Shown piece after piece: positions 1 through 54,390 of a stretch of 54,390 nucleotides of DNA. The notes beneath the pieces are model-generated. The model was given only the letters and a program-made list of their open reading frames with translations, was not told where the DNA came from and ran no database searches. How positions within the stretch are numbered: the stretch's first letter is position 1; every line of letters starts with the position of its first letter. Location of the stretch: the NCBI RefSeq assembly GCF_001723685.1, contig NZ_MCBX01000040.1:1-54390 (forward strand). Direction: 5' to 3'. This DNA comes from Candidatus Marithrix sp. Canyon 246 (lineage in GTDB: Bacteria > Pseudomonadota > Gammaproteobacteria > Beggiatoales > Beggiatoaceae). Position numbers and translations under genes: made by a program.

Positions 1-19
1 AGATGTGTATAAGAGACAG
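1..19. other. Nextera/Tn5 mosaic-end adapter (artefact)
   Basis: The first 19 bases read AGATGTGTATAAGAGACAG, identical to the Tn5 mosaic end used in Nextera libraries. This is residual adapter and not genome sequence. The biological sequence starts at about position 20, and the true left flank is unknown. Confidence 0.95.
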
Positions 20-42
20 CCATTGTTATAACAACAACTATT

Positions 43-75
43 TGGTGGGTTTCGCTATCGCTCTACCCACCCTAC
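43..75. repeat. Dispersed GGTGGGTTTCGCT palindromic repeat, copy 1
   Basis: An imperfect palindrome begins TGGTGGGTTTCGCT and ends CTCTACCCACCCTAC. The same element recurs at 4851-4882, inverted at 4929-4960, twice at 32111-32234 and inverted at 32258-32289. When translated it gives the spurious VGWVER-type peptide often seen in over-called bacterial ORFs. It is non-coding here. Confidence 0.8.
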
Positions 76-161
76 GATTATATTCTTATTAAATAATTAA
101 ATCATAAACTTAAAAAGTTATGTATAAGAGAGTGCGCTGGAGCGTGGGAACGAGAAGTATT

Positions 162-2576
162 ATGACCTTTAAAACATTATTTTTATTATGTTTACTAACT
201 ATTAATGCGCAGGCTAGTATCTATTGGGAGCCAGTAGATACAAAGTCAGAGCTTACATTGCGCGTAGATTTAAGAGTGTTATTAGATTTTAAGGGTGGCA
301 TTTGGCAGATGAAGATGGCTAAAGCTATTGGTTCGTCTGAATTTCAGTTGATGGCGGCTGATGATATGTCTTGTCAACCCGGTTTAATCTCAACAGAAAT
401 TGGTCCAAATGCTAAATTTGAGTCTAAGGAATTATTGTGTGGGCTTCTGACTCATGATGGTGAAGCGACATTATGGTGGAATCAGGGTGCGCAATATTTA
501 GGTTTTAAACATGGAGAGCATTATGGTTGGCTTAAAGTAGAGCTTAAAAATGATGCTTGGCATATTTTGGAATATGCTTATGAGGAATGTAAAGGGGCAG
601 CTATTTTATCTGGTGCTAAATCTGGTGGCGCGATTTGCTCTAGTGTTGTTGCCATTGAGCGAGTAACTTCTAATCTTACTAATTTAAATCAGCTTGATTT
701 TAGGGTAAGATTCGATGAAGCTGTTATCGGCGTTGATGTGATGGATTTTATTCTCAATGCGACAGTGAATAATGCTTCTATCATCAAGCTGATTGGTAGT
801 AATGATATTTATACTGTTACAGTAAATACTGGTACTGGTGATGGCAATTTGCAATTAAATTTAATTGATAATGGTACTATTAGTAATGGTAATCTGCCGC
901 TTAAAGCTAGTTTTACTGAAGGTGAAATTTATAATATTGATAAAACACCGCCTAATACGACTATTAATTCCAAACCTCCAACATCAAACAATAAAAAAGA
1001 TGCTCATTTTGAGTTTTCGGCTGATGAGGCATTCAGCTATGAATGTAAACTTGATTTAGCTAATTTTGATATATGTAATCAATCAATTGATTATTATAAT
1101 TTAAATTATGGCTTACATAAATTTGAAGTACGAGCTATTGATAAGGCTGGTAATGTTGATTTAACCCCGGCTAGTTATGAATGGAATATAGTTACACCTC
1201 CTCCGCCTCCAAAAAAACCAGATATCATAATTGATGATGGTAAGGTTGTGGGTAAAGTTGAAGGTGATAAAGATTCACCGGTTGTATTAAATAATGTCGA
1301 AGTGTTAGAATCAGCAGAAGTAAGCAATGTTATTATTAGCGGCACGATTAAAAATGCTGGCATAATTAAAGATGTATCTTTAGATGCTGATACTCGTATA
1401 GAAGGTGGTAAAGTTGCAGCTAAGATTGAGGGTGATAAGGATTCTCCTGCTATTTTAAATCACGTAGAAGTGCAAAAATCGGCACAATTAAGTAATGTAA
1501 TTTTAGAACAAAATGTAATATTACCATCAGATATTACTTTAATTGATGTAGAATTGCGTGGAGCCTCGGTGAATGGTGGCAGATTAGAAGGGAAAATTAG
1601 AGTAACTGGTTCTGCCACTGTAATTAAAAATGTTATTTTAGCTAAAAATACCAGTATTGCTGGTGGCAGACTTGCTGGTAAAATTCAAGGGGATAAAGAT
1701 TCTCCGGCTGTATTACAACATTTGGTTGTTGAACCAAAAAGCCAATTAACTAATGTTATAATTGCTGATGGTGTAGAAATCCCCAAAAATATTAATTTAG
1801 GTATTGGAGTACGTTTTACTACAATAGAAAATATTCCAACTGGTGTTGATCTAACAAATACTTTACCAAAGATTGATTCCAATATAGATTTATCAGCTGA
1901 TCCTGTGGTAAATGGCAAGGGTATATTAGCAGCTATCAATCGTATTCCTGAATTTGTTGCATCAAAATTAACCATCAAACAACATGATACAGGTTATGTC
2001 TATCTTGATATAGAAGGGATTCGCTATGCAGTGAATCCACTTCAAGTACAAGCTACATCTAAATCAGCAAATTTACAACTTTCTATTGGTCAAACTGTAT
2101 ATTTTCAGACTTCAACAAACATAGAAATCTTAGCACAACCAGCAGTACAAGCTCCAGCGGCATTAGAAACAGCTTTATCAAATTTGAATCTTCCTACTGT
2201 ACGTATTACTGAAGCGGGTAATATTCAAGTACCAGCCACAGAAAAAATGTGGTATAGTGGCAGACCAGATTTGGTTTCAAAAGTGATAGATCAAGAAAAT
2301 TCTATTGGTTTGATTAATAAAGACAATCTTGTTGCTTTGATATTTGAAGATGAACTTGGACAAAAGCGTGAACAGACTCTATATCCTGCGCCTGCCAATA
2401 TGTCTGTGTTATTAGAAGTTGCAGACGCAGATGATATTTTGCAAGGTCGTTTAGATTATCAGGTTATTCAAGGAGATAAACCTAGTAATCCTGAGATTGA
2501 GATTAGAAAAAATAATGATAATTTTTTGATTATTTATCCTGATGGGACACAACAAAAAGGTAGTTATTATGAATGA
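162..2576 (+). CDS. Secreted repeat protein with Ig-like and beta-solenoid-like repeats
   Basis: This 804-residue protein has a signal peptide (residues 1-18, ending NAQA). I start it at the ATG at 162 because an ATG 42 bases upstream would add a charged peptide in front of the signal sequence. Residues about 260-343 look like a bacterial Ig-type domain (TPPNTTI start, AIDKAGNVD end). A proline-rich hinge follows near residue 346. Repeats then carry GG-x-V/L-x-G-K-I and GDKDSPA/V-x-L-x-x-V-x-V near residues 359, 413, 470 and 500, which suggests a beta-solenoid. No catalytic motif is visible. It overlaps the next gene by 8 bp, so the two may be translationally coupled. A surface or matrix role is an inference. 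Confidence 0.75.
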   Translation: MTFKTLFLLCLLTINAQASIYWEPVDTKSELTLRVDLRVLLDFKGGIWQMKMAKAIGSSEFQLMAADDMSCQPGLISTEIGPNAKFESKELLCGLLTHDGEATLWWNQGAQYLGFKHGEHYGWLKVELKNDAWHILEYAYEECKGAAILSGAKSGGAICSSVVAIERVTSNLTNLNQLDFRVRFDEAVIGVDVMDFILNATVNNASIIKLIGSNDIYTVTVNTGTGDGNLQLNLIDNGTISNGNLPLKASFTEGEIYNIDKTPPNTTINSKPPTSNNKKDAHFEFSADEAFSYECKLDLANFDICNQSIDYYNLNYGLHKFEVRAIDKAGNVDLTPASYEWNIVTPPPPPKKPDIIIDDGKVVGKVEGDKDSPVVLNNVEVLESAEVSNVIISGTIKNAGIIKDVSLDADTRIEGGKVAAKIEGDKDSPAILNHVEVQKSAQLSNVILEQNVILPSDITLIDVELRGASVNGGRLEGKIRVTGSATVIKNVILAKNTSIAGGRLAGKIQGDKDSPAVLQHLVVEPKSQLTNVIIADGVEIPKNINLGIGVRFTTIENIPTGVDLTNTLPKIDSNIDLSADPVVNGKGILAAINRIPEFVASKLTIKQHDTGYVYLDIEGIRYAVNPLQVQATSKSANLQLSIGQTVYFQTSTNIEILAQPAVQAPAALETALSNLNLPTVRITEAGNIQVPATEKMWYSGRPDLVSKVIDQENSIGLINKDNLVALIFEDELGQKREQTLYPAPANMSVLLEVADADDILQGRLDYQVIQGDKPSNPEIEIRKNNDNFLIIYPDGTQQKGSYYE

Positions 2577-3060
2577 TAATACGAAGAAAAAACTAGTACC
2601 AGCCTATCAAACTATGATGGCACGGATTGAAGATGCTAAAAAATCAGCTAATCACAATAGTTTACAACAGCATATTGATGCAGCAATTGAAACAGCAATT
2701 AAGTTGAATGAATTGAGTCATGTTGAGGCTGAGCGTATTGGTTATTATTTAAGACGAGACTTGCAAGATGCCGCTGCATTTATTGTTGATACTGAAAAGG
2801 CTTTAGTTGATTGGATCAATTTCGATATAGAGTTAATTGAAAATCGTTTGCTAGAAATGTTTAGTATTATGGTTGATCAAACACAGCAGGAATTAAATAA
2901 TCTTCAAGAACGCGCTCGTCAAGCTACACAATGGAATAGTGGTGAAATAACAGCTTTAGGTGTTTTATATTGTGATAATTGTAATCATGCTTTACATTTT
3001 CAAAAGCCTGATTTTATCCCTGTTTGTCCAAATTGTGGTGCAACTAGTTTTCATCGTTAA
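2569..3060 (+). CDS. YbeL-like zinc-ribbon protein (DUF1451)
   Basis: This 163-residue cytoplasmic protein has a helical N-terminal two-thirds and a C-terminal zinc ribbon. The ribbon has CDNC at residues 135-138 and CPNC at 153-156, preceded by the WNSGEITALG segment typical of the E. coli YbeL family (DUF1451). Family function is unknown. The ATG at 2569 is chosen over an in-frame ATG at 2542 because AAAGG lies upstream of 2569 and the family starts near this point. It overlaps the preceding gene by 8 bp and is followed 2 bp later by a dehydrogenase gene, so it sits in a + strand operon. Confidence 0.85.
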   Translation: MNDNTKKKLVPAYQTMMARIEDAKKSANHNSLQQHIDAAIETAIKLNELSHVEAERIGYYLRRDLQDAAAFIVDTEKALVDWINFDIELIENRLLEMFSIMVDQTQQELNNLQERARQATQWNSGEITALGVLYCDNCNHALHFQKPDFIPVCPNCGATSFHR

Positions 3061-3062
3061 AC

Positions 3063-4010
3063 ATGAATATCGTAATTTTAGACGCTTACACTCTCAACCC
3101 CGGCGATTTAAGCTGGGATGTTTTAAATAAATTAGGAAATTGTGAAATTTATGATCGCACTCTTCCAAACCAAGTTGTGCAACGCGCTGCTAATGCTGAA
3201 ATAGTATTAACCAATAAAACCATATTAACTAGCAAGGAAATTAGTCAATTAGCTAAGTTAAAATATATAGGTGTCTTGGCAACTGGTTATAATGTAGTTG
3301 ATATTGAGGCGGCTAAAGCACGAGATATTGTTGTTACTAATGTACCAAGTTATGGTACTAATTCAGTAGCACAAATGGTATTTGCTTTGTTATTAGAATT
3401 AACTAAGCATGTTGGTTTACATTCAGAAGCTGTAAAATTTGGGCGTTGGAGTAATCAAGCAGATTTTTGTTATTGGGATAAGTCGCTTATTGATATAGAA
3501 AATTTGACTATGGGAATAGTTGGATTAGGCGCGATTGGAGCCGCTGTTGCAAAATTAGCGGCTGCATTTGGAATGTCAGTTTTAGCTTATCAGCGTAACC
3601 CAAAACCAACGCCTAATGTAAAACATGTAGATTTAGAGACTTTATTTAAACAAAGTGATGTTATAAGTTTGCATTGCCCACAGACTTTAGAAACCCAACA
3701 ATTAATCAACGTTCAAAGCTTAGCTTTAATGAAAACTTCTGCTTTTCTAATTAATACTAGTCGAGGTGGCTTAGTTGATGAAGCTGCTTTAATAAAGGCT
3801 TTAGAAACTAAACAAATTGCTGGTGCGGCTTTAGATGTATTAAATTTTGAGCCGCCTAATGCTGATAATCCATTGTTTAAATTAGATAATTGCATTATAA
3901 CTCCACATATAGCATGGGCAACTAAAACAGCGCGACAAAGATTATTAAATATTGCAGCGGCAAATATTGATGGATTTTTAACAGGTGATTTGCAAAATCT
4001 TGTTATATAA
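3063..4010 (+). CDS. D-2-hydroxyacid dehydrogenase (glycerate/hydroxypyruvate reductase type)
   Basis: This 315-residue protein is a normal length for NAD(P)-dependent D-2-hydroxyacid dehydrogenases. It has the GLGAIGAAVA nucleotide-binding glycine motif near residue 155, the NTSRGGLVDE segment with the catalytic Arg region, DVLNFEPP with the Glu, and ITPHIAWA with the catalytic His. The N-terminus (LDAYTLNPGDLSWD) is typical of proteins annotated as glycerate dehydrogenase or hydroxypyruvate reductase, which interconvert hydroxypyruvate and D-glycerate. The exact substrate cannot be read from the sequence. It is followed closely by suhB. Confidence 0.88.
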   Translation: MNIVILDAYTLNPGDLSWDVLNKLGNCEIYDRTLPNQVVQRAANAEIVLTNKTILTSKEISQLAKLKYIGVLATGYNVVDIEAAKARDIVVTNVPSYGTNSVAQMVFALLLELTKHVGLHSEAVKFGRWSNQADFCYWDKSLIDIENLTMGIVGLGAIGAAVAKLAAAFGMSVLAYQRNPKPTPNVKHVDLETLFKQSDVISLHCPQTLETQQLINVQSLALMKTSAFLINTSRGGLVDEAALIKALETKQIAGAALDVLNFEPPNADNPLFKLDNCIITPHIAWATKTARQRLLNIAAANIDGFLTGDLQNLVI

Positions 4011-4033
4011 TATCTCTATTTTTTTAGAGATAT
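4010..4033 (+). promoter_or_regulatory. Hairpin over the suhB ribosome binding site
   Basis: A perfect 8-bp inverted repeat (ATATCTCT, loop ATTTTTTT, AGAGATAT) lies between the dehydrogenase stop codon and the suhB ATG at 4039. The only purine-rich Shine-Dalgarno-like stretch (AGAGA) is in the right arm. The hairpin could limit suhB initiation unless ribosomes from the upstream gene open it. A weak terminator is the alternative. Confidence 0.4.
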
Positions 4034-4038
4034 ACTTA

Positions 4039-4839
4039 ATGAATCATAATATTAATATTCCAATTCGCGCTGCTCGTCGTGCTGGTGCTGTAATTATTCG
4101 TTATTTAGAACAACGTAAAGATGTAAAAGTTGATATTAAAGGTAAAAATGATTTTGTCAGTGAAGTTGATAGGCAAGCTGAAGCTGAAATTATTGAGGTT
4201 TTACGTAAAGCCTATCCAGATGATGCAATTATTGCAGAAGAAAGTGGAAACTATGAAGCTGATAGTGATTATCAATGGATAATTGATCCTTTAGATGGAA
4301 CTACAAACTTTTTACATGGGCATCCATATTTTTCAGTATCTATTGCTTTGAAATATAAAAAACGTTTAGAACAAGCTGTAATTTATGATCCATTACGTGA
4401 TGAATTATATACTGGAATACGTGGTAAAGGTGCTTTATTAAATGATCGTAGAATGCGAGTAAGTGGTTTAAGTGGTTTGCAAGGTGCTTTATTAGGTACA
4501 GGTTTCCCATTTAAAATACCACATCATTTTGAATGTTATATGAATACATTTAAAGCTTTACACCCACAAGTATCAGATATACGTCGCGCTGGTTCAGCGG
4601 CTTTAGATTTAGCCTATGTTGCAGCAGGGCGTTTAGATGGATTTTGGGAAATTGGTTTGCAAAAATGGGATTTTGCGGCTGGAGTTTTATTAATCCAAGA
4701 GGCTGGTGGTTTAGTTAGTGATTTTAGCGGTGGGCAAAATTATCTAAAAACTGGTAATATTGTAGCAGGTAGCCCCAAAGTTTTCAAGGGAATATTACAA
4801 AGTATTCAACCACATTTATCTGAATCATTAAAAGTCTAA
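4039..4839 (+). CDS. suhB: Inositol-1-monophosphatase SuhB
   Basis: This 266-residue protein is almost exactly the length of E. coli SuhB. It is a Mg-dependent, Li-sensitive phosphatase with all family motifs: EESG (IIAEESG), the metal-binding DPLDGTTNF segment, and the C-terminal WDFAAGVLLIQEAGG. In enterobacteria SuhB also joins the rRNA antitermination complex; whether that holds here is not visible. The ATG at 4039 is chosen because 18 extra residues from an upstream in-frame ATG would be hydrophobic and unlike the family. The gene is probably coupled to the upstream dehydrogenase. Confidence 0.93.
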   Translation: MNHNINIPIRAARRAGAVIIRYLEQRKDVKVDIKGKNDFVSEVDRQAEAEIIEVLRKAYPDDAIIAEESGNYEADSDYQWIIDPLDGTTNFLHGHPYFSVSIALKYKKRLEQAVIYDPLRDELYTGIRGKGALLNDRRMRVSGLSGLQGALLGTGFPFKIPHHFECYMNTFKALHPQVSDIRRAGSAALDLAYVAAGRLDGFWEIGLQKWDFAAGVLLIQEAGGLVSDFSGGQNYLKTGNIVAGSPKVFKGILQSIQPHLSESLKV

Positions 4840-4850
4840 GAAACCTGAAA

Positions 4851-4988
4851 TGGTGGGTTTCGCTTCACTCTACCCACCCTACAGCTATTAAGAAATCTGA
4901 ATTTGTATGATAGTTCATTTCTTTTAATGTAGGGTGGGTAGAGTGAAACGAAACCCACCATTTCAGAGTGAAGCGAAACCCACCATTT
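4851..4988. repeat. GGTGGGTTTCGCT repeat cluster, inverted pair plus partial copy
   Basis: This is a direct copy (4851-4882), an inverted copy (4929-4960) and a partial inverted copy (about 4966-4988). They form a large potential stem-loop between the convergent genes suhB and the TerB-like gene. The pair may act as a bidirectional terminator or may be a mobile miniature repeat. No coding sequence is present. Confidence 0.8.
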
Positions 4989-4996
4989 CAGCTAAA

Positions 4997-5497
4997 TTAA
5001 AGTTTCAATTTCACAGTATAACCAGCTTTATTGCTAGGATGATTAGTTTTAGTAAAAACAGAGCGATCATTTTTAAGGGTTAGAACATCAAAGAAAGGTT
5101 TAAAACGTTCTTCTGAAATCTCAAAGGCTTCTAATAATTCACCAAATAATTCTCGTTCTTCTTGTGCAACGTGACCATCTGATAATAATGAATCAAGAAT
5201 ATTAGTCAATATACACATTTTTTGTGCATCAGTTAATATTGGAACGGCTTCAGATAAAAATTTCTCTACATCATTTTTTTGTCTGTATTTTATTGCACGT
5301 TCTAACAATTTACCATTATTGGCACCAACACCAATGGCACCATCACTTTCTTCACCACCCAAAACTGCAAGTAATTGTCCAACTTCTTCATTTTTAATTT
5401 TGCCATCAGCACTAATCATATAAATCAACGAAGTAGCGAAGGCGAAGTGAGGTGTCATTTCTTGACTATCACCACTAAACATGTCAAATAAACCCAT
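4997..5497 (-). CDS. TerB-like protein
   Basis: This 166-residue protein resembles the TerB/DjlA-N fold. It has two similar acidic helical motifs, ISADGKIKNEE near residue 30 and SDGHVAQEERELFGELLEAF near residue 105, typical of TerB-family proteins linked to tellurite resistance and stress or phage defence operons. No other ter gene is nearby. It has no signal peptide or membrane segment. Its promoter presumably lies in the 120-bp gap shared with leuA. Function in this context is unknown; the family assignment is fairly secure. Confidence 0.75.
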   Translation of the reverse strand: MGLFDMFSGDSQEMTPHFAFATSLIYMISADGKIKNEEVGQLLAVLGGEESDGAIGVGANNGKLLERAIKYRQKNDVEKFLSEAVPILTDAQKMCILTNILDSLLSDGHVAQEERELFGELLEAFEISEERFKPFFDVLTLKNDRSVFTKTNHPSNKAGYTVKLKL

Positions 5498-5617
5498 TTT
5501 ATCCTCATATAAAATATATATTTTTATAAATGACCATTGTATAGCTTAGAACATTTTTATGTTGCATTTTTTTTAAAATCTATCTATATTTTTTTTACAT
5601 TTCTATGGAATTTTATC

Positions 5618-7159
5618 ATGACTGATAAATTAATTATTTTTGATACTACTTTGCGTGATGGGGAACAAAGCCCGGGCGCGTCTATGACTAAAGACGAAAA
5701 AATTCGTATTGCTAAGGCATTAGAAAAATTAGGCGTTGATGTCATTGAAGCTGGTTTTCCAGTTGCTAGTCAAGGTGATTTTGAGGCTGTACAAGCTGTT
5801 GCTAATACTATTAAAGAGAGTACTGTTTGTGGCTTAGCACGTGCTTTAGATAAAGATATTGATCGCGCTGCTGAGGCTCTTAAAGGTGCAAATTCTTCGA
5901 GAATCCATACTTTTATTGCTACTTCAGCGATTCATATGGAACATAAATTAAGAATGTCACCACAGCAAGTAGTAGAGCAAGCGGTTAAAGCAGTAAAACG
6001 TGCCAGACAATATACTGATAATGTAGAATTTTCTGCTGAAGATGCTGGACGTTCAGATATAGATTTCTTGTGTCGTATAATTGAAGCGGCTATTGATGCT
6101 GGTGCAAATACTATTAATATTCCTGATACTGTAGGTTATACTTTACCAAATCATTTTGGGCAATTGATTTATAAGTTACGTGAACGTATTCCTAATTCAG
6201 ATAAAGCGATTTTTTCGGTGCATTGCCATAATGATTTAGGTTTGGCTGTAGCTAATTCCTTATCGGCGGTTATGAATGGTGCGCGTCAAGTGGAGTGTAC
6301 TATCAATGGCTTAGGAGAGAGAGCTGGTAATGCTGCTTTAGAAGAAATAGTAATGGGAGTAGGTACTAGAAAAGATGCTTTTGATTGCGAGACTGATTTG
6401 AATACTACTGAAATTCTTAATTGTTCGCGTTTAGTATCTAATATAACTGGTTTTCCTGTACAGCCTAATAAGGCGATTGTTGGTGCCAATGCTTTTGCTC
6501 ATGAATCTGGTATTCATCAAGATGGTGTGCTTAAACATCGTGAAACTTATGAAATTATGCGAGCTGAAGATGTTGGTTGGGGCGCGAATAAGATGGTTTT
6601 AGGTAAACATTCTGGGCGTAATGCTTTCCGTACTCATCTTGAGGGTTTAGGTATTGAGTTAAATTCAGAAGAGGAACTCAATAGGGCTTTTCGTCGGTTT
6701 AAAGATTTAGCAGATAAAAAACATGAAATTTATGATGAAGATTTACAAGCTTTAGTTACTGATACTTTAGCTACTGAATCAGAACAGATTAAATTAGTGG
6801 CACTTAAGGTATGTTCAGAAATAGGTGAAAAACCTCATGCACATATTACTTTAAATGTAAAAGGTGTAGAAAAAACAGTTGCTTCTGAGGGAAGTGGTCC
6901 AGTAGATGCTACATTTAAAGCCATTGAAACTTTGGTGAAAAGTGATTGTAACTTATTACTTTATTCAGTAAATAACATTACTGATGGTAGTGATGCTCAA
7001 GGTGATGTGAGTGTGCGCTTAGATCAAAATGGATATGTAGTAAATGGACAGGGTGCAGATACTGATATTGTTATAGCGTCAGCTAAAGCGTATTTAAATG
7101 CCCTTAATAAGCTTTTGACTCCTGCATTACGTAAACATCCACAAACTGCTGCGATTTAA
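5618..7159 (+). CDS. leuA: 2-isopropylmalate synthase LeuA
   Basis: This 513-residue protein catalyses the first committed step of leucine synthesis (acetyl-CoA plus 2-ketoisovalerate to 2-isopropylmalate). It has the N-terminal [15 protein letters not shown] motif, the metal-binding [13 protein letters not shown] segment, and the [19 protein letters not shown] motif of the long bacterial LeuA type. The C-terminal 120 residues match the leucine-sensing regulatory domain. I start at the ATG at 5618; an ATG 81 bases upstream adds a hydrophobic tail absent in the family. No leader peptide rich in leucine codons was seen upstream. The neighbours are not leuBCD. Confidence 0.95.
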
Positions 7160-7167
7160 GGTACAAG

Positions 7168-7200
7168 AAACCTGACAGGTTTTGAAAACCTGTCAGGTTT
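7168..7200. terminator. Convergent-gene palindrome, copy 1 (ACCTGACAGGTTTT family)
   Basis: A perfect palindromic stem, AAACCTGACAGGTTTT then a short centre then AAAACCTGTCAGGTTT, lies between leuA (+) and the SH3/LysM gene (-). The same stem recurs at 20771, 29073 and 47435, always between convergent genes. A bidirectional terminator or mRNA-end stabiliser is the simplest reading. It lacks a long U tract. Confidence 0.7.
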
Positions 7201-7203
7201 AAT

Positions 7204-7902
7204 TTAACAATCTTCTTTAAGAAAACGGCGATTCACCCAAGCTTCCATTTTTAAATATTTAATTGGCACCCATTTAGATCTGCCAAGCCTTTTTTCATTG
7301 CCTGTGATTTTAATTTTATTTGCATTTGCAGGTAATCCAAATAAAAGTTTATTTTTCACTCCAGCTCCTGAACGCGCTGAAAGGAAATCATTCGCTTTAA
7401 CATTAACTACCTTATAATCAGAACAACTGCCGCCGCGACTAGATAGAGTAGGTGGAGAAATCCATAAACGTTGTCCAACAGAAATTCCATCATTTGCAGC
7501 TAAATTATTCCATTTTGCAATTTGTTGAACTGAATAATGGTATTTTCTTGCAATACCATATAAGCCTTCACCTGATTTGACAACATGGTAAAGTTTATTT
7601 TTAGTTATAACTGGACAGTCTTTTTTTAGATAGCCTCTATTAACCCAACCATAAATATTATTATATTTAATAGGTGCCCATTTAGAATTTCTAATTTGTT
7701 TGGCATCTCCAATGATTTTCACATCATTTGCAGTGGCAGGAATACCACCTACTTTTTGAGAGTTTCTACCGGGACCTGTACGAATTGTTAGTGTATCTGG
7801 ACTTTTAACTTTAATAACTTTATAAGAACAATCATCAGCCGCAAAGCTAATCTGTGAAGATAAGAATAATCCTAAGATTACAAGTGGTTTTATATAATTC
7901 AT
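7204..7902 (-). CDS. Exported SH3-LysM-SH3 protein
   Basis: This 232-residue protein has a signal peptide (residues 1-21, ending SFAA). Two bacterial SH3-type domains (about 25-95 and 160-232) share SKW-x-PIKY and WVNR-x-x-LK-x-DC endings. They flank a LysM domain (about 105-150, YHVVKSGEGLYGIARKY), which usually binds peptidoglycan glycan. It is probably a periplasmic or outer-surface cell-wall binding protein; no hydrolase motif is present. It is transcribed away from maeB across a 60-bp divergent gap and converges on leuA. Confidence 0.82.
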   Translation of the reverse strand: MNYIKPLVILGLFLSSQISFAADDCSYKVIKVKSPDTLTIRTGPGRNSQKVGGIPATANDVKIIGDAKQIRNSKWAPIKYNNIYGWVNRGYLKKDCPVITKNKLYHVVKSGEGLYGIARKYHYSVQQIAKWNNLAANDGISVGQRLWISPPTLSSRGGSCSDYKVVNVKANDFLSARSGAGVKNKLLFGLPANANKIKITGNEKRLGRSKWVPIKYLKMEAWVNRRFLKEDC

Positions 7903-7962
7903 ATTTTCATACCTTTTGTTAATGTTACAATATTAATTTTATCATAAAACAAGTAATAAATA

Positions 7963-10257
7963 ATGGATGATGATTTAAAACAACAGGCTCTTCACTATCA
8001 TCGTGTGCCACAGCCGGGTAAATTAGCCATACAAGCAACTAAACCACTTGATAATCAGCATGATTTAGCCTTAGCTTATTCTCCGGGAGTTGCAGCCGCT
8101 TGTGAGGAAATTGTTAAAGATCCTCAAGCAGCCGCTAGTCTAACTGCACGTAGTAATTTGGTTGCTGTGATTAGTAATGGTACTGCGGTATTAGGTTTAG
8201 GTGCCATTGGTGCTTTAGCTTCTAAGCCTGTGATGGAAGGTAAGGCGGTTTTATTTAAAAAATTTGCTGGAATTGATGTTTTTGATATAGAAATTAATGA
8301 AAAAGACCCTGAAAAATTAGTAGATATTATTGCTAGTTTAGAGCCAACTTTTGGGGGTATTAATCTTGAGGATATTAAATCACCGGAATGTTTTTTTGTT
8401 GAACAAAAATTAAAAGAACGTTTAAATATTCCGGTATTTCATGATGATCAACATGGTACAGCAATTTGTGTTAGTGCTGCTATACTTAATGGTGTACGTC
8501 TGCTTAATAAAGACTTATCTAAAGTCAAATTAGTTACATCTGGTGCTGGTGCGGCTGCAATGGCTTGTTTAGAATTATTGATTAATTTAGGTATTAATAA
8601 AAATAATATTATCGTCACTGATTCTAAAGGTGTATTATATAAGGGTCGTCCAGAAAAAATGGACGTTTCTAAACAAGTTTATGCTATTGACACTGATTTA
8701 CGTAGCTTAGATGATGCTCTTGAAGGTGCTGATATTTTTTTAGGTGTATCAGTTGCTGGCTTACTGAAACCAGAAATGCTAGCCAAAATGGTTGAAGATC
8801 CTTTAATTTTAGCTTTGGCAAATCCAGTACCTGAGATCATGCCTGAAGAAGCGCGTAAAGTACGTCCAAAGGCTATTATTGCCACTGGTCGTTCTGATTA
8901 TCCTAATCAAGTTAATAATGTCTTATGTTTTCCATTTCTGTTTAGAGGGGCTTTAGACGTAGGCGCAACAAAAATTAATGCAGAAATGCGTTTAGCTTGT
9001 GTACGTGCTATTGCTGATTTAGTGCAAACTAGTAAGTCAAATTTAAATACTGCTGACGCTTCAGAAGTTTTAGATCAAGCTTATAAAGGAGAAAGTTTTC
9101 ATTTTGGTCCAGAATATATTATACCTAAACCATTTGACCCTCGTTTAATTACAGTAATTCCTCCAGCGGTTGCAAAAGCGGCAATGGAAACTGGTGTTGC
9201 AACACGTCCATTAAAGAATTTTGATACTTATCAAGATTCATTAGCACAATATATGTTTCGCTCTGTAAATGTGATGAAAACAGTATTTAATCGTGCTAAG
9301 GAAAATCCACAGCGTATTATTTATTCTGAAGGAGAAGATAAGCGTGTCTTAAGAGCGGCACAAGTATTAATAGATGAGGCTTGTGTCAAACCAATTATAG
9401 TTGGCAGACCCAATGTGGTAAAAACACATATAGAAGAATTAGGTTTGCATATTCGCCCTGATATAGATTTTGAGCTGATTGATCCCCAATCACCGGCAAG
9501 TGATTTAGCTGAAGAATATCATGAAATTATGGGCAGACGTGGTATTTGGCCAGCCCAAGCAGAAGTATTAGTACGCAATAACAGTACTATTTTAGCTTCA
9601 TTATTATTAAAACGTGGTAAAGCAGATGCCTTAATCGCTGGTCCTGTAGGAACTTTTAAACAACACTTAAAACATCTGTTGGATATTATAGGACTCTGTG
9701 ATAAAGTATCAAGTCCTGCTTCTATGGAATTGTTAATTTTAGATAAAGGAACTTATTTTGTTGTAGATAGTAATGTTAATTATGACCCGACTGCTCAACA
9801 GTTAGCTGAAATTACACAGTTAGCGGCTAATGAAGTCAGACGTTTTGGTATTACGCCAAAAGTTGCTTTAGTATCCCATTCTAATTTTGGTAATATTGAT
9901 AATCCTTCAAGTATTAAATTACGTGAAGCTTTAGCTCTTATCCATGAAAAAATGCCAGAAATAGAATGCGATGGTGAAATGCGCACTGATGCCGCTTTAA
10001 ATGAAGAAATTCGTCAGCGATTATATCCGAAATCACATTTAAATGGTAGTGCTAATTTATTAGTGATGCCTAATGTAGATGCAGCTAATATTACTTTTAA
10101 TGCTCTTAAAGAGTTAAGTGATGGTACTGTTGTAGGACCTATTTTATTAGGTATGCGTAAATCTTGTCACATTTTAAATCGCGTTGTTACAACTCGTGGT
10201 ATTGTTAATTTAAGTGCTTTAGCTGCTGTGGATGCACAAGAGATTGCTAAAAATTAG
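7963..10257 (+). CDS. maeB: NADP-dependent malic enzyme with phosphotransacetylase-like domain (MaeB)
   Basis: This 764-residue protein is the usual length of MaeB-type hybrid malic enzymes, which decarboxylate malate to pyruvate with NADPH. The N-terminal malic domain shows [12 protein letters not shown], the [14 protein letters not shown] segment and [17 protein letters not shown] with HDDQHGTAI. The NAD(P)-binding domain has [14 protein letters not shown]. From about residue 430 a phosphotransacetylase-like domain follows ([31 protein letters not shown]), which in known members is regulatory rather than catalytic. A putative beta-barrel gene follows 7 bp downstream. Confidence 0.95.
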
Positions 10258-10264
10258 TTAGAAT

Positions 10265-11440
10265 ATGTTTAGATTTTATTATATTTTTATAGCCTTTATT
10301 ATATCAGTACAAACTCAAGCTGGTGAGTTATCAGGTTATCTTGAAACTGAAGTACGATATTTTCCAGAGTCACCATTATCGGTTGATCAATATGATGGCT
10401 TTAATTTATCTTTATCAGCTAAGCCTGAATATCATCATCAATGGGATGATGGTAAGCAAACTTTTGATTTTATAGGTTTTGCTAGAATTGATCAACATGA
10501 TTCAAAACGTAGTCATTTTGATATTAGGGAATTGTCTTGGATAAAAGCAGCAGAAACATGGGAATTACGGGCTGGTATTCGTAAAGTATTTTGGGGTGTT
10601 ACTGAATCACAACATTTAGTTGATGTTATTAATCAGACTGATTTAGTAGAACATCTGGATGGTGAAGAAAAATTAGGGCAACCGATGATTAATTTAGCAT
10701 TAATTCGTGATTGGGGAACCCTAGATTTTTTTATCTTACCTTACTTTCGTGAAAGAACTTTTCCGGGTAGTCAAGGGCGTTTACTTAATGCCGGCATTCC
10801 TATTGATGTTGATCAAGCTCGTTATGAATCCAGTGCTGAAGAGTATCATGTAGATTGGGCAATACGTTTTGAAAAAACTATTGGAAATTGGGATATAGGT
10901 ATATCTCATTTTGATGGTACTAACCGTACACCACGTTTACTAATGGAAAAAGGAGTGTTCATACCTTTTTATGAACAAATTCAACAAACAGGATTAGATT
11001 TACAACTTACACAAGATTCAAGCTTATGGAAATTAGAACTCATTTCTCGTAATGAATCTGCTGGTAGTTATACTGCCTTTACAGGTGGTTTAGAATATAC
11101 TTTTGTTGGAATATATGATTCTAATGCTGATCTTGGAATCATAACAGAATATTTATTTGATGATCGTCAAGATCATGCAATGACACCATTTGCTAATGAT
11201 CTTATGTTAGGGATGCGTTTAGCATTAAACGATGAACAAAGTACTGAGTTATTAGCCGGAACCATTGTTGATCTTGATAATAATAGCAGTATGTATTTGC
11301 TTGAAGCAAGTCGTCGTCTTGGTGATAATTGGAAGTTAAGTTTAGAATCTTATATATATTCCAATATAGATATTAATGATTTAACTTATGGTTTCCGTAA
11401 CGATGATTTTGTACAGTTTACATTAGCTTGGTATTTTTAA
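10265..11440 (+). CDS. Putative outer-membrane beta-barrel protein
   Basis: This 391-residue protein has a signal peptide (about residues 1-19, ending TQAGE). It contains many alternating-polarity strands with aromatic girdle residues and a C-terminal phenylalanine (LAWYF), the usual outer-membrane insertion signal. I see no TonB box or plug and cannot name a family. It is tightly linked to maeB (7 bp) and followed by a secreted CAP protein, so a dicarboxylate-related porin is conceivable, but that rests only on position. Confidence 0.65.
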   Translation: MFRFYYIFIAFIISVQTQAGELSGYLETEVRYFPESPLSVDQYDGFNLSLSAKPEYHHQWDDGKQTFDFIGFARIDQHDSKRSHFDIRELSWIKAAETWELRAGIRKVFWGVTESQHLVDVINQTDLVEHLDGEEKLGQPMINLALIRDWGTLDFFILPYFRERTFPGSQGRLLNAGIPIDVDQARYESSAEEYHVDWAIRFEKTIGNWDIGISHFDGTNRTPRLLMEKGVFIPFYEQIQQTGLDLQLTQDSSLWKLELISRNESAGSYTAFTGGLEYTFVGIYDSNADLGIITEYLFDDRQDHAMTPFANDLMLGMRLALNDEQSTELLAGTIVDLDNNSSMYLLEASRRLGDNWKLSLESYIYSNIDINDLTYGFRNDDFVQFTLAWYF

Positions 11441-11466
11441 TAATGCAAATATCATAAAACATAAAA

Positions 11467-13038
11467 ATGAAAGCTTTTTTCACATTATTATTGGTATTAA
11501 TAATGCCAGTTGTGAAAGCGGGGGTTTTTGATCCTAATGATTTAGCACAAGCTTATTCATACCTTAATCAAATTCGACAACAAGCTGGTATGAGTACATT
11601 TAGAAACAATCCGCGGCTTGAAGCCGCAGCTTTGAATCATGCTAATTATTTAGCAGATAATATACTTACAGGTCATTATGAATCTGTAGAAACAGCTAAA
11701 TTTACTGGGATTACACCTCAAGATCGAACTGGTTTCACTGGTTATCGTAGTGTATTAATATCAGAAAATGTTTCTTCTGGTAACAGATCTGGTATTAGGT
11801 CTATTGATGGCCTAATGTCCGCAATTTATCATCGTTTGGCTTTTTTAGATTTTACCAAAACAGAAGTTGGAATTGGTATTGCGAAAGATTTAAAATCTAA
11901 ACATAGTGCTTATGTATATAATATGGGTAATGCAGGATTTCATCGTCTTTGTAAAAGAAAAAATATTTCTAATGAAACTCCGTATTATTCTACTATTTGT
12001 AATCCAAATACCCATATTCCAGTTGCTGAATTTGATAGAGAAAAATTATTAGCATTAAGCAGTAATAAGAAAATTGTAGTTTGGCCTACAAATAATGATA
12101 AGAATGTAGCACCTGCTTTTTTTGAAGAATCACCAGATCCATTACCTGATCTGTCTGTTTCTGGATTTCCAGTTTCTTTGCAATTTAATCCACTCAATTT
12201 TGACAATGTAAAAATTAAGTCATTTAAGCTTTATAGGGATTCTGATAACATAGAAATAGTTAATACTAGATTATTGAACAAGGAAACTGATCCTAATAAA
12301 AGGCTAACCGCTTTACAATATGCACTATTTCCTTTGCAACGTTTAGAATGGAATACATGGTATCGCGTTGAAGTACAGTATATACATGAAACACAGCTAG
12401 AAAATCTAGTATGGCGTTTTAGAACTAAAAATTTAAACTTACCATTATTTAAATTAAATGGTAATGATAATGTTATTATTATTCCACCAAATACTTCAGC
12501 TATAGCTATTTATATTCCACCCACTCAGATTAATCCTAAAATAGGTAAATTGAGTTATAGTTATGATTCTAATATGAAGGTAGCTGTAAAATATGAGGAT
12601 AGCAATACATTATTAATTATAGTTACAGGTAAAGTTGGTCAACAAGCAAGTTTTAGATTTTCAGGTAAACGAAAGTTTAGAATTAAAATTAAAAGCAATG
12701 TTAGTAAAATTTGTGAGCCGGCGATATTAACTGCAAATATGGATTTATATATTCCTAATATCCGTTATAAGCCAGTGCCTAATCAGAAATCTATAAAGAT
12801 TTGGGCAGATTTACATCTAGTAGATAAAAAAGATATGATCTTTAAAGTTCATAATTTTGGTTCACCAACAATTGGTTTATGTAAATCAGCTAATTTATCT
12901 TCTGAGCCAATAATTTATATTCCACATGTGTATTATTCTGCTAAAAATCAAAAGCCTCAGATTATATCTTTATATTTAAAACATCTAGGGCAATTAAAAT
13001 TTCAAGTTATTAATAAACAAGTATTTGTCATTTTTTAA
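11467..13038 (+). CDS. Secreted CAP (SCP/PR1) domain protein
   Basis: This 523-residue protein has a signal peptide (about 1-19, MPVVKAG). A CAP domain spans residues about 25-170, with YLNQIRQQAGM and LEAAALNHANYLADN, His at GHYE, and ISENVSSGN, the usual first-helix and cavity motifs. The remaining 350 residues are beta-rich and unrecognised, with cysteine-containing repeats such as SKICEPAILTANMDLYIPNI and IGLCKSANLSSEPIIYIPHV. Bacterial CAP proteins are secreted and mostly of unknown function. It lies 26 bp after the barrel gene and 2 bp before the next secreted protein. Confidence 0.75.
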   Translation: MKAFFTLLLVLIMPVVKAGVFDPNDLAQAYSYLNQIRQQAGMSTFRNNPRLEAAALNHANYLADNILTGHYESVETAKFTGITPQDRTGFTGYRSVLISENVSSGNRSGIRSIDGLMSAIYHRLAFLDFTKTEVGIGIAKDLKSKHSAYVYNMGNAGFHRLCKRKNISNETPYYSTICNPNTHIPVAEFDREKLLALSSNKKIVVWPTNNDKNVAPAFFEESPDPLPDLSVSGFPVSLQFNPLNFDNVKIKSFKLYRDSDNIEIVNTRLLNKETDPNKRLTALQYALFPLQRLEWNTWYRVEVQYIHETQLENLVWRFRTKNLNLPLFKLNGNDNVIIIPPNTSAIAIYIPPTQINPKIGKLSYSYDSNMKVAVKYEDSNTLLIIVTGKVGQQASFRFSGKRKFRIKIKSNVSKICEPAILTANMDLYIPNIRYKPVPNQKSIKIWADLHLVDKKDMIFKVHNFGSPTIGLCKSANLSSEPIIYIPHVYYSAKNQKPQIISLYLKHLGQLKFQVINKQVFVIF

Positions 13039-13040
13039 TT

Positions 13041-13982
13041 ATGAGAACAATAAGTATATTTTTATATTTGTTATATACAACAAATGTCTATGCTCAACAG
13101 AGTATTAATGGTGTCTGGCAAATTAGTAGCTATCAAATTATTGCTTATCCAGCAATTCCAGATACTGAAATTAAAAATTGGATTGGTAGAAAATTTGAGT
13201 TTACATCTGAACAACAGGCAATCTTACACCACGCTAATAAAACTCAGACATGTTCAAAGTTTAATCAACAACTAACCAGTCAAAATTCTGAAGCCTATTT
13301 TTTGATTGGTTATGGGGTAAAACCACAACGTTTAGGTGTTACTACTGAAGAGGTTCCAGTTGTTAGCATAAATTGTCAACAAGCCAGTTGGTTATCTAAG
13401 CGACGTGATTTTGTTATTTTAAATGATCAACAAATGCTTAGTTATTGGGATGGTGTAATTTTTTTCTTTTCTAAACAAGCTGAAAGTTCAAGATTACGTA
13501 TAACTAATAGCACTATACCAGCTTTAATAATTACTCCACAAAGTGTTGGTTTATTAAATCCTAATAGTGATTGTAATGAACAAAGTTTAAGGCAAGCATT
13601 GCATGGTTATGATATTAAATCAAAACCGGGTTATTTTGAATTGTATCGTTTTAACAAGTTAATGTTGGTAGTATTTCCAAATAAATTAACCGGTAAAGTT
13701 AATCGTATTCGTATTTTAGATACAAATATACAAGTTCCCGGAAACGCTAAATTGGGATTTAAATATCGCGATATTTTTAAGGCTAATCAATTAGTGACTT
13801 GTAAATTAGAAAATAATTTAAGTTTCTGTGCTTTTGCCAATATTTCTAGTATCCAGTATGTATTTAAACAGCAGCCTCGTGAAACTTTAATTGATGCAAA
13901 ACTAGTGGAAATTATCTGGAATGCAGATCAAAGTTTAATTATTGAGCCGCCTGAAGTTGATTTTTCTATTCCTTCAAAGTGA
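13041..13982 (+). CDS. Hypothetical secreted protein
   Basis: This 313-residue protein has a signal peptide (residues 1-18, ending VYAQ) and no domain I recognise. The mature part begins SINGVWQISSYQIIAYP, reminiscent of small calycin-like beta barrels, and has several cysteines, in line with an oxidising compartment. It starts 2 bp after the CAP gene and ends the maeB-to-here run. It may work with the CAP protein; no function can be assigned. Confidence 0.6.
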   Translation: MRTISIFLYLLYTTNVYAQQSINGVWQISSYQIIAYPAIPDTEIKNWIGRKFEFTSEQQAILHHANKTQTCSKFNQQLTSQNSEAYFLIGYGVKPQRLGVTTEEVPVVSINCQQASWLSKRRDFVILNDQQMLSYWDGVIFFFSKQAESSRLRITNSTIPALIITPQSVGLLNPNSDCNEQSLRQALHGYDIKSKPGYFELYRFNKLMLVVFPNKLTGKVNRIRILDTNIQVPGNAKLGFKYRDIFKANQLVTCKLENNLSFCAFANISSIQYVFKQQPRETLIDAKLVEIIWNADQSLIIEPPEVDFSIPSK

Positions 13983-14030
13983 ATATAAATATTATTTATA
14001 TGAGGATTTAAATGTTTGAGATAAAAATGC

Positions 14031-14059
14031 TTGCAAATAAAATTTAAAGTCTGTATAGT
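14031..14059 (+). promoter_or_regulatory. Sigma-70 type promoter of initiator tRNA-Met
   Basis: TTGCAA (14031-14036) and TATAGT (14054-14059) are separated by 17 bp. They end 16 bp before the tRNA 5' end at 14076, which is the expected geometry. The same hexamer pair precedes the gene at 36611. Confidence 0.65.
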
Positions 14060-14075
14060 ATGCGGAATACTTTGA

Positions 14076-14152
14076 TGCGAGATGGAGCAGTCTGGCAGCT
14101 CGTCGGGCTCATAACCCGAAGGTCGGGGGTTCAAATCCCTCTCTCGCTACCA
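14076..14152 (+). tRNA. Initiator tRNA-fMet (CAT)
   Basis: This 77-nt tRNA has encoded CCA (14150-14152), a CAT anticodon in the loop CTCATAA, and the three consecutive G:C pairs of the anticodon stem (GGG/CCC) that mark initiators. Position 1 is T opposite T72, giving the unpaired acceptor end that formylation needs; E. coli has C1:A72 there. The T arm is GGGGGTTCAAATCCCTC. Confidence 0.97.
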
Positions 14153-14185
14153 TCAATATATTCCTCCCCTACCCCCCCCTTTTTT

Positions 14186-14869
14186 TTATTCTTCTACTAA
14201 TTTTCCATCAACTAAACGTAATATTCTATCCATACGTTGGGCTAAATCTGGTGCATGAGTAACTAAGATTAAGCTGGTTCCTATTGTTTGATTTAAATCT
14301 AACATCAGTTCATAAACTTTATCAGCGGTACGTTGATCTAAATTACCTGTTGGTTCATCAGCTAATAAGCATTTTGGATTAGTAACTAATGCTCGTGCTA
14401 CAGCAGCTCGTTGCCGTTCTCCTCCTGACATTTCACCGGGTTTATGTTCTAAACGTTTCTCTAAGCCTACTTTAGTTAGAATATCTACTGCCTTTTCTTT
14501 TGCCTCTTTTGATGAATCACCTTTTATTAATAATGGCATAGCAACATTTTCTATGGCAGTAAATTCTTGTAGTAAATGGTGAAATTGATATACAAATCCT
14601 AAATTTTGATTGCGTAAGATTGCACGTTTTGCAGGATTTAGTTTGTTGATTTGTTTACCAGCAACCCAAACTTCGCCTTTGGTTGGATTATCTAATCCGC
14701 CTAATAAATGTAATAAGGTACTTTTACCTGAACCAGAACTACCAATAATAGCGATTTGTTCAGCAGGTTTTATATTTAGATTTATATTCTGTAATACATC
14801 TACTGCAAGCCCACCTTCAGTAAAACTTTTAGAGACATTGCTACAATTTAATACTGTTTCTTTATTCAT
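14186..14869 (-). CDS. lolD: Lipoprotein-releasing ABC transporter ATPase LolD
   Basis: This 227-residue protein is the ATPase that powers release of outer-membrane lipoproteins from the inner membrane to LolA. It has Walker [10 protein letters not shown] (near residue 43), the Q loop [12 protein letters not shown] typical of LolD and related MacB-type ATPases, signature [15 protein letters not shown], and Walker [13 protein letters not shown]. Its start overlaps the 3' end of the permease gene by 8 bp, giving coupled translation. The stop is next to a C8/T8 homopolymer run at 14172-14187. Confidence 0.95.
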
Positions 14870-16112
14870 AACGTAATGCTTCTGCTGGTTGAGTTTTTGA
14901 TGCGCGTAAGGCTGGGTAAATAGTAGCTAGCAAACTGATTAATAAGGATAAAGCTCCAATTTTATAAACGTCTAACCATCGTAAATCTGAGGGTAATTCA
15001 CTTATATAATATATGTCTGATGATAAAAATTGAACTCCAAAAAATTGTTCAATTGCTGGTATTATTGTTTCAATATTCAGGGCTAAACTTACTCCTCCTG
15101 CTAATCCTAATAAGGTTCCAAAGATACCAATTAAGGCTCCTTGCACGATAAAAATATTCATAATAGTACGAGGAGTTGCGCCTAATGTTTGTAAGATTGC
15201 AATATCTGCTTGCTTATCAGTTACTACCATTACTAATGTGGAAACAATATTAAAAGCGGCTACCGCAACTATCAATGTTAATATTACAAACATTACGGTT
15301 TTTTCCATTTTAATCGCTTCAAAAAAATTCTTATGGCGATAAGTCCAATCGTAACTACTATAACCTATGGGTAATGTTTGTTTTAATTCGCGACTAAAAG
15401 TTCTAGCTATAAACATATCATCTAATTTAATATTCAAACCATTGACACTACCTACTGGCATTCTTAATAATTTTGCTACATCATGAAAATGTAATAATAC
15501 TAAGCCGCTATCAAATTCATGCATACCCACGGTAAATACACCTGTAATAGTAAAGCGTTTCATTCTAGGCAATACACCAATTGGGGTAACTGAAGCGTGA
15601 GGAACCACTAAAGTAATTCGATCTCCTACCCATACACCTAAAGATCGGGCTAATTCTGAACCTAATATTAAATTAAATTTACCTGATTCTAGTTTATCAA
15701 AACTACCAGCTACTATTTTGTCTTTTACTTGAGATACTTGAGGTTCGAGTTCAGGATCAATTCCTTGTAAAAAGCTGCCTTTAACAGTTTTGTTATGTGT
15801 GACCATAGCTTGACCCTGTATAAATGGTGCAACACCAGTAACTCTAGGTTTGTTTCTTAAATCTTCAGCTAAATCTTGCCAATTTGACCAAGAATTATGA
15901 GAGGTATTAACTACAACATGTGAAGACATGCCTAACATGCGATGACGCAATTCTTTTTCAAATCCATTCATTACCGATAATACTGTGATCAGCGCGGTAA
16001 CTCCTAATGCTATACCTAGCATGGAACTTGATGATATAAAAGAAATAAAATGGTTACGACGCTTAGCGCGTGTATAGCGCAAGCCTATATAAAATGCAAG
16101 AGGTTTAAACAT
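14862..16112 (-). CDS. lolC: Lipoprotein-releasing ABC transporter permease LolC/LolE
   Basis: This 416-residue inner-membrane protein has a first TM helix after the amphipathic start ([26 protein letters not shown]), a large periplasmic domain to about residue 260, and three C-terminal TM helices ending in [14 protein letters not shown], the LolC/E signature. The ATG at 16112 is chosen because the family starts at [13 protein letters not shown]. Only one permease gene adjoins lolD, whereas E. coli has lolCDE. It may be a homodimeric LolF-type permease, or the second gene may lie elsewhere. It follows dndC by 19 bp. Confidence 0.9.
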
Positions 16113-16131
16113 GTATATAATTATATATGAA

Positions 16132-17646
16132 TTAAGAAAATAATGGTAAACTATTATCAGTTTTAGTATTTGAAGATTTGTCTTTGCCTTTTGATTCTGC
16201 AATTGCAGTTTCACGTCTTAAAGCAAAAGCTTCAGCTTCTTCTTCATTAGAAAAGGCATGACGTTCTAGTGCTTTATTTAAAGCATCATATAAGCCAGCG
16301 CGACGTGCCATTGTTCTATATCGTTGTTCTACATCCAATAATTCTCTAATTAATTCAAATTGAACGTTTTCTTCATCACCTTGTTGTTGACAAATAGATT
16401 TTAATAATTTGACATCATCAGCTTGAAAAACTTGACTGTCATCCAGTTGCTTAGTGGGGTAAATCTTGCCTGTTACCTTTTCATAGATTTTAGGCAGATT
16501 ATCTTCAATTTCATGTTTTTCCATCACCCAAAGACGGCGAATTTCTTCTAATTCTTCAAAAGTAATCAGTTCTATATTTTTAATATTTGCTGGTGCAGTT
16601 TTTTGTACTTGTATTTGTGCTTTTAATAAAGCATCTAACATTTTTTCACGATAACTTTGTTTATATGGACCATGTACTAAGCGATCATTAAAGACTTTTA
16701 GTTGACCATTCATACGACGAAAATCACGATTTTTACGATCTTCTTTAATATCTAACCAATTATTACGAAAATCCATTAGCGGCAACATCCATTCCTTTTC
16801 CTCGTCATTTTGAATCATAGCCAGCATGGATTTATCTTGTTCGACCATTGTACATACGTAACAACCAAATCGACTATCTCCACAACTAGGTGTAGTAGTG
16901 TCAACTACTAAAGGACATTCACCGTCAGCGGTTGCGCCTTGATACATGCTGAGTAGTAATTTATTACTATAATTCCAAGGATTTTCAACTTGATTGATAT
17001 ACATCCAAACATCATCGTTACTCCAATTGGCAATAGGGGTATAAATTGAGCTATTGGGTAAACTGGCATTTTTTACCAAATGTTCCCTTGTGCTAGTTTT
17101 TTCATATTTAGTCATATTAGCGGAACGAGCTGAACTTTCGGCTTTACGAGTTCCAAGCACTAAGATAACTTCGCCATTTTGGCGTATCATCTTATTGATA
17201 AAATTATTAGAGGGATGAATTTTGAGACGACTGGTACACCAACGAAATTTTGGTCGTGGTGCTGGATAGCCACGTCCAATTAAATTAACCCAAAATCTAT
17301 CTTGCACTTTTGGGGTTAAACGATGAGGCAGAATGGGCAAATCTTGCTGTTTAGCTGCTTCTATCATAGCTTCTAAGGAGTATTCTACCCATTTTGATAC
17401 TATAGGATTTTCAACTAAAGTATCTGTACTAATGACATAAATTTCCTTAAAACGTTTTTCAGGCGGTAACTCAGAAATAGCATTCCAAATTAATTGTAAA
17501 GTAGCGGTTGAATCTTTACCGCCGCTATATCCGATAACCCAAGGAATATCATCTTCTGAATAAATTTTTTTGATTTGCTTAGTTAGAGCGTTTATTGATT
17601 GCTTAAAACCTTTGGTAAAAGCGGTTTTTCTGAGTTTTGGTTTCAT
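16132..17646 (-). CDS. dndC: DNA phosphorothioation sulfurtransferase DndC
   Basis: This 504-residue protein is in the DndC range. It has the ATP PP-loop SGGKDST at residues 41-47, WVNLIGRGYPAP, FRWCTSRLKI, LVLGTRKAESSAR, and the cysteine-rich CGDSRFGCYVCTMVEQDKSM expected to help bind an iron-sulfur cluster. In known Dnd systems DndC works with DndA/IscS, DndB, DndD and DndE to replace a DNA backbone oxygen with sulfur; none of those is in this window. It lies between the PIN/Phd module and lolCD on the same strand. A decayed second copy is at 18705-19200. I start at MKPKLRK; an upstream ATG falls in a repeat. Confidence 0.92.
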   Translation of the reverse strand: MKPKLRKTAFTKGFKQSINALTKQIKKIYSEDDIPWVIGYSGGKDSTATLQLIWNAISELPPEKRFKEIYVISTDTLVENPIVSKWVEYSLEAMIEAAKQQDLPILPHRLTPKVQDRFWVNLIGRGYPAPRPKFRWCTSRLKIHPSNNFINKMIRQNGEVILVLGTRKAESSARSANMTKYEKTSTREHLVKNASLPNSSIYTPIANWSNDDVWMYINQVENPWNYSNKLLLSMYQGATADGECPLVVDTTTPSCGDSRFGCYVCTMVEQDKSMLAMIQNDEEKEWMLPLMDFRNNWLDIKEDRKNRDFRRMNGQLKVFNDRLVHGPYKQSYREKMLDALLKAQIQVQKTAPANIKNIELITFEELEEIRRLWVMEKHEIEDNLPKIYEKVTGKIYPTKQLDDSQVFQADDVKLLKSICQQQGDEENVQFELIRELLDVEQRYRTMARRAGLYDALNKALERHAFSNEEEAEAFALRRETAIAESKGKDKSSNTKTDNSLPLFS

Positions 17647-17697
17647 TATTAAGCTAATTGTGTATAAGGGTGTGCGCTTCGTTCGGGATGACAAAAG

Positions 17698-17722
17698 TAG
17701 GGGCAATCTTTTATGGTTGCCC
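17698..17722. repeat. Small inverted repeat GGGCAA/TTGCCC
   Basis: GGGCAA (17701-17706) and TTGCCC (17717-17722) flank an AT-rich centre just downstream of the PIN toxin stop on the minus strand. It could end toxin transcription before dndC. It resembles short dispersed GGGGCAAT...TTGCCC repeats, and no second copy was seen here. Confidence 0.45.
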
Positions 17723-17729
17723 ATGTCTT

Positions 17730-18143
17730 CTAGAACGGATTCAATATTTTAACACCGCTAGCTTCAAAATCGCTAACATTTCTAGTAACCACTGTCATTC
17801 CGTGAACTATAGCGGTAGCTGCTATAATAGCATCTCGATCAGATTGAGGATCTGGAACATGAAGTTTGGCACAACATTGTGCCACAGCAGTATCCACAAC
17901 CAGAATACGACCAGAAAATGCTGGCAATACATGTGCATTGAGCCATGAACGAAGTATTGCACCTTGTACAGTATCTTTTCGTTCAATTAAAAGTACACCT
18001 GTTTCTAGCTCTAAAACAGTAATCACTGATAAAAACAAGTTACTTACATCGACACTATTCGCCCATGCTTCAACATTTTTATTCGCCTTAGCTGACTTGA
18101 CTTTTCTTAATTCAGAAATTACATTGGTGTCAAGTAAATACAT
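17730..18143 (-). CDS. vapC: Type II toxin, PIN-domain ribonuclease (VapC/FitB-like)
   Basis: This 137-residue PIN-domain RNase toxin has the first acidic residue in MYLLDTNVISELRK (Asp5), Glu in VITVLELETG, and the C-terminal acidic cluster DRDAIIAATAIVHGMTVVTRNVSDF. The 17-residue WANSVD/LFLSVITVLELE region resembles FitB-type toxins. It overlaps the antitoxin stop by one base (TAATG), the usual antitoxin-first coupling. All catalytic residues I expect are present, so it is probably active. The pair sits between two dndC copies and may have arrived as a mobile module. Confidence 0.88.
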   Translation of the reverse strand: MYLLDTNVISELRKVKSAKANKNVEAWANSVDVSNLFLSVITVLELETGVLLIERKDTVQGAILRSWLNAHVLPAFSGRILVVDTAVAQCCAKLHVPDPQSDRDAIIAATAIVHGMTVVTRNVSDFEASGVKILNPF

Positions 18144-18400
18144 TATGATAGCTCTGCTGGTCGATAAAGTGATTTAGTTAAATGTGGTGGATCAAAATCA
18201 ATTTCTGCAAGCTCTGGCATGGCGAGTAAGTCAACAATACTTTGTTTGTTGCCAGTAATTTCCTGATAGGTTTCAACAGTTAATAATACATGTGCTGGAC
18301 GACCTCGATCAGTAATAAAAACTGGACCATTAAAGGCAATCCGCTTAGCACGGCTTACATCTTGATTAAATTCTCTGCTAGAAATAGTTGTAATATTCAT
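18143..18400 (-). CDS. Type II antitoxin, Phd/YefM family
   Basis: This 85-residue antitoxin starts at the ATG at 18400; a TTG two codons upstream is possible. The N-terminal DNA-binding half (TTISSREFNQDVSRAKRIAFNGPVFITDRGRPAHVLLTVETY split over residues 3-45) matches Phd/YefM. The C-terminal IDFDPPHLTKSLYRPAEL tail would wrap the PIN toxin. It is expected to neutralise the toxin and repress its own promoter at the palindrome at 18420-18447. Confidence 0.88.
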   Translation of the reverse strand: MNITTISSREFNQDVSRAKRIAFNGPVFITDRGRPAHVLLTVETYQEITGNKQSIVDLLAMPELAEIDFDPPHLTKSLYRPAELS

Positions 18401-18419
18401 ACCCAAGCTCGTTTATATA

Positions 18420-18447
18420 ACTAATGTAGGTATGTTACTACATTAGT
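18420..18447. promoter_or_regulatory. Candidate autoregulatory operator of the Phd/PIN operon
   Basis: A perfect 10-bp inverted repeat (ACTAATGTAG, 8-bp spacer, CTACATTAGT) lies 20-47 bp upstream of the antitoxin ATG. That is where Phd-type antitoxins bind to repress their own operon. Confidence 0.6.
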
Positions 18448-18704
18448 AGTATTAGAGCAAGGGATTTTTTGTGATAGTTAATTATAAATTATAGCCCAGA
18501 AGGGGGTAACAAGGATGTTTATATTTTAATACGCTCTCCTCACCGCAACTTAACAAACAACCTATTTATTATCATTGACACATGGATGTAATAAATTTTT
18601 TTGAGTTTTGGTTTCATTATTAAACTAACTGGATAGATATTAATTGTGCGGACAATTAATGAGAAGCATCTAAGACTTTAGTATCAAAACTAATTATATA
18701 TGAA
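18448..18704. other. Intergenic remnant with third dndC start fragment
   Basis: There is no credible gene in these 257 bp. Positions 18602-18623 (TGAGTTTTGGTTTCATTATT plus AA) repeat exactly the dndC start region of 17631-17652, which also occurs at 19185-19206. A perfect 9-bp hairpin (ATTAATTGT gcgg ACAATTAAT) lies at 18639-18660. The stretch looks like scar sequence from rearrangements. Confidence 0.6.
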
Positions 18705-19200
18705 TTAACAAAATAATGGTAAACTATTATCAGTTTTAGTATTTGAAGATTTGTCTTTGCCTTTTGATTCTGCAATTGCAGCTTCACGTCTTAAAGTTCT
18801 ACATGCAATAATTATCTAATTAATTCAAATTGAACGTTTTCTTCATCACCCAAAGACGGCGAATTTCTTCTAATTCTTCAAAAGCCTAGGAATAAATTCC
18901 AAGGCTCAAAGCTAAATTCGAGGCAAATGTTTTTTTCAAAAACATTTGCCTCGAAACCTAAAGGTGACTAATCTTATCTGCTTTAGCAGACTTCAGCTAT
19001 GAGCCTTGGAATTTATTCCTAGGCTCAGAAAGAACATTCCAAATTAATTGTAAAGTAGCGGTTGAATCTTTACCGCCGCTATATCCGATGACCCAAGGAA
19101 TATCATCTTCGGAATAATTTTTTTTGATTTGCTTAGTTAGAGCGTTTATTGATTGCTTAAAACCTTTGGTAAAAGCGGTTTTTCTGAGTTTTGGTTTCAT
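18705..19200 (-). pseudogene. dndC: Decayed second copy of dndC
   Basis: The 5' part (19024-19200) encodes about 57 residues nearly identical to the N-terminus of the intact DndC, including the PP-loop SGGKDST. The 3' part (18705-18796) matches the last 30 or so codons and 14 bp beyond the stop. Two shorter matches (about 18797-18850 and 18850-18883) correspond to internal segments. Most of the middle, including the cysteine motif, is deleted, and a 141-bp palindromic element sits at the largest deletion junction. The match is high, so the duplication looks recent and the copy cannot be functional. Confidence 0.9.
18884..19024. mobile_element. MITE-like nested palindromic element inside dndC pseudogene
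   Basis: This 141-bp element has perfect 25-bp terminal inverted repeats (18884-18908 and 19000-19024, starting GCCTAGGAATAAATTCC). A second perfect 18-bp inverted repeat is nested inside (18917-18934 and 18938-18955, core GAGGCAAATG), and there is a small CTGCTTTAGCAG hairpin. No coding capacity is present. Flanks match dndC on both sides, but not contiguous parts of it, so no target-site duplication can be identified. Confidence 0.75.
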
Positions 19201-19291
19201 TATTAATTACTAGTTTAAATAATATATTATATGCTATTATTGGAATAATGACATTCGTTCATGGAATTTGGAATTTTGAGGTACACATATT

Positions 19292-19537
19292 ATGTTACAG
19301 ACTTTTGAAGCCAGATTAAAAGGTAATCAGTTGGAATGGGTTAATGAGATACCAAAGCAGGTGTATGAACCTCAGTGCTCGATTTCGGTTTATGTCACTT
19401 TACGTGAAAAAGTGCTAGTTGAAGAATCAGAAATTTTACGAAAACAAGCTCTTGAAAATGCGCTTTTGAGTGAAAAAGCATTAGGGAAAAATTGGAACAA
19501 ACCAGAGGAAGACGAAGCATGGTCACATTTACAGTAG
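19292..19537 (+). CDS. Putative antitoxin partner of a PemK/MazF toxin
   Basis: This 81-residue protein has a beta-rich N-terminus (MLQTFEARLKGNQLEWVNEI) and a charged helical C-terminus ending GKNWNKPEEDEAWSHLQ, a layout common in antitoxins paired with PemK/MazF toxins. GAGG lies about 10 bp upstream of the ATG. The stop overlaps the start of the truncated toxin gene by 19 bp. The family is not certain, but position and tail support an antitoxin. Since the toxin is damaged, this may be an orphan antitoxin. Confidence 0.65.
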   Translation: MLQTFEARLKGNQLEWVNEIPKQVYEPQCSISVYVTLREKVLVEESEILRKQALENALLSEKALGKNWNKPEEDEAWSHLQ

Positions 19538-19710
19538 GCAGTGTTGTCCTCATACCCTTTCCGTTTTCTGATTTGTCAAACTCAAAACTACGTCCAGGCA
19601 AACTTTTCACGGCACATTCTACTTTGATTAGAAGGCGAGTTGGTCAATTGAAGTCCGAAGTTTTGAAACAAATAGTAGATAAAATAAAAAATTTGATTGA
19701 TGATCAATAA
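19519..19710 (+). pseudogene. PemK/MazF-family toxin with internal deletion
   Basis: The 63-residue product joins a typical PemK/MazF N-terminus (VGSVVLIPFPFSDLSNSKLRP) directly to a typical C-terminal helix (LFTAHSTLIRRRVGQLKSEVLK). Family members are around 110 residues, so about 45-50 central residues, including the core RNase strands, are missing in frame. The ATG at 19519 overlaps the antitoxin gene as expected. It is most likely an inactive toxin; a retained dominant or regulatory fragment cannot be excluded. Confidence 0.75.
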
Positions 19711-19713
19711 AGC

Positions 19714-19738
19714 TACAAAATTAGGCGAAGCATTACTC
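19714..19738 (+). repeat. 25-bp copy of the pncC 5' end (left direct repeat)
   Basis: These 25 bases (CTACAAAATTAGGCGAAGCA then TTACT) are identical to 20329-20353, inside the start of pncC. The pair flanks 590 bp. The left copy starts 3 bp after the stop codon of the broken PemK gene and marks an insertion or recombination boundary. Confidence 0.85.
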
Positions 19739-20321
19739 TACTTTCTCTGACAATATCAATGATCTCATCAGTAGTAATACTAAGATTTATACCTTTAATA
19801 TCTAATGGAGAACCAAGCCTTGTAGGGTCGGTGATAACCGACCATTTCCGTGATTTCATATCCAGTCAACGCCGTTGGTCGGTTATCACCGACCCTACAG
19901 ATACTATCAAAAAATCATCTTTATTTGATGATGTGGTAATTAGTTATTCAAAAATCTAGTTGACATGATTAATTAATTAAAATATATTATAAATTGAAAA
20001 TTTAATTAGATCTTAAACATTAAATGTGAATTTAGAAGTTTTGTGTTGAAGCTGATGGGAAGTTTGATGCCCATTTGAATGAGCTTGAGGATTTTTAACA
20101 CTTTTAATCCTACTGTTTACTCATGCCAACCTAACAATGGCAAACCAAGCAGAAATCTACTTTGAACCAAACGATCTACGTTTAAAACCCGAAGCACAAA
20201 AAACTGGAACAAGGTAATTTTTTCAATCTCAAAAAAAGCATGATAATCCTAAACCAAATCGACAACAACACAGGAAAAATAAACACCGCAAATTACCAAA
20301 CAAGAACGATTAATAATTTTA
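19739..20321. other. Gene-poor inserted segment with remnants
   Basis: There is no intact gene. On the minus strand about 19745-19820 reads RLGSPLDIKGINLSITTDEI, which looks like the end of a degraded small protein cut off by the palindromic repeat at 19821. Further short open stretches (20040-20098, VEADGKFDAHLNELEDF; 20139-20215, MANQAEIYFEPNDLRLKPE) may be gene scraps, but I cannot name them. The segment is bounded by 25-bp direct repeats. Confidence 0.5.
19821..19899. repeat. Palindromic repeat with 24-bp perfect arms
   Basis: Perfect 24-bp inverted arms (19821-19844, starting TGTAGGGTCGGTGATAACC; 19876-19899) flank a 31-bp centre. It is a miniature dispersed palindrome of a different family from the GGTGGG and ACCTGACAGG elements; one copy was seen in this window. 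Confidence 0.8.
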
Positions 20322-20789
20322 ATGAAGACTACAAAATTAGGCGAAGCATTACTAAAAAATAATTATTATTTAGTAACAGCAGAATCATGTACAGGCGGTT
20401 GGATAGCAGAGGCTGTTACAGCAATTGCTGGCAGTTCTGCTTGGTTTGAACGCGGATTTGTTACTTATTCTAATGCTTCAAAACAAGAATTATTAAATGT
20501 TAAAGCTGAAACTTTAATGAAATATGGTGCAGTAAGTGAAGAAATTGCATTAGAAATGGTTATAGGAGCATTAAATAATAGTCATGCTCAGGTAGGAGTG
20601 GCAGTAACAGGTATTGCTGGACCCACAGGGGGAAGCCCTGATAAACCAGTAGGTACTGTTTACATTGCTTATGCTTTTCCGAAACAAGTTTTTGCTAAAC
20701 GTTATTATTTTCAAGGAAATAGAACTGAAATTCGTGAACAGACAGTAAAATCTGCTTTAGAGACATTATTAGACCTGACAGGTTTTTAA
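20322..20789 (+). CDS. pncC: Nicotinamide-nucleotide amidohydrolase PncC (CinA C-terminal type)
   Basis: This 155-residue protein corresponds to the stand-alone C-terminal domain of CinA, which converts NMN to nicotinate mononucleotide in pyridine nucleotide recycling. It has TAESCTGGWIAEAVTAIAGSS with the catalytic Ser/Cys region, FVTYSNASK, and GIAGPTGGSPDKPVGTV. The last residues (LDLTGF) and the stop codon are written by the palindrome at 20771-20803, so the element overlaps the coding end. The first 30 bases are duplicated 607 bp upstream. Confidence 0.92.
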   Translation: MKTTKLGEALLKNNYYLVTAESCTGGWIAEAVTAIAGSSAWFERGFVTYSNASKQELLNVKAETLMKYGAVSEEIALEMVIGALNNSHAQVGVAVTGIAGPTGGSPDKPVGTVYIAYAFPKQVFAKRYYFQGNRTEIREQTVKSALETLLDLTGF

Positions 20790-20803
20790 AACCTGTCAGG
20801 TCT
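20771..20803. terminator. Convergent-gene palindrome, copy 2, overlapping pncC 3' end
   Basis: AGACCTGACAGGTTTT and its complement AAAACCTGTCAGGTCT form a perfect hairpin between pncC (+) and the nonaheme cytochrome gene (-). The left arm supplies the final codons and the TAA of pncC. The core is identical to the copies at 29073 and 47435. Confidence 0.72.
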
Positions 20804-20814
20804 TTATTCACGAA

Positions 20815-22719
20815 TTAAAAACCTTGTAAAAATCCTGCTAATACTAAAAATAGTAAGATCAATCCAGCAATGATCAGAACAAAGCCGAGTACTTTAGAAT
20901 AGCGTGCCATTCTTGGAGAAGGTGCGCCAACTATGTATTCTTCCAGTTTACCTTCTTTAACTAGTCGTTCATATTCCAGTGTTCTTTCTTCTTTAAATTC
21001 CTCTAATGTCATACTACCAGTAAACATAATGGTATCTTGAGGGAATTTGTCCGGTCTGAAATGACTATTAAAGTAATGAACAGTAAACAAGAATATACCA
21101 GCTAAAAATGCCTCTTCACCATGAACAATGGTCGCTACATTAAATACCCAACCGGGTAAGAAGCTTCCAAAGAATGCAGGGAACCACATCATTAATCCTG
21201 ATACTCCGATAATAAACATACCCCAGAAAGGTGCCCAATAATCGAATTTTTCCCAGTAACTCCAATGATCAAATACTGGTCTTGGTCCTTTGCCAACAAA
21301 CCATTTAGACATAGCCAAAAGATCATACATATCTTGCCAACGAGGTAATAGCGATGTTGGTCCAAACCATTTAAAGCTATGACGTTTAGTAACTAATAGA
21401 TAGTATAAAACAACGATAATATGTCCAAAGAATATGATGCCAAAAGTAGTGGCTGCTACACGATGGATTATTGCTGATATTTTAGCTCCACCAAGTAAGC
21501 TTATTACTGTTGGTGCCCAGAAACTATCTGCATATAATACTGCGGTTCCAGTTAATACTAATACCATAACTGCGATAGCTAGAATTAAATGTGCTAAACG
21601 CCAAGGCCATGTAAATCGTCTAATATATTGACGTTTTGCTGGATCACCTTTTTCGTCTAAACGTATTTTCGCTTTACCAGTTTTACGCTCTTTATATTCT
21701 CTATAGAACCAAAAGGCACTATGAATCCAGAAAAATGTAAATACCCATATCACTAAGAAAATCATAAACTTTGAAGTAATCCATATTTCTGGATATTTTT
21801 CAAAATCATGAGCATTTCCATGCGGTTGGAAGGTTAAGTAACCCTTAGTAGCATTTTCATGACACTCTTGACAAGTTTCTAGTCGATTATTTATGTGAAT
21901 CTTAGATTTAGCATTATCAACTGCTTGAGTATTATGATGTCTATGGCAATCAAAACACTTAGCTGTATGAGTATAACCTAGAGTAGCAACTTGACCGTGA
22001 TATGTATGACGATAGCTTTCATATTCTTTGTCATGGCAACTACCACAATTTTTAGTAATTGTTAATTTAGTTTTGCTGTCTTTAGGTGAATTAATATCAT
22101 GAGCAGTATGACAATCACTACAAACAGCGGCATCAAGATTACCTTCTCGTTTTACCTTTGCACCGTGGATTGATTGAGTATAATCCTTTAATTGCTTCTC
22201 GTGACAACGACCACAAGTTTCTGGTGTATTTAGACGATAAGTTTGAGCTTCAGTATCTTTGACTGGAAATATGTTATGTTTACCATGACAATCCGAGCAA
22301 CTAGCATTCGGCTTACTTGGATCATTTTTTCGTGGCTGAGCATGAATTGATCCCAAATAATGATCGGCATTTTGCATTGCCTTATCTATAGATTGCTCTT
22401 TATGACAACTTACGCAATCAACAGAACGATCTTGTTCAGTTTTATGGGGAATTTGCTTAATATCTGTATGGCAATCTGTACAAGCTTGTTTAGCATGTAC
22501 GCTATGAGCAAATACTTCAGGTTTAACATGCAATGAGCGTTTAGGGCTTTCACCAAATTTGCCTTTAGGAGTAGAAAAACCTTCAACTCCATGACAATCT
22601 AAACAATCAGAATTTGCTGTGTCTGAAGTGACTAACTCAGGTTCAATTGCATGAACGACTGTGCTATTAAAGCACAGCCATCCTAACAGTAGCAAAATTC
22701 CCAAATAGGAATTTTTCAT
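20815..22719 (-). CDS. Nonaheme cytochrome c / cytochrome b fusion (membrane quinone-linked redox protein)
   Basis: This 634-residue protein has a signal peptide (about 1-24). Nine CXXCH haem-c motifs start near residues 39, 80, 102, 141, 169, 200, 225, 255 and 283. A TM helix (about 312-335) follows, then a cytochrome b561/hydrogenase-gamma-like domain with TM helices between about 373 and 632 and candidate haem-b His residues (WRLAHLILAI, IIHRVAATTFGIIFFGHI). It should move electrons between the quinone pool and periplasmic cytochromes. It starts 7 bp after the octaheme gene, so the two are probably one operon and redox partners. Direction of flow is not visible. Confidence 0.85.
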   Translation of the reverse strand: MKNSYLGILLLLGWLCFNSTVVHAIEPELVTSDTANSDCLDCHGVEGFSTPKGKFGESPKRSLHVKPEVFAHSVHAKQACTDCHTDIKQIPHKTEQDRSVDCVSCHKEQSIDKAMQNADHYLGSIHAQPRKNDPSKPNASCSDCHGKHNIFPVKDTEAQTYRLNTPETCGRCHEKQLKDYTQSIHGAKVKREGNLDAAVCSDCHTAHDINSPKDSKTKLTITKNCGSCHDKEYESYRHTYHGQVATLGYTHTAKCFDCHRHHNTQAVDNAKSKIHINNRLETCQECHENATKGYLTFQPHGNAHDFEKYPEIWITSKFMIFLVIWVFTFFWIHSAFWFYREYKERKTGKAKIRLDEKGDPAKRQYIRRFTWPWRLAHLILAIAVMVLVLTGTAVLYADSFWAPTVISLLGGAKISAIIHRVAATTFGIIFFGHIIVVLYYLLVTKRHSFKWFGPTSLLPRWQDMYDLLAMSKWFVGKGPRPVFDHWSYWEKFDYWAPFWGMFIIGVSGLMMWFPAFFGSFLPGWVFNVATIVHGEEAFLAGIFLFTVHYFNSHFRPDKFPQDTIMFTGSMTLEEFKEERTLEYERLVKEGKLEEYIVGAPSPRMARYSKVLGFVLIIAGLILLFLVLAGFLQGF

Positions 22720-22726
22720 TTACTTA

Positions 22727-24196
22727 CTATTCCTGAATATAACGTTTATTGAAGTTTGTTCGCGCTGCTTTACGTTTAGCGGCAGTTTTCTTATCCATTT
22801 TACCAAGGAACCATTTATGTTCATCTCGATTCAGAATTTCATCAAGTAATTTACGAACTCTTTCAGCTCCTTTATGATTGCCTTTTTTCTCGGCTTTTTC
22901 AATAATTTCTTTAATTTCAGGAACCATTTCAATATAGAAACGATGAGCTACTTCATACATACCATGCCATTGGACATAATCAGGAGCTTGCATAGCTGCA
23001 CCATGACGCGCACGTCTTCCTTCATGATGCCATAAGAAAAACCATGTCCATTCTATAGCTTCATCAAAAGGAACTTTTGTTATCATCTTTTCTTCTTTCA
23101 GTGCAGCCATTATACTAGCACCGGGTTTTGCAAATTTATTATTATACAAGTTTACTAAAGAATCAAATTGCTCATAGAAATTTTCAATCATTTTTGAGCT
23201 ATGGCAAGAACTACAAACAGTTTTCATGTCATTACGTCGTGATAACCAAGGTTTAACTTCTTTACCCATTTTAATGGCTTTAGCATCAATTTTTTGTGAA
23301 ATTGCTGGGCGTAAAGTCCAACTAATACGATCACCAACATCATGGGTAATAGGTAGTTCAATAGTTGCAGACATATGGCAAGTAGCACAAGTAGGTGCAG
23401 CGTCATAATCTTCACCGGCTACCCATTTGGCTGATTCAAGATTCATTCTATCAACATTGGCATAGAAATTAATACCATGCTTAGATTCTTCATAAATTTC
23501 TTTTTGTGGATGATCAGGACCTAAATGACATTTACCACAACTTTCTGGACGACGAGCCTGTTTCATAGAAAACTCATGACGTTGATGACAAGCTGTGCAA
23601 GCCCCTTTAGAACCATCTGGATTTATACGACCAATACCAGTATTAGGCCAAGTAGTTGGATCAAGATCACCATTTGGTAATACTTTTACTTTAGAACCGT
23701 GACATTGCCAACAACCATTAACAGCAACAGGTGATTGACCATGAAAAACCATAGCACCTTCAACAACTTCTGCTAATACATTATCAAGTGAACCGAGGAT
23801 TTCTGCGGCTTTAGCATGATGACTTTTAGAAAATTGTTCAACTTCTGTGCTATGACATTGAGCGCAATCTTTAGGTGAAACTATGACAGCAATCTGAAAG
23901 CCTTTATGACGAATAGCATCAGGATCAGAAGCATCAGCCTTATGGCATTCATAACAACCTACATTGGCACCAAAATGTTTAGAACGTCCCCATTGTTGAT
24001 AAATACTTCTATGTTCATTACGGTGACAAGATGCACAAGTAGCACTTTCTTTACTAAGATGTTTAAAAGGTTTTAAGGCTTTTTTGGTAAGACCATTATT
24101 TTCATAAGCGAAGGAAGCCGTACTCCCTAAGCCCATAAATATAAAGAATAGCAAGACAGGCTTTTTAGCTTGCCTTATTAATTTAGCAATATACAT
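22727..24196 (-). CDS. Octaheme c-type cytochrome, hydroxylamine oxidoreductase (HAO) family
   Basis: This 489-residue exported protein has a signal peptide (about 1-30). Eight CXXCH motifs start at Cys54, 81, 111, 162, 200, 220, 270 and 328, and a helical C-terminal domain contains PDYVQWHGMYEVAH (Tyr407, Tyr414), as in HAO-family octaheme cytochromes. All haems have His motifs, unlike the Lys haem of NrfA or octaheme tetrathionate reductase. Family members oxidise hydroxylamine or hydrazine, or reduce nitrite. There is no ammonia monooxygenase in the window, so a reductive nitrogen role is plausible but unproven. It is divergent from ccoN. Confidence 0.87.
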   Translation of the reverse strand: MYIAKLIRQAKKPVLLFFIFMGLGSTASFAYENNGLTKKALKPFKHLSKESATCASCHRNEHRSIYQQWGRSKHFGANVGCYECHKADASDPDAIRHKGFQIAVIVSPKDCAQCHSTEVEQFSKSHHAKAAEILGSLDNVLAEVVEGAMVFHGQSPVAVNGCWQCHGSKVKVLPNGDLDPTTWPNTGIGRINPDGSKGACTACHQRHEFSMKQARRPESCGKCHLGPDHPQKEIYEESKHGINFYANVDRMNLESAKWVAGEDYDAAPTCATCHMSATIELPITHDVGDRISWTLRPAISQKIDAKAIKMGKEVKPWLSRRNDMKTVCSSCHSSKMIENFYEQFDSLVNLYNNKFAKPGASIMAALKEEKMITKVPFDEAIEWTWFFLWHHEGRRARHGAAMQAPDYVQWHGMYEVAHRFYIEMVPEIKEIIEKAEKKGNHKGAERVRKLLDEILNRDEHKWFLGKMDKKTAAKRKAARTNFNKRYIQE

Positions 24197-24243
24197 AATA
24201 TTATTATCCTAATAACTGATTAAAATAGTTGGACTTTTATCCA

Positions 24244-24291
24244 ATATAATTATCTATTCTAATATTCTGATATTAGAATAGATAATTATAT
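24244..24291. promoter_or_regulatory. 22-bp perfect inverted repeat in divergent HAO/cbb3 promoter region
   Basis: Perfect 22-bp arms (24244-24265 and 24270-24291) are separated by TCTG and lie between the start of the octaheme gene (24196) and ccoN (24418). The symmetry is far longer than a typical operator. It may be a binding site for a redox regulator, a hairpin in the leader of the octaheme mRNA, or a repeat element. It does not match the FNR consensus TTGAT-N4-ATCAA. Confidence 0.6.
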
Positions 24292-24417
24292 TATTCTATA
24301 TTAATATAATTTATATTTATGGTAATGATTTGAAAATTAAAAACCAGAAATAATAGTTGCAGATAAAGCTTGTATCCTGTATTTTGGTATGTTTTTTTAT
24401 CTTAAATAGGAAAAAAT

Positions 24418-25857
24418 ATGGCAGAAAACCAAGATACCTATAATTATAAAGTCATTAGGCAATTTGCCATAATGACGATTGTTTGGGGTGTAGTTGGTAT
24501 GACGGTAGGCGTATATATTGCCGCTGAACTAACTTGGCCTTGGCTTAATAATGTTTTAGATGTACCTTATTTTACTTTTAGTCGTTTAAGACCATTACAT
24601 ACTAATGCTGTAATTTTCGCCTTTGGTGGTTCAGCTTTATTTGCTACTTCTTATTATGTAGTACAACGTACCTGTCATGTGCGGTTAATTTCTGATAAAT
24701 TAGCCGCTTTTACATTTTGGGGTTGGCAATTAGTTATTGTTCTAGCCGCGATTACTTTACCATTAGGTTATACTACCACTAAAGAATATGCTGAATTAGA
24801 ATGGCCTATAGATATACTGCTAGCAGTCGTTTGGATTTCTTATGCAATAGTATTTTTTGGCACCATTGTTAAGCGTAAAGTTCCACATATTTATGTTGCT
24901 AATTGGTTTTATGGTTCTTTTATCATAACAATTGCTTTATTACATATATTTAATAATTTAGCAGTACCAGTTTCCATGTGGAAATCTTACTCAGCTTATG
25001 CTGGAGTTCAAGATGCAATGGTACAATGGTGGTATGGCCATAATGCGGTTGGATTTTTCTTAACTGCTGGATTTTTAGGTATGATGTATTATTTTATACC
25101 TAAACAAGTACAACGACCCGTATATTCTTATCGTTTATCAATTGTTCATTTTTGGGCATTGATTTTCACTTATATTTGGGCTGGTCCCCATCATCTACAC
25201 TATACAGCTTTACCTGATTGGACTCAAACTTTAGGTATGGCTATGTCTTTGATTCTATTAGCACCTTCTTGGGGTGGTATGATTAATGGAATTATGACCT
25301 TATCAGGAGCATGGGAAAAATTACGTAGTGATCCTATTTTACGTTTCTTGATCGTAGCAGTTTCTTTCTATGGTATGTCAACTTTTGAAGGCCCGATGAT
25401 GGCAATAAAAACTGTTAATGCCTTATCACATTATACTGATTGGACTATTGGACATGTTCATTCTGGTGCTCTTGGTTGGGTGGCAATGATTTCTATGGGT
25501 AGTATGTATTATTTAATACCGCGTTTATTTGGACGTGAATTATATAGTTTAAAACTGGTTGAACTACATTTTTGGACTGCTACAATTGGTGTGGTTCTTT
25601 ATATTACTGCAATGTGGGTATCAGGAATTATGCAAGGTTTAATGTGGCGTGCTGTCAATCCTGATGGAACTTTAACTTATAGTTTTGTTGAATCAGTACA
25701 AGCTATGCACCCTTATTATTTAACTCGTTGGTTAGGTGGTACGTTCTTCTTATTTGGTATGTTGGTAATGGCTTATAATGTTTTCAAAACAGTTAGAAGT
25801 CCAAAAACATTCGAAGTTAATGATACGATTCCAACCCCAGCCTTGGTGGCGCATTAA
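24418..25857 (+). CDS. ccoN: cbb3-type cytochrome c oxidase subunit I
   Basis: This 479-residue protein is the catalytic haem-copper subunit of the high-affinity cbb3 oxidase, the usual length for CcoN. It has about 12 TM helices, [18 protein letters not shown] with a haem His, [22 protein letters not shown] with the Cu-binding His and the cross-linked Tyr region, AGPHHLHYT with the His pair, and [13 protein letters not shown]. It heads ccoN-ccoO-ccoQ-ccoP. AGGAAAAA lies just before the ATG. Confidence 0.96.
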
Positions 25858-25872
25858 GGAGATATTTGAATA

Positions 25873-26490
25873 ATGGCTGACGCACATAAAAAAGTTGAAA
25901 CTAATATTGGTTTAATGATTATTCTAACTACACTTGTAGTTAGTGTTGGTGGTTTAGTACAAATTGTACCGCTATTTTTTATGAAATCAATGACAGAACC
26001 AGTAGAAGGTTTAAAACCATATCCGGCATTACAATTAGCAGGGCGCGATATTTATGTTCGTGAATCTTGTATGGTTTGTCATTCCCAAATGATTCGTCCT
26101 TTTAGAGCAGAAACAGAGAGATATGGACATTATTCTGTTGCAGGAGAATTTGTTTATGATCGTCCATTCCAATGGGGATCTAAACGCACTGGTCCAGATT
26201 TACATCGTGTAGGTGGACGTTATAGTGATGAATGGCATTATGCTCATTTAATCAATCCACGCGATGTAGTACCGGAATCAGTAATGCCCGGTTATCCTTC
26301 TCTTGCAAAGAATTTTATTGATGGTAAGGAAGTTCAATATAAAATGCAAACTTTGAAAGATTGGTTTGATCATCCTTACACTGATCAAGAAATTGCTAAT
26401 GCTGCTAAAGCCGTAGAAGGTAAAACTGAGATAGAGGCTATCATTGCTTATCTACAAGGCTTAGGTAAAACAATCAAAAATGTGAGGTAA
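25873..26490 (+). CDS. ccoO: cbb3-type cytochrome c oxidase subunit II (monohaem)
   Basis: This 205-residue membrane-anchored monohaem cytochrome c has an N-terminal TM helix (about 10-35) followed by a periplasmic domain with [15 protein letters not shown] (haem c) and the conserved [33 protein letters not shown] block. The distal Met ligand is probably in PESVMPGYP. It passes electrons to CcoN. It starts 15 bp after ccoN, with AAGGAG as ribosome binding site. Confidence 0.96.
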
Positions 26491-26670
26491 ATGGTGGATA
26501 TCATGGCACTGATTCAGTCCATTTGGACTATTATCGTCATGGTTATCTTTTTTGGTGTTGTAGTGTGGGCGTTTAGTCGCAAACGTAAATCTGAGTTTGA
26601 TGATGCCGCTCACCTACCAATAGATGACGATGATTCGGTTGAAAAAATAGTTAAGGAGAAACAACAATAA
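26491..26670 (+). CDS. ccoQ: cbb3-type cytochrome oxidase small subunit CcoQ
   Basis: This short gene encodes 59 residues if it starts at the ATG directly after the ccoO stop, or 55 from the ATG at 26503, which has a better spaced GGTGG. It has one TM helix (SIWTIIVMVIFFGVVVWAF) followed by a charged tail (SRKRKSEFDDAAHLPIDDDD), the standard CcoQ layout. CcoQ stabilises the oxidase. The stop overlaps the ccoP start (TAATG). Confidence 0.9.
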   Translation: MVDIMALIQSIWTIIVMVIFFGVVVWAFSRKRKSEFDDAAHLPIDDDDSVEKIVKEKQQ

Positions 26671-27596
26671 TGTTTGAAAATAGCATTTTTACAAGTCAAT
26701 TTTGGGAATGGTTTATTATCATTCCAACTGTAGGTGGTATTTTAGGCTGTTTTGCTTTGATAATTTGGTTAGGAAGTGATTCTTCTTCTAAATCTGATGA
26801 TAAAGAAGTGAAAACTATGGGGCATGTTTGGGATGAAGATCTTGCTGAATATAATAACCCCTTGCCTCGTTGGTGGTTAAACATGTTTTATATCACCTTA
26901 GTAATTGCTAGTATCTATTTAATACTTTATCCGGGCTTAGGTTCTTATGCTGGTCTTTTAGGTTGGACTGAACTTAAGCAGTATGAACAAGAAATGGAAG
27001 ATGCTGATAACCGCTATGGACTTATTTATGCGAAATATGCTAAAGAACCAATTGCTGAATTAGCGAAAAGGCCAGATGCAGTTCGATTAGGTAAAAGTCT
27101 ATTTATGACTTATTGTACTGTCTGTCATGGTTCAGATGCCGGTGGTGTACCCGGTTATCCTAATTTACGCGATAATGATTGGCTATGGGGTGGTACTCCA
27201 GAAGCTATAAAAACTAGTATTACACATGGTCGTAAAGGTAATATGCCTGATGCTGAGACCAATAATCTTAATAGTGATGCTGATATAGATAATGTAGTGG
27301 AATATGTTTTAAGCTTAAGCGGCAAAAAACATGAAGAAGCCGCTGCTGTCAAAGGAAAAGAAGCTTTTAACAAAGTTTGTTTTGCTTGTCATGGCACGGA
27401 TGGTAAAGGTAATCAAATGTTAGGTGCGCCTAATTTAACTGATGATATTTGGCTTTATGGTAGTTCAAAAGCTACTATTACTGAAACTATTACCAAGGGT
27501 CGTCAAAATATTATGCCAGCTCATGGTGAATTTTTAGGTGAAGATAAAATTCATTTATTAGCTAGCTATATTTATAGCTTCTCATTGAATAAATAA
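26670..27596 (+). CDS. ccoP: cbb3-type cytochrome c oxidase subunit III (dihaem)
   Basis: This 308-residue protein has two N-terminal TM helices with the conserved HVWDEDLAEYNNPLPRWW link, then two cytochrome c domains with CTVCHGSDAGG (near residue 150) and CFACHGTDGKG (near 240). Met ligands are likely in GNMPD and NIMPAH. It is the electron entry subunit of the oxidase. It overlaps ccoQ by one base and is followed by a clear terminator. Confidence 0.96.
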   Translation: MFENSIFTSQFWEWFIIIPTVGGILGCFALIIWLGSDSSSKSDDKEVKTMGHVWDEDLAEYNNPLPRWWLNMFYITLVIASIYLILYPGLGSYAGLLGWTELKQYEQEMEDADNRYGLIYAKYAKEPIAELAKRPDAVRLGKSLFMTYCTVCHGSDAGGVPGYPNLRDNDWLWGGTPEAIKTSITHGRKGNMPDAETNNLNSDADIDNVVEYVLSLSGKKHEEAAAVKGKEAFNKVCFACHGTDGKGNQMLGAPNLTDDIWLYGSSKATITETITKGRQNIMPAHGEFLGEDKIHLLASYIYSFSLNK

Positions 27597-27614
27597 TAAC
27601 TTCCATTCTCTAAC

Positions 27615-27658
27615 GCCCTCTAAACCCCTTGTCAGTCTGGTTTAGGGGGCATTTTTTA
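27615..27658 (+). terminator. Rho-independent terminator after ccoP
   Basis: GCCCTCTAAACC (27615-27626) pairs with GGTTTAGGGGGC (27639-27650) with one G-T wobble, and is followed by ATTTTTTATT. It ends ccoNOQP just before the ccoG ATG at 27661, so ccoG is either read through at reduced level or has an unrecognised promoter. Confidence 0.85.
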
Positions 27659-27660
27659 TT

Positions 27661-29067
27661 ATGAAAAAAAATACTACAAAAATACCACTTGAAGAAGTTC
27701 AACAAGGTCTTTATGCTAAGCGTAAAAAAATTTATCCACGTATAATATTAGGTTATTTTAGCCGACTTAAAGTTTTAAGCGGCTTAATATTATTAGGTAT
27801 GTATTATGGTATTCCTTGGTTGCAATGGAATGGACACCAAGCTGTATTATTTGATCTACCAGCTCGTAAATTTTATATTTTTGGCATGACTTTTTGGCCT
27901 CAAGATTTTATCTATCTGACTTTTTTATTGATTTTAGCTGCTATGATTCTGTTTTTCTTTACAGCTTTAGCAGGTAGATTATGGTGTGGCTTTGCTTGCC
28001 CCCAAACAATTTGGACAGATGCGTTTTTATGGATGGAACGTTTAATTGAAGGTGATAGACCAAAACAAATTAAACTGGATAATGAACCAAAGTCTTTTAG
28101 AAAATTTCGGATTAAAACAACTAAACATGCATTATGGATAATATTTGCTTTATTTACTGGTTATACTTTTGTTGGTTATTTCAGCCCAATTCATGAATTA
28201 ACTGATTCAATTTTGAATTGGCAACTTAGCGGTTGGGAAACTTTCTGGGTATTATTTTATAGTTTAGCCACTTATGCTTTCGCTGGAAGATTGCGTGAAC
28301 AGGTTTGTACTTATATGTGCCCTTATGCGCGTTTTCAAAGCGCGATGTTTGATAACAATACAATGATTATTGCTTACGATGAAAAACGCGGCGAATCACG
28401 CGGTTCACGTAAAAAAAATCAGGATAATTATAAAGACCAAGGTTTAGGTGATTGTATTGATTGTTCAATATGTGTACAAGTATGCCCAACGGGAATTGAT
28501 ATTCGTGATGGCTTACAATACCAATGTATTAGTTGTTCTGCTTGTATTGATGCCTGTGATGAAGTGATGGATAAAATGGCTTATCCCAGAGGCTTAATTC
28601 GTTACACTACAGAAAATAAATTAAAAGGCAAAAATACGAGTATTTTAAGACCACGTCTTTTTGTATATGCTGGTATTTTAATAGCCTTATTTATAGGAAC
28701 CATTTACAGTATTAGTATCCGCTCACTAGTTGAATTAGATGTAATTCGTGATCGTCAAAGTTTATATTTAAAAACAGACGCGGGTATGATTGAAAATATT
28801 TATTCATTAAGAGTTATGAATTTAGATAATAAAGATCATGCTTATAATCTAACTATTACAGGTATTGAAGGTTTAGCTTTAGTGCAAAAAATTGATATTA
28901 AAACTAAATCTGGTGAGATTAGTACTGTACCGCTACGTTTAACAGTTGCACAAAATAAAGTACAGAAACGCACCACCACAATTCATTTTACATTAACCGC
29001 AAAAGACAATTCTGAGTTGACTATTACTGAAGAAGCACGGTTTTTAGGACCTTTACGTTTAAGATAG
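27661..29067 (+). CDS. ccoG: cbb3 oxidase accessory ferredoxin-like protein CcoG
   Basis: This 468-residue membrane iron-sulfur protein is needed for copper handling in cbb3 assembly. It has several TM helices in the first 220 residues, CGFACPQTIWTDAF, then two 4Fe-4S motifs (CIDCSICVQVCPTGIDIRDGLQ and CISCSACIDACDEVM, near residues 265-305), a further TM helix, and a C-terminal Ig-like domain, as in RdxA/CcoG. It follows ccoP after a terminator. No ccoS, ccoI or ccoH is in the window. Confidence 0.94.
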   Translation: MKKNTTKIPLEEVQQGLYAKRKKIYPRIILGYFSRLKVLSGLILLGMYYGIPWLQWNGHQAVLFDLPARKFYIFGMTFWPQDFIYLTFLLILAAMILFFFTALAGRLWCGFACPQTIWTDAFLWMERLIEGDRPKQIKLDNEPKSFRKFRIKTTKHALWIIFALFTGYTFVGYFSPIHELTDSILNWQLSGWETFWVLFYSLATYAFAGRLREQVCTYMCPYARFQSAMFDNNTMIIAYDEKRGESRGSRKKNQDNYKDQGLGDCIDCSICVQVCPTGIDIRDGLQYQCISCSACIDACDEVMDKMAYPRGLIRYTTENKLKGKNTSILRPRLFVYAGILIALFIGTIYSISIRSLVELDVIRDRQSLYLKTDAGMIENIYSLRVMNLDNKDHAYNLTITGIEGLALVQKIDIKTKSGEISTVPLRLTVAQNKVQKRTTTIHFTLTAKDNSELTITEEARFLGPLRLR

Positions 29068-29072
29068 TCTTG

Positions 29073-29105
29073 AGACCTGACAGGTTTTTAAAACCTGTCA
29101 GGTCT
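29073..29105. terminator. Convergent-gene palindrome, copy 3
   Basis: The hairpin AGACCTGACAGGTTTT/AAAACCTGTCAGGTCT is identical in sequence to copies 2 and 4. It lies between ccoG (+) and the DUF2892 gene (-) and is probably a bidirectional transcript end. Confidence 0.72.
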
Positions 29106-29114
29106 TTGAATTAG

Positions 29115-29309
29115 TTATTCTTTTTTGTCATTATTACAACTTGAAATACCAAACAATGGATAAGCAGGGCAATAACCTATAAAACCTGTTAATAATGGTA
29201 TAGCACCAACTGCACCCCACCAACTTTGATAATAAACACCTGCACCAATTATTGCTAAACCAAGTATAATACGAATTAGTTTATCAATTCCACCTACATT
29301 TGTTGTCAT
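29115..29309 (-). CDS. DUF2892 (YgaP-type) small membrane protein
   Basis: This 64-residue protein has the DUF2892 pattern: MTTNVGGIDKLIRIILGLAI start, two TM segments (about 10-28 and 31-50), and GYCPAYPLFGISSC at the end with three cysteines. The family is often fused to or placed near rhodanese domains and sulfur metabolism genes, but no rhodanese is adjacent. Function is unknown. Confidence 0.88.
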   Translation of the reverse strand: MTTNVGGIDKLIRIILGLAIIGAGVYYQSWWGAVGAIPLLTGFIGYCPAYPLFGISSCNNDKKE

Positions 29310-29423
29310 TAGAACTTTCCTGATGATATAAAATAGAAGATAAATATTTTAAACTAAATTTGAAAAACTGTCTTTAGTTTACTATGATAAACTACTACAC
29401 TAACATTAATTATTGGAAAAAAT

Positions 29424-29843
29424 ATGTATAATCAAAAATTAAAACCACAACAAGGTTTTAGCTTGATGGAGCTACTAATTGTCATGGTTATTCTTGGCAT
29501 GTTAGCAGCAGTTGTTGGTCCAACTCTTTGGGGTAAATTAGCAGGCGCACAACGTGATACCGCTAAAACGCAAATTTCTAATATTGAAGTTGCATTGGAT
29601 TCATATCGTTTAGATATGTTTAAATATCCATCTACCTTAGAAGATTTAGTTACAAATACTTCTAGCAGTTCAACATGGCAAGGATCTTATTTAAGAAAAG
29701 GTTTACCTAAAGATCCTTGGGGTAATGAATATCAATACCGCAAACCCGGTCGTGAAGGGCGCGATTTTGATCTTTATTCTTATGGCGCCGATGGTCAAGA
29801 AGGTGGTGACAAAGAAAATGCTGATATTGTTAATTGGAAATAA
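29424..29843 (+). CDS. gspG: Type II secretion major pseudopilin GspG
   Basis: This 139-residue protein has a prepilin peptidase site (QQG/FSLMELLIVMVILGM) with Glu5 of the mature protein, a hydrophobic helix, and the GspG C-terminal domain (DSYRLDMFKYPSTLEDL, LPKDPWGNEYQYRKPG, FDLYSYGADGQEGG) with the calcium site region. It is the main subunit of the T2SS pseudopilus. It is the first of four pseudopilin genes; gspH begins at its stop codon (TAATG). Confidence 0.96.
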   Translation: MYNQKLKPQQGFSLMELLIVMVILGMLAAVVGPTLWGKLAGAQRDTAKTQISNIEVALDSYRLDMFKYPSTLEDLVTNTSSSSTWQGSYLRKGLPKDPWGNEYQYRKPGREGRDFDLYSYGADGQEGGDKENADIVNWK

Positions 29844-30331
29844 TGTCTAATCGGTATCATGCCGGATTTAGTTTATTAGAATTAATTCTAGTGATGGTCA
29901 TCATTGGTATGGCTGTCGCGGTAGTAGTTCCACGTCTAAGTAACAGTGAAGTAACCATTCTTAAAGCCCAAGTACGTGAAGCGGTGGCAGTATTAAATTA
30001 TGCTCGCCGCTCTGCCATTGTAGAAGGCAAACAAAAAGTTGCCAGTTTTCACGAAGGTAAAGAAAATACCGGTTCTAAAACTAGCAAATCCGAACCGGGA
30101 AAGTGGACTAGCCGTGGTGCTACTATACAATGGGGTGGTAATTACTTGAGTGAGGATGAAGAGGAAGAATCAAAAACATTTGAAATAATCTTTTATCCTG
30201 AAGGCGGAAGTAGTGGCGGTGCAATAGTTTTAACTTATAAATACCATAAAGCTAAAATAACTGTCAGTCCAATTACAGGTAAAATTGAGTCAGAGATCTT
30301 AGATCATGAAGAAGACAGCGGCAGGATTTAG
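29843..30331 (+). CDS. gspH: Type II secretion minor pseudopilin GspH
   Basis: This 162-residue protein starts at the ATG overlapping the gspG stop by one base. It has cleavage site HAG/FSLLELILVMVIIGM with Glu5, then a soluble domain with FEIIFYPEGGSSGGAIVL typical of GspH/FimT-like pseudopilins. It overlaps gspI by 26 bp. It is a minor component of the pseudopilus tip or shaft. Confidence 0.88.
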   Translation: MSNRYHAGFSLLELILVMVIIGMAVAVVVPRLSNSEVTILKAQVREAVAVLNYARRSAIVEGKQKVASFHEGKENTGSKTSKSEPGKWTSRGATIQWGGNYLSEDEEEESKTFEIIFYPEGGSSGGAIVLTYKYHKAKITVSPITGKIESEILDHEEDSGRI

Positions 30332-30686
30332 TCTATTAGAAGTACTAATAGCAATGGCTATTGTTGGTATGGTTTTAGGAAATCTTTTTAGTTTATTAGG
30401 TGCAAGTAAGCGTCTAGCTTTTAAAGGCGTAGATGGTATTGAACGAACAGTATTTTTACGTTCAGCCATAAATGCCGCTCAATTGCTGGAAGATCCTGAA
30501 TATCCTGAATTACCTGAACGTTATAGTAGTAATTTAGAAATTGAAACTAGCGATGAAGCAATAGAAATACCAGAGCGTCAAACTAAACCAATGCGATTAG
30601 CATTAGAACCAGTACTGATATATGATAAAGAGACAGAAAAAGTTATTAGTACAGTACGCCTTGTTATACAAGATAAAGCTGAGTAA
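30306..30686 (+). CDS. gspI: Type II secretion minor pseudopilin GspI
   Basis: This 126-residue protein has processing site AAG/FSLLEVLIAMAIVGM and a short soluble domain, placed between gspH and gspJ. It starts the tip complex of the pseudopilus in known systems. The position in the G-H-I-J order and the EVLIAMAIVG helix support GspI; sequence alone is less specific. Confidence 0.83.
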   Translation: MKKTAAGFSLLEVLIAMAIVGMVLGNLFSLLGASKRLAFKGVDGIERTVFLRSAINAAQLLEDPEYPELPERYSSNLEIETSDEAIEIPERQTKPMRLALEPVLIYDKETEKVISTVRLVIQDKAE

Positions 30687-30689
30687 ATT

Positions 30690-31334
30690 GTGAAAGCGAA
30701 AGCAAAAGGTTTTTCTTTATTAGAATTATTAATTGCACTGACATTGTCAACAATGGTAATGTTAATGTTGTCAATGGGTATGAGTTTCGTATTAAAGGAA
30801 TGGACACGTTCTTCTAATAGATTAGAAACTAGTATTGATAAGGTATTAGTTTTATTGCAAATTGAACGCGCATTGCAAGGTGCTTATCCACATTTATATA
30901 GGGATGTGGAAGAAAATAAAGATTATATATTTTTTGAAGGTGATGAAGAACAGATTTCTTGGGTATCTACCGTATCGCCGGGGCGTAAACCGGGATTAAC
31001 AGCATGGCAATTATTACCCAGTGAAGAAAAAGATGGATTAGAAATTCGTATTGTACCAGCCTTTGCCAGTGATCCTACTGAACGTTTAGAAGAATATGCA
31101 ACTGTCACCACAGTTTTAGAGGCTTATAGTGTTTCATTTGAATATTTATATATTGATGAAAAACTCAAAGATGATACTAAATGGTTAAAAGAATGGTCAG
31201 CGAAACTATTACAATCATTACCTTATGCAGTAAGAATCAGTTTAGAAAGTGAAGACGATACAGCAGATTCGATAGAAATAATTGCCATGATTCAGGCACA
31301 TAGACATAAAAAATTAAAACCTATCAAGCCTTAA
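30690..31334 (+). CDS. gspJ: Type II secretion minor pseudopilin GspJ
   Basis: This 214-residue protein probably starts at GTG (30690), 3 bp after the gspI stop. It has processing site [18 protein letters not shown], a longer soluble domain and the GspJ position. In other T2SS clusters gspK follows; here the next gene is fabI, so the tip protein GspK and the rest of the secreton (C-F, L, M) lie elsewhere or are absent. Confidence 0.83.
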
Positions 31335-31347
31335 ACAAGGAGAAAAA

Positions 31348-32115
31348 ATGGGATTTTTAGCAGGAAAACGTGCGCTAATTGTAGGATTAGTAAGTAATCG
31401 TTCAATTGCTTATGGCATAGCAAAAGCTATGCAACGTGAAGGTGCAGAATTAGCTTTCACTTATCAAAATGAGAAACTTCAAAATCGCGTTGTCAAAATA
31501 GCAAAAGAATTTAATTCTAATATCACTATGCCTTGTGATGTCAGTAGCGATGAACAAATAGCAGCAGTTTTTGAGGAATTAAAAAAATCTTGGGATGGCT
31601 TAGATATTATAATTCACTCTGTAGCTTTTGCGCCTCGCGAAGAATTAGAAGGGGCATATTTAGAAAATGCAACTCGTGAAGGATTTAAAACTGCTCATGA
31701 CATCAGTTCATATAGTTTTGGAGCTTTAGCTAAAGCTGGGCGTGATATGATGAAAGGGCGTAATGGTGCATTATTAAGTTTAAGCTATCTAGGAGCTGAA
31801 CGCGCTATGCCAAACTACAATGTTATGGGAGTAGCAAAAGCTAGTTTAGAAGCTAATGTCCGTTATCTAGCTTACAGCTTAGGACCAGAAGGAACTCGTG
31901 TCAATGCAGTTTCCGCTGGACCAATCCGCACCTTAGCAGCTTCAGGAATTGGCAACTTTCGTAACATGTTAGATTCTTTTAAAGAAAAAGCACCATTAAG
32001 ACGTAATGTTACTATTGAAGAAGTTGGTAATGCCGCTGCATTTTTATGTTCTGACTTAGCGTCAGGAATAACAGGCGAAATAACTTATGTTGATTGTGGA
32101 TATAATATTACTTAA
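31348..32115 (+). CDS. fabI: Enoyl-[acyl-carrier-protein] reductase [NADH] FabI
   Basis: This 255-residue protein does the last step of fatty acid elongation and is the target of triclosan. It has [15 protein letters not shown] for NADH binding and the catalytic set Tyr147, Tyr157 and Lys164 in [20 protein letters not shown], almost identical to E. coli FabI. CAAGGAG precedes the ATG at good spacing. It is downstream of gspJ by 13 bp, so it may be co-transcribed with the pseudopilins. Confidence 0.96.
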
Positions 32116-32234
32116 TTATTGAAGCAGGATTTAAATGGTGGGTTTCGCTGACGCTCTACCCACCCTACAAAACTTAATTATTGAAGCAGGATTTAAATGG
32201 TGGGTTTCGCTGACGCTCTACCCACCCTACAAAA
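32111..32234. repeat. 62-bp perfect tandem duplication carrying GGTGGGTTTCGCT repeat
   Basis: Positions 32111-32172 and 32173-32234 are identical 62-bp units, each with one GGTGGGTTTCGCT...CTACCCACCCTAC palindrome. The first unit overlaps the last codons of fabI. The duplication looks recent. Confidence 0.9.
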
Positions 32235-32257
32235 CTTAAGCAACAATTTATATTATG

Positions 32258-32289
32258 TAGGGTGGGTAGAGCGTCAGCGAAACCCACCA
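32258..32289. repeat. Inverted GGTGGGTTTCGCT copy before rpiA
   Basis: GTAGGGTGGGTAGAGCGTCA and the following bases are the reverse complement of the two tandem copies, and the unit can pair with either. It makes a false N-terminal extension (MGRASAKPT) in frame with rpiA. Confidence 0.85.
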
Positions 32290-32318
32290 TTTTGCTACAA
32301 AACTTAAAGGAGAATAAT

Positions 32319-32975
32319 TTGACACCAGATGAAAAAAAACAACAAGTTGCCAAAGCAGCTTTAGAATATGTTGTCCCTGATACAATTATTGGTATTGGCA
32401 CCGGAAGTACTGCGAATCACTTTGTAGATGCACTTGCTAGTATCAAACATACTATCGAAGGCACAGTTGCAAGTTCTAACGCCACCGCAGAAAGACTAAA
32501 ATCTCATGGTATTCCAGTATTAGAACTTAATAGTGTTGATGAAATTTCAGTCTATATTGATGGTGCTGATGAATCTAATCGACATTTACACCTTATAAAA
32601 GGTGGTGGTGGTGCCCTTACTCGTGAAAAAATTGTAGCCGCTGTTAGCAAAAAATTTGTTTGTATTGCAGATGACAGTAAATTAGTAGATGTAATGGGTA
32701 AATTTCCATTGCCAGTGGAAGTTATTCCGATGGCACGTAGTTATGTAGCGCGTCAAATAGTAAAAATGGGTGGTAATCCAATTTGGCGAGACGGTTTTAC
32801 TACTGATAATGGAAATGTCATATTGGATGTGCATAATTTACAGATTATGCAACCTGTTCAATTAGAAGCAGAACTAAATCAAATTGTAGGTGTTGTTACT
32901 AACGGTTTATTTGCAGCTCGCCCTGCGGATGTACTATTATTAGGTTCTGATCAAGGAGTTAAAAAAATCACTTGA
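32319..32975 (+). CDS. rpiA: Ribose-5-phosphate isomerase A
   Basis: This 218-residue protein is the length of E. coli RpiA (219). It interconverts ribose 5-phosphate and ribulose 5-phosphate. It has [15 protein letters not shown], the DGADE motif, and [15 protein letters not shown] choose the TTG at 32319: AAGGAG ends 8 bp upstream and the family begins with TPDEKKQ-like residues. The in-frame ATG at 32262 lies inside a repeat and would add 19 residues unlike any RpiA. Confidence 0.93.
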
Positions 32976-33523
32976 CGGGAACAGTAAGAATTATTGCTGG
33001 GCAATGGCGTGGACGTAAATTAAAAGTTCCTAATCAAATTGGACTACGTCCAACACCTAATAGAATACGTGAAACCCTATTTAATTGGTTAGCAATGGAT
33101 TTACCCGGGAGCCGCTGTTTAGACTTATTTGCCGGCTCTGGAGCATTAGGTATAGAAGCAGCATCACGGGGAGCTAAACAAGTATTATTAATAGAAAAAC
33201 AACGCGATATTGTGCAAAGTTTAAGACAACAAGTCACTAGCTTTGCTGCTGACAATGTCACAATCCTATCTAATGATGCAATAAAATTCCTGAAGAAAAA
33301 AACTGATAGTTTTGATATTGTTTTTTTAGATCCACCTTATGCAAGTAATTTACTAGATTCCTGTTGTACATTATTACAACAAAATGGATGGCTCAACCCA
33401 CAAGCACTAATCTATTTAGAAACCGATACCAGTCTTGCCAAACCCAACTTACCAGAATCATGGCACATAATTCGTCAGAAAAATGCTGGGCAAGTTGCGG
33501 CTTATTTAATAAGAGTCAATTAA
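32972..33523 (+). CDS. rsmD: 16S rRNA (guanine(966)-N(2))-methyltransferase RsmD
   Basis: This 183-residue protein methylates G966 of 16S rRNA. It has [28 protein letters not shown], the SAM-binding [18 protein letters not shown], and the catalytic DPPY. It appears to start at TTG (32972), overlapping the rpiA stop (TTGA). AAGGAG lies 13 bp upstream, so the spacing is long and coupling to rpiA is likely. No coaD or ftsY is adjacent. Confidence 0.9.
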
Positions 33524-33536
33524 GAGAAAGTGACAA

Positions 33537-33830
33537 ATGAAAACTGTTCCTGCAATTATAAATTTATCAGAAGATTTGTATTTATCACTAGCAAGTATTG
33601 GTCTAACTAAAGACAAAATTGTTAGTGAATCAAGAAAACTTTTAGCATTAATGTATTTTAAGAAAAACATCTTATCTTTAGGAAAGGCAACAGAACTTTC
33701 AGGTTTATCTAAATGGAATTTTATAGAATACCTCAGTCAAAATAATGTACCAATAATAAATTATGATGATGACGAGATAGATAGAGAATTGGAAATAGCA
33801 GAAGAAATAATTAATAAATTAAAATTATGA
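33537..33830 (+). CDS. UPF0175 family antitoxin-like protein
   Basis: This 97-residue protein matches the UPF0175 pattern: a short N-terminal strand, then KNILSLGKATELSGLSKWNFIEYL, a helix-turn-helix-like segment, and NNVPIINYDDDEIDRELE. The family is usually encoded just before a DUF3368 PIN-domain protein and acts as its antitoxin, as here, with a 4-bp overlap. It is 13 bp after rsmD. Confidence 0.85.
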   Translation: MKTVPAIINLSEDLYLSLASIGLTKDKIVSESRKLLALMYFKKNILSLGKATELSGLSKWNFIEYLSQNNVPIINYDDDEIDRELEIAEEIINKLKL

Positions 33831-34309
33831 TTGTGATCGGTGATTCTACAGTTTTTATTGGATTAGCAAAAATAGACAAACTAAGCTTGCTTAGCAGTAT
33901 TTTTCAAAAAGTTTATATACCTGAAGCGGTATATCATGAAATTGTCGAAAAAGGTAGAGAAAAAGCGGGAGCAAAAGATGTTAGAGAATCCTTATGGATT
34001 ATAAAAAAGAAAGTTTCCGATTACACTCAAGTTAATTTTTTAATGGTTTCATTGGAAGTAGGTGAAGCAGAAACATTAGTGTTAGCAAAAGAAATGGAAG
34101 CAAACATAATTTTATTAGATGAAGAAAAAGCCAGAAAAAGTGCTGTATTGGCAGGATTTAAAGTTATTGGATTGATTGGTATTCTAATCATTGCTAAACA
34201 AATGGGGCTAATAAAAAATATCAAAGCTTATATTGAAATTTTACAAGAAAAAAATTTCAGAATAAGTAATAAAATTATGAATAAAGCACTAAAACAAGCT
34301 GGAGAATAG
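33827..34309 (+). CDS. DUF3368 PIN-domain toxin-like protein
   Basis: This 160-residue protein has the DUF3368 PIN-like fold: MIVIGDSTVFIGLAKIDKL at the start (the usual D-x-S/T-P-L is here D-S-T-V-F), YIPEAVYHEIVEKG, VGEAETLVLAKEM, and LLDEEKARKSAVLAGFKVIGLIGIL. These give the acidic residues of a PIN nuclease. It is paired with UPF0175 by a 4-bp overlap (ATGA). Toxicity is expected but not shown for every member. Confidence 0.85.
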   Translation: MIVIGDSTVFIGLAKIDKLSLLSSIFQKVYIPEAVYHEIVEKGREKAGAKDVRESLWIIKKKVSDYTQVNFLMVSLEVGEAETLVLAKEMEANIILLDEEKARKSAVLAGFKVIGLIGILIIAKQMGLIKNIKAYIEILQEKNFRISNKIMNKALKQAGE

Positions 34310-34353
34310 GTGTGAGAATTAGTACATAGTCTATTTTATTATAAGAAAAAATA

Positions 34354-36342
34354 ATGCAATTAGTTAATATTATTATATGTGTGCATAATGCACTTACTGA
34401 TGTCAAGGCTTGTTTAAATTCAATTGGTAAATATACCACATCACCTTATAAACTAATTCTAGTTGATGATGGTAGTAATACAGAAACTCGTGATTATTTA
34501 CGCTACTATGCAAATGAAAATTTCATCAGCTTATTAAGAAATGAGACCGCACGGGGTTATACCATAGCAGCCAATCAAGGTATGCGAGCTGCAAAAGCTT
34601 CATATATTGTCCTTTTGAATAGTGACACTATTGTTACTCCTAATTGGCTAGATAACTTAATAATCTGTGCAGAATCAAACACTAATATTGGCATGGTTGG
34701 TCCATTGAGTAATACAGCATCATGGCAATCAATTCCCAAAATTGAAGATAAAGGTGATTGGGCAACAAATCCATTGCCAACTGACATAACTATTAGTCAA
34801 ATGGCAACAAGAATTGCCACATTTTCAGCTCGTTTATATCCACGTTTAGCTTTCTTAAATGGTTTTTGTCTATTAATAAAGCGTCAACTAATTGAAGATA
34901 TAGGTTATTTTGACGAAAAACATTTTGGACAAGGTTATGGAGAAGAAAATGATTATTGTATTCGCGCTCGTCAAGCCAATTGGAAATTAGTAGTTGCAGA
35001 TGATGCTTATATTTATCATGCTCAATCTAAAAGTTATTCACATGAGCGTCGTAAAAAACTAGCAGAACAAGCGGGAATTGCTTTAGCAAAGAAACATGGA
35101 CAATCCATTATTGACGCAGGGGTAAAACAATGTCAACAAAGTATCTTATTAAAGACTATACGTACTCGCGCTAAACATTCAATAGCACGTTGGAATTTAA
35201 TCACTGAAGCACAGTATAATTGGCATGGTAAACGAGTAATTTTTGTATTACCAATTTGGCTTATAGGTGGTGGGGGTAATGTTGTTCTTGATGAAGCGCG
35301 AGCTATGTTGCGGATGGGTATTGATGTTTGTATTTTAAACTTTTTACATCATCAAGTAGAATTTGAAAAATCTTATCCCGATTTAGATGTACCAGTAAAA
35401 TATGTAGGGGCATATTTTGAAATACCTGATATTTGCAATGAATTTGATGCGGTTATCGCAACAGCTAATAATTCAGTAGAATGGATTGCACCATTAGCAG
35501 AACAGCCTAATCCACCTATAATAGGCTATTATATTCAAGATTTTGAACCTTATTTTTATATTGACAAACCAACTCATTATCGGTTATTTTGGCAACATAG
35601 TTGGTTACGTCGTCGTTTTGCATCCTATTATTTTCGGATTCATGCGGAATTTCGCGACGCTTGGATTTCTTATTTACGTATTCCAGATCTGGTACTTTTT
35701 ACCAAAACCTTATGGAATAAGACTGAAATTGAGACACAAATTCAAAAACCTTGTACTGTTATAGGATCAAGTTGCAATATTGACTTATTTATACCGCGTT
35801 CAGAACGTAGCAATATTACAACAGTACGAATATGCGCAATGATTCGTCCTTCTAGTAGTAGGCGTGGCGCAGCACGAACGATGCGGGTTTTAAGTAAACT
35901 TCAAAAGAATTATGCTGATAAAATTGAAATAATTTTATTTGGAGCTGCTGATAATGACCCACAATTTCTAGCTTTGAAACGCGATTTTAAATATAAAAAT
36001 CTTGGTATATGTTTACCAAAAGAATTGGCACGATTATTTAATAAGGTTGATATATTTGTTGATTTTTCAAATTTTCAAGCAATGGGTTTAACCGCAATGG
36101 AAGCGATGGCGTGTGGAGTAGCGGTAATTGTTCCGAAATTTGGAGGTGTTAATAGTTTTGCAAGTGATCAAAACAATTGTATTGTTATAGATACAACATC
36201 TGACCATAGATGTTATGTTGCTTTAAGCAATTTAGTTAGTAATAAAAAACGTCGTTTATCATTAATGACGCAGGCTAGCCAAGATATGGCGGCTTTTTAT
36301 CCAGAAAAACCAGCTTATAATATCTTAAAAAGATTATTTTAG
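34354..36342 (+). CDS. Bifunctional glycosyltransferase (GT2 + GT4/WsaF-like)
   Basis: This 662-residue cytoplasmic protein has an N-terminal GT-A domain (about 1-260) with NIIICVHNALTDVKACL, VDDGSN, a NSDT acidic motif and GEENDYCIRA. It is joined to a GT-B domain (about 290-662) with WLIGGGGNVVLDEARAML, GSSCNIDLFIP and FSNFQAMGLTAMEAMACG. In the last motif the first Glu of the usual E-x7-E is Gln, as in WsaF-like rhamnosyltransferases. It probably adds two sugars to a surface glycan. Acceptor and sugars are unknown. Confidence 0.85.
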   Translation: MQLVNIIICVHNALTDVKACLNSIGKYTTSPYKLILVDDGSNTETRDYLRYYANENFISLLRNETARGYTIAANQGMRAAKASYIVLLNSDTIVTPNWLDNLIICAESNTNIGMVGPLSNTASWQSIPKIEDKGDWATNPLPTDITISQMATRIATFSARLYPRLAFLNGFCLLIKRQLIEDIGYFDEKHFGQGYGEENDYCIRARQANWKLVVADDAYIYHAQSKSYSHERRKKLAEQAGIALAKKHGQSIIDAGVKQCQQSILLKTIRTRAKHSIARWNLITEAQYNWHGKRVIFVLPIWLIGGGGNVVLDEARAMLRMGIDVCILNFLHHQVEFEKSYPDLDVPVKYVGAYFEIPDICNEFDAVIATANNSVEWIAPLAEQPNPPIIGYYIQDFEPYFYIDKPTHYRLFWQHSWLRRRFASYYFRIHAEFRDAWISYLRIPDLVLFTKTLWNKTEIETQIQKPCTVIGSSCNIDLFIPRSERSNITTVRICAMIRPSSSRRGAARTMRVLSKLQKNYADKIEIILFGAADNDPQFLALKRDFKYKNLGICLPKELARLFNKVDIFVDFSNFQAMGLTAMEAMACGVAVIVPKFGGVNSFASDQNNCIVIDTTSDHRCYVALSNLVSNKKRRLSLMTQASQDMAAFYPEKPAYNILKRLF

Positions 36343-36425
36343 ACTTGATTTTAGTTCATTTTTTGATATGCTAAGCATTATGATATATAATATTAGCTCA
36401 AGTGTTGTTTTTTAAACAACAACTG
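36343..36425. other. Leader/intergenic region upstream of the 36611 gene
   Basis: AT-rich with no ORF. It contains a perfect TGTTGTTT/AAACAACA hairpin (36403-36421) that may end transcription of the glycosyltransferase gene. Confidence 0.4.
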
Positions 36426-36455
36426 TTGCAATTATATCTTAATCTGTTGTATAGT
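36426..36455 (+). promoter_or_regulatory. Sigma-70 type promoter of secreted protein gene
   Basis: TTGCAA (36426-36431), an 18-bp spacer and TATAGT (36450-36455) match the hexamers of the initiator tRNA promoter. They imply an mRNA leader of about 150 nt before the ATG at 36611, which is preceded by AAGGAG. Strong expression is plausible. Confidence 0.55.
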
Positions 36456-36610
36456 AATCTCTGATTGATAGAAACAATATTCAGTTTGATTATTTATATA
36501 ACAGTTAAGACTTGTCTTTGATAAACTAATTATTCTAATGTAGTTATTAACTCATTTAGATATAATTTGTAATTTTAATTAATAATTCTTTAATGAAGGA
36601 GTGAAAATTT

Positions 36611-37942
36611 ATGACTAAATTTTCCTTGAAGAAGAAACTACTGCCGTCTTTAATGGCAGCTAGTTTAGCATCTGGTGTTGCCTTTAGTGGTAGTGCAAGT
36701 GCGCTTGAAGTAGCGGCAGACGGAACTGGTCAAGTGCTTTTGGCCCCAGTTTATATAGTGAATGTAAAGGGAAGTCCCCAAGGTCCTAGTTATATAAGGG
36801 TGATAAACACAAGCCCAGATCATGCAGTTAAGGCTCGTATTGGTTTCCGTTCTCAGGTTAATTCTACTGAAGTATTGGATTTTATTCTCTATTTAAGTCC
36901 ACGAGATGTTTGGCGTGGTATGGTTGTCAATGTTAATGGTCAAGCCTATGTGAAATCTACTGATGATTCAGTACGTAATTTGCCAAACGCTGATTCATTT
37001 GCTTCTATAGAAGGAACACCTGCAAATGTTATGATGTTTGATGTAGCACTTTCTGCTGATGATAATAATGAAATGGGTCACTTTGAAATTATTGGTGCTT
37101 ACAGTGTAAAAGATACAGTAAAAACACCAAAAGGTTCCGTAACCATCCAGCAGGGAATGAGTAAGTTTGATTTGGCAAAGATCTTTGATACACCATTAGG
37201 TAGTGCAGCAGTACCAGATTCACTACTAGCTCTTAATAATGCTGACTGCCCTGCTGGTGCTACTGGTACTTGCATGATTCGTACAGATGAAGCAAGCAGT
37301 GTTCAGTTGCGTGGTGAAGTGTCTATGGTTCTCCTTGGAGAACGTTATTCCTATAGAATGACTGCTCTAGATGCAGATGATAAAGGGAATGTTATCTCAA
37401 ATCCATTTTATGATGTAGAAGTTAAATTTGGTACTAATATTGGTAGTGATTTTCCGGGAGCAGGCTTGGATAATATATTAGATATTGAGACTGCTTTGGC
37501 AGCCAAATCTTATGGAGCTACTTACGAGAATGCCGATGGTGCAGCAAGTATTGTATTTGTAACTTTCCCAACCAAATACAGACATTTAAGGTCAGATGTA
37601 TGTCAAATCGGTAAAATCGAAGGTCCTTGGACTCCGCCATTTAATGCAACAGGTAGTATGGGCTATACAATTAGTCAATTTGATAATCAGGAACATGGTG
37701 TTGGAAATACTGTTGAACCGCCTACTTCTGTATCAGGTGATTTAGCAGCAACACCAAGTGCTGGAACTGCAATTACACCTGAAGTAGAATGGTTTTTACC
37801 AGCATGGAAATTTGCATCTGGATGGTATTCTTTAGATATGAAAGCGAGAACAGGATGTCCTTACTCTGGTGCGCCGGCTATTGTTTATACCATGACATTA
37901 AGAAATAATTCTAGCGAGTTTATCCAAAATTCACCTCGATAA
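36611..37942 (+). CDS. Secreted surface protein of unknown function
   Basis: This 443-residue protein has a classical signal peptide (about 1-32, ending SASA). The mature protein begins LEVAADGTGQVLLAPVYIVN and RVINTSPDHAVKARIGFRSQ, a beta-rich pattern found in hypothetical exported proteins; I cannot name a family. Only six cysteines occur, in two paired-looking sets. It has its own promoter-like sequence, a good AAGGAG ribosome binding site and a clear downstream terminator, so it is probably a monocistronic, well-expressed envelope or S-layer-like protein. Confidence 0.7.
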   Translation: MTKFSLKKKLLPSLMAASLASGVAFSGSASALEVAADGTGQVLLAPVYIVNVKGSPQGPSYIRVINTSPDHAVKARIGFRSQVNSTEVLDFILYLSPRDVWRGMVVNVNGQAYVKSTDDSVRNLPNADSFASIEGTPANVMMFDVALSADDNNEMGHFEIIGAYSVKDTVKTPKGSVTIQQGMSKFDLAKIFDTPLGSAAVPDSLLALNNADCPAGATGTCMIRTDEASSVQLRGEVSMVLLGERYSYRMTALDADDKGNVISNPFYDVEVKFGTNIGSDFPGAGLDNILDIETALAAKSYGATYENADGAASIVFVTFPTKYRHLRSDVCQIGKIEGPWTPPFNATGSMGYTISQFDNQEHGVGNTVEPPTSVSGDLAATPSAGTAITPEVEWFLPAWKFASGWYSLDMKARTGCPYSGAPAIVYTMTLRNNSSEFIQNSPR

Positions 37943-37974
37943 AATATTATTGATTAATATAACGAGTTTGACTT

Positions 37975-38004
37975 AGCTCATCTTTTTAGATGGGCTATTT
38001 TTTT
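37975..38004 (+). terminator. Rho-independent terminator after the 36611 gene
   Basis: AGCTCATCT (37975-37983) pairs with AGATGGGCT (37988-37996) with one wobble, loop TTTT, followed by ATTTTTTT. It isolates the secreted protein gene from the next one. Confidence 0.85.
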
Positions 38005-38028
38005 GCAATTTTAAATTTAGTATTAATT

Positions 38029-39219
38029 ATGATAAATTCATATAGTTTGAATCTCAGTGGAATTCAACTGACTAGCTTCATATTTGGTTTAATCTTATTG
38101 AATTCTGCGCAAGCAGAATGGAAATCTGGTGTAGAATTACCCGAACAGAGTAAATGGAATGGTCAGTCAGATATTTTTAACCCAATTACTATAGCGAACA
38201 ATAGATTGACTTATGTAGCAGCTACCTCTACAAACCCAATATCTTGGAAAATACAAAAGGGAGAAAGTGCATATCTTTTGATTTATCTCCCCCCCGGTGT
38301 AGAAAAGTTGAATATGGGGGTCAATGGTCAAGCATTAGCAGCTAGCCAATTGGTCATGTTTAAGGATTTTGGTGAAATGTCTTGTAATAATATTACAGAA
38401 CCTGCCAGTCCTCAGTTATCAGAATTTTTAAATAATAAAAGCGAATTACATGTAACTTTACCAACAGGATGGCTGGCTTTAGGGGACTCAAGGACTGCTG
38501 CTCATGAACGAGATAAAGAATTTATCAATACCAGTTCATGTTTGTTCTTTGGATTTTTTAACGCGAATAATCTTAATCAAAACGGTGTCCAACTTCAAAC
38601 TGTTTCATTTACATATACCATATCTGATCTATCAGTTTATGAACAATGGGCTGCTGGCAATAATAAGCTTACCGTTAATTCTGAAAATGGTAAAGTTACC
38701 ATAACAAATAATCTAAATACTGATTCAAAAGTTTGTCCAGATGACTGTACACCAACTGATTATCCAGCAGATACTGTGGTTACATTACAAGCAGTAGCTA
38801 ATGATGGTTATGCTTTTCAAGCTTGGGGTGATGATTGTAAAGATCAGGCAGGTGATAACATTACTATAAAAATGGATACATCAAAAACCTGCTCTGCACT
38901 GTTTGAATTAAAGCCAGTAACATTAATAGTTGATCCAGCTCCAGATAATGGAATAGTAATTACTTACTTTACTAATGATATTACTTGTGGTAATAATAAA
39001 GAAGATTTAAAACTTATTTGTAGTAATCGTACAGAAGACTTGAAACAATTATGTAGCGCAACATATTCACTAAATAGTCAAGCAATTTTAGTTGCTGTGC
39101 CTGATATGGGCTTTACTTTGGTAAATTGGGGCGGAGATTGCAGTTCTGAAAAAACTGAAAGTTATGTTATTCTAAAAATGGATGATAATAAAAAGTGTTC
39201 TGCTACATTTACTAAATAA
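38029..39219 (+). CDS. Secreted protein with C-terminal Bacterial-repeat domains
   Basis: This 396-residue protein starts at the ATG at 38029, which gives a signal peptide ending NSAQA at about residue 31; an ATG at 37990 would lie in the terminator. The N-terminal 200 residues are unrecognised and beta-rich. Two repeats follow, each ending in a W-x-x-DC segment and then KCSA-x-F (FQAWGDDC...TCSALFE; LVNWGGDC...KCSATFT). They match the beta-repeat family often found in surface proteins, with cysteines placed for disulfides. A surface-exposed or secreted role is likely. Confidence 0.75.
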   Translation: MINSYSLNLSGIQLTSFIFGLILLNSAQAEWKSGVELPEQSKWNGQSDIFNPITIANNRLTYVAATSTNPISWKIQKGESAYLLIYLPPGVEKLNMGVNGQALAASQLVMFKDFGEMSCNNITEPASPQLSEFLNNKSELHVTLPTGWLALGDSRTAAHERDKEFINTSSCLFFGFFNANNLNQNGVQLQTVSFTYTISDLSVYEQWAAGNNKLTVNSENGKVTITNNLNTDSKVCPDDCTPTDYPADTVVTLQAVANDGYAFQAWGDDCKDQAGDNITIKMDTSKTCSALFELKPVTLIVDPAPDNGIVITYFTNDITCGNNKEDLKLICSNRTEDLKQLCSATYSLNSQAILVAVPDMGFTLVNWGGDCSSEKTESYVILKMDDNKKCSATFTK

Positions 39220-39243
39220 ACCAACAGTTATTGAATGGTTTTA

Positions 39244-40446
39244 ATGAAAAAGGCAATTTTTTGGCTTGTAATACTCTTAATCCCCTATCTTTTCCTTGAA
39301 GCAGCATCCTTTTTAACAATATTGTTCTTTAAGGAAGGGAGAATGGCTGACTATAACTATGGAGTAGGTAGCCTATCAACCACTGCTGTTTCTGAAAAAC
39401 AGAAACAGAGCTTAGAGCATTTGACAAGCGGAAAAACCAATTATATTGTCTATAGTTCTACTTTGGGATGGACAATAAAACCCAATGGTTTTGCTTCTGA
39501 TCGATATTTGGCTAATTCAAAAGGAATCAGAGCCAATAAAGAGTATTCCTTATTAGCAGCTAAAAACCAAATTCGTATTTCATCCTTTGGAGATTCATTC
39601 ACTCATTGTGACGATGTAAAAAATGAAGAAACTTGGCAACAACAATTAAATCGCGCTAATTCTAATTTAGAAGTAATTAATTTTGGAGTAGGTGCTTTTG
39701 GATTAGATCAGGCTTTTTTACGCTACAAACAAGACGGAGTACATTATAATTCAGATATTATTTTCATAGGCTTTATGGCGGAAAATATTTTTCGTAATGT
39801 TAATGTATTTCGCCCATTTTATCTGCCACAGGATGGGCTTTCACTAGCAAAACCCCGTTTTATCATAAAAAATGACGAATTAGTTTTAATAAAAAACCCT
39901 ATACAAAAATTATCTCAATATAAGCAACTGATAGCGCAACCAGAACTAGTTTTGCCAAAACTAGGTGTTCATGATCATTATTTTCAAACTCAATCAAAAC
40001 AACATTTTATTGATTCTTTTTCAAGTTTTTTACCATCAATTCGCCTTTTTAAAAGCTTTCATTACAAATTGATGAATAAAAATAATATTATAAAACATGA
40101 TGAATACAACCAAGAATCAGAAGCCTTTCAAGTAACAGTAAAAATTTTTGAAGAATTTAGAAAAAGCGCGATCAAACATAAATCCTTACCGATAATTATT
40201 TTATTCCCATCTGAAGCAGATATTATGCGCTATCGTGACAATAAAACCAAAATATATACTCCACTTTTGCAGCATTTTAAGGAAAAAAATTATCCTTATA
40301 TTGACATAATGGATGCCTTTGATAAATATGGTAATAATTATGGAATAAGACAATTATTTAAGGGACATTATTCACCGCTATCAAACCAATTAGTAGCTAA
40401 ATATATTTTGGAATATTTACAACAACAAGGCTTAAACAAACCGTAA
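39244..40446 (+). CDS. Membrane-anchored SGNH/GDSL hydrolase-like protein
   Basis: This 400-residue protein (start at the ATG at 39244; an ATG 9 bp upstream is also possible) has one N-terminal TM helix and a periplasmic SGNH fold. It has GDSFTHCDDV with the nucleophile Ser, NFGVGAFGLDQ with the Gly block, IGFMAENIFRN with the Asn block, and a C-terminal GHYSPLSNQLVAKYI with the His. It may be a glycan O-acetyl esterase or transferase-type protein, in keeping with the glycosyltransferases on both sides. It overlaps the convergent gene by 15 bp. Confidence 0.78.
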   Translation: MKKAIFWLVILLIPYLFLEAASFLTILFFKEGRMADYNYGVGSLSTTAVSEKQKQSLEHLTSGKTNYIVYSSTLGWTIKPNGFASDRYLANSKGIRANKEYSLLAAKNQIRISSFGDSFTHCDDVKNEETWQQQLNRANSNLEVINFGVGAFGLDQAFLRYKQDGVHYNSDIIFIGFMAENIFRNVNVFRPFYLPQDGLSLAKPRFIIKNDELVLIKNPIQKLSQYKQLIAQPELVLPKLGVHDHYFQTQSKQHFIDSFSSFLPSIRLFKSFHYKLMNKNNIIKHDEYNQESEAFQVTVKIFEEFRKSAIKHKSLPIIILFPSEADIMRYRDNKTKIYTPLLQHFKEKNYPYIDIMDAFDKYGNNYGIRQLFKGHYSPLSNQLVAKYILEYLQQQGLNKP

Positions 40447-42636
40447 TCCAAACATTTTCCCATGTTTATTTAAATTGCTATTATAAAAAGGATTTTCCTG
40501 TTCCAATAAATCTTGCCATTTTTGCCTAAATACGGCACTATCAACTGGATGGGGATCACCTTGTTGACGCATACGAGTTGCAGATTCATGATGTATCAGA
40601 CGTGCATAAGGGGTAAATAAACAACGGTAGCCTTGTTCGCGAATTTTTAAACATAAATCAGTATCTCCAAATCCAACAACTAATTGTTCATCAAATCCAG
40701 TAACTTTTTCAAAAACGGAACGACGTACTAACATACATGCCGCTGTAACCGCCATAGATTCACGAATAACTAATAAGGCATTATTATGCCCAGCATTTAA
40801 GTTATTGAATTCATCATATTCTGGATAATATTGATGATCATGCCCAGCTATATCATGAAAACCAGTAATAACACCAGCATGTTGAATCATATTGATATTA
40901 GGATAAATTAATTTACTGCCAACCACTCCTACATCATTCCATGCCATCAATTCCAACATGGCTTCAAGCCATCCTGATTCTACTATTTCAATATCATTAT
41001 TCATAAATAACAACATTGAGCCACTAGCTTTTGCCACTGCTTCATTATTTAATAATGAATAATTGAATGCTCCGGGTATTTTAACTACTAAAACGCCTTG
41101 TTGTTCTAATTGATTTAAATAATTTAAAGTATTTTGACAAGTAGAACCATTATCTACTATCACAAATTCTAATTCGACTCCTTCTGGAATATGAGTTATT
41201 TTTTGGAAAGAATCAATACAAGTTCTTAATAAATCAACTCTATCCTTGGTTGGAATAATAATAGAAACTTTAGTAGCTGTTATTTTTCTACGTACTCTAA
41301 AGAAATTAGTAGCCAAGCCTTCCTCAGCCCAAGCCTCAGTTTCATTCAAACCAATCGTTTGTAGATGTTGATTAATAGCTGCCAATGAATTAGTTTGTTC
41401 AGTAGTGCGCCATCGGTAAAGTGCTTTAGGAATATGATAAAAGTCTTGTGTGATTGCCGCTACTCGCAATTGTAAATCTGTTGCAAAACCACCTACTTTA
41501 GAAATGATTTCACTACTGAATACTGTAAAATGATTAATATAGAGATGGCTAAGAAGGAAATGATAATTAAAATCGTCTCTAAATTCACAACGAATCATTT
41601 CTTGGTTTTCATCAACCAGCATTTCATCAGAATAAATAACAGCCGGCTGTTCTTTTATAATTATCTTAGCTATTTCAAATAATGCCTGTGGTTCTAAACG
41701 AACATCAGGATCAACAACACAGAGATACTCACCTTCAGCGGCAAAATCTTGCACCAAATGAAACCGTGTATCTTGTTCACACCATTGCTTAGCAATATCC
41801 AAATTGGCTTGATCCTCAACAATAATACATTCCCAGTTGATGTAACTCTGTTCATGCAAGCTTAAAAATAATTCATTATTTAAGCTTGAAATAACCACTG
41901 AAATAAGAGGACTATTTTGCCATAATTTTGATTCACTTCGCTGGGTTTCAAGTTGATCTTGATTACAACGATTCTGTTCATACCATTTTTGATAGTGATT
42001 TGAATCTGGAAGCGTTAAACAATTACTTACTTTTTTCTCATTAATACTCAACCAAACTGCCAGTAAATTATCACTATTATCAGTATCTGGTGATGTCAAC
42101 CGACATCTATAAGATCCCGGTTTCAAAGGTTTACTTAATGGGAAAACAGCATAAGTATTGTCTTTAAGATATTGTCCATATAATTGAGCTTCTATCAACT
42201 CATTATCTTCTTCATCATCAGGCATAATTGATAAATTAAGATGACAATGATTGACTCGACAATAAGTACCTACTTTCAATAATAGTGTCTCTCCTGCTAA
42301 AGCACCATCCCAAGTAAATGACCATTGTAGGATTTTTCCCCGAGTAACAGGAATAGGAAATTCTAAATTATCAAAAGATGAAACTACATCATAGACTTCA
42401 CCAGATAGTGCTGAAAACAATTGTGATGGTACAGTGAATCCATAACTAGATAAATCAATGATCTCATCTGGTAGCCCAAATGCTAGTTGTAACAAAGTGG
42501 GCTTCATCACTTGATATATATTTTCAACCCAGCGTTGATTTTCATTTTGAAGCTTATAAGTCAGAAGATGAATACGAGCATGTGATTCAGCTAATTGGGC
42601 TTGTGTGGTTTTTAGTTCTGCAACTAATGTTGACAT
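40432..42636 (-). CDS. Large glycosyltransferase with tandem GT2 domains
   Basis: This 734-residue protein has an N-terminal coiled coil (about 1-45), a beta-rich domain to about 220, a degenerate GT2-like domain (about 235-430, SPLISVVISSL then VVDPDVRLEPQALFEIAK), and a complete GT2 domain (about 450-700) with VSIIIPTKDRVDLLRTC, FVIVDNGS, FMNNDIE and GFGDTDLCLKIREQGYR. The start at 42636 has GAGG 9 bp upstream and follows the fxsA stop. It probably makes a surface polysaccharide; sugar specificity is not visible. Confidence 0.82.
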   Translation of the reverse strand: MSTLVAELKTTQAQLAESHARIHLLTYKLQNENQRWVENIYQVMKPTLLQLAFGLPDEIIDLSSYGFTVPSQLFSALSGEVYDVVSSFDNLEFPIPVTRGKILQWSFTWDGALAGETLLLKVGTYCRVNHCHLNLSIMPDDEEDNELIEAQLYGQYLKDNTYAVFPLSKPLKPGSYRCRLTSPDTDNSDNLLAVWLSINEKKVSNCLTLPDSNHYQKWYEQNRCNQDQLETQRSESKLWQNSPLISVVISSLNNELFLSLHEQSYINWECIIVEDQANLDIAKQWCEQDTRFHLVQDFAAEGEYLCVVDPDVRLEPQALFEIAKIIIKEQPAVIYSDEMLVDENQEMIRCEFRDDFNYHFLLSHLYINHFTVFSSEIISKVGGFATDLQLRVAAITQDFYHIPKALYRWRTTEQTNSLAAINQHLQTIGLNETEAWAEEGLATNFFRVRRKITATKVSIIIPTKDRVDLLRTCIDSFQKITHIPEGVELEFVIVDNGSTCQNTLNYLNQLEQQGVLVVKIPGAFNYSLLNNEAVAKASGSMLLFMNNDIEIVESGWLEAMLELMAWNDVGVVGSKLIYPNINMIQHAGVITGFHDIAGHDHQYYPEYDEFNNLNAGHNNALLVIRESMAVTAACMLVRRSVFEKVTGFDEQLVVGFGDTDLCLKIREQGYRCLFTPYARLIHHESATRMRQQGDPHPVDSAVFRQKWQDLLEQENPFYNSNLNKHGKMFGLRFV

Positions 42637-42637
42637 T

Positions 42638-43060
42638 TCAATCATCCTCACGCCGATATGTGCCTTCAAGAGTTGAAGACTGATGTGGGCGTGGTGGTGT
42701 CATTGCTGAAGCTTTTTTCTTTATCCACCACAGTATTATATATTTACGTAATATCGGTATTAGAAATATCAAGCCAATAGTATCGGTAAAAAATCCCGGC
42801 GTAAGTAGTAATACCCCTCCTGTCAATATTAATATCCCTTCTAATAATTCAAATGCTGGTAGTTGCCCTTGTAATAAGTTTGATTGGGCTTTTTGTATGG
42901 TTGCTATTCCTTGAGCGCGTAGTAGGTAGCTGCCAATAATTGCTGTTGAAATAATTATTAGGATGGTTGGTAATGCTCCAATAAAACCACCAACTGTGAT
43001 CAATAGATAAATTTCTAAAATTGGAACTATAATGAATAATAAGAGTAAACGTTGAAACAT
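42638..43060 (-). CDS. fxsA: FxsA family membrane protein
   Basis: This 140-residue membrane protein has the FxsA pattern: FIIVPILEIYLLITVGGFIG, TAIIGSYLLRAQG, LLEGILILTGGVLLLTPGFFTDTIGLIFLIP. E. coli FxsA affects phage T7 exclusion by F plasmid. It has three or four TM helices and a polar C-terminus. It runs directly into the glycosyltransferase gene and is divergent from dsbD across 43 bp. Confidence 0.93.
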   Translation of the reverse strand: MFQRLLLLFIIVPILEIYLLITVGGFIGALPTILIIISTAIIGSYLLRAQGIATIQKAQSNLLQGQLPAFELLEGILILTGGVLLLTPGFFTDTIGLIFLIPILRKYIILWWIKKKASAMTPPRPHQSSTLEGTYRREDD

Positions 43061-43103
43061 GATATTATAAAATATTTTTAATTTAAAATTATATGGGGGT
43101 TAT

Positions 43104-45188
43104 ATGATAAAAATCAGGTTATTTTTGATTTTAATATCATGGTTTTTTACATTGTCTTGTTACGCGATTAAGCATGAGGATAGATTGTTGTTAGATAATA
43201 GTCTTAATATTTCTCCTTTGCAATCAAATATATTTAATTCTCAGATTCTTCCGCCTGATCAGGCTTTTGTTTTTTCCACTTATATGGATGATGATTCTAA
43301 TGTCTTAATTGTTCGGTGGGAAATTGCTGATGGTTATTATTTATATCGCGATCAATTCAAATTCGCGCTTGAGATTGGTGGTGTGCTTGGTGATATTCAA
43401 TTTCCAGTTGGTAAATTTAAGGATGATGCTAAATATGGGCGCGTTGAGGTTTATGAAAATTTATTAGAGATTAGGTTGCCTGTTAATGATGTTGAAAATC
43501 GTTTGGAGTTAGTTGTTAATTATCAAGGTTGTGCTGATGGTAGGTTGTGTTATCCACCTATTGAAAAGGTGAGTGTTGTCAATGTAAGTAATACAAAAAA
43601 TCATTTTATTAAAGCTAGTGAGGCTTTTATATTTTCAGCTAAGTTTGCTTCGCCTTCTTATTTGGTTCTTACATGGCATATTGCTGATGGTTATTATTTA
43701 TATAAGGATAAGTTTAATTTTTCTTTAGAGAGTAAAGGGCAGTTAGGTGTTGCTAAATTGCCTACAACTATTGTTAAATTTGATAAAGAAATTTATCAAC
43801 AGCCTGAACTTGAAATTATTGTACCTATTAAGAGTCAGGGTTTAGAGCAGCTTGATTTAAAAGTTGAATATCAAGGTTGTGCTGTTGCTGGTTATTGTTA
43901 TCCGCCAATCACTAAACTGGTTCATTTGAGCTTGGGTGAAGTGTCTGAGCAGGATCGTTTAGCTAAGTTACTTACAAATTCTAATATTTGGTATGCCTTA
44001 TTGGTGTTTTTTGGTTTGGGTTTGTTGTTGTCTTTAACGCCTTGTGTGTTTCCAATGATTCCAATTTTGTCGAGTATTATTGTTGGGCAAGCTAAGGATG
44101 TAACTACTTATAAGGCTTTTGTCATGTCATTGGTTTATGTATTGGCTATGGCTGTTACTTATGCTGTGCTTGGTGTTGTAACTGGTTTGTTGGGTGAAAA
44201 TTTACAAGTGGCTTTTCAAGATCCATTAGTATTAGTTAGTTTTGCCTTGCTGTTTGTAATTTTATCTTTGTCTATGTTTGGTTTTTATGAATTGCAATTG
44301 CCTCAAGGTTTACAAACTAAATTGACTAGTTGGAGTAATAGTCAACAAGGTGGTACTTTAATAGGTGTGGCGATTATGGGGGTTTTGTCGGCTGTGATTG
44401 TTGGACCTTGCATTGCCCCACCTTTAGCAGGTGCATTGCTTTATATTAGTCAAACTAATGATGCTTTATTTGGTGGTTTAGCTCTGTTTGTTATGAGTTT
44501 AGGTATGGGTATTCCATTGATTATTATAGGTATTTCAGCAGGTCATTGGTTGCCAAAGGTTGGTGCGTGGATGGATAGCGTCAAAGCCATTTTTGGGGTT
44601 ATACTGTTAGCAGTGGCAATTTGGATGTTGGATAGGGTATTGCCCGAACAAGTCATAATGTTATTATGGGCTAGTTTGTTGATTGTGTCAGCGGTTTATA
44701 TGGGTGCTTTAGATGCAGCAACTTCTGGTTGGAGTAAGTTATGGAAAGGCTTTGGAATTATTTTTTTAGTTTATGGTGTGTTATTGATTATTGGTGCTAC
44801 CAGTAATAATGCTCAGATAAAAAAATCTGATAATTTTATTCCTATAAAGGGTGTTAATGGTTTAAATGCTGAATTAGCCGCTGCTAAAAATAAGTTGGTA
44901 ATGTTGGATTTTTCGGCTGAATGGTGTGTTTCTTGTCAAGAAATGGATGATTTTACTTTTAGTGATTCAGGTGTGCAAAAACTGTTGGTTAATTTTGTAT
45001 TATTAAAAGCTGATGTAACTGCAAATGATATAAAAGACAAGGCTTTATATAACAAATTTGGTATTTTTGGACCACCGGCGATTTTATTTTTTGATCAAAA
45101 TGGGCAAGAACAAGTGGCGTTTCGAGTGGTTGGTTTTATGTCAGCTGAGAAATTTCGTCAACATTTGAAAAAAATTATTCAACTATGA
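43104..45188 (+). CDS. dsbD: Thiol:disulfide interchange protein DsbD with duplicated alpha domain
   Basis: This 694-residue protein has a signal peptide (about 1-21) and two DsbD-alpha domains in tandem. The first (about 52-160) ends GCADGRLCYPP, the second (about 168-283) ends GCAVAGYCYPP, each with both active Cys. The membrane beta domain (about 290-575) has LTPCVFPMIPIL and GPCIAPPLAGA with its redox Cys. The C-terminal gamma thioredoxin domain has WCVSC. DsbD carries electrons from cytoplasmic thioredoxin to the periplasm. E. coli DsbD has one alpha domain; two is unusual. Confidence 0.95.
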   Translation: MIKIRLFLILISWFFTLSCYAIKHEDRLLLDNSLNISPLQSNIFNSQILPPDQAFVFSTYMDDDSNVLIVRWEIADGYYLYRDQFKFALEIGGVLGDIQFPVGKFKDDAKYGRVEVYENLLEIRLPVNDVENRLELVVNYQGCADGRLCYPPIEKVSVVNVSNTKNHFIKASEAFIFSAKFASPSYLVLTWHIADGYYLYKDKFNFSLESKGQLGVAKLPTTIVKFDKEIYQQPELEIIVPIKSQGLEQLDLKVEYQGCAVAGYCYPPITKLVHLSLGEVSEQDRLAKLLTNSNIWYALLVFFGLGLLLSLTPCVFPMIPILSSIIVGQAKDVTTYKAFVMSLVYVLAMAVTYAVLGVVTGLLGENLQVAFQDPLVLVSFALLFVILSLSMFGFYELQLPQGLQTKLTSWSNSQQGGTLIGVAIMGVLSAVIVGPCIAPPLAGALLYISQTNDALFGGLALFVMSLGMGIPLIIIGISAGHWLPKVGAWMDSVKAIFGVILLAVAIWMLDRVLPEQVIMLLWASLLIVSAVYMGALDAATSGWSKLWKGFGIIFLVYGVLLIIGATSNNAQIKKSDNFIPIKGVNGLNAELAAAKNKLVMLDFSAEWCVSCQEMDDFTFSDSGVQKLLVNFVLLKADVTANDIKDKALYNKFGIFGPPAILFFDQNGQEQVAFRVVGFMSAEKFRQHLKKIIQL

Positions 45189-45688
45189 TCAGAACTATTA
45201 TTTTGCTAACAATTATTATTATTGTTGGTATTAGCGGTTTTGTTGCGTATAATGCCCCTGATGATATTTTACCTGAGCGGCGTTTCGATTTTAGTCTGTT
45301 AGATTTAGATGGAAATAGTCGTGATATTTCTGAATGGGATGGTAAGGTATTAGTTATCAATTTTTGGGCAACATGGTGTCCTCCTTGTATTAAGGAAATA
45401 CCTATGTTTATGAAATTACAAACTAAATATGCTGATCGCGGTTTACAATTTATTGGTATTACTATTGATAATTCGCGTCAACAAGTATTAGAGTTTGTTA
45501 AAACACATAAGATTAATTATCCAATATTGGGAGGCGAAGATGCAATTGCCGTTAGTGAAAAATTTGGTAATTCTTCTGGTGCTATACCTTTTACGGTTAT
45601 AATTAATCATAATGGTTATATAGTTTCACGTTATCTTGGAGAAATGTCTCAGGATAAAGCTCAAAAGTTGATTTTTCCATTATTATAA
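45185..45688 (+). CDS. TlpA/ResA-like periplasmic thioredoxin
   Basis: This 167-residue protein has an N-terminal membrane anchor (about 1-20) and a thioredoxin domain of the TlpA/ResA type with FWATWCPPCIKEIPMF and a cis-Pro region (IPFTVIINHNG). It overlaps dsbD by 4 bp (ATGA), so it is probably reduced by DsbD and helps with cytochrome c maturation or disulfide reduction. This fits the cytochrome-rich neighbourhood. Confidence 0.88.
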   Translation: MIRTIILLTIIIIVGISGFVAYNAPDDILPERRFDFSLLDLDGNSRDISEWDGKVLVINFWATWCPPCIKEIPMFMKLQTKYADRGLQFIGITIDNSRQQVLEFVKTHKINYPILGGEDAIAVSEKFGNSSGAIPFTVIINHNGYIVSRYLGEMSQDKAQKLIFPLL

Positions 45689-45705
45689 TAATTAATATTA
45701 TTAAT

Positions 45706-46629
45706 ATGTTATTTACTTTTTTTTCTCGCCTTATTAGCACACTTGTGGTGGTATTTGGCGTTATTACTTTAGTATTTTTGTTGATTCATTTAGTGCCGGG
45801 TGATCCTGTAGAGGCTATGCTAGGTGAATCTGCTACTCCTACTGATTTAGAGGCTTTACGGCATTCTTTAGGTTTAGATCAGCCACTATTTACGCAATGG
45901 TGGCAATATATTACTAATTTAGCACATGGTAATTTAGGTCAGTCTTTATATACTAGAGAACCTATTAGTGATATGTTGTTAGAACGTTTTCCAGCAACCT
46001 TAGAATTGGCTTTTTTTGGTTTATTGGTTGCTGTGTTATTAGCTTTACCTTTGGGAAGTATCGCAGCACTGCGTAAAGATACTGTTTATGATCATGGTGC
46101 TATGGTATTTTCCTTGTTAGGAGTGTCTATTCCTAATTTTTGGTTGGGTCCTATGTTGATCTTATTGTTTTCTTTAACATTAGGCTGGTTGCCAGTTAGT
46201 GGTAGAGAAAATTGGTTATCACTTATTTTGCCGGCTATTACTTTAGGCACCGCCTTGTCGGCAATTTTAGCGCGTATGGTTAGATCTACTTTGTTAGAAG
46301 TGTTGAATGAGGATTATATTCGCACTGCTCGCGCTAAGGGTTTAGGTGAATCAGGAGTTATATTACACCATGCACTGCGTAATGCTTCATTGCCTATAAT
46401 TACGGTGCTAGGTTTACAATTAGGTACTTTATTGGGTGGTGCAGTGATTACTGAGATTATTTTTTCTTGGCCGGGAATTGGGCAGTTGACTATAGAATCT
46501 ATTCAGCGGCGCGATTATCCGGTAGTGCAAGCTTGTATTTTGTTAATTAGTTTAAGTTATGTATTGGTTAATACTTTAACCGATATTTTATATGCTTGGT
46601 TAGATCCACGAGTACGTTATAGTGTTTAA
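45706..46629 (+). CDS. ABC transporter permease, DppB/OppB type
   Basis: This 307-residue inner-membrane permease of the peptide/nickel uptake type has PGDPVEAMLGESATPTDLEALRHSLGLDQPL after TM1, six TM helices and the EAA-like loop DYIRTARAKGLGESGVILHHALRNASLP. It forms a heterodimer with the next gene, which overlaps by 8 bp. Substrate is unknown, and no binding protein or ATPase gene is nearby. Confidence 0.9.
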   Translation: MLFTFFSRLISTLVVVFGVITLVFLLIHLVPGDPVEAMLGESATPTDLEALRHSLGLDQPLFTQWWQYITNLAHGNLGQSLYTREPISDMLLERFPATLELAFFGLLVAVLLALPLGSIAALRKDTVYDHGAMVFSLLGVSIPNFWLGPMLILLFSLTLGWLPVSGRENWLSLILPAITLGTALSAILARMVRSTLLEVLNEDYIRTARAKGLGESGVILHHALRNASLPIITVLGLQLGTLLGGAVITEIIFSWPGIGQLTIESIQRRDYPVVQACILLISLSYVLVNTLTDILYAWLDPRVRYSV

Positions 46630-47428
46630 ATATCAAATAGTTATTCCGTCATTCATATTATTATTATGGGTAATGTGCGCAATCTTGGGGCCTTGGTTGC
46701 CTTTATCACCTAATCATATTATATTGCCTAATATTTTAGAGTCACCCTCTGCTGTTGAATGGTTGGGTTATGATGATTTGGGTCGTCCAATTTTAGATCG
46801 GCTGATTATGGGAGCGCAAACTTCGTTTTTTGTTGCCTTTTGGGTGATTATTGTTTCTGTTACTGTTGGTACTTTGGTTGGTACTTTAAGTGCTTGGTTA
46901 GGTGGTTATCTGGATTTGGTGATTGTGCGGATAATGGATGTGTTTTTAGCATTTCCGGGAATTTTATTAGCCATTGCTTTGTCAGGTATTTTAGGACCGG
47001 GGGTTGAAAACGTGGTATTTGCTTTATCTATTGTTGGTTGGGTAGGTTTTGCCCGCTTAGCAAGAGCGCAAACTTTATCAGTGAAAAATCGCGAACATGT
47101 TCGAGCAGCAGTGGCTTTAGGTGCTAAAACGCCGCGTATTGTACGCTATCATATTATGCCATTATTAATGGCTCCTTTAATAGTTGAAGCTACCTTTGGT
47201 ATTGCTGGTATTGTTATAGCTGAAGCCGGTTTGTCATTTTTAGGTTTAGGAGTACAACCACCTACTGCATCATGGGGTAGTATGATTCGTGATGGGTCTG
47301 CTTATATGTTAGTTGCTCCACATATGGTACTGGCACCGGGTTTGACTTTATTGTTGGTGGTATTGTCAGTAAATATTTTAGGGGATAAACTGCGAGACTT
47401 TTTAGATGTAAAAACTAGGGAAATGTAA
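46622..47428 (+). CDS. ABC transporter permease, DppC/OppC type
   Basis: This 268-residue permease partner starts at GTG (46622) inside the end of the upstream gene. It has DDLGRPILDRLIMGAQTSF and the EAA loop ALGAKTPRIVRYHIMPLLMAPLIVEATFGIAG, with six TM helices. It is the end of the dsbD-tlpA-permease run; the palindrome at 47435-47467 follows. The solute-binding protein and ATP-binding subunits must be encoded elsewhere. Confidence 0.9.
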   Translation: MFKYQIVIPSFILLLWVMCAILGPWLPLSPNHIILPNILESPSAVEWLGYDDLGRPILDRLIMGAQTSFFVAFWVIIVSVTVGTLVGTLSAWLGGYLDLVIVRIMDVFLAFPGILLAIALSGILGPGVENVVFALSIVGWVGFARLARAQTLSVKNREHVRAAVALGAKTPRIVRYHIMPLLMAPLIVEATFGIAGIVIAEAGLSFLGLGVQPPTASWGSMIRDGSAYMLVAPHMVLAPGLTLLLVVLSVNILGDKLRDFLDVKTREM

Positions 47429-47434
47429 AGCAAA

Positions 47435-47467
47435 AGACCTGACAGGTTTTTAAAACCTGTCAGGTCT
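47435..47467. terminator. Convergent-gene palindrome, copy 4
   Basis: The hairpin AGACCTGACAGGTTTT/AAAACCTGTCAGGTCT has the same sequence as copies 2 and 3. It lies between the DppC-type permease (+) and tRNA-Met (-). Confidence 0.72.
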
Positions 47468-47478
47468 TCAAATTTGAA

Positions 47479-47555
<77 letters not shown>

Positions 47556-47571
47556 AATAAAATATCTCCCC

Positions 47572-47600
47572 ATTATAACAATCTAAAAAAAATAAGTCAA
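47572..47600 (-). promoter_or_regulatory. Sigma-70 promoter of elongator tRNA-Met
   Basis: On the minus strand TTGACT, a 17-bp spacer and TATAAT lie 16 bp upstream of the tRNA 5' end. The -35 overlaps the stop codon of the OsmC-family gene. Confidence 0.75.
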
Positions 47601-48010
47601 GCATTAATTTCATAATCATAGCTAATTTCGACACTATGTTTTAACATTTCAGCAACTGAACAGTATTTTTCAACCGATAACTGCACTGCTTGTTGTACAT
47701 GTTTTTCATTTAAATTATCACCTGTGATGATAAAATGCAGATGAATTTTGCTAAAAATTTTAGGGATGCTATCTCGACGCTGACTATCAATTTCGATTAC
47801 ACAATCTGTAATATTTTGTCGCTTTTTTCTAAGAATTGTTAGAACATCCATGGTGGTACAACCACCTAAACCCATTAAAATCATTTCCATTGGACGAACA
47901 CCTAAATTACGCCCACCAATTTCTGCTGAACCGTCTATTATAAGGCTATGACCACTTTCCGATTCCGCCATTAAACATACATTTTCTATATGTTTTATAC
48001 GTGTTTTCAT
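47597..48010 (-). CDS. OsmC-family protein
   Basis: This 137-residue protein has the OsmC/YhfA fold motifs: GGRNLGVRPMEMILMGLGGCTTMDVLTILRKK with the first Cys and VQLSVEKYCSVAEML with the second Cys. Such peroxidatic Cys pairs reduce organic hydroperoxides in OsmC and Ohr proteins. The YhfA-like subgroup is less well characterised. It is divergent from the J-domain cluster across about 40 bp and convergent with nothing; its 3' end meets the tRNA promoter. Confidence 0.88.
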   Translation of the reverse strand: MKTRIKHIENVCLMAESESGHSLIIDGSAEIGGRNLGVRPMEMILMGLGGCTTMDVLTILRKKRQNITDCVIEIDSQRRDSIPKIFSKIHLHFIITGDNLNEKHVQQAVQLSVEKYCSVAEMLKHSVEISYDYEINA

Positions 48011-48051
48011 GTTTATATCCTTTTGTATGTTTCTTGCTATATATTAATAAT

Positions 48052-49128
48052 ATGATATTAAAAAATAATAATCTTTCTAATAAATTACTGTTGATTTTTA
48101 TTGGTATTTTACTTTTGATATTATCAGCAGTAATTATAAATGCTAGTATAAGTCAAGTTGATCAACCCACAGCTGCTATTTTAGCTGGTGATGAAAAAGC
48201 GATTAAAAACTTAGAAAATGTTAATATTAACACTGCTAAGCAAATTATTAAAGATCAAAGAGTTAAACTGGCATTAGTGAAGTTTTATCTTGAAAAACAA
48301 AAATATCCATTTTTAACTTACTTAGATTTTCATTATGAATCAATTAAGGCTGACATTTTAACCGATGTTAATGTTTATAAGCTGATAAGGAATTTTTTTT
48401 ATAAAAAAATTGATGATAGTATCGAACTTGATCAATTTCAAAATGCCATGTTATTATTAGGCAGTTTAAAAAAAATTTATCCTGTTTCTGATGAATTATT
48501 AGAAAAATATCAGCAAATTCAAACCAAGAAACAGCAACGTTTAGCTGTTCTGACTCAACAATATATTGAATGTTTAGATCAAAGTTTGGCTCCTTTACTT
48601 GAAAGAACTCATTGTATGGCAGAAGCTAGAACAGAAATTGAAAAAGTTGGTATTGAACATAGTTTGCCGATAGATGCTAATTTACCAGCTATGTATGCTG
48701 AGGAGATTAGACATGCTTTAACTAAGAAAAATTATTATCAAGCTGAAAGATTATTGTTAGATTGGCAAAAATTATTACCTGATGTCTCTGAACAACGCGA
48801 TGCACAGAAAGCCATTTTAATTCTTCATAGGCAATTAAAAAGTATTATTGTTGATTTAATTGGTAATGATAAAACCAAAATTGTAAAAAGATTAAGTCAA
48901 TTAAATACTGCTCCAATTTTACAACAAGAAATACTGGCAATGTCTCAAATTCAAAATAATTTGTTAGCATTTCATTTGAATCAAGCATTAGTATTATTAT
49001 CTGCTAAAGATAATAATATTAAAATCCCAGCAAATATTAAAGAAGAATTAAAGGCTATTTTAAACGCAGAAGAACAAGTAGTAAATGATATTTTTTTATC
49101 ATTACCTATACCTATTAACAAACTTTAA
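48052..49128 (+). CDS. Membrane-anchored J-less paralogue of the adjacent J-domain proteins
   Basis: This 358-residue protein has a TM helix near residues 13-32 with positive residues before it (N-in) and a periplasmic domain. Its core is clearly paralogous to the two J-domain proteins: [69 protein letters not shown] and ERLLLDWQKLLPDVSEQRDA. It lacks the J domain, the TPR-like part and the charged tail. The start at 48052 is the ATG in front of the TM helix. It is the first gene of the cluster, 6 bp before the J-domain gene. The core matches no family I know. Confidence 0.72.
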   Translation: MILKNNNLSNKLLLIFIGILLLILSAVIINASISQVDQPTAAILAGDEKAIKNLENVNINTAKQIIKDQRVKLALVKFYLEKQKYPFLTYLDFHYESIKADILTDVNVYKLIRNFFYKKIDDSIELDQFQNAMLLLGSLKKIYPVSDELLEKYQQIQTKKQQRLAVLTQQYIECLDQSLAPLLERTHCMAEARTEIEKVGIEHSLPIDANLPAMYAEEIRHALTKKNYYQAERLLLDWQKLLPDVSEQRDAQKAILILHRQLKSIIVDLIGNDKTKIVKRLSQLNTAPILQQEILAMSQIQNNLLAFHLNQALVLLSAKDNNIKIPANIKEELKAILNAEEQVVNDIFLSLPIPINKL

Positions 49129-49134
49129 AAACCA

Positions 49135-51153
49135 ATGTCATTATATAAATATTATAAAATCTTAGGTGTCAAATCCAATGCTAGCCAAGATGAAATTAAA
49201 AAGGCTTATCATAAATTAGCTTATAAATATCATCCTGATGTAAGCACTGAAGCTAATTCAGAACAAAAATTTCAGCAAATTAATGAGGCTTATAAAGCAC
49301 TCAAAAATAAAGCTAACTCGAATAAGAAAAGTTCCAGATTACCCATTGTTATGGGAATGATGTTGCTGGCAATAGCTGCGGCTATTGGATTTAATCAATT
49401 TTCTTCAAATTATCGAGACATACAAACTGGTATTTTAAAAGGTGATTCAAATGCCATACAAAGCTTAGAACAAGCGGATATTAAGATCGCTAAAAAAATT
49501 ATTGATGGCACTGATGTCAAGCCAGCATTGATTGATTTTTATCTTAAAAATCCAGATGTTTGGAGTAAGTTAAATTCTTATAATGATTCAATAAGAAGCG
49601 CGATATTAAAAGATGAGACAGTTTATCGTCGTTTAAGAGATTATTATTATCAGAAAATTAATGATGCAGTTAGCCAAAATAAATATAAAGAAGCTCTGAC
49701 TTTTTTGGGTATATTAAAACACGAATATCCTAAAGCATCAGAATTATCTCATAAAAATCAAGAAATTCAGGAGAAAAAACAACAACGTTTAGCCGCTCTG
49801 ACTCAAAAATATATGGATTGTCTATATAAAACTTGGGTACCTTTGTTAGAAAGAACACATTGTATGGCTGCGGCTAGAAATAAAATTGAATTGGTAGGAA
49901 TTGAACATGAATTGCCTACTGATTCTAATTTACCCAGAATGTATTCTAAGGAAGTTAGACTGGCTTTAAAAGATAAAAAGTATGATCATGCTGAAGAATT
50001 GTTATTAGATTGGGAAAAGTTATTACCAGCTAAGTCTGAACAACGTGATGCTTTTAAACAAATTTTATTTGTTAGACAAGAGCGTGATACCATTGTTGCT
50101 GATTTATCAGGTGGTGATCAAATGCAAATTGCAAAACGACTTCATCAATTGAGTGTTGATCCAATTGTACAACAAGAGATATTTGAAATACCAAAAGTTA
50201 AAAGGAATTTATTGAAGTATAATTTTAATGAAATAGTTACCATAATTGCTAGTAATCATGGTGCGCTGGCTTCAGATTATGAAAATAAATTAAAGGGAAT
50301 TTTAACTCTTCCAAAACCAGAACCTGTTATACCACCTCCACTTCCACCAATAGCACAAATACCAATTGTACCGACACCAATTGTACCAATACCAACTCCT
50401 AGTCAACCTGAAGATACATCTATCAATGAGACTAGTCAAATAACTAACTTATTGGATGAATGTAAAAATTTATTTAACAAAAACTCTTTAACTACTGGCA
50501 GAGAAACTGCATTCTCTTGTTATCAAAATGTTTTGCAAATTGAGCCAAATAACACTCAAGCTTTACATGGTATAAAAAATATTGAGAATAAATATTTTTT
50601 ATGGGCTGATAGTTCTTTAAGAAGAAAACAATTTAGTCGTGTTAAATCTTATATAGTTGCTTTGCAAAAAGTGAATCCTAATTCATGGCGGTTGACTAAG
50701 TTAAAAAGGAATTTGAAAACAGCACAGGAAAACCATCAATTGGCTATTGAAGAAGCTAAAGCAGCCGAAATTGCTAGACGTAAGACTGAAAGATTTAAAG
50801 CTGCTGAAGATGCAATTGCCAGAGAAAAAGCGGCTCAAGCAGCTATATTGAAGGCGGATAGAGAAGCTAGATTGAAAGCTTATAGGGAAGAAAGAGCTGC
50901 TAGAGAAAAAGCGGCTAGAGAAGCTAGATTGAGGGCAGCTAGAGAAGCTAGAGAAAAAGCGGCTAGATTGAGGGCAATTAGAGAAAAAGCGGCTAGATTG
51001 AAAGCAGCTAGAGAAGCTAGAGAAAAAGCTAAAGTGGAACAAGCGACTAATTTAAGAGCTAATTCTTGTTCTGAAATTCTGACACAATTATCTATGGGTG
51101 TTAAACCTCTAACTCCCGGGCAACAATCTTATTTCCAAACCAGATGTCGTTAA
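49135..51153 (+). CDS. Membrane-anchored J-domain protein with periplasmic charged tail
   Basis: This 672-residue protein has a J domain (2-60) with HPD at 33-35, a TM helix (about 70-86), a periplasmic core shared with its neighbours (about 93-395), a proline-rich linker (394-425), a TPR-like region (434-535, [12 protein letters not shown]), a charged Ala/Arg/Glu/Lys helix (536-640) and a C-terminal motif [21 protein letters not shown]. Conserved Cys pairs are Cys229/243, 443/462 and 645/671. The J domain should recruit DnaK in the cytoplasm; the rest should be periplasmic. The family is unknown beyond the J domain. Confidence 0.78.
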
Positions 51154-51165
51154 AGGAAAAGTTAA

Positions 51166-52119
51166 ATGTTTTATACTAAATTAATATTGGTAGTGACTAT
51201 ACTGAGTTCATGTACAACAGAAGAACAGACGGTTCGTATTACTAAACCGCCTGAAATTCCTAAACCACCGAATTTAATTATAGAGCCAGAAGAGCCAATT
51301 GCTGAAAAGCTTAAAATTGAAACCGAAGCTTTGAACAAGAAAGCTGATGCTATGCTTGAAGTTGTGAAAAAACCACAACCAAAACCAAAACCGAAACCAA
51401 AACCAAAACCAAAAAAGGTAATAACACACAATTATCAAACTAGCCCAATGTATTTAAAGGAGAAGCACTTTGATGGCTTAGTAATTTTAGCGGCAAATTT
51501 AATTGATACATTAGCCAATAAAAAATATTATGAGTCTTTGGATACTAAAAGTTTAATTGAAGAAGCAGAAAAATTGTCTGCAAATAAAGATTATGAACAG
51601 TCTTTATTGTTATTTTATTTAGCATCTGAACGAAAAGATAGCCCATTAAAAGTCACTTATTTGGAGCTATATCAAAATGCTCGTAATTTAAATCATCAAG
51701 TAGCGGCTTCTGATGCTTTTCAACGATTATTAGCTCAGAACCTTCTCGAAACTAAAAAATTGACATTTAAATTTTTATTTACCCCTCAAACAAGCGTATT
51801 TACTGATGATAAGGATTTAAGGAAAGAATATTCATTTTGGTTACATGAAATTGTTAAATATTTTCAAAATAATAAACGTTGTTTTCAAATAATTGGTCAT
51901 ACCGGTAAAGAAGAAACAGATAATCCTAAGCAATTATCTTTACAACGAGCTAAAAAAATTCAACTGATGATGAAGGTTAATTTTCCAATGGTTATAGAAA
52001 GATCAACCCTAATTGCTCAAGGAGACAAGGCAAATATTCTAGGGATTGGCACTAATAATATGATGGATATCCTTGATCGTCGCGTTGAACTTAACATCAT
52101 TAATTGCGCGTCACTTTAA
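51166..52119 (+). CDS. OmpA-family lipoprotein with Lys-Pro linker
   Basis: This 317-residue lipoprotein has its lipobox Cys at residue 16 (ILSSC). A K-P repeat (PKPKPKPKPKPKK, near residues 70-83) makes a stiff linker. Helical hairpin-like repeats follow (about 125-205), then an OmpA C-terminal-like domain with FLFTPQTSVFTDD, IIGHTGKEETDNPKQLSLQRAKKIQ and NMMDILDRRVELNI, which should bind peptidoglycan. AAAGGA precedes the ATG. It sits between the two J-domain genes, 12 bp and 8 bp from them, so it is probably part of the same assembly. Confidence 0.85.
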   Translation: MFYTKLILVVTILSSCTTEEQTVRITKPPEIPKPPNLIIEPEEPIAEKLKIETEALNKKADAMLEVVKKPQPKPKPKPKPKPKKVITHNYQTSPMYLKEKHFDGLVILAANLIDTLANKKYYESLDTKSLIEEAEKLSANKDYEQSLLLFYLASERKDSPLKVTYLELYQNARNLNHQVAASDAFQRLLAQNLLETKKLTFKFLFTPQTSVFTDDKDLRKEYSFWLHEIVKYFQNNKRCFQIIGHTGKEETDNPKQLSLQRAKKIQLMMKVNFPMVIERSTLIAQGDKANILGIGTNNMMDILDRRVELNIINCASL

Positions 52120-52127
52120 TTAATATT

Positions 52128-54390
52128 ATGGCTTCCAATAAATATTTTTATCAAGTATTGGGAGTTCAGTCAAATGCTAATCAAGATGAAATTAAGCAAG
52201 CCTTTCATAAGCTAGCTCATAAATATCATCCTGATACTAGCACTGAACCCAATGCAGAACAAAAATTTCAAGACATTAATGAGGCTTATACAGCACTCAG
52301 AAATAAAAAACCAGTTAATAAGAAAAGATCAAAATTACCCATAATTGCAGCAGCAATTGTTGGAATAACTTCTTTAGTTGCTATTATAAGCTTTTTTTAT
52401 CAAAATTCATTCAATACTCAAGAAATACAAACTGGTATTTTAAATCATAATTCAGAAGCAATTCACAGTTTAGAAAATGCTAATATTAATTTTGCTAAAA
52501 AAGTCATTTCAGGCACTGGTGTTAAAGTTGCCTTAATTGATTTTTATCTGAAAAATCCTCCTTTATGGAAGAAATTAGATTCTTATCATAATTCAATTAG
52601 AACAAACATATTAAAAGATGATCAAGTTTATCGTCGTTTAAGGGATCATTATTATCATCAAATTGATAATGAAATTAAAGAAGATAAGTTTAAAAAAGCA
52701 ATGCCTTTATTGGGTGAAATAAAAAAAGCCTATCCTAAAAAATCAGAATTATTTCATAAGTATCAACAAATTCAGGAAAAAAAACAACAACGTTTAGCCG
52801 CTATGACTCAAAAATATATGGATTGTCTATATAAAACTTGGGTGCCTTTATTAGAAAGAACTCATTGCATGGTGGATGCGCGAGATACAATTAAAACTGT
52901 TGGGATTGAACATGATTTACCAATTGATGCCAATTTACCTGCAATGTATGCTAAGGAAGTTAGACTGGCTTTAAAAGATCAAAACTATGATCATGCTGAT
53001 GATATATTGTTAGATTGGGAAAAATTATTACCAGCTAATTCAGGGCAACGCGATGTTTTAAAAGATCTTTTATATTTAAGGCGTGAACGTGAAAATATTG
53101 TTGTAGATTTGTCTGGTAATGACAAAATGCAAGTTGCAAAAAGACTGCATCAACTCAGTGCTGATCCTGTTTTGCAACAGCAAATCCTTGAAATAGCCAA
53201 GGTTAAAAATAATATATTGAAATATCAATTCAATGATTTATTAACCATAATTGCTAGTAATTATGGAGAGATGTCTCCAAATAATGAAAGTAAATTAAGA
53301 GAAATTTTAGAAATTCCTGAAGAAGTTGAAGACGAAGATAAAACAATTGTTGCAAATACACCAATAGCTATTCCAATTCCAATTCAAACAACAGCAACTG
53401 AAGAAGTAAAAACTAATAATAAAACTGATACTTTATTAACTGAATGTCAACAACTTTATAATAAGAATTATTTAACTCGTGGTAAAAACACTGCCTTATC
53501 TTGTTATAGGAAAGTTCTAAAAATAGAACCAAATAATAATCAAGCTTTAGATGGTCTTAATAATATAGAAAATAAATATTATGTATGGGCAGATAGTAAT
53601 TTAAGGAAAAACAAATTTGGTCGTGTTAAGTTTTATATACAGGCTTTACAAAAGTTTAATTCTAATTCTTCGCGTTTAACTGGTTTAAAAGAAAAATTAA
53701 ATGCGGCACAGCGGCAAACAGTGGCAGAAGCTAATCAAGCTACAAAAGTTAAGGAAGCGGCAAAATTAGCAAGACTAAAAGTTTCTAAAGAAAAAGCGGT
53801 TAAAGAAAGAGAAGCTCGATTGAAGGCTGATAAAGAAAGAGCGGCTAAACGTAGATCTGCTAGATATAAAGTTGCTAAAGCAAAGGTTGCTAAAGAACGA
53901 GCTGCTAAACGTAAAACTGCTAATGCAAAGGCTGCTAAAGAACGAGCTGCTAAACGTAAAGTAGCGAGAGCAAAGGCTGTTCAAGAAAGAGCAGCTAAAC
54001 GTAAACTAGCGAGAGCAAAGGCTGCTAATGAAAGAAAGGCTGCTAAACGTAAAGTAGCAAGAGCAAAAGCTGCTAATGAAAGAGCGGCTAAACGTAAACT
54101 AGCGAGAGCAAAGGCTGCTAATGAAAGAAGGGCTGCTAAACGTAAAGTAGCAAGAGCAAAAGCTGCTAATGAAAGAGCGGCTAAACGTAAACTAGCGAGA
54201 GCAAAGGCTGCTAATGAAAGAAAGGCTGCTAAACGTAAAGTAGCAAGAGCAAAGGCTGCTCAAGAAAGAGCGGCTAAACGTAAACTAGCGAGAGCAAAGG
54301 CTGCTAATGAAAGAAGGGCTGCTAAACGTAAAGTAGCAAGAGCAAAAGCTGCTAATGAAAGAGCGGCTAAACGTAAACTAGCGAGAGCAA
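52128..54390 (+). CDS. Second membrane-anchored J-domain protein, partial (runs off contig)
   Basis: The frame is open from the ATG at 52128 to the end, 754 complete codons. It has a J domain (2-60, KYHPDTSTEP), a TM helix near residues 67-90, and the shared core with the conserved [16 protein letters not shown] segment and its Cys pair. A shorter linker and a TPR-like region (CYRKVLKIEPNN) follow. From about residue 566 it is a basic Ala/Lys/Arg repeat array, alternating 15- and 16-residue units such as RAAKRKLARAKAANE. The C-terminus is missing. Confidence 0.78.
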   Translation, partial: MASNKYFYQVLGVQSNANQDEIKQAFHKLAHKYHPDTSTEPNAEQKFQDINEAYTALRNKKPVNKKRSKLPIIAAAIVGITSLVAIISFFYQNSFNTQEIQTGILNHNSEAIHSLENANINFAKKVISGTGVKVALIDFYLKNPPLWKKLDSYHNSIRTNILKDDQVYRRLRDHYYHQIDNEIKEDKFKKAMPLLGEIKKAYPKKSELFHKYQQIQEKKQQRLAAMTQKYMDCLYKTWVPLLERTHCMVDARDTIKTVGIEHDLPIDANLPAMYAKEVRLALKDQNYDHADDILLDWEKLLPANSGQRDVLKDLLYLRRERENIVVDLSGNDKMQVAKRLHQLSADPVLQQQILEIAKVKNNILKYQFNDLLTIIASNYGEMSPNNESKLREILEIPEEVEDEDKTIVANTPIAIPIPIQTTATEEVKTNNKTDTLLTECQQLYNKNYLTRGKNTALSCYRKVLKIEPNNNQALDGLNNIENKYYVWADSNLRKNKFGRVKFYIQALQKFNSNSSRLTGLKEKLNAAQRQTVAEANQATKVKEAAKLARLKVSKEKAVKEREARLKADKERAAKRRSARYKVAKAKVAKERAAKRKTANAKAAKERAAKRKVARAKAVQERAAKRKLARAKAANERKAAKRKVARAKAANERAAKRKLARAKAANERRAAKRKVARAKAANERAAKRKLARAKAANERKAAKRKVARAKAAQERAAKRKLARAKAANERRAAKRKVARAKAANERAAKRKLARA
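53830..54390 (+). repeat. Coding tandem repeat, 93-bp unit, 186-bp higher-order unit
   Basis: From about 53940 the DNA repeats with a 93-bp period (15 + 16 codons). The KA/RA choice alternates to make a 186-bp higher-order period (anchors AAAGAAAGGC at 54031 and 54217, AAAGAAGGGC at 54124). Earlier units (53830-53940) are more diverged. The contig ends inside the array. Confidence 0.9.

Follow-up and report, generated by a model that had tools for sequence, protein, structure and literature searches.

At the end of the window, the whole stretch of 54,390 nucleotides of Candidatus Marithrix sp. Canyon 246 that was analysed, two proteins termed g2 and g4 carry a J domain where related membrane proteins carry a kinase. 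By sequence comparison, the predicted periplasmic core of g2 and g4 is a homologue of the ectodomain carried by membrane-spanning Ser/Thr kinases. The architecture and evolution of this J-for-kinase family are well supported, and we infer from them how the g2/g4 system may work. Four tightly packed open reading frames, g1 to g4, are found at 48052-54390 on the + strand, with gaps of 6, 12 and 8 bp between them. The features of the region are as follows.

47597-48010, - strand: divergent small gene, which we take by eye to be OsmC-like; not part of the system
48052-49128, + strand: g1, with a short inside N terminus, a TM helix and the core, without J domain, TPR-C module and tail
49135-51153, + strand: g2, with J domain, TM helix, core, proline linker, TPR-C module, basic repeats and C-terminal tail
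49135-49317, + strand: J domain of g2, HPD intact
49339-49395, + strand: TM helix of g2, with a positive N flank
49399-50319, + strand: core of g2 (aa 89-395), predicted to be helical and periplasmic, homologous to the Ser/Thr kinase ectodomain
50446-50727, + strand: TPR-C module of g2 (aa 438-531)
51055-51150, + strand: C-terminal tail of g2, 32 residues, with two Cys invariant in 29 rows
51166-52119, + strand: g3, a lipoprotein with a Pro/Lys linker and an OmpA-like domain
51808-52026, + strand: OmpA-like domain of g3, with the Arg of LSxxRA kept and the Asp of GHxD missing (GHTG)
52128 (ATG) to the contig end at 54390, + strand: g4, an open ORF with J domain, TM helix, core, linker, TPR-C module and long basic repeats
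53853-54390, + strand: tandem repeats of g4, 45 and 93 bp, coding for a Lys/Ala/Arg-rich sequence, where the assembly breaks

The original prediction, of four close + strand genes for two membrane proteins with a J domain, one without it and an OmpA-type lipoprotein, is borne out by the ORFs, the gaps and the Pfam DnaJ matches. DnaJ was matched by g2 with 71.9 bits and by g4 with 67.1 bits (cut-off 27.8), and the HPD motif is intact in both, as in class C J-domain proteins. Since the contig ends within the g4 repeats, g4 is incomplete; the missing end can with high probability be placed at G000:C7:1-1029, and a tail matching g4 was found at G000:C7:934-1026. All four genes occur in identical order in Candidatus Marithrix BB16 (L004), and the arrangement is therefore not due to chance. 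Next to the core gene, the small OsmC-like gene is seen again in 7 other loci (L004/L039, L042, L043, L045, L047, L050 and L051). Because this neighbour recurs, the J-bearing and the J-less versions represent the same locus. An OmpA gene lies directly downstream in 12 of the 16 assessable J-bearing genomes, in line with the co-conservation in related genomes that had been looked for.

The membrane topology was predicted from the Lys/Arg residues flanking the TM helix. Just before and just after the helix these amount to 2/11 and 0/15 in g1, 6/15 and 2/15 in g2, and 7/15 and 0/15 in g4. With this bias on the N side, the J domains are predicted to be inside and the cores outside, which agrees with the earlier placing of the J domain in the cytoplasm and of the core, linker and tail in the periplasm.

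The core is shared by three of the proteins, as had been proposed; it is 45% identical to g2 in g1 and 56% in g4, all three core proteins align, and g1 matched the core profile with an E value of 1.1e-122. C229 and C243 of the g2 core are invariant in 29 aligned rows comprising J, J-less and pseudokinase proteins. The view that the core belongs to no known family held in so far as Pfam, NCBIfam, PHROGs, PADLOC and PDB sequences gave no usable match, but it did not hold with respect to the kinases. The g2 core alone as a query reached kinases at 1.2e-6. When a profile of the J/J-less cores (17 rows, without kinases) was aligned with one of the active-kinase ectodomains (10 rows), hhalign returned a probability of 99.4 over 158 collinear columns with 24% identity. 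Of 30 core loci retrieved from outside the family, 27 contain a kinase domain; Pfam recognised Pkinase in the core loci L058, L059, L061-L065 and L149 and gave no Pkinase match in g1, g2 and g4. For the core-bearing kinases a PP2C gene was recognised in 14/24 loci, and some of the loci encode type VI secretion. NCBIfam matches to DotB, TolA and TonB, weak or under the cut-off, and a weak CARF match of the core (E 0.0089) were discarded. The protein of L152 (G179), which showed a weak core match, looks unrelated, and the core match of G015 contains two internal stops and is doubtful.

AF2 modelled residues 87-545 of g2 as all-helical (pLDDT 74.8). The fold search with this model returned only non-specific matches to helical repeats, with a best Foldseek E of 3.7e-3 and Z up to 10.0 at poor rmsd, and assigned no family. 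Several of these non-specific matches were to P58(IPK), a TPR co-chaperone.

On the cytoplasmic side of the core, members of the family have a kinase (active or dead), a J domain or nothing. In a phylogeny of 43 cores with 11 active kinases as the root, which contains long branches and leaves 12 forks unresolved, the pseudokinases form one clade (100/96) and the J and J-less proteins together another (97/82). The four labels change 6 times versus 21.1 times when shuffled, and the J label alone 5 versus 13.9 times. The kinase-rooted tree fits one gain of the J domain and four losses. The pseudokinases (3/3) are without the VAIK Lys, the Glu, the catalytic Asp and both aligned glycines of the glycine loop.

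The C-terminal TPR module and the tail, common to kinase and caspase proteins, had been overlooked in the earlier reading. The TPR-C module is present in 42 of the 46 tail-bearing ORFs, and the tail, mostly together with TPR-C, is common to proteins that are otherwise kinases, caspases or Ig-like. Only 3 of 369 sampled genomes of the class have the tail, and all 3 belong to the family. A suspected resemblance of the tail to SHOCT found no support in Pfam. One tail match, L222 (G039:C1:328833), lies in the middle of its protein and not at the end; it was taken as a chance match and is counted in the 45 tails analysed below.

A g3-type OmpA lipoprotein gene follows the tail gene in 25 of 45 cases, against 0.032 expected by a rough estimate. 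The tail profile was built from 29 seeds, 6 of them found through the adjoining OmpA gene; for the tails outside the seeds, OmpA was downstream in 8/16. All 25 genomes with OmpA fall among the 28 genomes with a tail, out of 42 (Fisher 1.3e-8), and G007, G024 and G038 have a tail and no g3-type OmpA match in the genome. The OmpA gene is also found downstream of the kinase tails L209 and L165 and of the caspase tails L159 and L171, the tail of L171 being weak. In a tree, the OmpA paralogues group by the type of their partner, and the J-domain lipoproteins sit in two places, not one. The 20 tails without a downstream OmpA gene comprise 3 at contig ends, 2 g4 copies with OmpA upstream and 15 unlinked ones, one of which was taken as a chance match. 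Conversely, no tail was matched just upstream of 24 of the 49 places with an OmpA match; these 24 include a fragment of a paired gene and the place with the weak caspase tail. Outside the family, 29 loci of the kinase side gave no g3-type OmpA match.

The g3 lipobox, read by eye, is LSSC with the Cys at aa 16. The OmpA domain of g3 scored 23.4 bits in Pfam, below the curated cut-off of 27.2, which is exceeded by the g3 relatives in L040, L046, L049, L057 and L158. The AF2 model of g3 (pLDDT 46.8) was unusable. The Asp and Arg that contact diaminopimelate presumably belong to the GHxD and LSxxRA motifs. In the OmpA of A. baumannii these contacts are made by D271 and R286 (PMC6572160). In all 12 aligned rows of the g3 family the Arg is kept and the expected Asp is absent, and it is therefore doubtful that the OmpA domain holds peptidoglycan, as had been suggested.

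We favour, with somewhat better than even confidence, the reading that g2 and g4 are transmembrane envelope receptors from a lineage of kinases, with a J domain now in the place of the cytoplasmic kinase. Their output would have become the recruitment of DnaK, and a lipoprotein of the outer-membrane type would be their docking partner. The TPR-C/tail end would dock to this lipoprotein or be positioned by it, and the core would sense the envelope state. On the cytoplasmic side of the inner membrane, the J domain would recruit DnaK and trigger its ATPase. By analogy with DjlA and DnaK acting on the Rcs system of E. coli, the recruited DnaK may remodel a nearby membrane client, and a phosphorylation output would thus have become a local chaperone recruitment. 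J-less copies like g1 may serve as assembly or dampening partners. More tentatively, we propose that the locus may be part of an undescribed modular envelope system of the large sulfur bacteria, in which a periplasmic docking end (TPR-C and the Cys-bracketed 32-residue tail) and dedicated OmpA-like lipoproteins are combined with interchangeable effectors (Ser/Thr kinase, J domain, caspase, Ig-like sensors), the window holding the version with Hsp70 recruitment for phosphorylation.

Alternatively, the proteins could form a structural tether, an envelope-spanning strut of inner membrane anchor, periplasmic helical repeats, basic/Pro linkers, tail and OmpA-like lipoprotein, where the J domain only aids folding or assembly of the protein itself via DnaK and no signal is passed. 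This is unlikely, and yet several observations point to it. The core ORF is without a J domain in 9 of the 26 genomes of the J/J-less group, and these keep the core as well as, where the gene is complete, TPR-C and the tail. Among the J domains, HPE (L015) and HAD (L213) variants of the motif occur; from these changes and the nine genomes we conclude that the J domain is dispensable in places. The very long basic repeats of g4 would also suit a strut, as would the tail proteins with just a short inside segment and an OmpA partner (L175, L177, L214 and others). However, HPD is intact in 19 of 21 J domains, and the dN/dS of the g2 J domain versus Ca. Marithrix is low (0.117 on 61 codons; core 0.252). 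For the g4 J domain, dN/dS was 0.547 on 61 codons; the g1 value was computed out of frame and set aside. Kinases and PP2C phosphatases are signalling pairs, and the presence of the same ectodomain on kinases, with the PP2C gene in 14 of 24 loci, also speaks against a mere tether. Hsp70-family matches were found in 42/42 genomes, with 1 to 14 per genome; a dedicated Hsp70 partner was rejected, as by eye nothing in these matches sets the J-bearing genomes apart.

It is quite improbable that the J protein is a co-chaperone of envelope biogenesis that leads DnaK to a translocon or secretion machine in order to feed in unfolded proteins, which the periplasmic part and the lipoprotein would receive. 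A J domain inside, helical repeats outside and an OmpA-like lipoprotein partner would fit this, and LbcA, a periplasmic TPR scaffold, is among the weak fold matches (E 0.073). These fold matches are non-specific, however, no translocon, Bam or Lpt gene was recognised nearby by eye, and the same tail module is found on kinases and caspases, which feed no proteins. Most improbable is a T6SS regulator derived from PpkA-type kinases, with the J protein controlling T6SS assembly. T6SS loci that include TagF and PP2C do contain core-bearing kinases, namely in G092 (L063) and in two genomes of the same family, G037 and G038 (L149, L150), and the genome of the window has a VipB gene on a different contig. 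Against this, VipB was matched in only 5 of 17 J-bearing genomes (12/17 without), and G026 of the same genus, which has all four genes, gave no VipB match and already weakened this reading. The stretches around the core gene in the 17 J-bearing genomes contain no match to TssK, TssL, TssM, TagF or PP2C, and a T6SS role was mostly rejected on these grounds.

Hsp70 co-chaperones are usually regarded as folding helpers. If receptors of kinase descent do recruit DnaK, a J domain standing where a kinase stood would mean chaperone recruitment as a transmembrane output, which the replacement makes testable by swapping both domains. The pairing of tail and OmpA offers a handle on many uncharacterised envelope proteins of the Thiotrichaceae, including the caspase-like ones.

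The system had been presented as undescribed, and no description was found in the mainly open-access literature that was searched; a paper on the J proteins of bacteria, Barriot et al. 2020, which is cited in PMC8215388, may list this architecture. The OmpA/Pal-type lipoproteins resemble g3 in having a lipobox, a linker and a C-terminal OmpA-like domain; g3 differs by the Asp that is absent in 12/12 family rows and by a score under the Pfam cut-off. TolA has an inner-membrane anchor and a long periplasmic Lys/Ala-rich stretch and is without J domain and core. The anchor and the Lys/Ala-rich stretch are shared with g2 and g4; the TolA model TIGR02794 reached 18.2 bits (cut-off 59.45) on the repeat part of g2 only. 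DjlA of E. coli likewise combines a single TM helix with a J domain in the cytoplasm and, together with DnaK, acts on membrane signalling proteins when overproduced (PMC11709261). Its J domain is C-terminal, a TerB-like domain is present and only a short end is periplasmic (PMC11709261), whereas in g2 and g4 the J domain is N-terminal and the periplasmic part comprises several hundred residues. The NCBIfam DjlA model NF006948 was not matched by g2 (27.8 bits, cut-off 162). PpkA-type kinases with their PP2C (PppA) partners act in a threonine phosphorylation pathway, as described in PMC4348357. Like g2 and g4, they combine a cytoplasmic domain, catalytic in the PpkA type, with one TM helix and a periplasmic region; the ectodomain homology refers to the core-bearing kinases of this analysis, part of which are encoded in T6SS loci next to TagF and PP2C. 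g2 and g4 differ from the PpkA type in carrying a J domain in place of the kinase, and the surroundings of the J genes gave no PP2C match.

The last 6.3 kb of the window, which is the entire contig C14 of its genome (G000; G, C and L numbers denote genomes, contigs and loci read), hold four plus-strand genes separated by gaps of 6, 12 and 8 bp:

48052-49128, plus strand, g1: core membrane protein, the core being the predicted periplasmic helical part of g1, g2 and g4
49135-51153, plus strand, g2: DnaJ (J) domain, TM helix and core, plus further parts
51166-52119, plus strand, g3: lipoprotein with an OmpA-like domain
52128-54390, plus strand, g4: J domain, TM helix and core, plus further parts; the contig end leaves the ORF open

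Because of the Lys/Arg residues before and after the TM helix (2 versus 0 in g1, 6 versus 2 in g2, 7 versus 0 in g4), the J domains of g2 and g4 are predicted to be cytoplasmic and the remainder periplasmic. Among named relatives, the closest found was Candidatus Marithrix sp. BB16 (Thiotrichaceae); it has the four genes in identical order and a complete g4 of 1065 residues. The window stops at 54390 within the basic repeats of g4, the assembly having broken at 45/93-bp repeats. Contig C7 begins with an ORF (G000:C7:1-1029, L221) that carries basic repeats of the g4 kind and the tail (described below), and is followed by the same pair of genes as in BB16. A tRNA-Met gene (window 47479-47555, minus strand) lies just past the small divergent gene beside g1, which we take to be OsmC-like.

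The core gave no usable match in Pfam, NCBIfam, PHROGs or PDB sequences. With the g2 core as query, matches were found in 27 of the 42 genomes of the order, and with a core profile in 30, where the match in G015 is doubtful (two stops). The profile, which includes three pseudokinase rows, matched 31 of 369 class genomes, two of them family members; a single window sequence, searched with no such rows against 274 class genomes, had earlier matched five that lie outside the family. At the core loci fetched outside the family, a kinase domain was found on the same ORF in 27 of 30, a count that leaves out one weak genome (G379). Of the other three, L137 is an ORF that begins past the kinase, L141 runs into a contig end and L152 matches weakly. 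Four kinases (L062-L065) were called by Pfam and the others by a kinase profile built from L062-L066, so that L066 is itself a seed. When the J and J-less cores (the latter from core proteins lacking a J domain) were aligned with the active-kinase ectodomains, hhalign gave a probability of 99.4 over 158 collinear columns. Judged by sequence, the core is homologous to the kinase ectodomain. Two cysteines that never vary among J, J-less and pseudokinase cores are not conserved in the active kinases.

The kinases sharing this ectodomain (L062-L066, L125-L148) form a widespread gammaproteobacterial family, and no Pfam model matched the ectodomain. They often have a C-terminal FGE-sulfatase-like domain and a PP2C neighbour, the PP2C gene being recognised in 14 of 24 loci (L125-L148), and sometimes lie in a T6SS locus. 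By Pfam, L063 is such a locus, with VasE/TssK, DotU/TssL, IcmF/TssM, TagF and PP2C followed by the kinase. The family genomes G037 and G038 also carry the kinase version inside T6SS loci (L149, L150); in L150 a small T6SS-linked protein after PP2C (11976-12764) has a module like TPR-C, the part C-terminal to the core in g2 and g4, without the tail. A T6SS role for the J proteins is unlikely, since VipB was matched in 5 of the 17 J-bearing genomes, and the stretches read around the core gene (17 J-bearing, 9 J-less and 3 pseudokinase genomes) yielded no T6SS-type or PP2C match. The genome of the window has a VipB (T6SS sheath) match at a contig start (G000:C6:54-953); G026 of the same genus has none.

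Kinase-TM-core proteins also occur in three family genomes (G041, G017, G002). In all three, the catalytic Lys, Glu and Asp and the aligned glycines are lost and the DFG Asp is retained, while all nine positions are present in 12 of 14 comparison kinases. The L147 kinase departs at both glycines and the DFG Gly; the L165 kinase is without the catalytic-loop Lys, and its VAIK Lys falls outside the aligned column. Directly upstream of each transmembrane pseudokinase (L058, L059, L061) stands a small lipoprotein-like gene of 130-154 aa without a Pfam match. When 43 cores were placed in a tree rooted on 11 active kinases, the pseudokinases formed one clade (100/96) and the J and J-less forms another (97/82). 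The four labels (kinase, pseudokinase, J, none) require 6 changes versus 21.1 in shuffles, and J alone requires 5. Long branches and 12 open forks leave single placements unsure. In the simplest history the J domain was gained once, after the lineage had split from the kinases, and lost four times. The loss can be seen in genus g20: the J domain is intact in G031; in G032 it lies, with HPE, on a separate, overlapping ORF (L015 2057-2395; tallied as J-less), which may be a sequencing frameshift; and the core ORF of G033 is without it. The three core copies of the Marithrix genus are a local triplication, with g1 the copy lacking J and tail.

The HPD motif is intact in 19 of 21 J domains; an odd J domain with HAD is found at L213 4624-5799. 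In g2 the J domain evolves more slowly than the core (dN/dS 0.117 versus 0.252), and a 44-codon linker, at 1.88, evolves fast. The value for the J domain of g4, 0.547, comes from few changes. At L048 6559-9803 (G040) the J-core gene and its OmpA gene are each split into two ORFs, which could be assembly error or decay.

The tail is the 32-residue C-terminal end of g2; across 29 rows four of its columns are invariant, including two Cys. Its profile gave 45 matches in 28 of the 42 genomes of the order (E 0.01) and matched only 3 of the 369 class genomes (E 0.001), all family members. TPR-C is also present in 42 of 46 tail ORFs of the loci read, the other four being the C7 fragment of g4, two caspase proteins and L222. 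The tail ends J-TM-core proteins, cores without J, kinase-TM proteins (L209, L165), caspase-domain proteins (L159, L171 with a weak tail), Ig-like proteins (L219 by Pfam, L167 by eye) and proteins with a short inside segment (L175, L177, L208, L210-L212, L214-L218, L220). In L159, from the genome of the window (7369-9716, G000:C34), a Peptidase_C14 caspase-domain lipoprotein ends in the tail and a g3-type OmpA lipoprotein gene follows.

The g3 protein belongs to a paralogous lipoprotein family present in 25 of the 42 genomes, with four matches in its own. Within 3 kb downstream of 25 of the 45 tails there is a g3-type gene on the same strand; rounded genome sizes would predict 0.032 such cases. 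In L165 a single other ORF intervenes. The tail profile is biased, as 6 of its 29 seeds were taken from OmpA neighbourhoods and all six are paired; pairing was found for 11 of the 23 seeds chosen by core and 8 of the 16 non-seed matches. All 25 lipoprotein-bearing genomes have a tail match (Fisher 1.3e-8), and G007, G024 and G038 have a tail without the lipoprotein. A lipoprotein anywhere in the genome was found in 17/17 J-bearing versus 4/9 J-less genomes (p 0.0019, relatedness ignored, leaving out three pseudokinase genomes, none with lipoprotein, and G001, whose J protein was detected only via its tail). The OmpA gene is the next gene in 12 of 16 assessable J-bearing genomes (G014 meets a contig end) and is unlinked in G009, G010, G013 and G030. 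In a tree of 38 lipoproteins, 8 of 9 short-segment rows fall in one 100/100 clade along with 2 unpaired rows, and the J partners, at two places of the tree, require 4 changes versus 9.7 shuffled. The lipoproteins thus group, on this tree, by partner more than by genome, because G027, G028 and G039 each hold one lipoprotein per group.

The original prediction had the OmpA domain holding peptidoglycan. In the 12 family rows aligned, G, S or T stands at the Asp of GHxD (GYST in the L048 row), presumably the position where peptidoglycan-binding domains have Asp; the Arg of LSxxRA is retained in 12 of 12. Since that Asp is replaced, and a study of A. baumannii OmpA reports D271 and R286 to be critical for diaminopimelate (PMC6572160), peptidoglycan binding via the usual contact is doubtful.

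By analogy with the kinases bearing the same ectodomain, the core would probably be the part reading the envelope. The likely task of TPR-C and the tail is to hold or sense the lipoprotein, and the J domain, on the cytoplasmic side, would bring DnaK to a client that we infer to be a membrane protein.

Transmembrane kinases are a known kind of protein. So are class C J proteins with TM regions (PMC8215388). Our literature searches, whose coverage ended short of the bacterial J-protein survey of Barriot et al., found no paper on this architecture. Overproduced DjlA offers a precedent for a J-domain output: acting as a co-chaperone, it loosens the contact between IgaA and RcsD and turns Rcs on (PMC11709261). 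What looks new is the exchange of J and kinase domains on one ectodomain, together with the tail-OmpA family.
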